Virus record (IMG/VR): IMGVR_UViG_3300027302_000022 | Coordinates: 1 to 31,749 of that record | DNA from: a virus | Direction: 5' to 3' (one strand) | Length of the DNA stretch: 31,749 nucleotides | Part shown: one piece after another, positions 1 through 31,749 of the stretch | Numbering within the stretch: the stretch's first letter is position 1 | Layout of the letters: each line of letters starts with the position of its first letter | The notes under the pieces: generated by a model | Told to the model about the DNA's origin: nothing | The model's input: the letters and a program-made list of their open reading frames with translations, nothing else | Databases searched by the model: none | Translations under genes and position numbers: made by a program

Positions 1-6
1 TAGTAA

Positions 7-249
7 ATGAGTGATATAAAACAAAAATTAGAAAATTATCTAAACGAAAATATTCATGTAAACTTATATAAAAGTATTGATAACGAAACATTTACACCAG
101 TAATAAATTTTGTAATTAATGGTGCTTTCAATGTTGAACTTGCACAAGATGCAAAAATTGATGGCATCAATATAATGGAAATATTTGGTGATGCCATTAT
201 GACTAAAATCAAAGAAGGTATTAAAAATTCGAATACGTTATCCTTTTGA
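7..249 (+). CDS. hypothetical protein, 80 aa
   Basis: Small acidic, mixed alpha/beta protein starting MSDIKQKLENYLNENIHVN. I recognise no family, signal peptide or membrane segment. The ATG lies 6 bases from the window edge, so its ribosome binding site cannot be judged. Its 3' end overlaps the probable start of the next gene in another frame, the tight packing seen throughout this phage. Unknown function. Confidence 0.6.
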   Translation: MSDIKQKLENYLNENIHVNLYKSIDNETFTPVINFVINGAFNVELAQDAKIDGINIMEIFGDAIMTKIKEGIKNSNTLSF

Positions 250-598
250 TAAAACTAAACCAGTACAAGTTTATCGTAATTTGACTAAGAAATGTTGGTC
301 GATACGCCAAAATGGTTTGGTGGTAGCACATTCTTATGAACCTTTGTTTTTAAGAAATGTTTCATATGTTGTTAACGCAAAAGGTCGTGAAAAGGTATTA
401 TTAACAAAGACTAAAAATGTGCATGCGTATGTTAAAGGATATATAATAGAAAACCAGCCAATTGCAGGTTTCTTGAAAAAGGCTTATTATAATCCATATA
501 ACACCGAAACATTTGTGGATTTTGTTACAAAAGAACCATTAACAAAATCATCTTATTGTTGCATGACTGATGATTTTATGGTACTATATAAAGATTGA
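227..598 (+). CDS. conserved phage protein with non-standard start codon
   Basis: The open frame runs from base 203 to 598. The first usual start is TTG at 281, but in-frame sequence upstream reads YPFDKTKPVQVYRNLTKK, and PVQVYRNL-(x)-KxCWSxRQ followed by GRxxVLxxKxKNVHAxVxGY is what I recall as the core of a widespread small phage protein family of unknown function. The true N-terminus therefore probably lies before 281. No ATG, GTG or TTG exists there. An AGAAGG ribosome-binding sequence at 213-218 sits 8 nt before an ATT at 227 (ATA at 233 is another option). Rare ATT starts are known, for example in infC. Alternatives are start at TTG 281, a sequencing error, or translation coupled to the preceding gene. 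Confidence 0.7.
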   Translation: MRIRYPFDKTKPVQVYRNLTKKCWSIRQNGLVVAHSYEPLFLRNVSYVVNAKGREKVLLTKTKNVHAYVKGYIIENQPIAGFLKKAYYNPYNTETFVDFVTKEPLTKSSYCCMTDDFMVLYKD

Positions 599-602
599 AT
601 AC

Positions 603-705
603 TTGCGGCCATCATACCGCATAGTGCAGGATATGCATGATAAGAAGAGAGTCATACTCTTAATATCCCGTGGGTGATGTCCGATCTAGGTACGATAACT
701 CTAGA
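603..705 (+). other. hairpin-rich non-coding stretch before aberrant tRNA
   Basis: No coding frame is convincing here. Four short hairpins follow one another: GCGG/CCGC (605-620), GCATA/TATGC (619-636, competing with the first), AAGAG/CTCTT (645-661) and TCTAG/CTAGA (685-705). They end 3 nt before the aberrant tRNA. This may be a structured 5' leader of the tRNA transcript or a decayed tRNA cluster. I recognise no known RNA family. Confidence 0.3.
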
Positions 706-708
706 AAT

Positions 709-807
709 GCTACCTTAGCTCATCTGGTAGAGCAGCGGCTTAGTTTCTGAGACAAGGTTTCAGTAATGATAACCCGCAGGTGGCCTGTTCGAGTCAGGCA
801 GGTAGCA
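709..807 (+). tRNA. tRNA-like gene with 26-nt insert in the anticodon loop
   Basis: Acceptor stem GCTACCT (709-715) pairs perfectly with AGGTAGC (800-806). D-arm GCTC/GAGC (718-733) has a normal GG-containing loop. The T-arm GCCTG/CAGGC with loop TTCGAGT is also intact. The anticodon stem is GCGG (735-738) with CCGC (774-777), but 35 nt lie between instead of 9. The excess 26 nt contain a hairpin, CTGAGAC (747-753) with GTTTCAG (757-763). Removing bases 741-766 would leave loop TTGATAA, anticodon GAU (Ile), but with a C-C mismatch at the top of the stem. CCA is not encoded (ACCG follows). It is either a tRNA with a tiny intron-like insert, a decoy, or a pseudogene. Confidence 0.65.
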
Positions 808-858
808 CCGATTTCCAATGTGTAAGTGTTTGATTTATCAACCACAGAGGAAATTAAC

Positions 859-1191
859 ATGAATACTATATTTTTACACGATTTTAATTCGCTAGATGAT
901 GTTTTGCGAGAGTTTAATATCACTGCGGATAGATTGAATGGTTATGAAATATTACTAGCATCATATGCAATAGGGTATTACGAGGGCTGGTCTTTCGTGC
1001 TTCTAAAGCATACTGAATCTGGTGAGTTATTCACAGTATATGCATCACATTGTTCGTGCTATGGTTTGGAAGGTCAATTTGATATGGAGTCCGCTTCTGT
1101 CGAACAATTGAAAAAACTGTATGCAGAGGACTATTATGCATATACTGATTGTAAAACGGAATTGGGAGAAATCCTTGATTCATTAGCGTAA
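859..1191 (+). CDS. conserved phage protein with SHCSCYGLEGQ motif, 110 aa
   Basis: Starts at ATG 859 behind a strong AGAGGAAA ribosome binding site (846-852). A GTG at 826 would extend the frame but has no such site. The protein has the pattern YEGWSFVLLKH...LFTVYASHCSCYGLEGQF, which I recall from many unrelated phages as a small conserved protein of unknown function. The H-C-x-C cluster could bind metal (inference). It sits between two tRNA genes, so it is likely co-transcribed with them. Confidence 0.8.
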   Translation: MNTIFLHDFNSLDDVLREFNITADRLNGYEILLASYAIGYYEGWSFVLLKHTESGELFTVYASHCSCYGLEGQFDMESASVEQLKKLYAEDYYAYTDCKTELGEILDSLA

Positions 1192-1205
1192 GAAATTACG
1201 CATAT

Positions 1206-1281
1206 GCCGCTATAGCTCAAGTGGTAGAGCAACGGTTTCGTAATCCGTAGGTTGTGAGTTCGAGTCCCACTGGCGGCACCA
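1206..1281 (+). tRNA. tRNA-Thr (anticodon CGU)
   Basis: Complete cloverleaf: acceptor GCCGCTA pairs with TGGCGGC (one G-U), D-arm GCTC/GAGC, anticodon stem ACGGT/TCCGT with loop TTCGTAA giving anticodon CGU (codon ACG), 5-nt variable loop, T-arm GTGAG TTCGAGT CCCAC, discriminator A and encoded CCA (1279-1281). Nothing abnormal, in contrast with the tRNA-like gene just upstream. Confidence 0.93.
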
Positions 1282-1293
1282 GAGGTAAAAGTA

Positions 1294-1440
1294 ATGATCA
1301 CTGCATCTGAATATTTGGAAAGAACAAAGAATGGCGAAACTGTTTTTGTAATTCCAGAAGACAATAAAGAAGAAAATCCAAGTTCTGCTGATATTATGGG
1401 TGACTTGGCTGAATCACATCCTATAGGATATCCCCGCTAA
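1294..1440 (+). CDS. small hypothetical protein, 48 aa
   Basis: Begins ATG 1294 (MITASEYLERTKNGETVF), 7 nt after an AGAGG ribosome binding site that starts at the last base of the tRNA-Thr CCA end, so tRNA processing would release an mRNA with its binding site at the very 5' end. It ends at TAA 1438-1440, just before a promoter. Acidic and soluble, no recognised domain. Length and spacing support a real small gene. Confidence 0.6.
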   Translation: MITASEYLERTKNGETVFVIPEDNKEENPSSADIMGDLAESHPIGYPR

Positions 1441-1444
1441 ATCC

Positions 1445-1473
1445 TTGACACCTTCTCCCTAACATGGTAAACT
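1445..1473 (+). promoter_or_regulatory. sigma70-type promoter
   Basis: TTGACA (1445-1450), 17-bp spacer and TAAACT (1468-1473). It starts 4 nt after the preceding stop codon and precedes the run of plus-strand genes from 1541. The -10 lies in a 9-bp inverted repeat. Confidence 0.75.
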
Positions 1474-1498
1474 GTACGCATAGTAGAGATTACCATGT
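1462..1498 (+). promoter_or_regulatory. 9-bp inverted repeat spanning -10 and early leader
   Basis: ACATGGTAA (1462-1470) and TTACCATGT (1490-1498) are perfect inverted copies 19 nt apart. The left arm covers the start of the -10 box and the right arm lies in the early transcribed region. It could be a repressor operator or a looped dyad. Confidence 0.5.
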
Positions 1499-1540
1499 GT
1501 ATATCTCGTTCAAGTTAACAAATTTGCATGAGAATCAAAA

Positions 1541-1738
1541 ATGACCAATGATGATAAACTGTTTGTAGAAGCAGTATCTAAATGGCGTAATATTACACCC
1601 GAATCAAAACGCATAACCGAACTGGAACAGGCTTTAAAGAGCATTGTTGAGTTCGGTTATGGTCTTGGTCATAGTCGTGGATTCTCATGTGCTAAAATGG
1701 CTGAAAAGGCTTTGTCCTCACACGCTAAGGTGTCTTGA
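1541..1738 (+). CDS. hypothetical protein, 65 aa
   Basis: Small helical, charged protein (MTNDDKLFVEAVSKWRN) ending SSHAKVS. First gene after the promoter at 1445-1473, with a leader of about 60 nt. It ends at TGA 1738, one base before the ATG of the next gene, so the two are translationally coupled. No family recognised. Confidence 0.65.
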   Translation: MTNDDKLFVEAVSKWRNITPESKRITELEQALKSIVEFGYGLGHSRGFSCAKMAEKALSSHAKVS

Positions 1739-1739
1739 T

Positions 1740-2078
1740 ATGAAAAAACATATTGTTATTGAAATTGATATTCCGGAGTCTGATCTTTGTTGGATTTCTG
1801 ACAATGGTAGTCAAGTTTTTCATGATATTTTTGTGAAACGTGCTTTACATAGTCTTATTAGTTTGCAAAGTCGTGCTGATACAGATTCAATATATGATTA
1901 TGTTACTACCATGATTACATGTCTAGAATCCGCCAAGGTTGTTGATAATCCTCTTCTAGTTGAAATTGACAAGATGATTGCATTTTATTCTGGTGGTGAA
2001 GAAATGAAATCTATGAGGGAATGTTTTGCGGATGAGAAATTGGTTGAAGTATTAAAAGAAATCCGAGATAAAATTTGA
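1740..2078 (+). CDS. hypothetical protein, 112 aa
   Basis: I start it at ATG 1740 (MKKHIVIEIDIPESDLCW), immediately behind the previous stop. An upstream in-frame start at 1644 would overlap the preceding gene heavily and gives low-quality sequence. It has a beta-rich N-terminus and a helical C-terminus, with no transmembrane segment. It ends one base before the next ATG at 2080. Unknown function. Confidence 0.7.
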   Translation: MKKHIVIEIDIPESDLCWISDNGSQVFHDIFVKRALHSLISLQSRADTDSIYDYVTTMITCLESAKVVDNPLLVEIDKMIAFYSGGEEMKSMRECFADEKLVEVLKEIRDKI

Positions 2079-2079
2079 T

Positions 2080-2394
2080 ATGAACTCCACAGTGTTCCAA
2101 GAAGAACAACTTGTAAGGTGCGTAGACACCTTTGGTAACAAGGCATTACAAATTAATAAGTTGTATATTGTGTCATGCGTTTTCAATAATGTTAGAATGA
2201 ATGTATACGATCCATTGATTACTGATGGTGAGGATAAAATACATTTTACTAACATAATAATTGATACATTCTCTTATAATTTTGCGCCCGCCTCAAAAGA
2301 AGAAGTTGAATGGTATGTGTCTACCCGTAAGAACTTATTGTTTGAAAAGATAACCCGCATAAATGAAAGTATTGTGATGTTGAATGGCAAATAA
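2080..2394 (+). CDS. hypothetical protein, 104 aa
   Basis: Begins MNSTVFQEEQLVRCVDTFGNKAL; the core 'LVRCVDTFGNKALQINKLYIVSCV' has the look of a small beta-barrel regulatory fold common in phage proteins, but I cannot name a family. Its last base is the first base of the next start codon (TAATG overlap), placing it in the same operon. Confidence 0.7.
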   Translation: MNSTVFQEEQLVRCVDTFGNKALQINKLYIVSCVFNNVRMNVYDPLITDGEDKIHFTNIIIDTFSYNFAPASKEEVEWYVSTRKNLLFEKITRINESIVMLNGK

Positions 2395-2894
2395 TGATAG
2401 AAATTAAAATAACACAAGATATACGTGAAAGGGCACAAGAGAAAGCTGATGAAATGGGTAGGTTGAACAACTCTATTCGTCAAGGCGAAGGCAATCTTGT
2501 TGGGTTCATGGGGGAACAAATTGTTGCAAATTATCTTAATGCATGTGTTGAAAATACATATGACTATGATATAATGATGCATGGTGCTAAACTTGACGTT
2601 AAGACCAAAGAGTGTACATCACCACCAAAGCCTCATTATGAGTGTTCGATAGCGGCATATAATACGAAACAAAAGTGTAATGCTTACGTCTTTACCCGCA
2701 TATGTCAGGATACTTGTTGGATTTTGGGATGGATGCCAAAAGAGGCATACTTTAAAAAAGCGAAGTTTATGCAAAAAGGGCAAATAGACCCGTCTAATAA
2801 CTTTGTTGTGAGGGCGGATTGTTACAATTTGGCTATACAAGACTTAAAGCCAATTGATCACTTGAAAAACCTGTTAGAGAATAAAAATGTCTAA
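2394..2894 (+). CDS. PD-(D/E)XK nuclease-like phage protein, 166 aa
   Basis: The frame shows GFMGEQIVANYL (residues 37-48), then YDYDI (56-60) and LDVKTKE (67-73). This is the order E41 - D59 - D68-x-K70 of a PD-(D/E)XK nuclease fold, in which the acidic residues bind Mg2+ and the lysine is catalytic. Downstream YECSIAAY...NAYVFTRI and ILGWMPKEAYFKKA resemble phage proteins annotated as putative endonucleases. About 166 residues is typical. It has no companion methyltransferase here, so a role in host DNA degradation or recombination is more likely than restriction (inference). Starts at ATG 2394, overlapping the previous stop. Confidence 0.6.
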   Translation: MIEIKITQDIRERAQEKADEMGRLNNSIRQGEGNLVGFMGEQIVANYLNACVENTYDYDIMMHGAKLDVKTKECTSPPKPHYECSIAAYNTKQKCNAYVFTRICQDTCWILGWMPKEAYFKKAKFMQKGQIDPSNNFVVRADCYNLAIQDLKPIDHLKNLLENKNV

Positions 2895-3285
2895 ACTGAG
2901 TAAAACCCAGATTCTACATAAACTTGCCGAAGATAACTTGCGTGTTGAATCACTATATAATTTTCTAATTAAAAAGAAATGCAAATGTGAATTAACCACT
3001 GAAATCCAAAAGGTAGAAGGTATTGACCATCCTGTAGTTTTATTGTGGATTGAAAACCATAAGGGTTTATGTGCTTTGACTGGAACTAGCGATTACAATT
3101 ATATTAACTGTTTGGGCTTTTTGGCTGTTGATTTTAAGAAGTGTTTCAACAAGTGGTCGCAGGTTCCAATTCGCATTTCTTTGAAGCGAACTGATGAAGA
3201 AATTTATGACATTATGATGTCCTGTAACACCAAGGACAATTATGAAAAAAGTCTTAATTTCAAACAAATTTTTTGGGACGAATGA
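2887..3285 (+). CDS. hypothetical protein, 132 aa
   Basis: Overlaps the nuclease-like gene by 8 nt at its start and the next gene by 4 nt at its end. Basic N-terminal helical part (MSKLSKTQILHKLAEDNLRVE) followed by a mixed alpha/beta region with a C-x-C pair (KKKCKCEL). No family recognised. Position shows it belongs to the 1541-4140 operon. Confidence 0.65.
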   Translation: MSKLSKTQILHKLAEDNLRVESLYNFLIKKKCKCELTTEIQKVEGIDHPVVLLWIENHKGLCALTGTSDYNYINCLGFLAVDFKKCFNKWSQVPIRISLKRTDEEIYDIMMSCNTKDNYEKSLNFKQIFWDE

Positions 3286-3869
3286 TGAAACTCATTGAAC
3301 TGGCACAAAATGTCAAGAAAACAAGTCGTAATGAAAAATCTATTGATATTGATGCTATTACAACAGCATTGAATATTAATTTTAATCATTATGATTATTA
3401 TGATAAAATAAAGGAACATATTACCGCATATTGGGTAACACCTTGGCTGTGTACTGATACTATGGTTGGCCTCGCAGTGTACTTTTTGGATGGTACTCTT
3501 ATTGGGGTTTCATTTCAACGTGGAAGAAAGTATGCAGAAGAGTTTGATTTCATATCAATGGAAATGGCAAAAAACACATATGACTTTTTTATGTCATTGC
3601 GTTCACCACATGAAGATTTTTCTATTATAAGCCAAGTGGACTTGGATGGTGAATGGGATGAACATGGTTTTGAAGCTTTTTATGCAAGTTCTATCTGTGT
3701 TGACACCGTATGGTATAAACCATCACAAGAGTATGTGAAGGTATGTAATCGCTATCGTTATGATTACAATATGCCATCAAATGTAATTGAAGTGATGTTT
3801 GACAATGGTGAGCGTAAGGTGGTAGAATTGGAAAATATTCTTGTACCATACGGCTTAGAGGAAGTTTGA
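3282..3869 (+). CDS. hypothetical protein, 195 aa
   Basis: I choose ATG 3282 (second ATG at 3285), overlapping the previous stop in an ATGATG arrangement; a TTG at 3273 is less likely. The protein is acidic and aromatic-rich, with WVTPWLCTDTMVGLAVYFLDG and NRYRYDYNMPSNVIEVMFDNGE. It has no transmembrane segment and no motif I can assign to an enzyme. It ends 1 nt before the next start codon. Confidence 0.7.
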   Translation: MMKLIELAQNVKKTSRNEKSIDIDAITTALNINFNHYDYYDKIKEHITAYWVTPWLCTDTMVGLAVYFLDGTLIGVSFQRGRKYAEEFDFISMEMAKNTYDFFMSLRSPHEDFSIISQVDLDGEWDEHGFEAFYASSICVDTVWYKPSQEYVKVCNRYRYDYNMPSNVIEVMFDNGERKVVELENILVPYGLEEV

Positions 3870-3870
3870 T

Positions 3871-4140
3871 ATGTCACGCATTAAGGCTATGCTTGAAGAG
3901 GCTCTGGAAAATCTGGATAACATGTCTGATGATGAACTTGAACAGACTTTTATCGAATGTGGTTATGTTCCCACACGTTATGATATTGGGATGACACAAA
4001 TACAAAAGGATGCATTGGAACGTGTTGCAACACGTTTAAAGGAAATGTCTCCGGAAGAGTTCAAGGCTAAGTTGAAAGAGCATGAAAACGGTGCTATTGC
4101 CTATGCGTTCAATTGTTGTGCACCTGATGATGTAAAGTAA
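3871..4140 (+). CDS. hypothetical protein, 89 aa
   Basis: Acidic helical protein (MSRIKAMLEEALENLDNMS) with 'MSDDELEQTFIECGYVPTR' and 'MSPEEFKAKLKEH' segments, the spaced Glu/Asp helices of many small phage regulatory proteins. Last gene of the 1541-4140 operon; the tRNA promoter starts 8 nt after its stop. No family assigned. Confidence 0.7.
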   Translation: MSRIKAMLEEALENLDNMSDDELEQTFIECGYVPTRYDIGMTQIQKDALERVATRLKEMSPEEFKAKLKEHENGAIAYAFNCCAPDDVK

Positions 4141-4148
4141 AAAAGTTC

Positions 4149-4177
4149 TTGACGTGGTTGTTGTAAAGCGGTATAAT
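4149..4177 (+). promoter_or_regulatory. strong sigma70 promoter for tRNA-Ile2 and tilS
   Basis: TTGACG (4149-4154), 17-bp spacer and a perfect TATAAT (4172-4177), followed 20 nt later by tRNA-Ile2(CAU). Among the best matches to the sigma70 consensus in the window. It would drive the tRNA, the structured leader and the TilS-like gene as one transcript. Confidence 0.85.
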
Positions 4178-4197
4178 GACCACATCAAGACAACGAT

Positions 4198-4274
4198 GCT
4201 TCCTTAGCTCAGGTGGTTAGAGCAACCGACTCATAATCGGTAGGTCACTGGTTCAAGTCCAGTCGGAAGCACCA
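4198..4274 (+). tRNA. tRNA-Ile2 (anticodon CAU, lysidine type)
   Basis: Cloverleaf with acceptor GCTTCCT/CGGAAGC (position 7-66 mismatched), D-arm GCTC/GAGC, anticodon stem ACCGA/TCGGT with loop CTCATAA, T-arm ACTGG TTCAAGT CCAGT, discriminator A and encoded CCA (4272-4274). CAU could mean Met or Ile2. The body closely follows enterobacterial ileX (TTAGCTCAG-GTGGTTAGAGCA, GACTCATAATCG), and a TilS homologue lies 110 nt downstream, so I assign Ile2, which reads AUA only after C34 becomes lysidine. Confidence 0.9.
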
Positions 4275-4279
4275 AAAGG

Positions 4280-4359
4280 CTGTTGTTAAATGTATCTTTA
4301 GTGAGGGGACTCTTAACCAGAGACACACGTTAACTCTGGATAAAGGTACTTAACTACAG
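4280..4359 (+). promoter_or_regulatory. structured leader RNA between tRNA-Ile2 and tilS
   Basis: The gap between the tRNA and tilS folds into one closed structure: CTGTTGTTAA (4280-4289) pairs with TTAACTACAG (4350-4359) except for one T-T mismatch. Inside it is a second hairpin, CCAGAG (4317-4322) with CTCTGG (4334-4339). The ribosome binding region of tilS (AGG at 4374) lies just 3'. I recognise no riboswitch class. It may control tilS translation or protect the processed mRNA. Confidence 0.45.
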
Positions 4360-4383
4360 TAATTTTTTATTTTAGGTGTGATA

Positions 4384-4986
4384 ATGGCTAACATTCGTAC
4401 CAAAGTGATTAAACCTTTTACCGACCAAACTTGTGTGGTTGCTTGTTCTGGTGGCGTAGATTCTGTTGCTTTGTTACATTTTATGGTTGGTTATAATAAC
4501 GTTCGGGTAGTTCACATTAATCATAATCCGGGAAATCCGTATGACGATGATTGTGAGCAATTGGTTCGTGATATTGCTAAAGAGTATGGCATTGAAATCG
4601 ACGTACATCATATTGATGTTGCGTATGAAAGTAATGTAGAACATAACTGGCGCAATTTTCGCCAAAAGATTTATCGTGCGTATGCTTGTGATGTTTACCT
4701 TGCACATACGTTAGATGATCAGGTCGAAGAATATCTTATGTCCTCTATTAAGGGGAATGTAAGATTTATTTCATCACATCGTAACAATTTGCGTCGTCCT
4801 TTTCTTCATTTGACAAAGGGTGAAGTTTATGCATATGCAAAGAAACATGAATTGATTTGGATTGAAGACCCGACAAACCATGATTCTTCTAATCAAAGGT
4901 CATTTTGTCGCAATGTTATCGTACCAGAGGCATTGAAGATCAATCCGGGTTTGTATAAAACTGTGTTGCGTTTGTCAACACAGTAA
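4384..4986 (+). CDS. tilS: TilS-like tRNA(Ile)-lysidine synthetase, short form
   Basis: PP-loop ATPase of the TilS/MesJ family, which uses ATP and lysine to convert C34 of tRNA-Ile2(CAU) to lysidine so that it reads AUA instead of AUG and is charged with Ile. Visible motifs: SGGVDS (residues 22-27, PP-loop), HTLDDQVE (108-115) and EDPTN followed by R172 and R176 (161-176), with the closing IVPEAL. At 200 residues it is the catalytic N-terminal domain only; the E. coli enzyme is about 430 residues with C-terminal recognition domains. Start is ATG 4384 (AGG at 4374-4376); GTG 4378 is less likely. It shares a promoter with its likely substrate tRNA. Confidence 0.9.
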   Translation: MANIRTKVIKPFTDQTCVVACSGGVDSVALLHFMVGYNNVRVVHINHNPGNPYDDDCEQLVRDIAKEYGIEIDVHHIDVAYESNVEHNWRNFRQKIYRAYACDVYLAHTLDDQVEEYLMSSIKGNVRFISSHRNNLRRPFLHLTKGEVYAYAKKHELIWIEDPTNHDSSNQRSFCRNVIVPEALKINPGLYKTVLRLSTQ

Positions 4987-5013
4987 GGTTTGAATGGTAA
5001 CAGCAATTTTAAA

Positions 5014-5109
5014 GCATCCAAAGCCGTGTGTTGTAGGTTCGAGTCCTATCCACCCCCGCCAATTGAAGTTTAGCTTTATTGGGGGTGTAGCTCAATTGGT
5101 AGAGCAACG
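5014..5109 (+). tRNA. split, circularly permuted tRNA-Trp (anticodon CCA): 3' half before 5' half
   Basis: Bases 5014-5061 are a tRNA-Trp 3' half: GC, loop ATCCAAA (anticodon CCA), stem GCCGT, variable GTGTT, T-arm GTAGG TTCGAGT CCTAT, acceptor CACCCCC, G73 and encoded CCA. After a 19-nt linker, bases 5081-5109 are a 5' half: acceptor GGGGGTG, TA, D-arm GCTC AATTGGTA GAGC, A26, ACG. Joining 5109 to 5014 gives a 7-bp acceptor, a perfect ACGGC/GCCGT anticodon stem and 77 nt, one more than standard because of an extra base at the T-stem/acceptor junction (5049-5050). Details (variable GTGTT, GCCA end, CAATTGGTAGAGCA) match E. coli tRNA-Trp. Flanks ATTTT (5006-5010) and AAAAT (5114-5118) could pair at the junction. 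How it would be matured is unknown; a broken tandem duplication is the alternative. Confidence 0.75.
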
Positions 5110-5132
5110 ATAAAAAATCCATTCAGTTGAAC

Positions 5133-5205
5133 CCCTAAGTAGTTTAACTGGCTTAAAACACGTTTGCGCAAACGTATAGATGTTCGATGCATCTCTTAGG
5201 GGCCA
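5133..5205 (+). tRNA. compact tRNA with shortened anticodon arm
   Basis: Acceptor CCCTAAG (5133-5139) pairs perfectly with CTTAGGG (5195-5201), extendable by C5132-G5202. D-arm GTTT AACTGGCTTA AAAC, T-arm AGATG TTCGATG CATCT, G73 and encoded CCA (5203-5205) are all present. Only 17 nt separate position 26 from the T-stem, where about 22 are normal. They form a palindrome, ACGT/ACGT around an 8-nt loop TTGCGCAA with a 2-nt variable region. No normal 7-nt loop fits, so the identity cannot be read safely (GCG is possible). It is either a non-standard tRNA or a deletion derivative. It lies 23 nt after the permuted tRNA-Trp. Confidence 0.6.
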
Positions 5206-5222
5206 AAGTAAAAGGTGAAAAT

Positions 5223-5498
5223 ATGTCACGTTGGAATGAAACAAAAGTATGTGCTAATCATATGCTGAAAATCGCATATCCTACATTGAAAGATATAGAC
5301 GATCCTGTTTGCACCATATATAATAATGCCTTACCTAGTGTTATAGATAAGGTATTTGCAACGTTATATGCAAACAAGTATGAACCCGTTGAATTGCATG
5401 AACAATATTGCATTGAAATGATGCGAGTTGCATACAAATTGATTGGTAAATACGGTTATGTTAAAGACTATGGGGAAGATGATGAAGAAGCACATTGA
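5223..5498 (+). CDS. hypothetical protein, 91 aa
   Basis: Starts at ATG 5223 behind AAAGGTGAAA, only 17 nt after the CCA end of the compact tRNA, so its 5' end may be generated by tRNA processing. Helical protein (MSRWNETKVCANHMLKIAY) with an acidic tail GEDDEEAH. An in-frame start at 5187 would lie inside the tRNA and is rejected. No family recognised. Confidence 0.65.
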   Translation: MSRWNETKVCANHMLKIAYPTLKDIDDPVCTIYNNALPSVIDKVFATLYANKYEPVELHEQYCIEMMRVAYKLIGKYGYVKDYGEDDEEAH

Positions 5499-5553
5499 CG
5501 TAATGGTTGATCTTTTGCCAAGACCGGGTTTGTAATTACAAGCTTGATCTAAT

Positions 5554-5629
5554 CGGTTTGTAGCTCAATAGATAGAGCACTCGCTTTGGGAGCGAGGGGT
5601 TGTGAGTTTGAGTCTCGCCAGACCGACCA
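5554..5629 (+). tRNA. tRNA-Pro (anticodon UGG)
   Basis: Acceptor CGGTTTG/CAGACCG with one G-U, D-arm GCTC AATAGATA GAGC (no GG in the loop, slightly unusual), anticodon stem CTCGC/GCGAG with loop TTTGGGA giving UGG, T-arm GTGAG TTTGAGT CTCGC with one mismatch, A73 and encoded CCA (5627-5629). The C1-G72 first pair is typical of bacterial tRNA-Pro, supporting the identity. Confidence 0.9.
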
Positions 5630-5645
5630 ATTTGAGGTCGAATAT

Positions 5646-5837
5646 ATGGATTTTAAAGTTTCAGAAGGATATGCTAAAAAAGAAAGAGAAGCTATAGTAT
5701 CTGGTATATCAAGAATGGCGGCTTTCTTTTTAAAGAATGAAGAACGACTAAAGAAAGAATCTTTAGAGCGTTTGAATAATTTGAAAGAACGAGGTTTGAC
5801 AATTCTCAATTCAAATGATAGTTCAAATTGTCCCTAA
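5646..5837 (+). CDS. hypothetical protein, 63 aa
   Basis: ATG 5646 lies 16 nt after the tRNA-Pro CCA end, with GAGGTCG as ribosome binding site. Highly charged, helical (MDFKVSEGYAKKEREAIVSG), likely a coiled coil around residues 25-50 (KNEERLKKESLERLNNLKER). An in-frame extension to 5586 would run through the tRNA and is rejected. Its end touches a CTAAATA box (5834-5840) preceding the Dps-like gene. Confidence 0.6.
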   Translation: MDFKVSEGYAKKEREAIVSGISRMAAFFLKNEERLKKESLERLNNLKERGLTILNSNDSSNCP

Positions 5838-5869
5838 ATATACTTAGCTATTATAATTAGGGGTATAAA

Positions 5870-6280
5870 ATGAACGAATTAGCAATAATACTTAATGTGT
5901 TGGGAATATATGGCCGTGCTTGCCATAACCTAACAACTGGTAAAACCTTTATTCCTGATCATGAGATTTTCGCTGAGATTTATTCTTTCGCAGAAGATTC
6001 TTATGACTCTGTTATCGAAAGATGTTTGGGGTTGGGCATTGACATAAACATTCAGCAAATTAATCTTCAAGCGGCAACCATGTGTTCACAAATAACTATT
6101 GGTGATTCAAACGAAGAAAAGTTTGCAGGTGTTAATGAAATATTGTCTCAAACAAACAGCATGATTGATGATCTTAGTAACAATGGTGGATTATCTTCTG
6201 GTACTGTTCAATTAATTGGTGATATATCTAATCAGTTTGAAGTTTTCCAATACAAAATCAAACAACGTTTGAGTGATTAA
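5870..6280 (+). CDS. Dps/ferritin-like protein, 136 aa
   Basis: Dps proteins form 12-subunit shells that oxidise and store iron and protect DNA. Here H19, H31, E35, D46 and E50 reproduce the spacing of E. coli Dps ferroxidase residues H51, H63, D67, D78, E82 (12, 4, 11 and 4 residues apart). The intervening text H...GKTFIPDHEIFAEIY...YDSVIERCLGLG matches the family signature H..G..F...H..F.EIY....YD...ER...LG. It is shorter than E. coli Dps (167 aa), lacking the N-terminal DNA-binding tail. A CTAAATA element at 5834-5840 suggests late expression. Ribosome site AGGGG before ATG 5870. A terminator follows at 6374. Confidence 0.82.
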   Translation: MNELAIILNVLGIYGRACHNLTTGKTFIPDHEIFAEIYSFAEDSYDSVIERCLGLGIDINIQQINLQAATMCSQITIGDSNEEKFAGVNEILSQTNSMIDDLSNNGGLSSGTVQLIGDISNQFEVFQYKIKQRLSD

Positions 6281-6373
6281 ATCCTATCATTATGATCCTT
6301 CGCTATTAGAAGTATAAGACGTAATGATTATTAAAGAGCCTATTAAGGTAAAGTGGAATAAACCCACACGATC

Positions 6374-6398
6374 AAAAGCCAGCATTGCTGGCTTTTTT
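6374..6398 (+). terminator. intrinsic terminator after Dps-like gene
   Basis: Stem AAAAGCCAGC/GCTGGCTTTT with an ATT loop (6374-6396) followed by T residues. Separates the upstream tRNA region from the TelA operon. The about 90 nt between it and the Dps-like stop hold no convincing gene. Confidence 0.88.
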
Positions 6399-6421
6399 GT
6401 TGTTAAAATATGTAAAACCAC

Positions 6422-6450
6422 TTGATATCCATATCTCAGTTTGTTACAAT
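6422..6450 (+). promoter_or_regulatory. sigma70-type promoter of the TelA operon
   Basis: TTGATA (6422-6427), 17-bp spacer and TACAAT (6445-6450), placed between the terminator at 6398 and the start codon at 6484. It should drive the TelA-like and TelA genes. Confidence 0.8.
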
Positions 6451-6483
6451 ACTAACATTCAATAATGGCTAACGAGTTAAACA

Positions 6484-7563
6484 ATGAGTCAAATCAAAAC
6501 ATTTGGGGGTGTAGTATCAAAAACACAACCTCAAACTATTGCTGACCCCAAACCGGCAGGCAATTCCTTGCAAGATCGCTTGCGCCAGCTTGAAAGTACA
6601 AAGCCGGTTGTACCCCCGGTTATGCCTATACAACCTTCTGCGCCATTACCCGTAAATCGTGAGGTTAAACCAATCCTCAAGCCTTCGGTGAAGGCTGTTT
6701 TGGATGATTCTGAAAACAAGGCTATTGCGGAATCTTTGGCTAAATTGGGGTTTAGTGATTTTGATTTAACAACAATTGAAAAGTCACGAATTTTATTAAT
6801 GCGTGATGACATCAAGATTACTGACCACCATTTTATTACCGAATATGGTGCTGATGTTTCGTCTGAGGAAATAATCAACAAATTGGCAAAGATTGTCAAC
6901 TCATCTTTTTCGGAAGGCATTCGTGCTTCTTTGAATAAGATTATGGCGTCAATTAAGCGTGTTGACATTGATGCAATTTTCAATAAAAGTTTTTTAAAGT
7001 CATTTTTCTCACGTTCTATTACGACACGAGAAGAATATAACATTTTGGAAGCAGAAATCAATAAAGAAGTTGCTAATTGCAAGAATGCATTGGCTAAGCT
7101 AAAGTCTCACATTCCAGAGTTTGATGCCGTGGAGTTGGAGACGGACAAACAGTTTCGTATGCTTTCTGTATTAATTGTTGCTGCGCAGTTGCGTATTGAC
7201 GATGAAAAGAGTAAAATGGCGTCACAGACAACAGCAGTAGAGTTTTTTGCGAAACAGACACTTCAAGATTTGCAAGATGCGTTGGCTCGTTTTGAGCGCC
7301 GTGTTCATAATCTGATGTTGATTCGTCAAACAATTTTGATGCGTATGTCTCAATTACGTCTTGAAGAAAACAATTTCTTGACGTTGATTGACCAAACAAA
7401 CGATATTATTACGTTGGTTATACCAACATGGAAACAACAGATGATTTCTGTTTTTTCTTCAAAGATGAATGGTAACAATGAATATAACAATTTGTTGAAC
7501 ATTCAAAAAGAACTTCTCGAAAAAATGTCAAATGCTACAGGAGCTAAAAATGACAGTGTTTAA
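6484..7563 (+). CDS. TelA-related protein, 359 aa
   Basis: Proline-rich N-terminus (residues 1-65), then a long helical region. RFERRVHNLMLIRQTILMRMSQLRLEEN followed by LVIPTWKQQMISVFS matches, at lower similarity, the core of TelA/KlaA-type toxic-anion-resistance proteins (R-V-x-D-L..., NN..L, TIPxWKxQ) that the next gene carries more faithfully. I read it as a diverged TelA paralogue that may form a pair with its neighbour. It lacks the extended C-terminal part of TelA. No transmembrane segment. It overlaps the telA start by 14 nt, so translation is coupled. Function in tellurite or other stress is known only by family association. Confidence 0.6.
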   Translation: MSQIKTFGGVVSKTQPQTIADPKPAGNSLQDRLRQLESTKPVVPPVMPIQPSAPLPVNREVKPILKPSVKAVLDDSENKAIAESLAKLGFSDFDLTTIEKSRILLMRDDIKITDHHFITEYGADVSSEEIINKLAKIVNSSFSEGIRASLNKIMASIKRVDIDAIFNKSFLKSFFSRSITTREEYNILEAEINKEVANCKNALAKLKSHIPEFDAVELETDKQFRMLSVLIVAAQLRIDDEKSKMASQTTAVEFFAKQTLQDLQDALARFERRVHNLMLIRQTILMRMSQLRLEENNFLTLIDQTNDIITLVIPTWKQQMISVFSSKMNGNNEYNNLLNIQKELLEKMSNATGAKNDSV

Positions 7564-8731
7564 GCCGGTTTCCGCATATACTCAAACAGGACAAGTATCC
7601 AATCAAAACTTGGTTGTGGTTGGTACTGATAAGAATGTTGGCACTTCCGCCATTATACAAAAGGTTTTTGACGCCAACATGCAACGTCTTGTTGCCTCTG
7701 GTATGGATGTCAATGAGTTGCAGCAGCGTGTTTCCAATGCAGTGACAAATTTCAATCCTTACGAAACAACTGCTATCACCAAGCTTGGTTCCGATGCAGG
7801 TGAAAAGATTGTGCGTTTCTCTGATGACATGCTAAAGCATGTGCGCAGTTCCGATGTTGATGGTATTGGTGATAAGATGACCGAAGTTGTCGTCCTTGCC
7901 AAGCAAGTCAATATCAATGGTCTTGTTAATGGTGGATCGAAGATTCCCCTGATTGGTGGTCTTATCAACAAGTTTATTGTTGGTAAGGAAAAGATTGTTG
8001 GACAATACGATTCCCTTTCCAAGCAAATTGAAAAGTTGCTGTCTGAGGTTAGTGTCACACAGAATCGTTTGAATGGCACTATTCAAAATCTTGAAAATGT
8101 ATATCTTTACAACGTTGAAGAATACAAAAATCTCGACACTAGTATTTTGGTTGGTGAAGTCAAGATTGAAGAATTGAACCAACAACTTGAAGAAATGAAG
8201 GCATCGCCAACTGCCGCTACCAATCCCATTGAAGCACAAAATATTTCCGATTTGTCAGGGATTATCGACCGCTTGAAGAAGCGTGTGCATGATTTGAAGA
8301 CTATGCAAATGGTGGCAATTCAAACTGCTCCTATGATTCGCATGATTCAGAGTAACAACCGTACACTGATCGACAAGTTTACGAATCTTACTGAATTGAC
8401 TATTCCCTCTTGGAAGAAGCAATTTGTACTGGCGATTGCATTGATTGAGCAAAAGAATGCAGTTGAACTTGCAACCAAGATTGACGACACGACTAACGAT
8501 ATCATGAAGAAAAATGCAGATTTGTTGAAGATGAACAGTGTTGCCACGGCGAAGGCTAATGAGCGTTCTGTGGTTGACATTCAAACTCTTGAATATGTTC
8601 AGAAGAACCTTATCGAAACAATTGATGAAGTTCAGAAGATCAAGCAGGAAGGTGAAGTTTCCAGAATTGAAGCGGTTAAGAAGATGGAAGACATGAAGTC
8701 TCAATTGATCGAGAAGGTTACTAACCGTTAA
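7550..8731 (+). CDS. telA: TelA family protein (toxic anion resistance), 393 aa
   Basis: Starts ATG 7550 (MTVFKPVSAYTQTGQ) behind AGGAG. Contains the TelA (KlaA/YaaN) hallmarks: LxxVYLYNVEEYKNLDxxILVGEVKIEELN, DRLKKRVHDLKTMQ, QTAPMIRMIQSNNRTLIDKF, LTIPSWKKQFVLAIALIEQ, and the final DDTTNDIMKKNADLL...IETIDEVQKI helices. Length fits the family (about 380-400 aa). A hydrophobic patch IPLIGGLINKF may associate with the membrane. In bacteria TelA proteins accompany Ter genes and confer tellurite resistance by an unresolved mechanism. Here it pairs with an upstream paralogue and a TerC-like gene, making a Ter/Tel stress module. Confidence 0.88.
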   Translation: MTVFKPVSAYTQTGQVSNQNLVVVGTDKNVGTSAIIQKVFDANMQRLVASGMDVNELQQRVSNAVTNFNPYETTAITKLGSDAGEKIVRFSDDMLKHVRSSDVDGIGDKMTEVVVLAKQVNINGLVNGGSKIPLIGGLINKFIVGKEKIVGQYDSLSKQIEKLLSEVSVTQNRLNGTIQNLENVYLYNVEEYKNLDTSILVGEVKIEELNQQLEEMKASPTAATNPIEAQNISDLSGIIDRLKKRVHDLKTMQMVAIQTAPMIRMIQSNNRTLIDKFTNLTELTIPSWKKQFVLAIALIEQKNAVELATKIDDTTNDIMKKNADLLKMNSVATAKANERSVVDIQTLEYVQKNLIETIDEVQKIKQEGEVSRIEAVKKMEDMKSQLIEKVTNR

Positions 8732-8764
8732 TACTGACGGTTACAAACTTTAACATATTATGTC

Positions 8765-8799
8765 TTGTAAACATAGGTGTATGTGTTAATATACACCTA
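8765..8799 (+). promoter_or_regulatory. promoter with 9-bp operator-like dyad upstream of terC
   Basis: TTGTAA (8765-8770), 16-bp spacer and TAATAT (8787-8792). TAGGTGTAT (8774-8782) and ATACACCTA (8791-8799) are perfect inverted copies flanking and overlapping the -10, as expected for a repressor operator. A weak hairpin AACCGT/ACGGTT (8723-8742) across the telA stop codon may attenuate read-through. Confidence 0.6.
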
Positions 8800-8825
8800 C
8801 CAACTCACTATAAAGGTAAAATTAA

Positions 8826-9848
8826 ATGCTACAACTTATGCGTCATTTCCGTTTCTCCGGTATTTTGGCCGCCCTCTGTTTCCTTGCAGCATATCTGTAT
8901 GCTGGCCCCGCAGGTCTTTTTGTGGCGGTCGTACTTGCTGTTTTGGAAGTTTCTCTGAGCTTTGACAATGCTGTTGTCAATGCTGGTATTTTGCAACATT
9001 GGAATCACTACTGGCGCACCCTATTTTTGACGGTTGGTATTTTCATTGCTGTTTTTGGTATGCGCTTGCTGTTCCCGTTGGTTATTGTTTCACAAACATC
9101 TGACATGTCTATTCTTGAAGCATGGAACATGGCAATCAATAGCCCCAAGGAATATTCTGCTGCCCTGTTGTCTCACCATGCCGAAGTTCTTGCTTATGGT
9201 GGTTCTTTCTTGTTCTTGGTTTTTTTCAACTTCTTGTTTGACCCGGAAAAGGATTTGCACTGGCACTCTTGGCTGGAAGAAAAGATGGCAAAGCTTGGTC
9301 GTGTTGATTCGATGTCCATTCTTGCAACGTTGGCTATCTTGGTAGGTGTAACGAGTTTTGTTCCTGAGCATGAGAAGTTGGCGGTGATGATGGCTGGTAC
9401 TTATGGTATCCTTACTTATCTTGCTGTTGAGTTTATTGGTCATCTGTTGGAAGAAGAAACTGAAAGTGATGTTAATGTAGCAAAGGTTGTTTCGACTGGT
9501 AGTATCGGTGGATTCCTGTACCTTGAAGTTTTGGACGCATCGTTCAGCTTTGACGGAGTTATTGGTGCCTTCGCTATTACTACTGATATTGTTATCATTA
9601 TGTTGGGTCTGTGTGTTGGTGCGTTCTTCGTCCGTTCGATGACTACGTATCTTGTTGATAAGGGAACCTTGCAAGCTTATAAGTTCCTTGAACATGGCGC
9701 ACATTATGCAATTGGCGCACTTGCAACCATCATGCTCATGAGCATTACTCATGAAGTTTCTGAAATCGTGACTGGTTTGATTGGTGTTGGTTTCATTGTG
9801 TGGGCAGTGGCTTCTTCGATCCGCTCGGATAAGAAAGAAGCTGCGTAA
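8826..9848 (+). CDS. terC: TerC-family integral membrane protein (DUF475 type), 340 aa
   Basis: Multi-spanning membrane protein. LEVSLSFDNAVVNAGIL (residues 41-57) and the second copy LEVLDASFSFDGVIGAFA near residue 240 carry the acidic membrane motifs (E-x-x-x-S-x-D-N/G) typical of TerC transporters, and FLTVGIFIAVFGMRLLFPLVIV matches the DUF475 branch. TerC proteins are implicated in metal ion, especially manganese, efflux and in tellurite tolerance. It has its own promoter, ribosome site AAAGGT and a terminator at 9858. It sits between TelA and an ATP-grasp gene, and TerD/VWA partners are encoded about 20 kb away on the other strand. Confidence 0.88.
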   Translation: MLQLMRHFRFSGILAALCFLAAYLYAGPAGLFVAVVLAVLEVSLSFDNAVVNAGILQHWNHYWRTLFLTVGIFIAVFGMRLLFPLVIVSQTSDMSILEAWNMAINSPKEYSAALLSHHAEVLAYGGSFLFLVFFNFLFDPEKDLHWHSWLEEKMAKLGRVDSMSILATLAILVGVTSFVPEHEKLAVMMAGTYGILTYLAVEFIGHLLEEETESDVNVAKVVSTGSIGGFLYLEVLDASFSFDGVIGAFAITTDIVIIMLGLCVGAFFVRSMTTYLVDKGTLQAYKFLEHGAHYAIGALATIMLMSITHEVSEIVTGLIGVGFIVWAVASSIRSDKKEAA

Positions 9849-9857
9849 ACGTTAAAA

Positions 9858-9883
9858 TAAAAAAGGGCTTCGGCCCTTTTTTT
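9858..9883 (+). terminator. intrinsic terminator after terC
   Basis: GGGC-TTCG-GCCC hairpin (9865-9876) with A and T runs on either side extending the stem, and a T tract. The UUCG tetraloop makes it particularly stable. Confidence 0.9.
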
Positions 9884-9895
9884 ATAGGTGATGAA

Positions 9896-10630
9896 ATGTT
9901 ATTTTTATATCCAAATATGATGTTTGAGAAAACAATAGACCCTGAGTTTCATGATGAAATGATTGAAGCTGACAATCGTGGTTATAAAACGTTGACCTGT
10001 TGGTATGCCCGCAGGGATACTGTCGTGACAGATGTCGTATACCGTGGTTGGATGAAGAACGCTGCTGAATATGATAGTTTTTATAAAAGTCTTCGTTATA
10101 ATGGTATGACACTTATCAACAATCCGCAACAGTATAACAACACCCATTATTTGCACAACTGGTATGATATTTTAGCCGAGTATACTTTTAATACGTATTT
10201 TTTTGACACGGTTGAAGATTCTGTTAATTTTGCAGATTCAATTAATTGTTCTTTTCTTTTGAAGGATGATGTTAAGTCTGGTGGTATTGTAAATGGTGGA
10301 GTTGAGTTAAGGTCAGCACTTGAAAAGATGCGAAAGTATCGAGGTACTGATGGTGCCGGTCGTATATGTCTTCGCCAGTATCATGCGCTAGACAGCTATT
10401 CTGAAAAAAGATTTTTTTGTTTTATGGGAAATGTTTTTTCATGTGATGGTAATGTGCCAACAATAGTTAGCGAAATTGCTAAGAAGATTGATAGTAATTT
10501 TTTTAGTATTGATATCATAGAAGATATTCACGGGAAAGAGTGGTTGGTGGAAATAGGAGACGGGCAAGTGTCAGGAATGAAGAAATGGACTGTTGATAAG
10601 TTCTATGAAATATTTGGCACTTGCAAATAA
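9896..10630 (+). CDS. ATP-grasp-like protein, 244 aa
   Basis: The C-terminal half shows an ATP-grasp pattern: LLKDDVKSGG (phosphate-binding lysine region), RICLRQYHAL and EKRFFCFMGNVF strands, then FFSIDIIEDIHGKEWLVEIGDGQVSG with the metal-binding D/E-x-G end motif. This resembles the R2K-type ATP-grasp proteins of phages and Ter gene neighbourhoods, which ligate a carboxylate to an amine with ATP; the substrate is unknown. Start ATG 9896 with AGGTGATG upstream, just past the terC terminator, so read-through or its own weak promoter would be needed. Identification rests on motif order, not a search. Confidence 0.6.
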   Translation: MLFLYPNMMFEKTIDPEFHDEMIEADNRGYKTLTCWYARRDTVVTDVVYRGWMKNAAEYDSFYKSLRYNGMTLINNPQQYNNTHYLHNWYDILAEYTFNTYFFDTVEDSVNFADSINCSFLLKDDVKSGGIVNGGVELRSALEKMRKYRGTDGAGRICLRQYHALDSYSEKRFFCFMGNVFSCDGNVPTIVSEIAKKIDSNFFSIDIIEDIHGKEWLVEIGDGQVSGMKKWTVDKFYEIFGTCK

Positions 10631-10650
10631 TTTTTAGATGTTAATGCTCC

Positions 10651-10687
10651 CAATGAGAGTGTTAATGTTGCATTATAACTCTCATTG
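10651..10687 (+). promoter_or_regulatory. 10-bp perfect inverted repeat before repeat-protein genes
   Basis: CAATGAGAGT (10651-10660) and ACTCTCATTG (10678-10687), 17 nt apart, with TATAAC (10674-10679) at the edge of the right arm and no T tract. A CTAAATAG late-like box follows at 10693-10700. It could be an operator or the end of upstream transcription. Confidence 0.45.
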
Positions 10688-10721
10688 CTACTCTAAATAG
10701 TAAAATAATTTGGAGTAAAAA

Positions 10722-11408
10722 ATGAAGCAATCATTTAGAAGTTTAGTTGAAAGTATGTTTGGTGTGACTCATGATCTTCATACTGTGCACAATCAAGATA
10801 TACATCAGGCAATTGATTCACCCGCAACATCACATCATATTGACCTCCCACACCTCGTAAAATCGCATTTAACAAGCACTAGTGCATTGGACAGTGCGTC
10901 AGTCCATCATGACCCAGAAGTGCGTAGATCGGCCTTACAGAGCGATTCTCCGCACCTTAATATGAGTCATGTTCACGCAGGACTTAAAGATTCACATCCG
11001 TTAAATCGTATACAGGCAATTCATACATCAAAACGTGTTGGAAATTTAGCATCGGAGCATTTACATACAGCATTACAAGATCACGATGTTGGAGTTCAAA
11101 AGGCTGCTTTAAGCCATCCTAATATCAATAAGGCTCATATTGATACCGCCATGAAAAGTTCACATCCGGAAATACGTCATATGGCTGCGATGCACCACGC
11201 CGCTACCCCACAACATGTCATCAGTCATATAAATAACCCTGAAACATCACAGGCACACAAGATTGAGACGATTAATAGAGCACCCGGAATGCATCAAAAT
11301 GGATTGCATGGATTGTTAAAACATTCGGATGGTGCTGTTCAACATGCTGCCCATGAGGCGTTGAAAACAAGAACTATGCCAAACGCATATCATCCATTGC
11401 ATAGTTAA
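10722..11408 (+). CDS. His-rich helical-repeat protein, possible internal head protein, 228 aa
   Basis: About seven imperfect repeats of some 25-30 residues, each with a core like HPEVRRSALQSDSPHLNxSHV or DVGVQKAALSHPNINKAHID. The V/I-x-x-A-A/A-L helix followed by H-P/S-P resembles HEAT or leucine-rich-variant repeats. The N-terminus MKQSFRSLVES is short, basic and ends L-V-E, like T4 capsid-targeting peptides cut by the gp21 prohead protease after (L/I)xE. I infer a protein packaged in the head and perhaps injected. A CTAAATAG box at 10693-10700 and TTTGGAG ribosome site precede it. The next gene is a paralogue. Confidence 0.65.
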   Translation: MKQSFRSLVESMFGVTHDLHTVHNQDIHQAIDSPATSHHIDLPHLVKSHLTSTSALDSASVHHDPEVRRSALQSDSPHLNMSHVHAGLKDSHPLNRIQAIHTSKRVGNLASEHLHTALQDHDVGVQKAALSHPNINKAHIDTAMKSSHPEIRHMAAMHHAATPQHVISHINNPETSQAHKIETINRAPGMHQNGLHGLLKHSDGAVQHAAHEALKTRTMPNAYHPLHS

Positions 11409-11435
11409 TTTATAAAAGAATAATTGGAGAAAAAA

Positions 11436-11939
11436 ATGAAGCAATCATTTAGACGAATGGTAGAAGGCGCATTGTTTGAGTCAAATGCAGAAGTTGTAGA
11501 TCATAATAATGCAATACATAAAGAAATTGATAATCACCAAAAATCAAATTATGAATATGATCATATTAATTTAGCACCTTTGGTAAAATCACATATGACA
11601 AATGAAAGGGCACTCACAAGATCACAGTCACATCCCGATCTTAGTGTTCGCAGGGCTGTCTTACAAACATCTTCGCCACATCTTAATAAAGAGCATATTA
11701 ATTTTGCTATGGGCGACCCACATCCGGAAGTACGTAGTTTAGCATTGAATATGTCCAATCTTCATGGTGGTGCGACACATGAACAGTTGCATGACGCTCT
11801 ACGTTCAAATCACATAGATGTGCAAAAGGCTGCCTTAAAAAATAAAAATATTGATAAATCACATTTGGGGGCTGCTTCTAAAAGTATCCATCCAGAAGTT
11901 AGAAAATTGGCGGATTCTCACCCATTGAGTGAAAAGTAA
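11436..11939 (+). CDS. paralogue of the preceding helical-repeat protein, 167 aa
   Basis: Starts ATG 11436 behind TTGGAG; the in-frame TTG at 11424 is part of that site. MKQSFRRMVEGALFES repeats the N-terminus of the upstream gene with M-V-E at the putative cut site. The body has the same units (VRRAVLQTSSPHLNKEHIN, VQKAALKNKNIDKSHLG, SIHPEVRKLADSHP), with about five repeats, so the pair arose by tandem duplication. A terminator overlaps its stop codon. The sequence TTTATAAAAG at about 11411-11420 could be a second late-like promoter. Confidence 0.65.
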   Translation: MKQSFRRMVEGALFESNAEVVDHNNAIHKEIDNHQKSNYEYDHINLAPLVKSHMTNERALTRSQSHPDLSVRRAVLQTSSPHLNKEHINFAMGDPHPEVRSLALNMSNLHGGATHEQLHDALRSNHIDVQKAALKNKNIDKSHLGAASKSIHPEVRKLADSHPLSEK

Positions 11940-11963
11940 AAAAGGGCTTTAAGCCCTTTTTTT
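11938..11963. terminator. bidirectional terminator between convergent genes
   Basis: AAAGGGCTT/AAGCCCTTT hairpin with A tract on one side and T tract on the other (11938-11963). It serves both the plus-strand repeat-protein genes and the minus-strand gene whose stop codon begins at 11964. Confidence 0.9.
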
Positions 11964-12375
11964 ATTCTTCATGTGGTATAGCAATAACAGGTGTATTTGT
12001 TTTGGTTTTATTACAAGATTCTATTTTATGATTACCTGCAATCAAATGCATTTCTCCTGTTCTGGTGTTATGTATTACGATAGGAACATTAACAGATATA
12101 TCTCTTGTTGAGCCTACTCTTTTTTCCCCTACATTTTTAACTTCTTGTGACATTAAGGGATGAACTACTTTTATTGGTGAGTTTTTTACTGTATTGTCGA
12201 AAGTGTTTTTATCACGCAATTCAAGCATCCTTTTATGTGCCCATGACGGTATGAATGGTTTCTTTGCATGCACATTTAATTGGTGTGAAAGTTCCAGATA
12301 ATTATTGTTTCTTTTGATAAAAAAGTTTTCGTCAAGTTTTTTCATGTCGGTTATCAACAATTCTTCAAAGTTCAT
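11962..12375 (-). CDS. hypothetical late protein, weak ParB-like C-terminus, 137 aa
   Basis: Start at 12375 (MNFEELLITDMKKLDENFF) is chosen because an AATAAATA late-like box (12405-12412, minus) lies about 30 nt upstream; starts at 12390 or 12402 would leave almost no leader. The C-terminal half, NVPIVIHNTRTGEMHLIAGNHKIESCN, weakly recalls the ParB-type nuclease domain turn (x-L-I-A-G-N-H/T-R), where the GxxR region binds nucleotide, but here the arginine is lysine. I would not assign function. It converges on the repeat-protein operon. Confidence 0.55.
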   Translation of the reverse strand: MNFEELLITDMKKLDENFFIKRNNNYLELSHQLNVHAKKPFIPSWAHKRMLELRDKNTFDNTVKNSPIKVVHPLMSQEVKNVGEKRVGSTRDISVNVPIVIHNTRTGEMHLIAGNHKIESCNKTKTNTPVIAIPHEE

Positions 12376-12429
12376 TTTAGTCTCATACATTAACAAATAC
12401 ATGATATTTATTGTTAATGGAAACTGTAC

Positions 12430-12458
12430 TTGACTATGATGTGCGAGTGTTGTAGAAT
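12430..12458 (+). promoter_or_regulatory. sigma70-type promoter
   Basis: TTGACT (12430-12435), 17-bp spacer and TAGAAT (12453-12458), 35 nt before the nucleotidyltransferase start codon and divergent from the late-like box of the minus gene. Confidence 0.75.
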
Positions 12459-12492
12459 AGGCTATCTTAATTTTCACATATAGAAGGCTAAC

Positions 12493-13698
12493 ATGAAAGA
12501 AATCTACTTGGGTCGTGCTGGTAGTATCAGCTATGGCACAAATACACCAACGTCTGATGAAGATTATCGTGGCATTTTCGTGGCTGACCCCAAGTTTATC
12601 CGCACTCCATTTTTTAAACAGAATGAGTACCGTCATCCTGATCAAAAGGATAGTGTTAGTTATGAACTGTCGAAGTTCATGCAATTGTATACGGAATGTA
12701 ATCCAAACATTGTCGAACTCTTGTGGATTGAGGAAAATGATGTTATCTTGGATTCCCCAGCCTATCAGTTGCTTCGCAAACATCGCCGTGATTTGATGTC
12801 TTCGAGGGCTGCATTCACCTTTTCTGGTTATGCAGTTAGTCAATTAAAGCAAATGAAGAATCAGTCCAAGTGGCAGAATAACCCGCAACCAACAACCCCA
12901 CCTCGTCAGATTGACTATGTTTCGTTGGTCGTCAACTACACCAACGAAAAGGTTTTCAAGATTGATCTTGAAGAATACCATGATGGTTATCGTTTGGTTC
13001 ATTATGGTGGAAACATTTACGGTCTGTACAAGGACGCTGGTGCTAAGACATACAATGATGGTTTTCATCTGAATGTGACTGATAATTCCTTCGATCATAC
13101 CACTGCTGATGGTGAGCGAAAGTTGCCGTTGATGATTGTCAAGTTTAACATTTCCGAGTACAAGCAAAATCTTGAAACATGGAACCAATATTGGGCTTGG
13201 AAGACATTGAAGGATAAGAAGGTTGATCTTTATCGTTTGATTGAGCTTGAACTAGCTGAACGTGCCTCTGTTGTTCGTGAAGTGGTTTCTGAAAGCTATG
13301 ATGTTGACCATGTTGTTGGGAGCGAAAACATGGCCGAACTGGTAAAGACCATGAATGAAGCGAATCTTTCTGAATTGCTACATTTGTGTAAGCGACATCT
13401 TGACTTTCAAGCTACTGGCACTGATTTCAAGCATGGTATGCATCTGGTTCGCTTGTTGCGTATGGGCCGTGAAATCCTTGAGCATGGTGAAGTATTGGTG
13501 AAGCGTCCGGATGCAAAGGAATTACTTGAAATCCGCCGTGGTTCGTGGTCTTATGAGCAATTAATTGCTTACGGTGAGGAACAAGACGATCTGATTCGTA
13601 ATAAACTTTACCATGAGACGAAGCTGCCTAAGCGACCTAACATTGAATTGGCAAGTAATTTGATCATGAAAGTACAGGATATGGTGTGGGGTAGTTAA
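12493..13698 (+). CDS. YcgL-type predicted nucleotidyltransferase, 401 aa
   Basis: DNA polymerase beta-superfamily nucleotidyltransferase. GRAGSISYGTNTPTSDEDYRG (residues 7-27) holds the G-S-x-x-Y-G-T...S-D-x-D catalytic motif, with the two aspartates binding metal. FKHGMHLVRLLRMGREILEHG (around residues 314-334) is the C-terminal helical signature I associate with COG3541/YcgL proteins, which are common in large phages. Compared with typical members (about 250-400 aa) it is full length and includes an inserted central region rich in aromatics. The target, nucleic acid or small molecule, is unknown. Driven by the promoter at 12430. Confidence 0.82.
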   Translation: MKEIYLGRAGSISYGTNTPTSDEDYRGIFVADPKFIRTPFFKQNEYRHPDQKDSVSYELSKFMQLYTECNPNIVELLWIEENDVILDSPAYQLLRKHRRDLMSSRAAFTFSGYAVSQLKQMKNQSKWQNNPQPTTPPRQIDYVSLVVNYTNEKVFKIDLEEYHDGYRLVHYGGNIYGLYKDAGAKTYNDGFHLNVTDNSFDHTTADGERKLPLMIVKFNISEYKQNLETWNQYWAWKTLKDKKVDLYRLIELELAERASVVREVVSESYDVDHVVGSENMAELVKTMNEANLSELLHLCKRHLDFQATGTDFKHGMHLVRLLRMGREILEHGEVLVKRPDAKELLEIRRGSWSYEQLIAYGEEQDDLIRNKLYHETKLPKRPNIELASNLIMKVQDMVWGS

Positions 13699-13712
13699 TA
13701 CCTCACTTTACT

Positions 13713-13844
13713 ATGAGTGATAAAACACTTTTCTTCCTGATAGATAATGTCCCAATGAAGATTGCTACGGTGATTTCTATATCAGTAATCTCTATTGGGA
13801 TGTATTCAGTTCACCAAATCTGTGAGTTTATAAAACATGATTAG
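13713..13844 (+). CDS. small single-span membrane protein, 43 aa
   Basis: MSDKTLFFLIDNVPMKIATV begins the frame. A hydrophobic stretch of about 20 residues (KIATVISISVISIGMYSVHQ region) predicts one transmembrane helix. Its stop TAG overlaps the ATG of the next membrane protein gene by 8 nt, which argues that it is translated. No recognised family; small phage membrane proteins of this kind may act in exclusion or lysis control, but nothing here decides that. Confidence 0.55.
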   Translation: MSDKTLFFLIDNVPMKIATVISISVISIGMYSVHQICEFIKHD

Positions 13845-14241
13845 TTTAAAGAAAGATAATAAATCTTTTGACGTTACTGGTTTGATGAAACTATTCATCA
13901 TAGCTATTTTTATTGCATGTCCTTTTTATTTTGGTTATCACCATTTTATTATGAAAGATATGTTTTTGATAACTAAAGGTACTGTTATTGAAAAAACCAA
14001 TTATAAGAATAGTGACGGAAAGTACGTTTATGAGTTGAATGTTGCTATTGGTGATAATACCAATACTACCATAACGGTTGATGCCGATGAATATATTCAT
14101 ACCGAAATAAACCAAACCCGTGACATTAATGTTTTCAACAAAGAAAAAATGAATCCTATAATGACAATTGTTGGTATGATTGAAGTTGTTGTTTTAGTAT
14201 TGGCATTATTGTTTATTGTTGGCGCAGCGATGGTGGCATAA
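13837..14241 (+). CDS. two-span membrane protein, 134 aa
   Basis: Hydrophobic segments at about residues 17-35 (LFIIAIFIACPFYFGYHHF) and 108-131 (TIVGMIEVVVLVLALLFIVG) bracket a hydrophilic beta-rich middle containing TKGTVIEKTNYKNSDGKYVY and a Thr-rich stretch. This central part would lie outside the cytoplasm if both termini are inside. It overlaps genes at both ends (13837-13844 and base 14241), so it is part of a coupled operon. Function unknown. Confidence 0.7.
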   Translation: MISLKKDNKSFDVTGLMKLFIIAIFIACPFYFGYHHFIMKDMFLITKGTVIEKTNYKNSDGKYVYELNVAIGDNTNTTITVDADEYIHTEINQTRDINVFNKEKMNPIMTIVGMIEVVVLVLALLFIVGAAMVA

Positions 14242-14489
14242 TGAAGTTTAATATAAATGAGTTTGTTAAAGTAAAACTCACTGATCATGGTAGACAACAA
14301 TACATTGAATGGTATTTTTCTTTGTATAAAGGTAATCCGCCATATTCATTTATACCTATGGAAGAAGACGAAAATGGATATTCAAAATGGCAAATGTGGA
14401 AATTGATGCAGGTATTTGGTGCAAATATTTCAATTGGTTGTATTCTTCCGTTTGAAACCGAGATAATTATTGTTGGTGAAAATGGATAA
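14241..14489 (+). CDS. conserved small phage protein, 82 aa
   Basis: Pattern VKVKLTDHGRQQYIEWYFSL...WQMWKLMQVFG...PFETEIII is one I recall from small proteins of unknown function in many phages (L-T-x-x-G-R near the N-terminus, Q-x-W-x-L-M-x-x-F-G in the middle, P-F-x-T-E-I at the end). Full length for that group. Its start shares a base with the previous stop, and it overlaps the next gene by 8 nt. Confidence 0.75.
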   Translation: MKFNINEFVKVKLTDHGRQQYIEWYFSLYKGNPPYSFIPMEEDENGYSKWQMWKLMQVFGANISIGCILPFETEIIIVGENG

Positions 14490-15084
14490 AATATTAGTTG
14501 GCAATGCACCATATGTTATTGGTGAGTTTGATTTAGAATGTCCTGAAATGATGTTTGTTCAGGACATGCCTATTATTATGCCCGGTACAGATTTGCGTTT
14601 ACCATCTCATTTAGAGTTTATTAGACCTCTAGTTGGTGCTATTCAGTATTCTACTAAGACTGATTATGTTTATGTTTCTTGTAAGAGCATGTTTACCACA
14701 TTTGAAAGTCGTGGTCGTCCCGGTTGGCATTTGGATGGTTTTGGCACGGATGACATTAATTATGTGTGGTCTGATGATTTCCCTACTGAATTTTACAACC
14801 AACAAATAGAAATAACAAATGATCCTGTTATTTCACGTTTGGATATGGAGTTAATGATTGACGAGAGTAAAATCACTACATATCCTAACAAAATATTGTT
14901 GGAAATGAATAATACATGTATTCATCGTGTTTCTGTTGAAAAACGTGAAGGTTTTAGAACTTTCATAAAATTGACTGTTTCTAAGAATCAGTTTAAATTG
15001 AAAGGTAATGCACATAATTATTTGTTTAATTATAATTGGGATATGACCCCTCGCACACTAGACAGAAACCAACCGTCGAAATAA
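14482..15084 (+). CDS. 2OG-Fe(II) oxygenase-like phage protein, 200 aa
   Basis: GRPGWHLDGFGTDDINYVWSD supplies H83-x-D85, and CIHRV with EGFRTFIKL gives H148 and R159. This H-x-D...H...R order is the iron- and 2-oxoglutarate-binding signature of the 2OG-Fe(II) dioxygenase fold. The ending KGNAHNYLFNYNWDM is also shared by phage proteins that I recall with the same motifs. Substrate unknown; DNA or protein hydroxylation are possibilities. Start ATG 14482 is preferred over TTG 14470. Followed at once by a promoter-operator. Confidence 0.65.
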   Translation: MDKILVGNAPYVIGEFDLECPEMMFVQDMPIIMPGTDLRLPSHLEFIRPLVGAIQYSTKTDYVYVSCKSMFTTFESRGRPGWHLDGFGTDDINYVWSDDFPTEFYNQQIEITNDPVISRLDMELMIDESKITTYPNKILLEMNNTCIHRVSVEKREGFRTFIKLTVSKNQFKLKGNAHNYLFNYNWDMTPRTLDRNQPSK

Positions 15085-15088
15085 ATTA

Positions 15089-15119
15089 TTGACACCATTG
15101 TAACAATCTGTTACAATGG
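15089..15119 (+). promoter_or_regulatory. promoter with 11-bp palindromic operator before gp33-59-32 genes
   Basis: TTGACA (15089-15094), 17-bp spacer and TACAAT (15112-15117). The spacer and -10 are covered by a perfect inverted repeat, CCATTGTAACA (15095-15105) and TGTTACAATGG (15109-15119), with a 3-nt centre. That is the geometry of a dimeric repressor site that would block polymerase. It controls the late co-activator and replication genes. Confidence 0.75.
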
Positions 15120-15154
15120 TCATCTAGGGAATCAACACTGTCAAAGGAAATGAT

Positions 15155-15394
15155 ATGGTTAAATTAGGTTTTTCAAAAGAAGAAATAATGTCTAGTCTTC
15201 AACATAAGGTTGAAGAACTTTACAAGCATTGCGATACATGGCTGGAAGCTGTGGTTGAGTATTGTCAAGAATATGATTTGGAGGAAACGGAAATTGCTCC
15301 TTATCTAAGTCCTGTTTTATTGGAACGTTTGCGTTCCGAATCTGTTAATCTAAAGCGTATAAAAACTGAGAATATTGCTACGTTACCATTCTAA
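15155..15394 (+). CDS. 33: gp33-like late promoter transcription co-activator, 79 aa
   Basis: In T4, gp33 binds the RNA polymerase flap and links the gp55 sigma factor to the gp45 sliding clamp for late transcription. Here WLEAVVEYCQEYDLEETEIA, YLSPVLLERLRSESVNLKRI aligns by eye with the T4 gp33 region YLEATTAFLEENSIPETQFA, KFIPSGIIEKIQSEAIDENL, and the short C-terminal tail ends in ...TLPF, comparable with the clamp-binding ...DFLL end of T4. It is shorter than T4 gp33 (112 aa), lacking the N-terminal segment. Its position directly before gp59 and gp32 matches T4 order and supports the call. Confidence 0.75.
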   Translation: MVKLGFSKEEIMSSLQHKVEELYKHCDTWLEAVVEYCQEYDLEETEIAPYLSPVLLERLRSESVNLKRIKTENIATLPF

Positions 15395-15397
15395 ATT

Positions 15398-16075
15398 ATG
15401 AATATAAAGTCATTGGTTTATCCTTGTGAAAATCCAAAATACATAAATGATTTTGATACATGGAAGTTATATCAATCTGTTCGTTTACATTATATGACGG
15501 ACAGCTATCGCCTTGAAAAGTATAATTTTTCATCGAAGAAAATATACAATTGGGACAAATATCAAACAGTTTCAACATGGGAAGTTAAATTGTTTGACAA
15601 ATGGGCAAAGAGATTTACTACTGATGTCAATGTAAAAATGGCATTGGGCGCACATTTCTTTTATAACAAACCTAATGGGAGTTGGGAAAGTTCCCCCGAT
15701 CAGGAAGATGTCCAACAGGCATATTCTAAATTAAAATCTTTTTTGTCTTCTCCGAAATATTTTTTAGAAAAAGACTTGACAAAACTTTACGAATCGTATA
15801 CAATAGATATACTAAAAACAACAAATGCAAATGGTGGAGTAGGAATACCACCAATTTACCATTTGGCTCATAAGGGAATTATTTCTTATGAAACGTTAGC
15901 AATGGTTGATATTTCAACGTCGCTAACTAAATATACATGTATGAAGTTGAACACTTTGACATGGACAGCATATAAAGATTGGTATTTAAAATATCGACCA
16001 TTTGTGTGTATGGAAATGGACAAGGAATATACTGATTACATTAGGGAAAAATTATTGCAATTGAAAAATAACTAA
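15398..16075 (+). CDS. 59: gp59-like replicative helicase loader, 225 aa
   Basis: T4 gp59 (217 aa) loads the gp41 helicase onto gp32-coated DNA at forks. The N-terminal DTWKLYQSVRLHYMTDSYRLEKYNFS parallels the T4 stretch VYKLYLMIKQHMNGKYDVIKYNW; later KALF-type helices and IISYETLAMVDI parallels IISFETFILLD. Similar length and location between gp33 and gp32 strengthen the assignment. The sequence is divergent, so the call relies on these patches plus synteny. It starts 3 nt after the gp33 stop. Confidence 0.75.
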   Translation: MNIKSLVYPCENPKYINDFDTWKLYQSVRLHYMTDSYRLEKYNFSSKKIYNWDKYQTVSTWEVKLFDKWAKRFTTDVNVKMALGAHFFYNKPNGSWESSPDQEDVQQAYSKLKSFLSSPKYFLEKDLTKLYESYTIDILKTTNANGGVGIPPIYHLAHKGIISYETLAMVDISTSLTKYTCMKLNTLTWTAYKDWYLKYRPFVCMEMDKEYTDYIREKLLQLKNN

Positions 16076-16138
16076 TTTCCCCTTGTTTTAATTTTTCAAA
16101 ACATATAAAAACACATAACTCATATAAGGAAATATATT

Positions 16139-17101
16139 ATGTCATTAAATGCATTACGTTCTAGTTCAAAAAACATGCTTGAAAAGATGAAAGCGTCTGA
16201 CAAGCCAGAAAAAGGCGGTTCTCGTGCGGTCGATGAGCGCATTTGGAAGCCTACATTCGACAAAGAAAAGGGTAGTGGTACTGCTATTATTCGTTTCTTG
16301 CCTGCTGCACCTTCCGAAATTGATGAATATCCATATGTTAGAGTATACTCTCACGCATTCCAAGGCCCAACTGGAAAGTGGTATATTGAAAATTCTCTTT
16401 CTACTATTGGTAAGCCCGATCCATGTGGTGAGTTGAATAAGCGTTGCTGGGACTCTGGTGTTGAATCTGATAAGGATAATGCCCGTTCTCGTAAGCGTAA
16501 GACCACATATTTTGCGAACGTTTTGGTTATAAAAGACCCGGCGCACCCAGAACTTGAAGGCAAGGTCATGATTTATGAATACGGCCCTCAGATTCACAAG
16601 ATGATCGAGGATGCTGCATATCCAAAGGCACCAGAGTTCGAAGGTGATGAAGTTGTTGAACCTATGAACGCATTTGACATTGATAACGGCGCTGATTTTG
16701 TTATCCGTATCAATGGTCGTACTATGAAGAATAGTAAGGGTCAAACCGTAACTGTTCCTAACTACGAAAAATCTTCTTTCAAGGCTAAATCTCCGTTGGC
16801 CGGTGGAAAGGAAAAGGAAATGGAAAAGATTTGGAACCAATGTCACCCATTGCAACCATTCTATGATGAAAAGGAATTCAAGACTTATGAATCCTTGCAA
16901 AAGCGTCTTGTTGAAGTGTTAGGCCCACAAGTGGGTTCTGGTATTGCAACCGCATTAGGAACCACTGTATCTCGCAATAGTTCAGTGGAAGATGAAGAAG
17001 ACGATGCTCCCCCTGTGCGCACTCAGGTACGTCAGGCCGCACCCGTACAAACATCTGAACCTGATGATGAAGACTTAGCATTTTTGCGTGAAATTGAATA
17101 A
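16139..17101 (+). CDS. 32: gp32-like single-stranded DNA-binding protein, 320 aa
   Basis: T4 gp32 coats single-stranded DNA cooperatively during replication and recombination. Shared patches include GKWYIENSLSTIG, KRKTTYFANVLVIKDPAHPELEGKV (split across the core), GADFVIRI and the acidic C-terminal tail EPDDEDLAFLREIE that binds partner proteins. The zinc ribbon is altered: T4 ligands H64 and C87 correspond to H72 and C96, but C77 is S86 and C90 is L99; an extra C103 is present. Marine T4-like gp32 proteins also lack this finger as I recall, so this phage may be intermediate. Ribosome site AAGGAAA; terminator at 17134. Confidence 0.93.
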   Translation: MSLNALRSSSKNMLEKMKASDKPEKGGSRAVDERIWKPTFDKEKGSGTAIIRFLPAAPSEIDEYPYVRVYSHAFQGPTGKWYIENSLSTIGKPDPCGELNKRCWDSGVESDKDNARSRKRKTTYFANVLVIKDPAHPELEGKVMIYEYGPQIHKMIEDAAYPKAPEFEGDEVVEPMNAFDIDNGADFVIRINGRTMKNSKGQTVTVPNYEKSSFKAKSPLAGGKEKEMEKIWNQCHPLQPFYDEKEFKTYESLQKRLVEVLGPQVGSGIATALGTTVSRNSSVEDEEDDAPPVRTQVRQAAPVQTSEPDDEDLAFLREIE

Positions 17102-17133
17102 TTTCACCTGAAATAAGGAAGATCAGTCATTAC

Positions 17134-17161
17134 AAAAAACCAGCAGAAATGCTGGTTTTTT
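17134..17161 (+). terminator. intrinsic terminator after gene 32
   Basis: AAAAAACCAGC/GCTGGTTTTTT hairpin with an AGAAAT loop and T tract, ending the gp33-59-32 transcript. Confidence 0.9.
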
Positions 17162-17173
17162 CATTTCTATTCC

Positions 17174-17202
17174 TTGAAAAAATCGTGGACATATGCTATG
17201 AT
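17174..17202 (+). promoter_or_regulatory. sigma70-type promoter
   Basis: TTGAAA (17174-17179), 17-bp spacer, TATGAT (17197-17202), between the gene 32 terminator and the start codon at 17228. Confidence 0.7.
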
Positions 17203-17227
17203 GATGAAACACAGATAGGTGATTGCT

Positions 17228-17599
17228 ATGACTTCAACCAAATCCATACGTGATGTGTATCAAATACTTCGTGACCGTTTTGCAGGAAAATGCAGAAAGG
17301 CTGCGTTGTATGATGTTTCATTGACTGAAAATGGTTCGTGTGTTCTTACCTCGACCATTCATGGGTCACAGTCATTTGTAACCACATTCAAGGAAAACGA
17401 GGAATTAATCCAAGAAATTCTTGAAATTTTCGACATTATTGTTGAAAATTACACTGAGCGAGGGTATTTCGTTAATTATGGGCGACCATCTTTAAAGTTC
17501 ATGCAATCTCTTGATGATGCATACATTTATGCGAATTACCATCGTTATTTCAAAGACTATCATGTGGTAATTCAAATAACAATTTCAGAGCCGAGGTGA
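17228..17599 (+). CDS. hypothetical protein, 123 aa
   Basis: ATG 17228 (MTSTKSIRDVYQILRDRFAG) is preferred over an upstream GTG at 17219 because AGGTGATT lies at the right distance. The protein looks alpha/beta with ELIQEILEIFDIIVENYTERGY in the middle and ends ITISEPR. No membrane segment and no motif I can name. It is followed 3 nt later by the frameshifted gene. Confidence 0.65.
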   Translation: MTSTKSIRDVYQILRDRFAGKCRKAALYDVSLTENGSCVLTSTIHGSQSFVTTFKENEELIQEILEIFDIIVENYTERGYFVNYGRPSLKFMQSLDDAYIYANYHRYFKDYHVVIQITISEPR

Positions 17600-17602
17600 T
17601 TT

Positions 17603-17798
17603 ATGTTCAAGCGTCAAGTTTTGTTTATGGAATACGAAAGGGGTTGGCGGAAGTAAAATAGATTCAGTTGAATATTTTACTTCTGATGCACTAGCCAAAG
17701 AACGCATTGAAAAGTTTAATGCGAGAAATACTTCGAAAACTGTTCCTGATTGGTATATGGTGGCTGTATTAGGAGACATTGTTGATGTAGAAGATTGA
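17603..17798 (+). pseudogene. small phage gene interrupted by a one-base frameshift
   Basis: ATG 17603 behind AGGTGA reads MFKRQVLFMEYERG and then stops after 17 codons. In another frame the sequence continues GGSKIDSVEYFTSDALAKERI and ends VPDWYMVAVLGDIVDVED at TGA 17796-17798. Removing one G from the GGGG run at about 17639-17643 restores a single 64-residue protein, MEYER-VGGSKIDSVEYF. Well-formed sequence on both sides suggests a homopolymer sequencing error or a very recent mutation rather than decay. No slippery heptamer is in the right phase for a -1 shift. Function unknown. Confidence 0.6.
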
Positions 17799-17823
17799 CA
17801 AAAGGTGTCAAAAAGTGTATAAT
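17795..17823 (+). promoter_or_regulatory. sigma70 promoter with small dyad
   Basis: TTGACA (17795-17800), 17-bp spacer and perfect TATAAT (17818-17823). TTGACA and TGTCAA (17806-17811) are inverted copies. It overlaps the end of the frameshifted gene and serves 17851 onward. Confidence 0.82.
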
Positions 17824-17850
17824 AGTCAACTAGCATTCAAGGGCAAAATC

Positions 17851-18108
17851 ATGAATACTTCGGTAGTTATAAAAAACAGTGTTGATGCGGATTTTAATAA
17901 TATCAATAATATCGACGGTATCGAAGAAATTGGTATATTAACTTCTGCTTATTATGGAATATATGTCAAATTGAAAAATGGCGTTGTTTATAATTTGACT
18001 TGTAGTAAGGTTCTTCCAAGTGCATTGGAGTATCAAATTGATGAATATGGTTTATTGACCAATTCAGAAAAATACAAGTGTTTTAGTGAAGTTAAAAAAT
18101 ATATCTGA
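17851..18108 (+). CDS. hypothetical protein, 85 aa
   Basis: ATG 17851 (MNTSVVIKNSVDADFNNINN) with AAGGG upstream. Beta-rich core EIGILTSAYYGIYVKLKNGVVYNLTC suggests a small barrel. The in-frame upstream extension starts inside the -10 box and cannot be used. Co-transcribed with the next gene, 7 nt apart. Confidence 0.65.
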   Translation: MNTSVVIKNSVDADFNNINNIDGIEEIGILTSAYYGIYVKLKNGVVYNLTCSKVLPSALEYQIDEYGLLTNSEKYKCFSEVKKYI

Positions 18109-18115
18109 GGAAATC

Positions 18116-18388
18116 ATGACAAATACAAATTTTACTATTGACCTTTCATATGGTGCATTTGATGATGATTTGTGCTGGGAGGCAAAGGTCAGGGGGACGA
18201 ATATCGTAATGTATTCTTCTGATAATGTTCAACTTCTAATTGACATTGTGAAAGAAGTTAATGAAAAATATCCAAAGGATATTTTTGTTCCAAGTGCAAC
18301 GTTGAATGATGTTGATTTTTTTGATATTTCAGCGGTAGAGGAATTAGACTTGATTAGGCTGTCAGTGAAACCCAATCAAGTCTATTGA
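18116..18388 (+). CDS. hypothetical protein, 90 aa
   Basis: ATG 18116 with TGAGGAAA as ribosome site. Acidic protein MTNTNFTIDLSYGAFDDDLC with a beta strand-helix-beta appearance (NVQLLIDIVKEVNEKYPKD). It ends 2 nt from the stop of a convergent minus-strand gene; no terminator hairpin is evident between them. Confidence 0.65.
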   Translation: MTNTNFTIDLSYGAFDDDLCWEAKVRGTNIVMYSSDNVQLLIDIVKEVNEKYPKDIFVPSATLNDVDFFDISAVEELDLIRLSVKPNQVY

Positions 18389-18390
18389 TG

Positions 18391-19101
18391 TTATGGCTGA
18401 GCCAAACGATTCGTGACTGTAGCAGCTATATGGGGATTTGCCATAAGATGTGGCATATTTTTTATTTTAGTTGCTTGGTCACGGTTGACGCCATGCATAG
18501 TCATTAAGCGTTTCACAGTTATTGGGTGTATTTGATGTTGCGCATTAATAGCTGAATCCAATACACTTTTATCTGAATTATAATGACGTGATGCTATCCA
18601 CTGCATAGTTGAGTTTTGGACATTTCCTGTTCTTTTAGAAGGGTCTAAGTCCATAATATGTTGTAGTTGTGATTTTGATGCTGTTATAGGCATTTTTTTA
18701 AAAGCCTCTTTATTCTCCGCATAAATCTTTCTTCCAATATGAGTCTCTGTCAATTCAGGATGCTCATGTAACATTTTAAACCCATCAACATGCGTGTGTG
18801 TTTTATTACCATTGGCACGATATATTTGAGTTCCTTCTTTTCCTAATTCTTTCCCAACAATATAATGAGAACCATGAATAACAAAGGTATGAGTTGGTTC
18901 GAAGTTCTTATGGATTCTGTTTTTAGCAATATTAGCATTATCGACTTTATAGACAAAAACACCTTTTTTACGCATTTCATGCGTTGGTGAACCCATGAAA
19001 ATGTCTTGGTTTGCAAAGTTACGAATGCTTTCAATAGGATTGAATCCTTCGTTCATAGGCACAAGATAATAATCTTCCATGTGTTGTAAAAATTTACCCA
19101 T
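18391..19101 (-). CDS. hypothetical late protein, 236 aa
   Basis: Start at 19101 (MGKFLQHMEDYYLVPMNEG) follows TTTGGAG at the usual distance; a TTG 12 nt earlier is part of that site. Upstream on the minus strand lies TTAAATAG (19124-19131) followed by ATAAAATTATTTGGAGT, almost the same leader as for the repeat protein at 10722. The sequence is His- and Asn-rich with THTFVIHGSHYIVGKELG and a helical C-terminal half (SKSQLQHIMDLDPSKRTGNV). No enzyme motif found. The shared leader suggests late expression and possibly a virion role. Confidence 0.65.
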   Translation of the reverse strand: MGKFLQHMEDYYLVPMNEGFNPIESIRNFANQDIFMGSPTHEMRKKGVFVYKVDNANIAKNRIHKNFEPTHTFVIHGSHYIVGKELGKEGTQIYRANGNKTHTHVDGFKMLHEHPELTETHIGRKIYAENKEAFKKMPITASKSQLQHIMDLDPSKRTGNVQNSTMQWIASRHYNSDKSVLDSAINAQHQIHPITVKRLMTMHGVNRDQATKIKNMPHLMANPHIAATVTNRLAQP

Positions 19102-19127
19102 TTCAAACTCCAAATAATTTTATCTAT

Positions 19128-19448
19128 TTAACGTGATGCGATACTTACTCCAACAGGCAAAGCAGTTTCGCTTTTGTCTATCTGTATAACACAGCTTACA
19201 TTTTGGAAGGTAAGTACATGGTGATATTGTGTCATGTATACTTCAAAACCTCCAATATACATTTGATTAAATTGTTGTGTTGCGTAGTCATATACTAATA
19301 TACCAATGCGCTCACCACTTTGGAGAGGGCTGCATATTATTGTGTAATTACGTTCAGAAACCAATTCAAACTCACTTGATAAAACTGCATCTGTTGTTGG
19401 TTCTATGTGTATTGTCACATGGTTTTTTTCTTTGATGGTTAGTGCCAT
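19128..19448 (-). CDS. hypothetical beta-rich late protein, 106 aa
   Basis: MALTIKEKNHVTIHIEPTTD opens a protein of short alternating beta strands (NYTIICSPLQSGERIGILVY, VLTFQNVSCVIQIDK), resembling small head-decoration or tail proteins in composition, though I recognise no family. GTTAAATA (minus, 19482-19489) lies 34 nt before the start codon as a possible late promoter. The next minus gene's late-like box overlaps its stop codon. Confidence 0.6.
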   Translation of the reverse strand: MALTIKEKNHVTIHIEPTTDAVLSSEFELVSERNYTIICSPLQSGERIGILVYDYATQQFNQMYIGGFEVYMTQYHHVLTFQNVSCVIQIDKSETALPVGVSIASR

Positions 19449-19472
19449 TTGATTGCCTTTACATAAGTTTAC

Positions 19473-19501
19473 TTTACAGTATATTTAACAATCAGTATAA
19501 T
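19473..19501 (+). promoter_or_regulatory. possible promoter very close to start codon
   Basis: TTTACA (19473-19478), 17-bp spacer and TATAAT (19496-19501). The GGGAGG ribosome site (19502-19507) begins at once after the -10, so a transcript from here would start inside or after it. Either it is a leaderless arrangement or the match is fortuitous. Confidence 0.35.
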
Positions 19502-19517
19502 GGGAGGAAATTAACCA

Positions 19518-20897
19518 ATGGTTCCTACAATGTACTATGACATGATGATTGCAAATGGATTTTCCTATCAGGATTGTGTTGATGCTGGTTACTTTGAAGA
19601 TGAATACCAATCTAAACATCAATTGATGGAAATGCTTTGCGATCCGGATTCTCCCTTCAATGATGTTATTGTGGATGCGATTGTTGAAAAGTCTCCTGAT
19701 ATTATCATTTCGATGGCAGGTTGTTTCTCGCCTATGCATGCTGGTCATTTAGATGCTATTCGCCTAGCACGTTCTTTTTATATTGACAGAGGGTATAATC
19801 CTTTGTGTGTTCTCTTTCCAGCACATGATTCATATGTTGACGTGAAGCGTGGAGGCACATGTAAGTTTTCGGCAATGTCACGCATTCAATATATGAAAAA
19901 GTTTCTGGAAGACAATAATGAAACTGATATCATTATTGATGAACATCCTGCTCTCTACATGCCAGCAGAATTGAACTTTCCTTATCTTATGATGCGTTTG
20001 AGCCATTTCGCACCAAATGTAAAACAATCATTTGTCGTCGGGGCGGACAATCAAATGTTTGCATTGGCAATTAAGCAGACTGAACATGACACCTTCATTG
20101 TTTCCCGTGATAGTGTCGATATCACCGTTGATTCACGTTTGCAACAACATGGTATGAGCAATGATAACATTTTTGTTGTCAAAAATAGTCCATATTCGTA
20201 TTTGTCGTCTACTCTAATTCGTGATAAGGTTATGTCTAGCCTTTCTAACCCTGATATTTCCGGAACCTATATGGTAAGGGATGATTCAGGGCTTGGTGGG
20301 TTTGAAAACGTCACAGAAAGGCTTGTAGGGGCATTGGATTTCGTGTTTGAAGGAAAACTTGATATAACGGTGATTGATGCAAAGGAACAGGTGGAAATGT
20401 GCCGTCAGCATGTTGCTAATATGAACAGTTATGTTATTAGCATGGATAAGTATTTCCAAGGTGATTTCAACATTCGTTGTTCCCGTCTGTTCAAGAAAAA
20501 TACTTATCAAAAAAGTCCGTGTGGATTCCTTGTTGAAAATGAGGATGAGTTTATACAATTCCTCAAACAACTGCCGAAGAATGCAAATGTTTTGATTGTT
20601 GATGATGACATTTCTTCTGGTCATTCATTCAACTATGTTAGGAATCTTATTTTTAGAAATACAGGAGTTGTTGCAGAAGGATTTTTCATGAATCTTTTTT
20701 ATCTGCAACAAAAGGGAATCAATAAGAAGGTTTATGACATTATTGATGTGCGTGACTTTGTACCTTTCGCAAAAAATGGAGGGTTGCGCACAAAGCATAA
20801 TCGTTTGATGTACAAGTATCCTCAAGTAAATTTGGCAACCCGTGCCAAAATACCACATGACAAAATCATGTTGTTTAATGAATTGATGTATGGTTGA
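19518..20897 (+). CDS. nucleotidylyltransferase-phosphoribosyltransferase fusion, 459 aa
   Basis: Residues about 60-245 form an HxGH nucleotidylyltransferase: IISMAGCFSPMHAGHLDAIR (HAGH at 74-77), a VVGADNQ strand and SSTLIR (230-235), the ATP-binding signature of NMN and phosphopantetheine adenylyltransferases. Residues about 285-459 are a type I phosphoribosyltransferase: SRLF region, then VLIVDDDISSGHS (358-370), the PRPP-binding loop. The order resembles a two-step route in which a base is ribosylated from PRPP and then adenylylated, as in NAD salvage, but the base is not identifiable here. Strong GGGAGGAAA ribosome site. Neighbours are late-type genes. Confidence 0.72.
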   Translation: MVPTMYYDMMIANGFSYQDCVDAGYFEDEYQSKHQLMEMLCDPDSPFNDVIVDAIVEKSPDIIISMAGCFSPMHAGHLDAIRLARSFYIDRGYNPLCVLFPAHDSYVDVKRGGTCKFSAMSRIQYMKKFLEDNNETDIIIDEHPALYMPAELNFPYLMMRLSHFAPNVKQSFVVGADNQMFALAIKQTEHDTFIVSRDSVDITVDSRLQQHGMSNDNIFVVKNSPYSYLSSTLIRDKVMSSLSNPDISGTYMVRDDSGLGGFENVTERLVGALDFVFEGKLDITVIDAKEQVEMCRQHVANMNSYVISMDKYFQGDFNIRCSRLFKKNTYQKSPCGFLVENEDEFIQFLKQLPKNANVLIVDDDISSGHSFNYVRNLIFRNTGVVAEGFFMNLFYLQQKGINKKVYDIIDVRDFVPFAKNGGLRTKHNRLMYKYPQVNLATRAKIPHDKIMLFNELMYG

Positions 20898-20931
20898 GTG
20901 TTGATAAATATACCAAACAATGAGGTTTGGT

Positions 20932-21090
20932 ATGTCTGAGAATAAAGAAAGTTTCCTTCAAGAAAAAAGAGATTATCATAAGGCCGCAGCCACAGCATAT
21001 AAAAAGGAATATGCTGAGTCACATGATCCGCAACATTTAGAATGTGCAAAATATCACGAAAAGTTGTCCAAGGGGGATAATGATGAATGA
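20932..21090 (+). CDS. small hypothetical protein, 52 aa
   Basis: ATG 20932 with GAGG 6 nt upstream; an in-frame ATG at 20920 overlaps that site. Highly charged helix MSENKESFLQEKRDYHKAAA with many Lys/Glu/His. GATAAATA (20903-20910) is a possible late promoter. It overlaps the next start codon by 11 nt. Confidence 0.5.
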   Translation: MSENKESFLQEKRDYHKAAATAYKKEYAESHDPQHLECAKYHEKLSKGDNDE

Positions 21091-21253
21091 TATTTTAAAA
21101 TTGATCGAATCTAATATAGAACCAAAGAAAAAGTTGGTTAAAAAGGAAGATTTGTATCGTTTGGGTATTGAGTTATTGACATCAGCAGGTTACAATAAAC
21201 CTGTTGAATATCTTAATGGACAATTACTCAATAGCACAAGTGAAAAGGAATGA
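21080..21253 (+). CDS. small hypothetical protein, 57 aa
   Basis: Double start ATGATG at 21080/21083 behind AGGGGGA. Charged helical protein MMNDILKLIESNIEPKKKLV ending NSTSEKE. It lies in an operon between the 52-residue gene and the 853-residue MORN-like protein. No family recognised. Confidence 0.55.
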   Translation: MMNDILKLIESNIEPKKKLVKKEDLYRLGIELLTSAGYNKPVEYLNGQLLNSTSEKE

Positions 21254-21265
21254 TGTGGTGATAAA

Positions 21266-23827
21266 ATGTCTCAAAAAATAATAAATGAAGAATTAACAGA
21301 AAAACAAAAAAAATTGGTTGACAATTGGGTTAAAACTAATAAGGAACAAGGCGAGGATGTCGATCCATCGCATCATGATGGCTTATTCCACCGTTATACT
21401 AATGATGAAAAAAGTCCAAGACTTGTTATACCATTAACAGGTCATGAGGTACATTTTAATCCTGATATAGCAAAGCACTTGCACGAAAATGGTGGTTGGA
21501 CTATTCATGATTATGATAAAGGTATTGCAACTCGTAGGTTACAGACCAAAAAAGGACATGTAAAAGCGGAGTTCAAATCCATAGGTTCTATATTAGCTGA
21601 AACCGGAGGGAATGAAAAAACTGCCGATGTTGTTCGTGGTGGTATAAATCAAACAAAATCACTTTCCAATATATTTCAAAATGATCCTTCCCGCAATAAC
21701 AATAGAAAGGGAAATGGATTACAAATAGTTGTTTCAAGGCATCCACATGATATTGGTGGAATGACTAGCGGTAGATCATGGGAAACTTCTTGTATGAGAC
21801 TACCACACGGTTCATCTAAAAACCCTGCATTGAAAGCTGGTGGCGAACACCACTCATATATTCAATCTGATCTTTCTCATCAAACTTTGGCAGCGTATCT
21901 AACACATGAAGGCGACAATACTGCCAAGGCACCTCTTGCACGTATATTACTAAAGCGTCATACAAATACAGACGGGCATGATATATGGCGTCCAGAAAAT
22001 AAAGTATATGGTAATGCATCCGGTGACTTTTCTAAAACGGTTAGTGATTTTTCTAAAAAGGAGTTTCCATCTGAACCCGGCATGAAATATAGAAAATCAC
22101 CCGATCTTTATAACGATGATGATAAAGATTCAGTTATTGAAAGTCATGTCAAAAATAAAGATAAACATAATGATGTGTTTTCGCAATATGGTATAGAGCC
22201 AAAAATTTCCAAGATAACAAAACACACTCATAATATCAGTGGAGAGCTTCATAGTAATGATGGTTTACCTTCTTTGATAATTCATGAGGGCAACACAGTT
22301 CACAAAATGTGGCATCAGGGCGGGGAGCTTCATAACGAGTCTGGCCCTGCTTATATCAAAGAAACACATGATGAAACCGGAAAATTAAAAAACACTTCGA
22401 AACGTTTTTACAATTATGGGCTACTTCATTCGCCTAAAGATGGTAAAACACCATCTATTGAAGATACATCTTATGATGAACATGGTAACGTTACGGAAGT
22501 ATCACATGAATACCACAAGTTTGGTTATGAGCATAATGGTATTTTATCCGGAATGTCTTCTATGTATGTTAATCATCATGGCATGGGTGTAGTTAAAAGT
22601 GTTTATGGCGAAGCACATACCGACAATGATGAACCATCCCGTTATTCGCTTTCATTGAATCAAAATGGAACAAAGGGATATGAAACAAAATCATGGGCAC
22701 ATCATGGACATGTGTTCCGTGAAATGAAAACCGAATATGATGAAAATGGTAAACCAACTGATCACTTTGAAGCAAAGTATGATCATATTAATAAAGGTGA
22801 TATAGTTTCGCATAATTGGTCAAATGGCAAAGGTGTTGTGAAAACTAGTTTGGGTGATGGAAATACTATAGAGCATGAATATGAGTCTCATACCCACAAA
22901 ACTTCACCAGAAGAACATGAAATAAAGAATACAATTTATCGTGACCATACTGGTTCTATTATAAAAGCACCTCACGCCAATTCCGGTGATTATGTGATGC
23001 ATACCGATAATAAAAATGTTGAAAAGCATTTCGATGAGCAAGGTAATTTACACAATGAACATGGCCCCGCCCATTTTGAAGAAGAAAAGGATGAAACAGG
23101 AAATGTTACACGTTTGAAAATGATGCGTATGTATCATGGTCAATATGACATGGCCCATACTTCTAAAGGCGACATTTTACACCATGAATATGATAGTTCT
23201 TCTGACAATGGTAAAATAATCCACAACAATGGTGGTGGAAAAATGATCCAGACTGAATATAGCGGTGGTGTTGATGGATATAAGAAAAAGAATAATATCC
23301 ACGCTATCGCACACTTAGATAAAGACGGAAATATAACAAAAGCCGATGATGGCAGTCCTTCTGTTTTGACAAAGGAAGGATTTGGTTTCGTTGGGCATGA
23401 TAGTTCGTATTATAGCGATAAAGAAAATGTTCCCGCTTTTGGTAAGGTTTTTAAGAAGTCTAAAGAGCATGTCATAGGCAAAACGTTATCGGTTCACGAT
23501 ACTCCTATGTCTGGTCGTATGGTTTCGATTGAGCCAGTAAAAGGTGGTTCTTCTATTAAGTCTGTTTCATCGCATGGTACATTCATACACCACTATGATG
23601 AAACAGGAAAATACAAAGGTTCTGAAATAACATTGCCAGAAACAAAAGAAACTGTCTATGGTGATAAAGAAGGAAACTTAGTTGACAAAGATGGTTATGG
23701 TATCTCGTTGTCCAAGGAACGTTCTATAGAAAAGAACTCACCTGATGATTTCAAGCTAATATCAAATACCGAGCCACTGCACCACACAACCAGTAAGATA
23801 AAATTACCGGAAAAGGTAAGTGTTTAA
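21266..23827 (+). CDS. large protein with MORN-like repeats, 853 aa
   Basis: The N-terminal about 280 residues contain IVVSRHPHDIGGMTSGRSWE followed by SCMRLPHG, YIQSDLSHQTLAAYLTHEGD and LARILLKRHTN. I recall this S-x-H-P-x-D-I...G-R-x-W-x-T-S-C-M domain from T4-like phage proteins of unknown function. Residues about 310-700 carry repeated units such as GGELHNESGPAYI, GNLHNEHGPAHFE and FDEQ/YDENGKPT, resembling MORN-type repeats (W/Y-x-x-G-x-L-H-x-x-x-G-P-A). The length, repeats and neighbours suggest a virion or injected protein. No transmembrane or catalytic motif seen. A terminator overlaps the stop codon. Confidence 0.7.
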   Translation: MSQKIINEELTEKQKKLVDNWVKTNKEQGEDVDPSHHDGLFHRYTNDEKSPRLVIPLTGHEVHFNPDIAKHLHENGGWTIHDYDKGIATRRLQTKKGHVKAEFKSIGSILAETGGNEKTADVVRGGINQTKSLSNIFQNDPSRNNNRKGNGLQIVVSRHPHDIGGMTSGRSWETSCMRLPHGSSKNPALKAGGEHHSYIQSDLSHQTLAAYLTHEGDNTAKAPLARILLKRHTNTDGHDIWRPENKVYGNASGDFSKTVSDFSKKEFPSEPGMKYRKSPDLYNDDDKDSVIESHVKNKDKHNDVFSQYGIEPKISKITKHTHNISGELHSNDGLPSLIIHEGNTVHKMWHQGGELHNESGPAYIKETHDETGKLKNTSKRFYNYGLLHSPKDGKTPSIEDTSYDEHGNVTEVSHEYHKFGYEHNGILSGMSSMYVNHHGMGVVKSVYGEAHTDNDEPSRYSLSLNQNGTKGYETKSWAHHGHVFREMKTEYDENGKPTDHFEAKYDHINKGDIVSHNWSNGKGVVKTSLGDGNTIEHEYESHTHKTSPEEHEIKNTIYRDHTGSIIKAPHANSGDYVMHTDNKNVEKHFDEQGNLHNEHGPAHFEEEKDETGNVTRLKMMRMYHGQYDMAHTSKGDILHHEYDSSSDNGKIIHNNGGGKMIQTEYSGGVDGYKKKNNIHAIAHLDKDGNITKADDGSPSVLTKEGFGFVGHDSSYYSDKENVPAFGKVFKKSKEHVIGKTLSVHDTPMSGRMVSIEPVKGGSSIKSVSSHGTFIHHYDETGKYKGSEITLPETKETVYGDKEGNLVDKDGYGISLSKERSIEKNSPDDFKLISNTEPLHHTTSKIKLPEKVSV

Positions 23828-23853
23828 AAAGGGGTTGCAAAACCCCTTTTTTT
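23827..23853 (+). terminator. intrinsic terminator overlapping next promoter
   Basis: AAAGGGGTT/AACCCCTTT with a GCAA loop and seven T residues. The TTGCAA of its loop region doubles as the -35 of the following promoter. Confidence 0.9.
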
Positions 23854-23863
23854 ATTGTATAAT
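23835..23863 (+). promoter_or_regulatory. promoter embedded in a terminator
   Basis: TTGCAA (23835-23840) lies in the terminator hairpin, followed by a 17-bp spacer and TATAAT (23858-23863). Serves the genes from 23890. Confidence 0.6.
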
Positions 23864-23889
23864 GGATGAAAACATATTGGTGAAGCACC

Positions 23890-24474
23890 ATGCAAAACAT
23901 AAATTTCATAGAAGTTGGCCATTTCTACGCCGACGAGCATAACAATCAACTCAATTTGTCCTATCTTGGTGATGTTGTTTCTAAACTTAAAGGTTTGAAG
24001 AATACCTTTTGTGCATTGTTCATCGACAATTACAATTCCACTGTTTTTAATTTGGATATAAACCATCTTAAATCCCATTACGAGATTGCGCTTGACATGC
24101 CTGTTCATATTTTTTATGAAGGAGACATGAAAGAATATTACCTTCGCACATTGTCTCTTTTTAATGAAAAAGATTTAGTGATTACAAAATATAATCGTGG
24201 GAAGAAAGAAAAGCTTGAACTCGCATTAGGCGACTGTCGTATTACTATTGCAGAAATTTCTCCAAATTTTAAAATAACTTGTGCAATGCTAAGTCTTATG
24301 TGGACACTATTTCGTCTTGGTTTTTACGAAGACAAGAAAAATAATGTCATTACTGTTATTGACGAGAAGTTTTTCAATGTTGAGAAAAAAGTTCTCACAA
24401 TGCTCCAATACATACAAGATAACCATAATCATGATTGTGTTAGCGCAGTTGATTATTGGTTTTATAAAACATAA
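23890..24474 (+). CDS. hypothetical protein, 194 aa
   Basis: Alpha/beta protein MQNINFIEVGHFYADEHNNQ with FCALFIDNYNS and DMPVHIFYEGDMKEYYLR, and a C-terminal helical part ending HDCVSAVDYWFYKT. The pattern VGHFYADEH...LFIDNYN is reminiscent of a Rossmann-like nucleotide-handling fold, but no defining loop is present. First gene of the transcript from 23835. Unknown function. Confidence 0.65.
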   Translation: MQNINFIEVGHFYADEHNNQLNLSYLGDVVSKLKGLKNTFCALFIDNYNSTVFNLDINHLKSHYEIALDMPVHIFYEGDMKEYYLRTLSLFNEKDLVITKYNRGKKEKLELALGDCRITIAEISPNFKITCAMLSLMWTLFRLGFYEDKKNNVITVIDEKFFNVEKKVLTMLQYIQDNHNHDCVSAVDYWFYKT

Positions 24475-24486
24475 TAAAGGGAATAT

Positions 24487-25317
24487 ATGATAATAGCATC
24501 AGCGTACAAAGATGTTTCAAAAATAATAAAAAGTGGGCAAGGTTTTATAAATCCTGTTGCAGAAAAAGCTAATATTTTTAAACAACAAGCTCAATCTTTA
24601 GATGTAAATGAGTTGGCAACTAAAGCTGAAAACATTGCTACTAAACTTAATATTTCAAACCCTTCACAATTTGCGAGTGATATCGCCGCCATTCCTGCTA
24701 AAATAAACACTGCAATGAATACAATTGATAATTTTAAGAGCCATATTGATCAATTGTCTGGGGTTGTTTTAGATGGTGAAAAAAACTTAGTTGGTTTAAT
24801 TGAGTTGGCGAAGGCAGCACAAGATATTGTTAAGGAGTGTAGTGATAATCCTGATGATGAAAACTCTTATAAAAACAATCCAATGTATAAACTTTTTGGT
24901 TCGGTTATGGACGCTGGAAAACATAACCAGCGTTTTGAAAGTGCACAGAAAAAAATAAATGAAATAATTGACTTTTTCAACATTGATGAATTGAGCGACT
25001 ATCTTCAAAGTTTACCTGAAAATGAAAGGATACAAGCAATAAAGAAAAAATTAGATGGTATAAAAGAAATTTATGATAATATACATGGAAAATTAGAAGA
25101 GGCTAAACAATTTGATGAAGATGCATATACTGAATTAAAAAACGAAGTTTTATCTCAGGTGGTGACAGCTACACTATCTTCTTTAGTTGGTGATAGATGT
25201 GCAAATCAAGTTATTAGTAAAGTTAAGTCGCCAGAATTAAACAAAGCATTGAAACAAGCTAAACAAGTTACAGAAACTGCCAAACAGGCAAAAAATATCG
25301 TCAAGAACGCTCTATAA
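24487..25317 (+). CDS. coiled-coil rich hypothetical protein, 276 aa
   Basis: Almost entirely helical with Lys/Glu/Ala-rich heptads (QAQSLDVNELATKAENIATK, ALKQAKQVTETAKQAKNIVK). No transmembrane segment or enzyme motif; a Cys pair (VKECSDN, GDRCANQ) is notable but unexplained. Starts 10 nt after the preceding stop behind AAAGGGA and ends within a terminator. A scaffold, tail or internal virion role would fit composition, but this is only inference. Confidence 0.6.
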   Translation: MIIASAYKDVSKIIKSGQGFINPVAEKANIFKQQAQSLDVNELATKAENIATKLNISNPSQFASDIAAIPAKINTAMNTIDNFKSHIDQLSGVVLDGEKNLVGLIELAKAAQDIVKECSDNPDDENSYKNNPMYKLFGSVMDAGKHNQRFESAQKKINEIIDFFNIDELSDYLQSLPENERIQAIKKKLDGIKEIYDNIHGKLEEAKQFDEDAYTELKNEVLSQVVTATLSSLVGDRCANQVISKVKSPELNKALKQAKQVTETAKQAKNIVKNAL

Positions 25318-25338
25318 GCCGCTTTTTAGCGGCTTTTT
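25315..25338. terminator. terminator between convergent genes
   Basis: AAGCCGC (25316-25322) and GCGGCTT pair around TTTTTA, followed by T residues. The minus-strand gene's stop codon lies within it, so it serves at least the plus-strand gene. Confidence 0.88.
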
Positions 25339-25808
25339 GTCGTAAGCGGTATGCTAGTACCGGGAGCTTCTAACCACTGGTAATTCCACGCATATGACTG
25401 AGCAGTGGTGTCTCCGTATTTGAATGATGAAGCTTCCATACGTGCACGGATTACACGTATCTTACCAACACATTTCATAACCACTGGCTCTGTTACCCAA
25501 ACCTCCCCGGTGATGCTTATGTCTGGAACCTGACGTTGTGTTGGTTTCACTATATTTGGTTTTTTTGAAGGGACATGTACATAAAACTCCATCCCTTTAA
25601 TATCTTGAGCAAGCCCACGTAAACACTGTCCTACGGTCGGTGAAAAAGATATTCTTGGAGTGATTCCATCTTCATATCCATATTGAACCATTGAATTATT
25701 AGGGACATGGGGGAAGACAGTCAATGTATCAAGATTATTGACTGATATATGATATAATTCACCAGACGCTGATTCAACCAGACGTGTTGTAAAATATTCT
25801 AAAAACAT
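25326..25808 (-). CDS. conserved viral protein, 160 aa
   Basis: Start at 25808 (MFLEYFTTRLVESASGELYH) behind GGAGAAA, overlapping the upstream stop. The core ELYHISVNNLDTLTVFPHVP, then GYEDGITPRISFSPTVGQCL and GMEFYVHVP, is a pattern I recall from phage and prophage proteins of unknown function (L-Y-H-V-S...P-x-x-P...G-Y-E-D...T-P-R-I/V-x-F-x-x-x-x-x-x-x-L-x-x-L). Such proteins carry a short beta-rich fold; the L-Y-H-x-S/R motif recalls ADP-ribosyltransferase-like folds, but I see no complete catalytic set. Late-like promoter at 26030-26037. Confidence 0.65.
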   Translation of the reverse strand: MFLEYFTTRLVESASGELYHISVNNLDTLTVFPHVPNNSMVQYGYEDGITPRISFSPTVGQCLRGLAQDIKGMEFYVHVPSKKPNIVKPTQRQVPDISITGEVWVTEPVVMKCVGKIRVIRARMEASSFKYGDTTAQSYAWNYQWLEAPGTSIPLTTKSR

Positions 25809-25999
25809 TATTTCTCCGAATACATCACACAAAGAATATTTTCTAGCAAATGTTCTTTGAATGTTTTATTTTTCTGTTCTTGATCTGCTTTGAAAAAATC
25901 ACAAGCAACATCTTTATCTATACCAACCTTTTTTGCGAAATCAGGGTTGTTGCATGCAGCAGCCATGAACTTGCGTTGTTTTTCTGATTTTGAAGGCAT
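25808..25999 (-). CDS. small conserved phage protein (KSEKQ..FMAA), 63 aa
   Basis: MPSKSEKQRKFMAAACNNPD, then FAKKVGIDKDVACDFFKAD is the hallmark of a small basic protein widespread in phages (K-S-x-K-Q-x-x-F-M-x-A...N-N-P-x-F-A-K-K-V-G-I-x-x-x-V-A-x-x-F). Its function is unknown. Transcribed from the best TATAAATA box in the window and coupled to the next gene by a TAATG overlap. Confidence 0.8.
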   Translation of the reverse strand: MPSKSEKQRKFMAAACNNPDFAKKVGIDKDVACDFFKADQEQKNKTFKEHLLENILCVMYSEK

Positions 26000-26029
26000 T
26001 TCGCACCCATAGAAATAATATTGTCATAT

Positions 26030-26037
26030 TATTTATA
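26030..26037 (-). promoter_or_regulatory. T4-type late promoter box
   Basis: Minus strand TATAAATA, the exact T4 late -10 consensus, 31 nt before the start codon at 25999. No -35 is expected for such promoters. The presence of a gp33 homologue in the window fits gp55-type late transcription. Confidence 0.7.
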
Positions 26038-26051
26038 GGTTGATAAAAACA

Positions 26052-26333
26052 TCATGAAAACAAATAATATTCCGCACAATCCTTGTCTGACTGAGATAGG
26101 TTTTTTATATTTTTGTTCATTATTTCGAATTGAAACTTCATATAATCATCATTACGCATTACTGAAAAATTGTATGCGTTTGTGATTAACCATTCATCAA
26201 TTCTTCGTAATGTATTAAGTGCTTTGCGATTTGTGTTTAAATCAATTTTGGGGAAAGGTGTTGTTTGATAGCCATACTTATTGGACACTATTTCACCTTG
26301 CCCTAATTTCATACCGACGACACCAATTCTCAT
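26052..26333 (-). CDS. hypothetical protein, 93 aa
   Basis: MRIGVVGMKLGQGEIVSNKY opens a mostly helical protein with LNTLRRIDEWLITNAYNFSV. The start overlaps the upstream stop (ATGA). No motif recognised. Last gene of the minus-strand group 28279-26052; no terminator is obvious in the 50 nt that follow. Confidence 0.6.
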   Translation of the reverse strand: MRIGVVGMKLGQGEIVSNKYGYQTTPFPKIDLNTNRKALNTLRRIDEWLITNAYNFSVMRNDDYMKFQFEIMNKNIKNLSQSDKDCAEYYLFS

Positions 26334-26770
26334 TTGTATGATACCTTGATGGAATTAATTACTTTGTTGTATGACATGTTAGCAATTTCAACTGCCTTAT
26401 CACAATATGGGTTTTCTTTTTCGGAAAGCCTGTATTTTTTGATGATGAATGATACCAGTTGTTTTTTCAAACCTTCATTTTTTATACTGGCTGGAAACGT
26501 TCTTAGAACCATACTGATATCGTTGGTAAGAAGATCATTAACAACACCATCGACCGTGAAATAATTATTCTTTTCCGTTTGTTTATTAATAACGTCAGAG
26601 ATATTAATTTCATATTGGTTAGTACCCTTATCTGGGCAGTGTGTTATAAAAATGAAAGTTTCGTCATTCCACCAAAAGTTTATTATTTTTGTTGACTTAT
26701 TCACATTTTTTAGTGATTTTATTTCATTTTCATTATCTTGAAATAGCTTTTTAAGATTCATTTTTTCCAT
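26330..26770 (-). CDS. hypothetical protein, 146 aa
   Basis: MEKMNLKKLFQDNENEIKSL start; beta-rich middle (KIINFWWNDETFIFITHCPD) and helical C-terminus (SFIIKKYRLSEKENPYCDKA). Overlaps both neighbours, so it belongs to the same operon. No recognised family or membrane segment. Confidence 0.65.
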   Translation of the reverse strand: MEKMNLKKLFQDNENEIKSLKNVNKSTKIINFWWNDETFIFITHCPDKGTNQYEINISDVINKQTEKNNYFTVDGVVNDLLTNDISMVLRTFPASIKNEGLKKQLVSFIIKKYRLSEKENPYCDKAVEIANMSYNKVINSIKVSYK

Positions 26771-27065
26771 TTTCCTTAGCCAATATCTTTTCGGTAAGTT
26801 TGATCATATTTGGTGTGCTGATGTGAAAAAGGTTCAAAGAGCGCACCGTTACCTTTTCTGAGTTGTGATACCCATAGTCGCTTAGTTCACCATAGAGGTA
26901 TGAGAAACGGTGAACCACTTGTAGTGTTACCCTTTTAGTCTTTTCAGTGTACGACGCAGCCTTACCAATAGTTGTATTTTGATTGCCACTAGAGGACGTT
27001 GTGTAACCATAATATTCGCCAATGATGATATTATTACCAATAGCGTCAGAGGATATATTTGTCAT
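26751..27065 (-). CDS. hypothetical Ser/Thr-rich protein, 104 aa
   Basis: I start at 27065 (MTNISSDAIGNNIIIGEYYG), just past the stop of the upstream membrane protein; a start at 27110 (MCYYHSSSTSYSEYN) would overlap it by 38 nt. Neither start has a strong ribosome site. N-terminal half is Gly/Ser/Tyr-rich with TIGKAASYTEKTKRVTLQVV; the end is charged. It overlaps the next start by 20 nt. Unknown function. Confidence 0.5.
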   Translation of the reverse strand: MTNISSDAIGNNIIIGEYYGYTTSSSGNQNTTIGKAASYTEKTKRVTLQVVHRFSYLYGELSDYGYHNSEKVTVRSLNLFHISTPNMIKLTEKILAKENGKNES

Positions 27066-27072
27066 ATTGTAT

Positions 27073-27267
27073 TCAGAATAGGATGTTGATGATGAGTGAT
27101 AATAGCACATACAGCCAAAAAAGGCAAGGTATTGCTATAACCATTAGTGCAAAATATGCAATAGAGGCGAGAATGAAATACAGGAAACGGTATTTATTTT
27201 GAAAGAGAGTATGATATGCCGCCATTATAACGGAAATTGTTAGCAGAATTATGGCGGTGGTTATCAT
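27073..27267 (-). CDS. small membrane protein, 64 aa
   Basis: Very hydrophobic: MITTAIILLTISVIMAAYHT, then a short polar loop QNKYR and FLYFILASIAYFALMVIAIP, CLFWLYVLLSLIINILF, giving two or three transmembrane helices. It resembles small inner-membrane proteins of phages. Its start touches the preceding stop, placing it in the 28279-26052 operon. No family assigned. Confidence 0.65.
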   Translation of the reverse strand: MITTAIILLTISVIMAAYHTLFQNKYRFLYFILASIAYFALMVIAIPCLFWLYVLLSLIINILF

Positions 27268-27581
27268 TAGATATATCCAAAGTTTTTAGAAGGTTTGGTG
27301 TAATCTTTCTTTTTCACAACAACAAGTTCATAGTTTACAATAGAAATATGTGTTAACTTATGAATTGATGTGTAAAAATGGTCGTCTTCGATTTTCCATT
27401 GCGTTCCATCAAACCATATATGTGATATGGCATAAAAAGTATTATGGTGATATTTTCTACACAATACATGATCGTTGTCCAAAGAACAAAATGTGTGAAA
27501 AACATGTTCTAATGTTTTATTGTCTAATTTTGCTGTTTGTTCACCATACTCGAAACGCAAAACATATTTTACGATTTCCAT
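27267..27581 (-). CDS. hypothetical protein, 104 aa
   Basis: MEIVKYVLRFEYGEQTAKLD with a beta-rich, aromatic composition (HVLCRKYHHNTFYAISHIWF). The start codon shares a base with the preceding stop. No membrane segment or recognisable motif; probably a small soluble protein. Confidence 0.65.
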   Translation of the reverse strand: MEIVKYVLRFEYGEQTAKLDNKTLEHVFHTFCSLDNDHVLCRKYHHNTFYAISHIWFDGTQWKIEDDHFYTSIHKLTHISIVNYELVVVKKKDYTKPSKNFGYI

Positions 27582-28279
27582 TATCCTACCTTCAATACCT
27601 TTACTTTGTCATTTTCCATATCGGCCTTCCCGACCAATTTGAAAATGTGGTGAGGTAGACCAGTATTAAATGTTTCTGTCTTTGCGACTTCACCAGCATC
27701 AACGGCATTGCCATATCGTTCAGGTAAAACTTGCCCAATACTGATGTTGATTACAATCCAATAAACGTCTGTTAATGGATTATATTTAAAGTCTTTGGTG
27801 AGCTTATTCATAATGAATGCATTAACCATTGTCATATTCAGTTTGCGCAATTCATTGTTGAAACCTAGTGACACACCCCAATTTTTGTTGTTTGGCTTTC
27901 CACTGTATTTCATAATATGAAGATCGTTTCGATGTAAAGAATATAATTCTTTATCGAACGTGTCATACACGTAGTTGTTGTATGGTGAAGGTAACAGTTG
28001 ATATCTGCTTTCAATAACATCGCCTTGGCGAATGGTCTTTTTGATTTCTGCGGAAGAAATGTCGGAACCATACGGTTTCTTTTCCATGCGCTCAATTTTG
28101 TCAAAGGTCATGAAAACCTTTTTTCGCTGGCCATTTACCACTTTATTGAGACTAAAGCTACGAGTTGTCTTTGACTCTGGAACCATTTCGTTGAGTTTTC
28201 CGGTGGAAAGGCTGTAAAGCTTTTTTGTGTTCAAGCATACAACATATTTCGGATATTCAACCAACTGATAGAGGGACAT
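27581..28279 (-). CDS. hypothetical protein, 232 aa
   Basis: MSLYQLVEYPKYVVCLNTKK with AAGGT upstream. The N-terminal part repeats a strand pattern KKLYSLSTGKL... and later KELYSLHRNDLH, so two homologous beta units of about 100 residues are possible (residues 10-60 and 105-150). This 'VxLNTKKLYSLSTGKL' pattern recalls phage HNH/NUMOD-like N-termini, but no nuclease motif is visible. First gene of a minus-strand operon of six. Confidence 0.65.
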   Translation of the reverse strand: MSLYQLVEYPKYVVCLNTKKLYSLSTGKLNEMVPESKTTRSFSLNKVVNGQRKKVFMTFDKIERMEKKPYGSDISSAEIKKTIRQGDVIESRYQLLPSPYNNYVYDTFDKELYSLHRNDLHIMKYSGKPNNKNWGVSLGFNNELRKLNMTMVNAFIMNKLTKDFKYNPLTDVYWIVINISIGQVLPERYGNAVDAGEVAKTETFNTGLPHHIFKLVGKADMENDKVKVLKVG

Positions 28280-28341
28280 ATAAGACCTTGTGTTAATTAG
28301 TGATGTTGTAAGTATAACAAATTAATTCTGTGATGTCTGTT

Positions 28342-28370
28342 AAAAAATGTAAGGCCAGAAAGCTGGCCTT
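28342..28370 (-). terminator. intrinsic terminator after lipoprotein gene
   Basis: AAGGCCAG/CTGGCCTT hairpin (28351-28370) with a 4-nt loop; on the minus strand it is followed by ACATTTTTT. Confidence 0.85.
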
Positions 28371-28375
28371 TGGTA

Positions 28376-28693
28376 TTATTCACATTCACCAATTATTGAC
28401 TTACATGTTACTGTCACTTTACACTCTTGGTTCACACACCACATAACATTTCCAACATTAGGTGTATTTGATGCTAGACTATAAAGATGATCGTTTTCGG
28501 ATGGGCTTACTGGAAGCATATCAGATTTTACAATAGCTAGGCTTTTGCTGGTTTCAATTGAACACGTATTATTAGACTCGCACTTGATGTTTTGGATAGC
28601 GCCATAATTAGTATATTTGACACCATCCTTGTTACTGTGCGAACAGCCAGTTACGAACAGGACGGTAAAAATAGCAGGGATAACATACTTCAT
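28376..28693 (-). CDS. predicted lipoprotein, 105 aa
   Basis: MKYVIPAIFTVLFVTGCSHS is a short lipoprotein signal peptide: one Lys, a hydrophobic core, and lipobox F-V-T-G-C with lipidation expected at Cys17. Four to six further Cys residues (KCESNNTC, WCVNQECKVTVTCKSIIGEC) suggest disulphide bonds in the periplasm. Phage lipoproteins of this size often act in superinfection exclusion by blocking receptors, as T5 Llp does; that role here is inference. It has its own promoter region with a dyad and its own terminator. Confidence 0.75.
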   Translation of the reverse strand: MKYVIPAIFTVLFVTGCSHSNKDGVKYTNYGAIQNIKCESNNTCSIETSKSLAIVKSDMLPVSPSENDHLYSLASNTPNVGNVMWCVNQECKVTVTCKSIIGECE

Positions 28694-28714
28694 TTTTTGT
28701 ACCTTTGTGGTTAG

Positions 28715-28740
28715 TTGGTATGGGTATTATATCATACCAA
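28715..28740 (-). promoter_or_regulatory. dyad surrounding a -10 box for the lipoprotein gene
   Basis: TTGGTATG (28715-28722) and CATACCAA (28733-28740) are perfect inverted copies. On the minus strand TATAAT lies between and partly under them, about 35 nt from the start codon. A clear -35 is missing, so the promoter may need an activator. Confidence 0.5.
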
Positions 28741-28752
28741 CATTAAAAAATG

Positions 28753-28808
28753 GTTAAAGTTGTTTGACAAGATGAAGTTTTTTGGTAAGATTGTCAAACA
28801 ACTTTAAC
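28753..28808. repeat. perfect 18-bp inverted repeat
   Basis: GTTAAAGTTGTTTGACAA (28753-28770) and its exact inverse (28791-28808) are separated by 20 nt. It starts 4 nt after the stop of the 59-residue gene and, on the minus strand, is followed by CCATTTTTT, so it could terminate transcription. Each arm also contains TTGACA, in opposite orientations. Confidence 0.8.
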
Positions 28809-28812
28809 ACAT

Positions 28813-28992
28813 TTAACCAGAAAACATAGGACTTATTTCAACATCAGGTTTAATTTCATCTTCAACCAAATAAACCTTTTGATTAGTATTTTTTGATTCA
28901 ATGTCACGTTTCAACATTTTGAATATAGTACGCACCATATCTTTTTCATCTTGTTCCATATCGGATTCGTCAACTTCAATAATTATTTTCAT
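28813..28992 (-). CDS. small acidic protein, 59 aa
   Basis: MKIIIEVDESDMEQDEKDMV start with a purine-rich AGAGAAAA upstream. Very acidic, strand followed by helix (RTIFKMLKRDIESK), ending DVEISPMFSG. It fills the gap between the 18-bp inverted repeat and the terminator at 29011. No family recognised; its composition suggests a DNA-mimic or inhibitor type of small phage protein, unproven. Confidence 0.6.
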   Translation of the reverse strand: MKIIIEVDESDMEQDEKDMVRTIFKMLKRDIESKNTNQKVYLVEDEIKPDVEISPMFSG

Positions 28993-29010
28993 TTATTTTC
29001 TCTATAATTG

Positions 29011-29038
29011 AAAAAGCCGGGAACATTCCCGGCTTTTT
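29011..29038. terminator. bidirectional terminator after VWA gene
   Basis: AAAGCCGGGAA and TTCCCGGCTTT form a strong hairpin with A and T tracts on the two sides. It ends the minus-strand Ter operon and can also act on the plus strand. Confidence 0.9.
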
Positions 29039-29050
29039 GAACACATCACA

Positions 29051-29734
29051 TTAGAACTTTTTGATCCAGTCAGCAAATTCTTGAGTGATCATCTTTTCGA
29101 TCATTTCTTCGTCAGAAAGTTTCCTAACATCATAGATTTGGTCGAAACCAACATTAGGCTCTTGTTCGGCAATCTTCTTGACGTAGTTGAGACTAGCACC
29201 ACCAACACCAATGATTTGGATGTAGATGTTCTTGGTACGGAAATCCTTCAACAAACGTTCAAAATCGGAATGGTCGCTGTTTTCCCCATCGGTAACGAAG
29301 AAAACGATGACAGGTTGTTCAGTCTTCTTTCCCTTGCCAAACAAAGACATAAAGCCCTTGCCGCTGCCGAAATACTTGTCGTAGATGTTCTTTAAAACTG
29401 GCCCATATTCTGTGCCACCCCACTTGGAAACTAATGGGTTGTTTAGAACCTTGCGCCTGACATAATCTTCAACTTGATCTTCGTTAACAGTACCGATGTA
29501 GTCCTGTCCAGAACTGAATGTCCAGAAGTCAAGCTTACCGTCTTGGTCAAAACGCATTGCAAGTGCAAGAATACGTTCTACAATTTCTTGTACAACACCA
29601 TCACGATATTCGTTAGACATTGAACCTGAGATGTCAATAGCAACGCCAACTTCACATGCAGGCGGTGTAACAATCTTACGCTTAGCTAGAACGATTCCTG
29701 CGGCTTCCTTCTTCTTTTCGAGATTAATACCCAT
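29051..29734 (-). CDS. VWA-domain protein (TerY/TerF-like), 227 aa
   Basis: Von Willebrand A domain: VGVAIDISGSMS (residues 29-40) is the metal-ion-dependent adhesion site D-x-S-x-S; GGTEYGPVL supplies the threonine and FFVTDGENSD the second aspartate. In bacterial Ter systems such VWA proteins accompany TerD proteins and are thought to hold metal and assemble membrane-linked complexes. It lies 2 nt after a TerD gene, within a PH-TerD-TerD-VWA operon ending at the terminator 29011. The opening MGINLEKKKEAAG matches the TerD-fusion junction seen in TerF. Confidence 0.88.
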   Translation of the reverse strand: MGINLEKKKEAAGIVLAKRKIVTPPACEVGVAIDISGSMSNEYRDGVVQEIVERILALAMRFDQDGKLDFWTFSSGQDYIGTVNEDQVEDYVRRKVLNNPLVSKWGGTEYGPVLKNIYDKYFGSGKGFMSLFGKGKKTEQPVIVFFVTDGENSDHSDFERLLKDFRTKNIYIQIIGVGGASLNYVKKIAEQEPNVGFDQIYDVRKLSDEEMIEKMITQEFADWIKKF

Positions 29735-29736
29735 GA

Positions 29737-30297
29737 TTAGTTGTACCCCGCATAGAAGTCGCCAAGGTCAAGGGTGTAGCCAGCACCAACAGCCTTGAAT
29801 TCCCAAGTTCCGTTGGTCTTCACCAGAGAACCAAATTGTACTGCGGTTTCCTTGCCATAGTTAGCGTCAAGGTCATATTCAGCAATCGGAGTTCCAGTAA
29901 CGTCATCATAGACACGCACATAGGCGCTGCTCAGTTTACCGAAAGAGTGACCACGCTTGATGGCTTCATGGATAGTGACGATAATCGAGATTTCAGCCAC
30001 TTCACTTTCAAGCTTCATCAGATCAACAATGATAGTTTCATCATCACCATCACCTGCACCAGTGCGGTTATCGCCAGAGTGAACGACAGCGCCATTCGGG
30101 GTGGACTTGTTGTTATAGAAGACAAAGTGATTATCAGAAAGAAGCTTTGGCTCATTCGCAGAGTTAAGCTTACAAACAAAGACGCTTGCATCCAGATCGA
30201 GAGGGGAAGCTTCCCAACCCAGACCGATACGAACCTTAGTCAGACCGGGAGCAACCTTGTTCAGATTAACGCCTTCACCCTTAGAGAGATTTACCAT
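29737..30297 (-). CDS. terD: TerD-family stress protein, 186 aa
   Basis: Complete TerD domain: MVNLSKGEGVNLNKVAPGLT, GLGWEASPLDLDASVF, HFVFYNNKSTPNGAVVHSGDNRTG, GDGDDETIIVDL, and VRVYDDVTGTPIAEYDL with FGSLVKTNGTWEF..GAGY. TerD proteins are calcium-binding beta-sandwich proteins (acidic LDLDAS and DxDDE loops) of tellurite/stress resistance. Length (about 190 aa) is normal. Two codon-level paralogues in tandem suggest a hetero-oligomer, as TerD/TerE. Ribosome site AGGTAAATG. Confidence 0.95.
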   Translation of the reverse strand: MVNLSKGEGVNLNKVAPGLTKVRIGLGWEASPLDLDASVFVCKLNSANEPKLLSDNHFVFYNNKSTPNGAVVHSGDNRTGAGDGDDETIIVDLMKLESEVAEISIIVTIHEAIKRGHSFGKLSSAYVRVYDDVTGTPIAEYDLDANYGKETAVQFGSLVKTNGTWEFKAVGAGYTLDLGDFYAGYN

Positions 30298-30332
30298 TTT
30301 TTCATTTACCTTTTGTGTGTGAAAATTAAAGT

Positions 30333-30929
30333 TTACTTTGTGGCTGGAAGATATTGATTAACAATATCACCAAGACCAAGCTTGTACCCAGCCCCGACTG
30401 CATTGAACGTCCAACCGTTGACATCACGAATGACAGAACCGAACTGTACGGAAGTGATTTTATCATATTGGTTGTCAAGTTTGTACTCACAAATTGTATC
30501 ATTTGTGTTACCATCATAGATGCGAATATAGGCATTAGACAACATCCCGAAATGCTGACGCTTTTCAATACCTTCGTGGATAGTCACAAAGAAAGAAAGT
30601 TCAGTAACTTCACGTTCAATCTTGTCAAGGTCAATACGAATGGTTTCGCAGTCGCCATTTTCGTCACCATCACCACCAGAACGGTCATCACCAGAGTGGA
30701 CAATGCTGCCATTAGGAGTTGCCAAATTGTTATAGAAAACAAAGTGACGTTCGGTTAGAATCTTTGGTTGCGACTTGCGATCCAAGGCACAAGCGAAAAC
30801 GCTTGCATCAAGGTCAATGTTGATGTTGCCTTCATTCCAACCGAGGCCAACACGGATGTTTTTAAGACTAGGCTTGGTCTTCGTCAGATTGATACCTTCG
30901 CCCTTACGCAGATTAATTGTGTTCGACAT
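30333..30929 (-). CDS. TerD-family paralogue, 198 aa
   Basis: Start at 30929 (MSNTINLRKGEGINLTKTKP), within the end of the PH-domain gene. It has the TerD motifs NIDLDASVFACALD, HFVFYNNLATPNGSIVHSGD, GDGDENGDCETIRIDL and IRIYDGNTNDTICEYKL. It differs from its neighbour by a longer acidic Asp/Gly loop (DDRSGGDGDENGD) and added C-terminal residues. All calcium-binding acidic residues remain. Operon mate of the next TerD gene, 35 nt apart. Confidence 0.93.
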   Translation of the reverse strand: MSNTINLRKGEGINLTKTKPSLKNIRVGLGWNEGNINIDLDASVFACALDRKSQPKILTERHFVFYNNLATPNGSIVHSGDDRSGGDGDENGDCETIRIDLDKIEREVTELSFFVTIHEGIEKRQHFGMLSNAYIRIYDGNTNDTICEYKLDNQYDKITSVQFGSVIRDVNGWTFNAVGAGYKLGLGDIVNQYLPATK

Positions 30930-31407
30930 TATTTTTTTCCAGTTGTTTAAGAATTTTTTCAAGAAGAATAATTTGTTGGTTGCTTACCATTTCTTCTTGA
31001 CGCCTAAGTTCCAATTGACGGTTCAAGATTTCTTGCTTGAACTGTTCCGCACCTTCAACACCTACCAATGAAATGTTAGACGATGAACCTGCTGCCATGA
31101 TTTTGATAATATTGATACCAAAATATTTCAACAGTGGGCCTTCAACTAGAACAACATCTTGGATTTTATCCAAAGGCATGGTGATGATTTCACGGAAAAA
31201 TGCACCGCTTGAAAACTTGATATAACGTTCATCAAGTTCACAGAACATCTTTTCATAATTGATACGGGAGTACCATTGACCAATCCCTAACATCCATAGT
31301 AGGGCCAGAGGAATCGTTACAGTGCCATGCATAAGCTTTACGGCAATGTCGATAAGGGTGTACGTTTTTACCACAGGATTAAATGAGACTTTAATCGTTT
31401 GAGACAT
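30913..31407 (-). CDS. bacterial PH-domain membrane protein, 164 aa
   Basis: Start 31407 (MSQTIKVSFNPVVKTYTLID) behind TTGGAAA; a longer frame upstream runs through the tRNA-like gene. A hydrophobic stretch (GTVTIPLALLWMLGIGQWYS) forms one or two membrane spans, followed by ERYIKFSSGAFFREIITMPL, DKIQDVVLVEGPLLKYFGIN and SLVGVEGAEQFKQEILNRQ, the pattern of the bPH2/YdbT-type bacterial PH domain. A C-terminal charged coiled coil follows (RRQEEMVSNQQIILLEKILK). First gene of the Ter operon, so it may anchor TerD/VWA complexes at the membrane (inference). Confidence 0.8.
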   Translation of the reverse strand: MSQTIKVSFNPVVKTYTLIDIAVKLMHGTVTIPLALLWMLGIGQWYSRINYEKMFCELDERYIKFSSGAFFREIITMPLDKIQDVVLVEGPLLKYFGINIIKIMAAGSSSNISLVGVEGAEQFKQEILNRQLELRRQEEMVSNQQIILLEKILKQLEKNNVEHN

Positions 31408-31431
31408 TTTATTTCCAAAGTTGTTAAGAAA

Positions 31432-31562
31432 TGGTAGAAAGCTGTGGAATCTAACCACAACATTCCGGTGCATGTTCCCGGTCGTACTTAATATAGAGTG
31501 TTTAACTATGCGGCCTTACCCGTTCACGAGTCCTCTATATCTCTTCATTATACTAACTTTCT
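31432..31562 (-). ncRNA. tRNA-like RNA with greatly enlarged D-arm
   Basis: On the minus strand, acceptor AGAAAGT (31562-31556) pairs with GCTTTCT (31442-31436), followed by A73 and encoded CCA (31434-31432). The T-arm TGTGG TTAGATT CCACA and a 17-nt anticodon arm CCGGG AACATGC ACCGG with 5-nt variable loop are normally placed. D-stem GTAT (31553-31550) and GTAC (31487-31484) are separated by 62 nt, which form an 8-bp hairpin ATATAGAG/CTCTATAT (31540-31533 with 31498-31491). The T-loop lacks the C of TTC, and the base before CAU is A, not U. It is therefore unlikely to decode. It starts on the last base of the adjacent tRNA. Confidence 0.5.
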
Positions 31563-31749
31563 GGTGCGAAAGGTGGGACTCGAACCCACAACACAATGCT
31601 TCTAAGGCATTTGACTCTAACCGTTGGTCTACTTTCGCATATTTGTAAATTCCTCTTTGTATTCTATAATAGATACATTCAGGGGTTACATTTAATTTTT
31701 CTCCTGCCTCTTTCATGCTATTATAAACAATACCATTATCATCTATAAC
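31516..31749 (-). CDS. 3' end of intron-endonuclease repeat (IENR1/NUMOD1-like) reading into the tRNA
   Basis: The frame enters at the window edge: VIDDNGIVYNSMKEAGEKLN, then VTPECIYYRIQRGIYKYAKVD. The pattern G-x-V-Y-x-S-x-x-E-A-x-x-x-L-x-V-x-x-x-x-I-x-x-x-I is that of IENR1/NUMOD1 DNA-binding repeats at the ends of phage homing endonucleases. The domain reaches the 5' acceptor of the tRNA (31638) and the frame continues through it to a stop at 31516. The real product may end there, or be a decayed remnant. A nuclease domain, if present, lies beyond the window. Confidence 0.6.
   Translation of the reverse strand, partial: VIDDNGIVYNSMKEAGEKLNVTPECIYYRIQRGIYKYAKVDQRLESNALEALCCGFESHLSHQKVSIMKRYRGLVNG
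31562..31638 (-). tRNA. tRNA with anticodon UAG (Leu codon CUA) but short variable loop
   Basis: Minus strand cloverleaf: acceptor GCGAAAG/CTTTCGC, D-arm GACC...GAGTC (3-bp stem), anticodon stem AATGC/GCATT with loop CTTAGAA, variable loop GTGTT, T-arm GTGGG TTCGAGT CCCAC, A73 and encoded CCA. UAG reads CUA and implies leucine, and the acceptor/T-arm resemble T4 tRNA-Leu, yet bacterial tRNA-Leu has a long variable arm and this has 5 nt. Either a class I leucine tRNA or a tRNA of other charging identity. Confidence 0.85.

Follow-up and report, generated by a model that had tools for sequence, protein, structure and literature searches.

A bPH_2 gene in front of a phage TerD-TerD-TerF unit: probably a local extra on one half of a split Ter module

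A virus record of 31,749 bases, which was analysed over its whole length and is referred to here as the window, contains on its minus strand a gene for a bPH_2 protein that runs head to tail into two TerD genes and a gene for a TerF-like protein with a vWA domain. This arrangement raises the question whether the PH protein is a partner of TerD, which anchors the TerD/vWA assembly to the membrane, a gene that was added to a known module in this phage, or a gene that lies there by chance. The reading that we favour, with a probability of roughly 0.6, is that the unit represents half of a phage Ter module and that the PH protein is a local extra rather than a standard Ter component.

The four-gene unit extends from position 31407 to position 29051. 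It starts with the gene coding for the bPH_2 protein (30913..31407, minus strand, 164 amino acids), whose domain match to Pfam PF03703 reaches 44.9 bits at a curated cut-off of 22 (E-value 1.4e-11). The following genes of the same strand encode TerD1 (30333..30929, 198 amino acids; PF02342, 193 bits), TerD2 (29737..30297, 186 amino acids; PF02342, 202 bits) and a TerF-like vWA protein, which is devoid of a TerD domain (29051..29734, 227 amino acids; PF10138, 127 bits; PHROG 5359, E-value 1e-66). The bPH_2 stop codon is located inside terD1, with an overlap of 17 nt between the two genes, and TerD1 and TerD2 are separated by 35 nt, TerD2 and TerF by 2 nt. An intrinsic terminator hairpin (29011..29038, minus strand; fold -19.1 kcal/mol, z-score -5.07) lies directly 3' of the TerF stop; it was absent from a simple terminator scan, probably because its stem extends into the T run. 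Since the gaps are tight, the first junction overlaps and a terminator follows right after TerF, the natural reading of the sequence is that bPH_2, TerD1, TerD2 and TerF form one transcription unit. This agrees with the initial annotation, in which the bPH_2 gene was described as the first gene of a TerD-TerD-VWA operon that overlaps the terD start. The unit is preceded by a leader (31408..31561, minus strand), which belongs to no known RNA family: it had no match in Rfam, and the folding of 148 of its 154 nt was unremarkable (z-score -1.27). Directly upstream of this leader, a tRNA-Leu (tag) was detected by ARAGORN and Rfam (31562..31638, minus strand).

The product of the first gene consists of an N-terminal hydrophobic stretch, the PH domain at residues 57-126 and a C-terminal helix. 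It had been annotated as a membrane protein, an assignment with only moderate support: the highest Kyte-Doolittle mean over 19 residues, found at residues 25-43, is borderline (1.55); however, the same residues are hydrophobic in the alignment of the protein family. A structure model built from the single sequence reached a mean pLDDT of 43, and the helix spanning residues 120-163 was its only confident part. Full-length relatives of the PH protein were detected by a profile search in ten of 300 genomes belonging to the order of Massilia sp. H-1, which we take to be the Burkholderiales; an eleventh relative is a fragment. The relatives are 27-37% identical to the window protein (nine of the ten were aligned; the one left out, L227, is nearly identical to L225) and share with it the length, the hydrophobic N-terminus, an IQDV-x(3)-EGP motif in the PH domain and the C-terminal helix. 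The window protein alone retrieved one match from 274 genomes of the class of a second reference genome, and the family alignment retrieved one weak match from 244 genomes of the order of that same reference. No other member of the family was found in viral contigs, or in a phage collection searched with the window protein. A bacterial PH relative used as query gave two weak partial matches in unannotated Staphylococcus phage records, and seven plasmid records contain weak partial matches. The bPH_2 family of the Massilia order stands alone: it resembles the window protein over the full length; however, it has no linkage to Ter genes there. We infer that the PH protein of the window was captured from this family, as a lineage-specific extra.

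If the PH protein were a regular partner of TerD, the two genes would be expected to recur side by side. Among 31 other viral records bearing TerD or TerF (one set of 16 records and one of 15 phages), several of which are near kin or fragments, none contained a bPH_2 domain above the Pfam cut-off when the whole records were searched. Phage Kikimora has a sub-threshold match of 13.9 bits, the distance of which to TerD exceeds 150 kb. The record CAKLQH020000013.1, filed as Acinetobacter phage MD-2021a, was excluded from the count: the part shown lacks an annotated TerD and contains ordinary chromosomal genes, and the record may be a bacterial contig. For bacteria, a purpose-built bPH_2 model was used, which was based on 16 bacterial domains together with the window protein and which detected, as a control, a bacterial bPH_2 gene absent from its building set; single-sequence pattern scans for PH detect close relatives only. 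With this model, no bPH_2 gene was detected around any of 80 bacterial TerD loci within the flanks fetched. The loci belong to the 80 best-matching of 479 relatives, are skewed towards TerD2-like TerDs and cover at most 8 kb on each side, with some flanks ended by contig ends. Twelve of 31 whole bacterial genomes with TerD have a bPH_2 protein; among the matches listed, no bPH_2 gene lies within 10 kb of TerD in these 31 genomes, and the nearest listed pair, in Massilia sp. H-1, is 18.6 kb apart. The reverse search led to the same picture: Ter genes were absent from the fetched flanks of all ten loci of the PH family, two of which are short (4.2 kb in total; about 0.2 kb on one side), while others extend to as much as roughly 9 kb per side. 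Furthermore, a TerD match is missing in seven of the ten genomes with a full-length member of the PH family, some of which may be incomplete. The proposal that the PH protein tethers a TerD/VWA assembly had been coupled to the statement that PH homologues never found next to TerD would speak against it, and recurrence of PH beside TerD was indeed not found in any of these surveys. Within their limits, the viral records, the bacterial TerD loci and the PH loci speak against the PH protein as a general TerD partner.

The missing recurrence could also mean that the PH protein has nothing to do with TerD. It might be an unrelated phage gene, acting for instance on the host envelope, which came to lie upstream by chance; gene order in phages is shuffled, short overlaps are common, and no neighbour is common to more than three of the ten loci of the PH family if frames overlapping the PH gene are excluded. 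However, the PH gene is on the same strand as the Ter genes, overlaps terD1 and is followed by short gaps only, up to the terminator, and we regard a chance arrangement as rather unlikely.

At the level of whole genomes, PH and TerD are found together more often than expected. The 300 genomes of the Massilia order include twelve with TerD, eleven with PH (the ten full-length proteins and the fragment) and three with both, compared with 0.44 expected; the hypergeometric P-value is 0.007, and 0.047 without Massilia sp. H-1, a genome that was picked for holding both. In the genus of Massilia sp. H-1, PH is present in four of 17 genomes, all four of which also possess TerD, which occurs in 13 of the 17 overall. 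Two of these four genomes carry PH and TerD on one contig, 12.5 and 18.4 kb apart and with shared chromosomal ORFs in the interval, which does not amount to an operon. We read this co-occurrence as the result of kinship and synteny, weak and confounded; a loose link may exist. A literature search retrieved no paper joining TerD, a PH domain and vWA, and among the papers listed by a further search none dealt with Ter by title; the term 'PH domain' does not occur in PMC7824862 and PMC7159879. According to a rival reading, PH would be a genuine partner of TerD in general, anchoring TerD and TerF to the membrane and overlooked through rare linkage. This is favoured by the overlap with terD1 in one unit, by the co-occurrence in the Massilia order and by the loose proximity in two genomes of one genus, but the viral and bacterial TerD loci devoid of bPH_2 and the PH-bearing genomes without TerD speak against it, and we consider it improbable.

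The favoured reading, a Ter module with a local extra, draws on the remainder of the window. A second Ter block on the plus strand encodes a TelA-like protein (6484..7563; PF05816, 64.8 bits), TelA (7532..8731; PF05816, 284.6 bits) and a TerC/DUF475 membrane protein (8826..9848; PF04332, 341 bits; PF03741, 56 bits). The ORFs of TelA-like and TelA, as listed, overlap by 32 nt (7532-7563, plus strand), and the block is directly followed by a gene for an R2K ATP-grasp protein and two HEAT-like genes (9896-11939, plus strand). TelA, TerC, TerD and TerF are therefore all present in one fragment, which may not be the whole genome; they are distributed over two blocks, which lie on opposite strands with about 19 kb between them. 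The one contiguous operon that is common, albeit not universal, among phage Ter systems is not found in the window. The four-gene unit and the second block together are a phage Ter module of the published kind, in two pieces. Jumbo-phage Ter systems have been described, for which a role against superinfecting phages was proposed (PMC7824862, 2021), and the genes terC, terD, terF and telA are listed for Pseudomonas phage Psa374 (PMC9796965).

In Caulobacter, Rhizobium and Pseudomonas phages, genes named TelA, vWA, TerC/DUF475 and TerD in the records are arranged side by side, and the records of Brevundimonas and CcrSC phages show the same gene order with less full names. These operons and the window have the same four families in common, including a vWA protein without a TerD domain and, in several cases, a TerC of the DUF475 type; in contrast to them, the module of the window is split, contains two genes each of the TelA and TerD families, and has a bPH_2 gene at the head of its TerD block. 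The Ter genes of phi92 are scattered over about 6.6 kb, and other phages have TerD with only part of the Ter set in the stretch seen. Related loci also exist on chromosomes: out of the 80 bacterial TerD loci, nine were mapped, and TelA is located near TerD in eight of them (Vibrio, Photobacterium, Agitococcus, Massilia and Aquabacterium). The loci of Photobacterium, Vibrio and Agitococcus share the pair of a divergent, TelA-like protein followed by a normal TelA, and Aquabacterium also has TerF; unlike in the window, a PH protein is absent nearby. None of eight window proteins was matched by the PADLOC models of known anti-phage defence systems at an E-value of 0.01.

The window also encodes T4-type replication proteins, namely members of the single-strand binding protein and helicase loader families, and several tRNAs that were predicted by ARAGORN. 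A tRNA with the anticodon CAT (4198-4274, plus strand), called Met by ARAGORN, lies next to a gene with the N-domain of a TilS-type tRNA lysidine synthetase (4378-4986, plus strand; NCBIfam TIGR02432, 116 bits at a cut-off of 93.6); possibly, a tRNA-Ile2 and the enzyme that converts it are both encoded by the phage itself. A tRNA-Gln of 101 nt (709-809, plus strand) was found by ARAGORN and not reported by Rfam; it may be a false prediction or contain an insert.

The TerD gene is present twice in the unit, and the two proteins share 56% identity, while TerD2 is 62% identical to a TerD of Aquabacterium. The Asp/Gly region binds calcium in TerD. As proposed in the initial annotation, one of the two proteins has an extended Asp/Gly loop: the loop of TerD1 (30645..30689, minus strand) comprises 13 residues according to a sequence pattern, that of TerD2 ten. 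Both proteins can be aligned over nearly their whole length with the solved TerD 2kxt/2kxv, presumably the Klebsiella protein, from which TerD1 differs by its longer loop. A long loop is not special to the window phage: among 205 TerD domains, the loop has ten residues in 136 and 12-14 residues in 34, with 19 domains lacking a pattern match and some of the other lengths being misreadings by the simple pattern. In a tree of 117 of the 205 domains, which were kept after length and redundancy filters, both window TerDs fall in the same part, among phage TerDs and TelA-linked proteobacterial TerDs. A sister relationship is recovered in 52% of 200 bootstrap trees (support 50/31), and a separate origin of TerD1 and TerD2 is not shown by the tree. 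The branch of TerD1 is longer than that of TerD2 (0.82 vs 0.44). Judged from the sequences, it is plausible that TerD1 and TerD2 are not redundant, as the initial annotation had suggested.

A feature common to TerD and TerF is found at their N-termini. A pattern scan revealed a double phi-x-L-x-K motif in TerD1 (30879..30917), TerD2 (30256..30294) and TerF (29681..29728; all minus strand), and no other listed ORF of the window contains it within the first 60 residues. The motif is present in 132 of 193 TerDs compared with 14 of 3840 control ORFs. As controls, ORFs of at least 150 amino acids were listed mechanically and scanned over residues 1-45, whereas TerD and TerF were scanned around the start of the profile match. 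Of 23 TerF-like proteins devoid of a TerD match, 17 also contain the motif; the TerF proteins are related to each other, and four of them were used to build the model. The motif is N-terminal in 16 of these 17, and in the remaining one (L077) it lies near residue 300 of a 554-amino-acid ORF. In the first 60 residues of 57 TelA, 18 TelA-like and 18 TerC proteins, sets that may overlap, it was not found. The pattern was drawn up after viewing the sequences and loosened once; its first form recognized 11 of 25 TerF-like proteins, the TerF of the window not being among them. In TerF, the motif may be what is left of a lost TerD domain, namely its first hairpin; alternatively, TerF and TerD may use it to dock on each other or on one partner. 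On present sequence evidence, the shared motif is a better lead for a link between TerD and TerF than the PH protein. No paper on it was identified by title in the literature search, the reach of which did not include the 2012 Ter paper.

With the PH protein as a local extra, the following model can be envisaged. The Ter module would act on the cytoplasmic side of the host membrane. TerC would be embedded in this membrane, TelA and the vWA protein TerF would form a layer beneath it, and TerD would bind a metal or a small ligand. TerD and TerF would contact each other via the shared N-terminal motif. In keeping with the sensing and exclusion roles considered in the literature, the module could shield the infected cell from competing phages or membrane stress. 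The PH protein would be co-expressed with the TerDs and may bring some of the assembled proteins to the membrane in the window phage; a function as a tether in this phage is possible. It is tempting to go further and to speculate that TerD and TerF dock on each other, or swap, via the shared N-terminal hairpin and thereby form a mixed sub-membrane layer, that the captured PH protein, the translation of which would be coupled to that of TerD1, pins this layer either to membrane lipids or to a protein of the membrane, and that the longer acidic loop of TerD1 serves the new contact; taken as a whole, this more elaborate scheme appears quite unlikely.

Taken together, the PH gene would illustrate how a phage extends a known module by a captured host gene, and in view of the negative survey the PH protein should stay off the lists of Ter components pending more evidence. 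For the cooperation of Ter proteins, the motif shared by TerD and by TerF proteins devoid of a TerD domain may offer a concrete and testable contact.
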